8,043 bases of DNA from Synergistota bacterium (lineage in GTDB: Bacteria > Synergistota > JAGHAJ01): contig JAGHAJ010000053.1 of assembly GCA_021161545.1 (NCBI GenBank), positions 1 to 8,043 of the forward strand. Reading direction: 5' to 3'. The notes beneath the pieces are model-generated. The model worked only from the letters and a program-made list of their open reading frames with translations. It made no database searches and had not been told where the DNA came from. Position numbers and translations under genes: made by a program. Shown here piece after piece: positions 1 through 8,043 of the stretch (position 1 is its first letter; each line of letters begins with the position of its first letter).

Positions 1-2192
1 ACCCCCGTGAGGATACATTGACCAGTATCAAATACAGGTAGTTGCGCCAAAAACTCTTCAGATACAGCCTCTACCATGTTGCCAATAGCAGCAATGTCGT
101 TAGTGTTAATCAACCTGAATATCGCACTCGTGTTACACTGGGCAATCACATCTTTGGCGATATAGGCTGGCCTCTGGGTAACCACGAGAAGACCAACATC
201 AAATTTCCTGCCCTCAGAAGCGATCTTCCTGAGCATCCGCGAACTGTACGAGCCTTTTCCACTCCTCTCTGGAGCATAATTATGAGCTTCTTCAACCACA
301 ATTAGAGTCTTAAAATTACCATTTGTCTCCTTTGCCTTCTTAAACAGGGCATTAAGAAACTTGCCTACAAACTCCCTCCTCTCTTCATCGTCGAACAAGT
401 CCCGCAGACTGACTACATAAACACCGGGAGTATTTATCATCTCTATCACATCACCCTGCTTGAATCCCACCTCTCCGCTATCAAACATCTTCTTGATCCG
501 ACGATACTTCTCAGGGCTGAACTCGGGTTCACCTTCCGTCCGAGATGAAGAAAGAATGGAGCCAACCAGCCTTTCCCGATAAACCTTCATATACTTCTCA
601 TAAAATTCAGATTTCTTAATTTTCTCGATAGCCCCCGCATAAACTTCTTTTCTTATATCCTTAGCATCTTTGCTGTTCGGAGCCATACCTTTAGCCTTTA
701 CCACCACAGATGCTAAACCCCTAAGCATATCCTCACATATGTGTCCTTCCACCACCTCATCCGTAATATGCGCCCGTATAACCGACTCTATGTGCTGAAG
801 CATTCCCTCTACATCGTCCCGCTCTGGAATTGTATTCTGTTCAACAAAATCCAAGAATCTCCTTATTCTCTCAGATTCCTCTTCAGAACCGAGGGAAGCA
901 TCGTATGCACCCTTCAAAACCTTTCGCTCATCTCTACTAAATTCCATACCAAAAAGCTCACCAAAATCCGTATCTCCATCGATAACCTGCTTAAGCATAG
1001 CCTCTTTAAGATGCCCGACATCTATGTTTTTCAATTCACCTTTGAGCATCTCTGGAACATCAGGGTTATCCAGGGTGTACTCATCATGCGTGTCAAGCAC
1101 AATTATGCGCCCACCAACTCCTTTCAACCAACGGTAGAACTTAGCTATAAACCTCTTGACAAAGTAGGACTTACCGCTACCCGTAGTCCCAAAGACTGCC
1201 ATATGCTTTGAAAGGACCTCCTTAAAATCAACTCCTACCTTCACATCCGGATTAGCAACCATAGTAGCAACAGGTTCAACACCTCGGCAAAAGAGCTCCT
1301 CCAAAAGCTCTACTCTGGCACTCCTTATAAGAGCTGCAGTTGGAACAGCAACACGATTAAAACTCAGCACATCACCATCCTTAATCTCCTTCAAAATTTC
1401 TATGTTACCGCTCCTTAAGTGTGCATAACCAGCCTCCTTAGTGAGCGTAATCAGCTTGATGTATCGTGCCAGTGGAGATTCGTCGGTCAAGGCACCAATA
1501 AACTCCTTAAACTGACTGTCTTCACTGCTCTCTGGCGTGATAACTGAAAGAAAAGCTGCATGGTGCGCATAAGGGATAACCACTTTGCCTAACCACCGCC
1601 TCTTATTTCCTTCGTAATCTTCTGCTTCCACCTCCACAAACTTCCCAACCTCTACCTCCTTAACTCCGACATACCCCACAGACCTGTTCGTGCCACCACT
1701 CAGAGTAAAACCAATGACCTCATCCTCAATGGCAGATGCCTTCTGCCACAAGTCTTCAAATATGTCCGTCAATTCTTCAATCTTGTCCTTATCGCGTATG
1801 AGCACACCTACCTCTTCGTTGCTACCAGAGCGGTATGCATCTCCATAGCCACCACCCGTGAGGTTGAAAGAGCCCACCGTGGCAAAAAAGTCATCAATGA
1901 TGTTCATCTTTGCATGGAGATGAGCCGTATACCTGACCTTCGCCTTCAGTCTATTAGCAATACTCAAAAAGTTTCCCACATCTGTGATAGAAAAGTCCCC
2001 ACTACTTCCCATACGAATAAGAAACCTTACCTCGGGTAGGTCATCTCCATGTCTTTCAAACCAACTCTCATCAAATACTTTCTTGAGGGTCTCACTCCTA
2101 ATCCACGCAGAACAAACATAAATCCTCTCCTTTGCGTTATCTACCGCCTCTTTTAAGGCATCCAGATTATTCACATTGGTCAGAAATTCCAT
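1..2192 (-). CDS. PLD nuclease-HerA ATPase fusion (C-terminus beyond window)
   Basis: 730 codons are visible and the 3' end is cut by the window edge. Residues 1-155 form a phospholipase-D-superfamily domain with one HKD motif: H93-x-K95-x4-D100, followed by G107-S108-x-N110. A single motif implies an active site built by dimerisation. Residues about 168-206 (VGYVGVKEVEVGKFVEVEA) look like a HAS-barrel. The HerA/FtsK-fold ATPase follows: Walker A GTTGSGKS at 335-342 (K341), a long helical insertion at about 385-590, Walker B LIVVEEAHN at 630-638 (E634/E635), then the HerA signature TQRP and a sensor stretch ending FRLINTND. Family knowledge: HerA hexamers translocate DNA and usually work with a separate nuclease such as NurA; here the nuclease is fused. 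The ATG start follows GAGGAGG by 7 nt. The gene lies 66 nt after the repeat-protein gene and is probably co-transcribed with it. The domain call is firm; a defence or DNA-repair role is inference. Confidence 0.93.
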   Translation of the reverse strand, partial: MEFLTNVNNLDALKEAVDNAKERIYVCSAWIRSETLKKVFDESWFERHGDDLPEVRFLIRMGSSGDFSITDVGNFLSIANRLKAKVRYTAHLHAKMNIIDDFFATVGSFNLTGGGYGDAYRSGSNEEVGVLIRDKDKIEELTDIFEDLWQKASAIEDEVIGFTLSGGTNRSVGYVGVKEVEVGKFVEVEAEDYEGNKRRWLGKVVIPYAHHAAFLSVITPESSEDSQFKEFIGALTDESPLARYIKLITLTKEAGYAHLRSGNIEILKEIKDGDVLSFNRVAVPTAALIRSARVELLEELFCRGVEPVATMVANPDVKVGVDFKEVLSKHMAVFGTTGSGKSYFVKRFIAKFYRWLKGVGGRIIVLDTHDEYTLDNPDVPEMLKGELKNIDVGHLKEAMLKQVIDGDTDFGELFGMEFSRDERKVLKGAYDASLGSEEESERIRRFLDFVEQNTIPERDDVEGMLQHIESVIRAHITDEVVEGHICEDMLRGLASVVVKAKGMAPNSKDAKDIRKEVYAGAIEKIKKSEFYEKYMKVYRERLVGSILSSSRTEGEPEFSPEKYRRIKKMFDSGEVGFKQGDVIEMINTPGVYVVSLRDLFDDEERREFVGKFLNALFKKAKETNGNFKTLIVVEEAHNYAPERSGKGSYSSRMLRKIASEGRKFDVGLLVVTQRPAYIAKDVIAQCNTSAIFRLINTNDIAAIGNMVEAVSEEFLAQLPVFDTGQCILTG

Positions 2193-2258
2193 CCGAAGGC
2201 CTCCTCTTCAAATGAACTTAAAACACATACAGTTTGAGCTTACCATTTCGCCCTCCAC

Positions 2259-3134
2259 CTACTCCACAGACGATATAAGGTTCACATAATAGTCGAACTC
2301 CAGCCATGCCCTCCTAGCTATGTCCATCCACTTTCCAGACTTATCCTTCTTTATAAGTGCCATAGTCCCCTTCCTATAATCAAACTCTGGCCAAGCTATG
2401 CCGGCATACCCTATCCACTCTCCAGTCTTATCTTTCATAATTAACACATCGAGCCCCCTCTCATAATTAAACTCTGGCCACATCTTGCCAGCCAGATATA
2501 TCCACCTTCCAGTTTTATCTTTCTTGACGAGCTTGTTAAAACCCTTTCCATAGTCAAACTTGGGCCAATAGGCACCCGCACTATATATGCTTTCTCCACT
2601 TTCGTCTCTCTCAACAAGTAGTTCAAACCCTCTATCATAGTCAAACTTGGGCCAGTACTTTCCTGCATCACATATCCACCCTCCCATCTCGTCTCTCTCA
2701 ACAAGTGCCTCAAATGCCCTATCGTAATCAAATTCCGGCCATTTACTACCTGCACACACTATCCAGCATCCAACCGTATCCTTTTCAATAAGCGCTTCAA
2801 AACCCCTTTTATGGTCAAACTCCCACCACTCTATGCCAGCCCAACATATCAACTCACCCGTCTCATCTCTTTCAATAAGTGCCTCAAGCCCTTTACTGTA
2901 GTCAAATTCACGCCACTCCTTTCCTGCTTCGTATATCCACCACGGATCATCTTTTTCAACGAGAGCCTCAAACCCCCTATCATAGTCAAACTCACGCCAT
3001 CTATCACCTGCTTCGTATATCCACTTTCCAATCTTGTCCTTCTCAATAAGTACTTCCAAACCCTTCTCATAATCAAAGTCTCCACCTTTGCAACCTAACT
3101 CGTAAATCTCCTCTGCATTCAGGTTCTCACACAT
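2259..3134 (-). CDS. tandem 29-residue repeat protein, function unknown
   Basis: A 291-residue protein made of a half-repeat cap (residues about 7-18), nine units (19-278) and a terminal half-repeat (279-291). The unit consensus is roughly EFDYxKGxEALIEKD followed by xxGxWIYxAGxxWP. Each unit reads as two short amphipathic helices separated by the KD-x-x-G turn, which suggests an alpha-solenoid of TPR or HEAT style, but the repeat length and Trp/FDY signature match no family I recognise. Unit 2 is one residue short (28) at the turn. There is no signal peptide, membrane segment or catalytic motif, so it should be cytosolic and is probably a binding scaffold or sensor. The ATG is preceded by AAGGAGGT with 9-nt spacing. 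It is the upstream partner of the PLD-HerA gene; the gene order and short gap suggest a shared transcript and a related job. The coding call is strong, the function unknown. Confidence 0.9.
   Translation of the reverse strand: MCENLNAEEIYELGCKGGDFDYEKGLEVLIEKDKIGKWIYEAGDRWREFDYDRGFEALVEKDDPWWIYEAGKEWREFDYSKGLEALIERDETGELICWAGIEWWEFDHKRGFEALIEKDTVGCWIVCAGSKWPEFDYDRAFEALVERDEMGGWICDAGKYWPKFDYDRGFELLVERDESGESIYSAGAYWPKFDYGKGFNKLVKKDKTGRWIYLAGKMWPEFNYERGLDVLIMKDKTGEWIGYAGIAWPEFDYRKGTMALIKKDKSGKWMDIARRAWLEFDYYVNLISSVE
2301..3080 (-). repeat. nine 87-bp imperfect tandem coding repeats
   Basis: This block encodes protein residues 19-278 of the repeat protein. Nine units run head to tail, eight of 87 bp and one (unit 2) of 84 bp. 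On the + strand they are seen as recurring words such as tcaaac or tcaaattc followed by the complement of Trp and Lys/Glu codons, and as repeated ccactttcc and tatccac strings. The DNA copies are diverged, while the protein pattern (FDY, G, A-L-I/V, KD, G, W-I, A-G, W) is kept. This indicates old duplication held under selection for the protein rather than a recent slippage array. Confidence 0.88.
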
Positions 3135-3189
3135 CTCAATTGCACCTCCTTACACAAGTTGCATACGGTACCCTCACAATTAACAGTCC

Positions 3190-3220
3190 ATTCTATACTC
3201 CCCAAAATGAAACGTTTCAG
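3190..3220 (-). promoter_or_regulatory. palindrome TGAAACGTTTCA with weak promoter, candidate operator
   Basis: A perfect 12-bp palindrome lies at 3208-3219, 74 nt upstream of the repeat-protein start. Read on the minus strand it overlaps a possible -35 (CTGAAA, 3215-3220). A -10-like TAGAAT (3190-3195, five of six consensus bases) lies 19 bp downstream. The arrangement, a dyad across the -35 of a two-gene operon, fits a repressor operator. The palindrome is seen directly; the promoter match is weak and the regulatory role is inferred. Confidence 0.35.
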
Positions 3221-3224
3221 AAAG

Positions 3225-3668
3225 CTATTTCTTAAAAATCTCCAACACGCAAAAGACTGTAATCCCGTGAAGATTAGCTCCAGCAGTGAGTGAACTGCAT
3301 CGTTCTTCTGCTGTTTCCCGAAATCCCGCTGCGAAAGACGGTGAAATACTTAACTTAATTTTTGCACAATTGGGCTGGAATTTCAAGCATCCAGCATCAT
3401 ATATAGAAAGTGTCCCAGAAGCGGCACTTGGTATGCAGATATTTACCACCTTGGAAGAGTTGACGAGTAGGTTCATATTTGTCGAGCCATAATACAGCCA
3501 CATAATTATTGTCGGAACAAACATAAGACTATAGGTTGAGTGGAGGTTCCAGAAATAGGATGTGAATCTCATTCTACTTTTTGCATCTACAGCATCCCTC
3601 CTTTTTACACAATTATATGGACTTGACTTGAAATTCTCTGCTAACTGTGTAATAATTAAATCACTCAT
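3225..3668 (-). CDS. doubtful hypothetical ORF, 147 residues
   Basis: An open frame starting at an ATG with AAGGAG 6 nt upstream, just upstream of the repeat-protein/PLD-HerA operon and on the same strand (90 nt gap). In favour: the good ribosome binding site, the 147-residue length and the position. Against: low charge, many Ser and six Cys residues, no recognisable motif, and only a short hydrophobic stretch (LMFVPTIIMWLYYG, about 52-65). A 68-residue frame on the opposite strand (3286-3492, GTG start) is also open and has an equally plausible composition, so one of the two, or both, may be spurious. I do not recognise either. If neither is a gene, 3135-3719 is about 585 bases of non-coding or decayed DNA. 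Treat as a low-confidence candidate. Confidence 0.3.
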   Translation of the reverse strand: MSDLIITQLAENFKSSPYNCVKRRDAVDAKSRMRFTSYFWNLHSTYSLMFVPTIIMWLYYGSTNMNLLVNSSKVVNICIPSAASGTLSIYDAGCLKFQPNCAKIKLSISPSFAAGFRETAEERCSSLTAGANLHGITVFCVLEIFKK

Positions 3669-3689
3669 TTTTTCTCCTTGAAGGAGTGA
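3661..3689 (-). promoter_or_regulatory. nested inverted repeats around a ribosome binding site
   Basis: TCACTC (3661-3666) pairs with GAGTGA (3684-3689). Inside lies a second dyad, CTCCTT-G-AAGGAG (3674-3686). On a minus-strand transcript this would place the AAGGAG Shine-Dalgarno and the AUG of the 3225-3668 ORF in a stem-loop. Alternatively only the inner CUCC/GGAG stem with a 5-nt loop forms. It could limit translation. It could also be chance, since the ORF itself is doubtful. Confidence 0.3.
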
Positions 3690-3708
3690 CACAACTAATT
3701 GTATAGAT
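3678..3708 (+). promoter_or_regulatory. weak candidate promoter for the transposase-like gene
   Basis: TTGAAG (3678-3683) and TATAGA (3702-3707) are separated by 18 bp and each match four of six sigma70 consensus bases. Transcription would start only a few bases before the ATG at 3720, and no clear Shine-Dalgarno lies before that ATG. The opposite strand carries TACAAT (complement of 3698-3703), a possible -10 for the minus-strand ORF, so two divergent -10 elements would overlap. Weak evidence on both strands. Confidence 0.25.
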
Positions 3709-3719
3709 AGGTACACGGA

Positions 3720-4490
3720 ATGGACATTTTGAATGGTAATTCCATCTTCACGCACCTCAAGAAGGAAAGGGATGGTAATATTAAGATAAAGCTCGTAGGA
3801 TTAAATCTTATCCACATACATGGTAAAACAGTTTCAGATATTTCTGAAATACTTGGAATATCCCCTCGAACTGCTTACAGATGGATAAAAGAGTGGAATA
3901 CAAACGGATACTCAGGTATAGCAGTTAAACCACCTTCTCCAGGAAGGCCACCAAAACTTGATAGGAAGAAGATATCTATACTTAAAGATAAAATGAAGTG
4001 TAGACTCTTCTGGAGAGTAGAAGATGTAAGGATTACAATAAAGACCCTCTTCGACTTGGACCTCTCTGATGTCCAAGTAAGGAGGATTTTAAAAAACAGC
4101 ATGGGTATGACATCCATCAGGCCATATTTTTATGATGAGAGCAGAATAAATATTTATTCTGTATCTGTAAAAGGGTTAAGAGATGTGATTTACAGGTTAG
4201 AGAAAGAAGGATATCCTCCAGACTTGATAGGTATAGGTGTTCTCAAAAAACACACAACCAGCAGGAAGGGACTCTATTCATACAATGCTATAGTCGGTAA
4301 TGATACTGTGGTCGATGCCAAAAACCTCACAGAGGATAAGGAAATAAAAAGACTTCTTCTAAATATACATAGTTCAAACAATACATTCTGTGCCCTCGTG
4401 GTGGCAATTGATTGCTCCATCTGGTACCCACATCCATCCCAAATGGAGTTTAACATAATTCCCCAATTCTTCATATGGTGCAGTAAATAA
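3720..4490 (+). CDS. IS630-like transposase DNA-binding half with atypical C-terminus
   Basis: A 256-residue protein. Residues 27-60 hold a helix-turn-helix (HGKTVSDISEILGISPRTAYRW), followed by the GRPPKL linker (75-80) and a second winged-helix-like segment (about 84-128, ending DVQVRRILK). This order is characteristic of the N-terminal half of IS630/Tc1-type transposases or of their OrfA. The expected DDE/RNase-H half is not visible: residues 130-256 are unrecognised and contain no clear D...D...E triad. The last about 40 residues (Cys, Trp and Phe rich) look like out-of-frame sequence. I see no terminal inverted repeats on the flanks. Likely readings are a decayed insertion-sequence remnant fused to other DNA, or a transposase-derived DNA-binding protein. 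No clear ribosome binding site precedes the ATG, and translation may be weak. The domain call is good; activity as a transposase is unlikely. Confidence 0.7.
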   Translation: MDILNGNSIFTHLKKERDGNIKIKLVGLNLIHIHGKTVSDISEILGISPRTAYRWIKEWNTNGYSGIAVKPPSPGRPPKLDRKKISILKDKMKCRLFWRVEDVRITIKTLFDLDLSDVQVRRILKNSMGMTSIRPYFYDESRINIYSVSVKGLRDVIYRLEKEGYPPDLIGIGVLKKHTTSRKGLYSYNAIVGNDTVVDAKNLTEDKEIKRLLLNIHSSNNTFCALVVAIDCSIWYPHPSQMEFNIIPQFFIWCSK

Positions 4491-4510
4491 ACCCTGCCTT
4501 ATGTTTATTT
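4485..4510 (+). terminator. weak intrinsic-terminator-like hairpin
   Basis: AAATAAAC (4485-4492) and GTTTATTT (4503-4510) form a perfect 8-bp stem with a 10-nt loop, and the T run continues to 4513. It overlaps the stop codon of the transposase-like gene. Only one G-C pair is present, so the stem is weak and termination would be leaky. The rest of the 4491-4581 spacer shows nothing recognisable. Confidence 0.35.
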
Positions 4511-4581
4511 TTTGAAAGACTTATCATAATAATTGTCCACTTATTTAACCGTATTTACCACAAAACAGCACATTCTACATA

Positions 4582-4610
4582 TTGACAAATGACATTATTT
4601 ATGATAAGTT
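4582..4610 (+). promoter_or_regulatory. sigma70-type promoter for the signalling pair
   Basis: A perfect -35 TTGACA (4582-4587) is followed after 15 bp by GATAAG (4603-4608) or after 17 bp by TAAGTT (4605-4610), in the context tatgataagtt. Transcription from about 4615-4618 would give a short leader containing GAGGT (4623-4627) before the ATG at 4636. The -35 is exact and the -10 is weak. It would serve the 227-residue gene and, through it, the HD-GYP gene. Confidence 0.55.
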
Positions 4611-4635
4611 TTTCACACCAGCGAGGTCTATAATT

Positions 4636-5319
4636 ATGAAAACATACACTTACTTTCACGTTCACAGAAAGCTAAATGATAATACGGATGGAAATTATGT
4701 AATAATCTCTTTACCAGTAACCTCTTCGTCCAAAAATTCTTACAAAAAGGACTCCTTTGAGATAGCCAAAGCTGTAAGTAGTAGAAAATTTCGTAGGTTA
4801 CTGAGTATTAGATTGAGGGATAGGGAATACATCTATCTTACTCTTGTTGTCCCCTGTAATATCTCTCTGGAGATGGAGAATGAAACGCATAGGATAACAC
4901 AAATGATCGAAGAAGAAACCTTAGCAACTTTAGAAACATTGGAGAAGAGCTGCATAATTTCTCAGATAGGTAAAGCTTCCTTTGTATTACTCCATGGAGT
5001 TGAAGAAAGGACCTTAATAGAGAAAGTTTCAAGCGCACTTTTGAATAACTTGAAAGATAAAAAGTTGTATCTCAATGAGCCAAGAGATATTCTTGTTTTA
5101 ACCTTCAAAGTTAGTATAGATGCAGTAAATTCTGTTCATGCAGCACAGAAAATCTTCAATGTTCTACGCAATGAAATAGTGGAAGTGATTGAGAATAACT
5201 TCAGTTATAAAAACATTACCACTCTACTACAGCAAGATGTATTCCTAAGTGCTTTCAAAGGTGAAAAAGAAAATACTCCTGACAATAGCTACTATTATAG
5301 GAATAGGGACAGTAATTAG
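4636..5319 (+). CDS. hypothetical protein upstream of HD-GYP sensor, 227 residues
   Basis: I do not recognise this protein. It has alternating beta-like and helical segments: a Tyr/His-rich start (TYTYFHVHRK, 2-11), strands around 21-29 (YVIISLPVT) and 65-74 (YIYLTLVVPC), an acidic helix at about 80-105, strand 115-120 (SFVLLH), strand 152-159 (ILVLTFKV), and a C-terminal amphipathic helix at 165-190. There is no signal peptide or membrane span, so it should be cytosolic. The frame is open further upstream to a TTG at 4582, but that TTG is the -35 element of the likely promoter. The ATG at 4636 has GAGGT 8 nt before it and is preferred. The last about 20 codons overlap the start of the HD-GYP gene in another frame, which implies translational coupling. 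It may be a regulatory partner of the phosphodiesterase; that is inference from position. Confidence 0.75.
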   Translation: MKTYTYFHVHRKLNDNTDGNYVIISLPVTSSSKNSYKKDSFEIAKAVSSRKFRRLLSIRLRDREYIYLTLVVPCNISLEMENETHRITQMIEEETLATLETLEKSCIISQIGKASFVLLHGVEERTLIEKVSSALLNNLKDKKLYLNEPRDILVLTFKVSIDAVNSVHAAQKIFNVLRNEIVEVIENNFSYKNITTLLQQDVFLSAFKGEKENTPDNSYYYRNRDSN

Positions 5320-8043
5320 CTACATTGCTGCCATCCAGCTTACAGAAAGAAGTTTTGAAGATGTGATTCTGCCACAAATAGCAAGAAACTTCTCAGTGGT
5401 TCAAAGGATCACAGGATTAAGCAGCAAAACTGTTGGGCTTTTTCTTACCCTCCGGCGAAGAGGGGCTGAAGAATTTGCACGCAGGTGGGCAGAAGAGGTA
5501 GCTAACACCCTTCGTTTTTATCAAAGATTCATTCTTGGAGGAAAAGCTAAGAAGAACAATGTTATACAAATGGCCAAAAGGGTTTTATCCTCTTATAATC
5601 TTGGTAGATTCTCATATCTATTCTTGGTTGATTCAACGGGAAGGATCATTTATCATCCTGACAACGCGAAGGTTGGTAGAAAACTCTCAGCAGTCTATCC
5701 ACTTCTTGCATCTACTGCTGCCAAATCCATAAAAGGGACAGTTTACCATTTCTTTCATAAGCCAGATTTAACCGTGGGATGGTGTAAATTTAAAGATTGG
5801 GGATGGACAATTTTCACAGTAGTAGATGATTACAGGCTTAATACCATAAGTTTAGCAAATTTTGTAGAAATAGAGAAAGAATCTCTGAAGAAGAGGATAC
5901 TTGCTCTAAGGATATCAGATGGATATATTTCAATATACAGTAACGAAGGAAGATTGATAGCCTACCCTTATAAATCTGTGAGAGAAGACGATATACCTAC
6001 TTCGCCTTTCATCAGAAAAGTCCTCTCTACCGGCTCAGGATACTTTATTTATTCAATTAATGGGGAAAAGCGACTCAAGGTATTTACAGAGATTGCTCCT
6101 TACGGATGGTATGTTGTTCTTACAGTTTACGTGAATAAGCTAAACAGGGCGTTCGAAGATAGTATCTCCAAATACATGCTTCCTTCTGCAGTAGCACTTA
6201 TGTTGCTGTTACTGTTGTTTACCTACAAATTCATTGACAAAGGAGTTGTAATGCCTATTCTTGCTGTCGTTGAAGGACTTAAAAAGTTTTCCAATGGAGC
6301 ACTTGACTACAGGTTACATATCCCCGTAGAGGATGAAATGAAAGAACTCGTTGAAGGATTCAACTCAATGGCTGAGAAGATAGACAACCATAGAAAGAGG
6401 ATGCTTCGCGACAGGGAAAGAGCTGAGCTTCTACTTAAAGCAATGTATGAGATAAAGGATTATACATCCAAAGAGAAAGTGGCAGAAAGAATATCCAAAG
6501 CCCTTGTAGGAGCAAAAAAATATACCCATGTTGCTATACTGGCTGTGAGAGGAAGGCGAATAGTACCTCTGTATGCAACTATCCTCTTCCGCAGAGTAAG
6601 TTCTATCGGTGTTGATGAGGGTGTTGTGGGTTGGTCAGTAAGAAATAAACGTGCACGTATCGTGCCAGACGTGAAGAATGACCCGTACTATTTGGAAATA
6701 TCCCCCTATGTTAAGAGTGAAATAGCCGTCCCAATTATGGGTAAACATGAAGTCATTGGGGTAATAGATATAGAGTCTGAGAGGCTCTCTGCATTTGATA
6801 AATCTGATGAGCACTTCCTTAAGATGCTCGCTGAGTTTCTGTATTCTGTATTCAAGAAATTGGAATTACTGGACAATTGGCGTTCACGTGTATTGGAACT
6901 TGAAGGGCTTTTTAGCATACTCAAGAGTGTTGCAGGGAAAAAATCACTTAGGGAGGTATCCAAGGAGATCGTAGATAGGCTGTTCAATATAGGAAATTAC
7001 CATAATGTATCTCTTTTGTTAGTAGATGAAGGAAAACTAAATATGGCATATTGGCGTGGAATTGAAAATGCAGATACAGAGTTCAATCACATCGAAATCC
7101 TTGGGAAGGGTATTGTAGCAAGAGCCGCGAGAACGGGTGAATTACAAAATATTCCAGATGTTTTGAGTGACCCAGACTACATTCAAGTGTTTAAAGATGT
7201 CAGAAGTGAACTCGCAGTTCCCATAAAGGCAGACAAAAATGTAGTAGTTGGGGTGATAAATGTGGAGTCATCTGTTGTTAACGCATTCAAGCAGCAGGAT
7301 GAAAGACTTATATCCTCACTCGCAGATATCATTGTAAGTGTCGTACATACATTGAAAGAATATGAACGTGCAGAGAAAATGTACAGGGACCTCAGTGAAT
7401 CTTACCGAACTTTACAAAACTTGACCATACAACTTGAAGAAAAAGAGGAAAAACTCAAGCAGGTAAATGCTCGTCTTGAAGACTATCTTCAGAAGCTCGC
7501 CTCTGTAAATGCTGAACTGAGGGAAAAGACTGAAGAACTTGAGGAAGCATATATTCAAACTATTAGAGCACTTGTAAAAGTGATAGAAAGGAAGGATCCA
7601 TACACGAGAGGACACTCTGAGCGGGTAGCAGAGTATGCTCTCAAAATAGGAAAGGTCTTAGGGCTAAATGAAGAGGAACAAAAATTCTTGCTGTATGCAG
7701 GACTTCTTCACGATATTGGGAAAATTGGTGTCAGAGAGGAGGTGTTAAATAAATCTGGTAGATTGACAGAGGAAGAATACGAAGAGGTGAAAAAGCACCC
7801 CGTATATGGTGCTGAAATTCTCGGCGAAGTACGGTTTCTACGGAGGATTTCCTCCACCGTCATGCACCACCATGAGAGGTGGGATGGTAAGGGTTATCCT
7901 GATGGACTAAAAGAAACAGAAATACCCCTGTCCGCAAGGATAATAGCAGTAGCAGATGCTTATGATGCAATGACTTCAAGCCGCTCTTACAGAGGAGCTC
8001 TTACCGTAGAAGATGCAATAGCAGAACTAAGAAAGGGAAAAGG
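5261..8043 (+). CDS. Cache-HAMP-GAF-GAF-HD-GYP c-di-GMP phosphodiesterase (partial)
   Basis: 927 codons are visible and the 3' end lies beyond the window. Domain order: basic N-terminus and membrane span (about 6-25); periplasmic double Cache-like sensor (about 26-300, with FLVDSTGRIIYHPD and a later ISIYSNEGRLIAYP); second span (307-324, rich in Leu); HAMP (about 325-385); GAF1 (about 390-535); GAF2 (about 550-697); coiled coil (about 698-770); HD-GYP from about 770. Catalytic residues visible are H785, H817-D818 with K821 (LLHDIGKIG), H846 (HPVYGAEIL), HHExxDGxGYP at 870-880 and D899 (ADAYDAMTS). Known HD-GYP enzymes hydrolyse c-di-GMP with a two- or three-metal centre; all usual motifs are intact, so activity is likely. 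The signal would be a small extracytoplasmic ligand, further tuned by the GAF domains. The start is uncertain: GTG 5261 (taken here) or GTG 5249; a TAA at 5246-5248 blocks anything earlier, and neither has a strong ribosome binding site. The gene overlaps the upstream gene by about 59 bp. Confidence 0.93.
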   Translation, partial: MKKKILLTIATIIGIGTVISYIAAIQLTERSFEDVILPQIARNFSVVQRITGLSSKTVGLFLTLRRRGAEEFARRWAEEVANTLRFYQRFILGGKAKKNNVIQMAKRVLSSYNLGRFSYLFLVDSTGRIIYHPDNAKVGRKLSAVYPLLASTAAKSIKGTVYHFFHKPDLTVGWCKFKDWGWTIFTVVDDYRLNTISLANFVEIEKESLKKRILALRISDGYISIYSNEGRLIAYPYKSVREDDIPTSPFIRKVLSTGSGYFIYSINGEKRLKVFTEIAPYGWYVVLTVYVNKLNRAFEDSISKYMLPSAVALMLLLLLFTYKFIDKGVVMPILAVVEGLKKFSNGALDYRLHIPVEDEMKELVEGFNSMAEKIDNHRKRMLRDRERAELLLKAMYEIKDYTSKEKVAERISKALVGAKKYTHVAILAVRGRRIVPLYATILFRRVSSIGVDEGVVGWSVRNKRARIVPDVKNDPYYLEISPYVKSEIAVPIMGKHEVIGVIDIESERLSAFDKSDEHFLKMLAEFLYSVFKKLELLDNWRSRVLELEGLFSILKSVAGKKSLREVSKEIVDRLFNIGNYHNVSLLLVDEGKLNMAYWRGIENADTEFNHIEILGKGIVARAARTGELQNIPDVLSDPDYIQVFKDVRSELAVPIKADKNVVVGVINVESSVVNAFKQQDERLISSLADIIVSVVHTLKEYERAEKMYRDLSESYRTLQNLTIQLEEKEEKLKQVNARLEDYLQKLASVNAELREKTEELEEAYIQTIRALVKVIERKDPYTRGHSERVAEYALKIGKVLGLNEEEQKFLLYAGLLHDIGKIGVREEVLNKSGRLTEEEYEEVKKHPVYGAEILGEVRFLRRISSTVMHHHERWDGKGYPDGLKETEIPLSARIIAVADAYDAMTSSRSYRGALTVEDAIAELRKGK

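Follow-up and report, generated by a model that had tools for sequence, protein, structure and literature searches.

The gene pair and its contig

The window (the whole stretch of DNA that we analyzed, 8,043 nucleotides) is an entire contig (C101) of a 1.58-Mb assembly that consists of 288 contigs and is 82% complete (G000). At one end it carries two open reading frames on the minus strand, at positions 2259-3134 (291 aa) and 3-2192 (at least 730 aa, open at the contig end). The features of this pair are:

3..2192, minus strand: PLD-HAS-HerA fusion gene (PLD-HerA for short), 730 aa, 3' end cut by the contig end
1737..2192, minus strand: PLD (HKD) nuclease domain, residues 1-152; PLDc_2 at 8.1e-11; H93, K95, D100, G107, S108 and N110
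1233..1736, minus strand: HAS-barrel region and linker, about residues 153-320, placed by the start of the structural alignments and a Pfam match in the relative L029
3..1232, minus strand: HerA/FtsK-type ATPase with a helical insert at about residues 390-580; K341, E634-E635, R662 and Q673-R674
2193..2258, minus strand: intergenic gap of 66 nt with the ribosome-binding site AGAGGAGG
2259..3134, minus strand: gene for an acidic alpha-solenoid repeat protein, 291 aa, nine 29-aa helical-hairpin units, pI 4.65

Because the window is the complete contig, the HerA gene is truncated and the region downstream of it is out of sight. Compared with the complete relative L028 (C-terminus ...TGVSIYQPVTVRVMGGD), the window protein is without its last 15-20 codons or so. 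The preliminary description had reported a minus-strand pair with strong ribosome-binding sites and a 66-nt gap, and both the coordinates and the upstream sequences agree: AAGGAGGTG stands before the repeat gene, and the site for PLD-HerA lies in the gap. No terminator-like site was found in those 66 nt, and the two genes are probably co-transcribed. An Rfam search gave no match.

Window positions 3225-4490 hold a mosaic of transposase remnants, with the N-terminus of a helix-turn-helix transposase at 3720-4490 and short fragments at 3423-3674. We weighed the possibility that the contig was mis-binned; the short fragments recur, with 81-94% identity, in seven further contigs from the bin, which speaks for membership. 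At 5249-8043 a large sensor protein runs off the other contig end; it combines Cache, HAMP, two GAF and HD domains, the output being HD-GYP-like. The start of its gene is overlapped by a 245-aa open reading frame (4582-5319) with no Pfam match.

A nuclease and a HerA motor in one chain

In addition to the PLDc_2 domain, Pfam identifies DUF87/HerA in the window protein (8.6e-20); the match to the NCBIfam helicase_HerA model falls under its curated equivalog cut-off. The nuclease motif, H93-x-K95-x4-D100-x6-G107-S108-x-N110, has the HxK(x)4D(x)6GSxN form of the PLD (HKD) nucleases and sits in a PLD fold. The ATPase has a Walker A motif (GTTGSGKS, with K341), a Walker B region (E634-E635) and the C-terminal motifs of HerA, as members of the HerA/FtsK-HerA ATPases do. 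The N-terminal HAS barrel of that class is recognized by structure; Pfam scores none in the window protein, but it does in L029 (1.3e-6). The protein is acidic, with a computed pI of 5.34 and a charge of -20.

An AlphaFold2 monomer model, based on eight sequences, is of moderate confidence (pLDDT 71, pTM 0.52), and residues 209-241, in the HAS/linker region, are of low confidence. In VIA-align comparisons with known structures, residues 1-159 of the model align with PLD proteins, NucT and Nuc among them, at Z 15-16, and residues 158-730 match the HerA proteins of NurA-HerA, Sir2-HerA and DUF4297-HerA with Z up to 22.6. The alignments to HerA begin at residues 155-159, and therefore we assign the region 153-320 to the HAS barrel. 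Weaker matches, by structure and by HMM, are to TdpA, VirB4 and CedD/CedB. The PADLOC HerA models also match the window protein, as they match any HerA-like ATPase.

The fusion family and the place of the window copy

The residues expected to carry out catalysis, H93, K95, D100, K341, E634 and E635, are invariant in all 45 aligned long members, and so are R662, Q673, R674 and the remaining motif residues G107, S108 and N110. The catalytic residues of both halves being invariant, both activities must be under selection. Together with the Pfam and structure matches, this conservation upholds the initial reading of an ATPase with HAS-barrel-like and Walker A/B signatures joined to an intact HKD domain. 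Judged by its sequences, the PLD-HerA fusion is a real family, and we have found no paper on it in the literature searched.

The fusion is present in 78 of the 136 genomes of the Persephonella phylum (Aquificota) at E <= 1e-40, mostly in single copy. In the window's own phylum it occurs in 1 of 185 genomes, the window's alone (E <= 1e-20). Two of nine genomes have it in the phylum of L028, and likewise two of nine in the phylum of a Dictyoglomota-labelled genome, where both are truncated by contig ends. In 84,980 species genomes we found L028 (56%) and L029-L031 at full length, and L032-L034 as partial. Viral contigs scanned with PLD-HerA gave no match, and phages gave terminase only. The Aquifex aeolicus plasmid ece1 (L025:5421-7338) holds a broken full-length relative with stops and a frame change. 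It is annotated only as a DUF87 protein and an ATP-binding protein, the PLD part being unannotated.

In a tree of the family, the window sequence groups with L028 and L043 (support 100/100), and a very long branch, of 2.19 changes per column, sets this group apart from the Aquificota members. Between the two clades the PLD and ATPase parts match (phmmer 1e-17 and 7e-42), and the HAS/linker part gives no match. One ancient fusion would be the simpler reading of these sequences. Because the branch is so long and the HAS/linker part is unmatched, two independent fusions are possible, in which case the window clade may have another role.

The window copy is probably a divergent member that was acquired horizontally. 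Its rarity in the phylum, the nearby transposase remnants and a GC3 of 0.46 in both genes of the pair, as opposed to 0.34-0.35 in the flanking genes, suggest that the two genes arrived together by transfer. Its distribution looks like that of a mobile gene, not of a housekeeping gene. The neighbors of L028 and L043 differ from those in the window and are unrelated to each other, and a search of both loci for a common downstream partner in the clade found none.

An acidic solenoid with no homologue in the collections searched

The repeat protein had been described as having nine units, and nine is what we count, all of 29 aa except one of 28, followed by a partial tenth. Comparisons between units give a mean pS of 0.66, which is near saturation of synonymous sites, with a mean pN of 0.30; the units are thus old and maintained by selection, and this is no chance open reading frame. 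Five positions are invariant in all nine units and form a framework (F1, L10, D14, A23, W27). The most variable positions are 4, 16, 18, 21, 22, 25 and 26, a pattern known from repeat proteins that have a binding face. The best of five single-sequence models is an alpha-solenoid with pLDDT 91.7 (the other models range from 76 down to 28). The protein has a pI of 4.65 and a computed net charge of about -21, an acidity that argues against plain DNA binding. The solenoid probably binds a protein, for example as a regulator or a scaffold.

A fold search returns only generic solenoid matches. Like PUF, TPR/Sel1 and ARM/HEAT proteins, the repeat protein consists of stacked helical hairpins, and the best overlays include PUF domains (Z ~10), in the range that a shared helical arrangement alone produces; it differs from all of them in its 29-aa period and has no sequence match to them. 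We find no homologues in Pfam, NCBIfam, PADLOC or PDB, in plasmids, phages or the 185 genomes of the phylum, or in viral contigs (using both the whole protein and a profile of the repeat block), an absence that covers the collections searched and is to be read knowing that diverged repeats are hard to detect. For PLD-HerA loci the absence was tested directly: no other PLD-HerA genome or locus searched has a homologue of the repeat protein. Several candidate homologues were rejected. L023 is a flagellar-type protein with 51 aa aligned by chance, L046, L063 and L064 are weak chance matches, and in the PHROGs rows no single stretch passes alone.

The preliminary description took the repeat protein to be the second component of a system, and this is not supported: in the loci searched, no homologue adjoins any other PLD-HerA gene. 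Adjacency of the two genes had been set beforehand as the test, rare adjacency counting against the pairing, and with the other PLD-HerA loci free of a solenoid homologue that adverse outcome is largely what we see. Since the fusion is common in Aquificota, usually amid ordinary genes, the solenoid looks like a one-off companion and not like the conserved half of a defense system.

Genomic neighborhoods of PLD-HerA

In 40 Aquificota loci (neighbors named by eye from sequence, except where Pfam was run), the neighbors are constant within a lineage, different between lineages, and mostly housekeeping. One group has obgE, a glycolate-oxidase-like gene and nadA, another has dtd, murI or coaE, and other loci have argH, prfA or amino-acid genes beside PLD-HerA. 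Clear defense neighborhoods number 3 of the 40. In L103:2223-7938 and L109:3129-7920, a type III-A CRISPR csm3-csm4-csm5 set directly precedes PLD-HerA, with a csm5 overlap in L109, and in L101 a type III methyltransferase (a DNA methylase) is near. L032-L034 also have neighbors with defense-like matches, which in L032 include a type IIG/I restriction fragment. Few of the 92 neighbor families match PADLOC at 1e-15; among the matches listed are a type III methyltransferase, Csm4, Csm5 and one HerA-like family. The enrichment of defense genes that the preliminary description proposed to check, and the candidate defense role it put forward, find little support in the family: PLD-HerA stands mostly alone amid Aquificota housekeeping genes, which that description had named as the second outcome that would count against its reading. 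The loci examined share no universal partner gene, and those read show no transfer genes beside PLD-HerA.

In 8 of the 40 loci, all from a single lineage, the nuclease NurA is encoded 1-3 genes from PLD-HerA, obgE lying between them; in L030 the distance is 7 kb. All four Aquificota PLD-HerA genomes tested have NurA, so PLD-HerA is no simple NurA replacement there.

Comparison with known systems

HerA motors are known to work with nucleases or NADases that are separate proteins. That the window protein has its nuclease built into the motor had been proposed by analogy with such systems, and the domains and structure matches support it. NurA-HerA carries out DNA end resection in archaea and Deinococcus (PMC9960219, PMC12977600). 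Its HerA, like PLD-HerA, has a HAS barrel and intact Walker motifs, and the HerA of the T. kodakarensis complex is among the best structural matches (Z 22.2). The nuclease is on the HAS (exit) side, as we propose for PLD-HerA. The difference is that NurA is a separate, RNase H-like protein, whereas the nuclease here is PLD/HKD and fused in cis. NurA (PF09376) was not detected in the window genome (G000, 82% complete), in the genomes of the other window-clade members (G185, G196), or in G190 and G191, so that no NurA partner is found in the three window-clade genomes searched.

DUF4297-HerA and Sir2-HerA are anti-phage systems in which HerA and effector form one assembly (PMC11291478). Their HerA halves match the PLD-HerA motor equally well (Z 19-22), but their effectors are separate PD-(D/E)xK or NADase proteins, and defense islands are not the rule for PLD-HerA. 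The sole visible gene adjacent to the window PLD-HerA is that of the repeat protein, which has no PADLOC, Pfam or NCBIfam match and is neither DUF4297 nor Sir2; the other side lies beyond the contig end.

SauUSI, an ATP-dependent restriction enzyme (PMC7913695), also has an N-terminal PLD nuclease and a nucleic-acid motor in one chain, but its motor is an SF2 helicase and not DUF87/HerA. The structural match across both halves is poor (rmsd 18), and Pfam and NCBIfam detect neither an SF2 nor an SRA-like modified-base domain in the window protein at the thresholds used. Nuclease domains of the Nuc/NucT and NgoFVII type have, like PLD-HerA, one HKD motif per chain and identical motif spacing, and the NgoFVII PLD domain is matched in relatives; unlike PLD-HerA, these nucleases are without an ATPase motor.

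A possible mechanism and the alternatives

HKD enzymes with one motif per chain act as dimers, as established for Nuc. With one motif per chain in PLD-HerA too, the PLD domains probably pair, and six chains could form three active sites. The protein would form a hexameric ring that translocates dsDNA in the manner of HerA. DNA leaves the channel of NurA-HerA at the HAS barrel, to which NurA is bound (PMC9960219), and in DUF4297-HerA the nuclease protein is likewise on the HAS side (PMC11291478). Since this exit is the docking face in both, and since sequence and monomer model place the PLD domain at the N terminus with the HAS region immediately after it, the ring would carry its six PLD domains at the exit. 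Powered by ATP hydrolysis, it would draw duplex DNA through its channel, for cleavage by the PLD domains. By analogy, PLD-HerA may be an ATP-driven translocating nuclease.

We favor, with a probability of about 0.6, a single-chain HerA motor-nuclease that is the in-cis counterpart of NurA-HerA and that, in genome maintenance, processes or degrades DNA ends. For the family as a whole, a distribution that is chromosomal, single-copy and set among housekeeping genes, with NurA close by in one lineage, favors this role; a defense function is conceivable too, most readily in the rare window clade. One point against NurA-type end processing is that PLD enzymes are usually metal-independent, unlike NurA. 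If the reading is right, a cis-fused nuclease that keeps its active sites in 45 of 45 members and occurs in more than half of the searched Aquificota genomes offers a simple model, in one protein, of the way HerA motors deliver DNA to nucleases. It would also be a candidate enzyme for the processing of DNA ends in bacteria that are among the most heat-loving.

The window pair itself could be an anti-invader system, in which foreign DNA would be degraded by PLD-HerA, with the solenoid either sensing a trigger or holding the nuclease back. The genes are close and co-directional with strong ribosome-binding sites, their shared GC3 suggests joint acquisition, the copy is rare in its phylum and adjoins transposase remnants, the PADLOC HerA models match, and elsewhere PLD-HerA lies near csm genes, a methyltransferase and a restriction fragment. 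But the repeat protein is without homologues in all collections searched, L028 and L043 of the same clade carry other and mutually unrelated neighbors, the Aquificota neighbors are mostly housekeeping, and the PADLOC models do not discriminate among HerA-like ATPases. We consider this reading rather unlikely, although a local defense role of the window copy is possible because it is divergent, unique among the 185 genomes and probably acquired horizontally. A bolder combination would make PLD-HerA a cis-fused HerA nuclease of a kind not yet described, which defines a major pathway of DNA processing in Aquificota; the window clade would have recruited it, along with a modular acidic solenoid whose variable positions are a recognition face, into a new sensor-effector defense system. 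This we regard as a long shot. In general, a single locus is insufficient to call a HerA-nuclease pair a defense system.

A role in DNA transfer or plasmid maintenance, like that of TdpA or CedB-type HerA relatives, would fit the broken copy on plasmid ece1 and the weaker matches to TdpA, VirB4 and CedD/CedB. We find it very improbable, as the Aquificota copies are mostly chromosomal and in stable housekeeping contexts, no transfer genes are adjacent in the loci read, and a pure DNA pump would not need the invariant nuclease residues. A shade more improbable still is that the solenoid restrains a toxic PLD-HerA nuclease, as an antidote-like inhibitor or a mimic of DNA. Its gene comes first and close to the nuclease gene, and its low pI and strong negative charge would suit a mimic; but that charge is not distinctive because PLD-HerA itself is acidic, and all other PLD-HerA genes do without a solenoid.

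Other recurrent neighbors

Two further arrangements recur at PLD-HerA loci. In L033:1173-3691 and L034:2505-4747, PLD-HerA is preceded by a conserved gene pair, one coding for an HEC-02A-like AAA_21 ATPase and the other for an unknown protein. In two Aquificales (L029:2605-3762 and L030:10084-11241), it is followed by the same AAA_14 ATPase, which is related to the PADLOC candidate PDC-S01.
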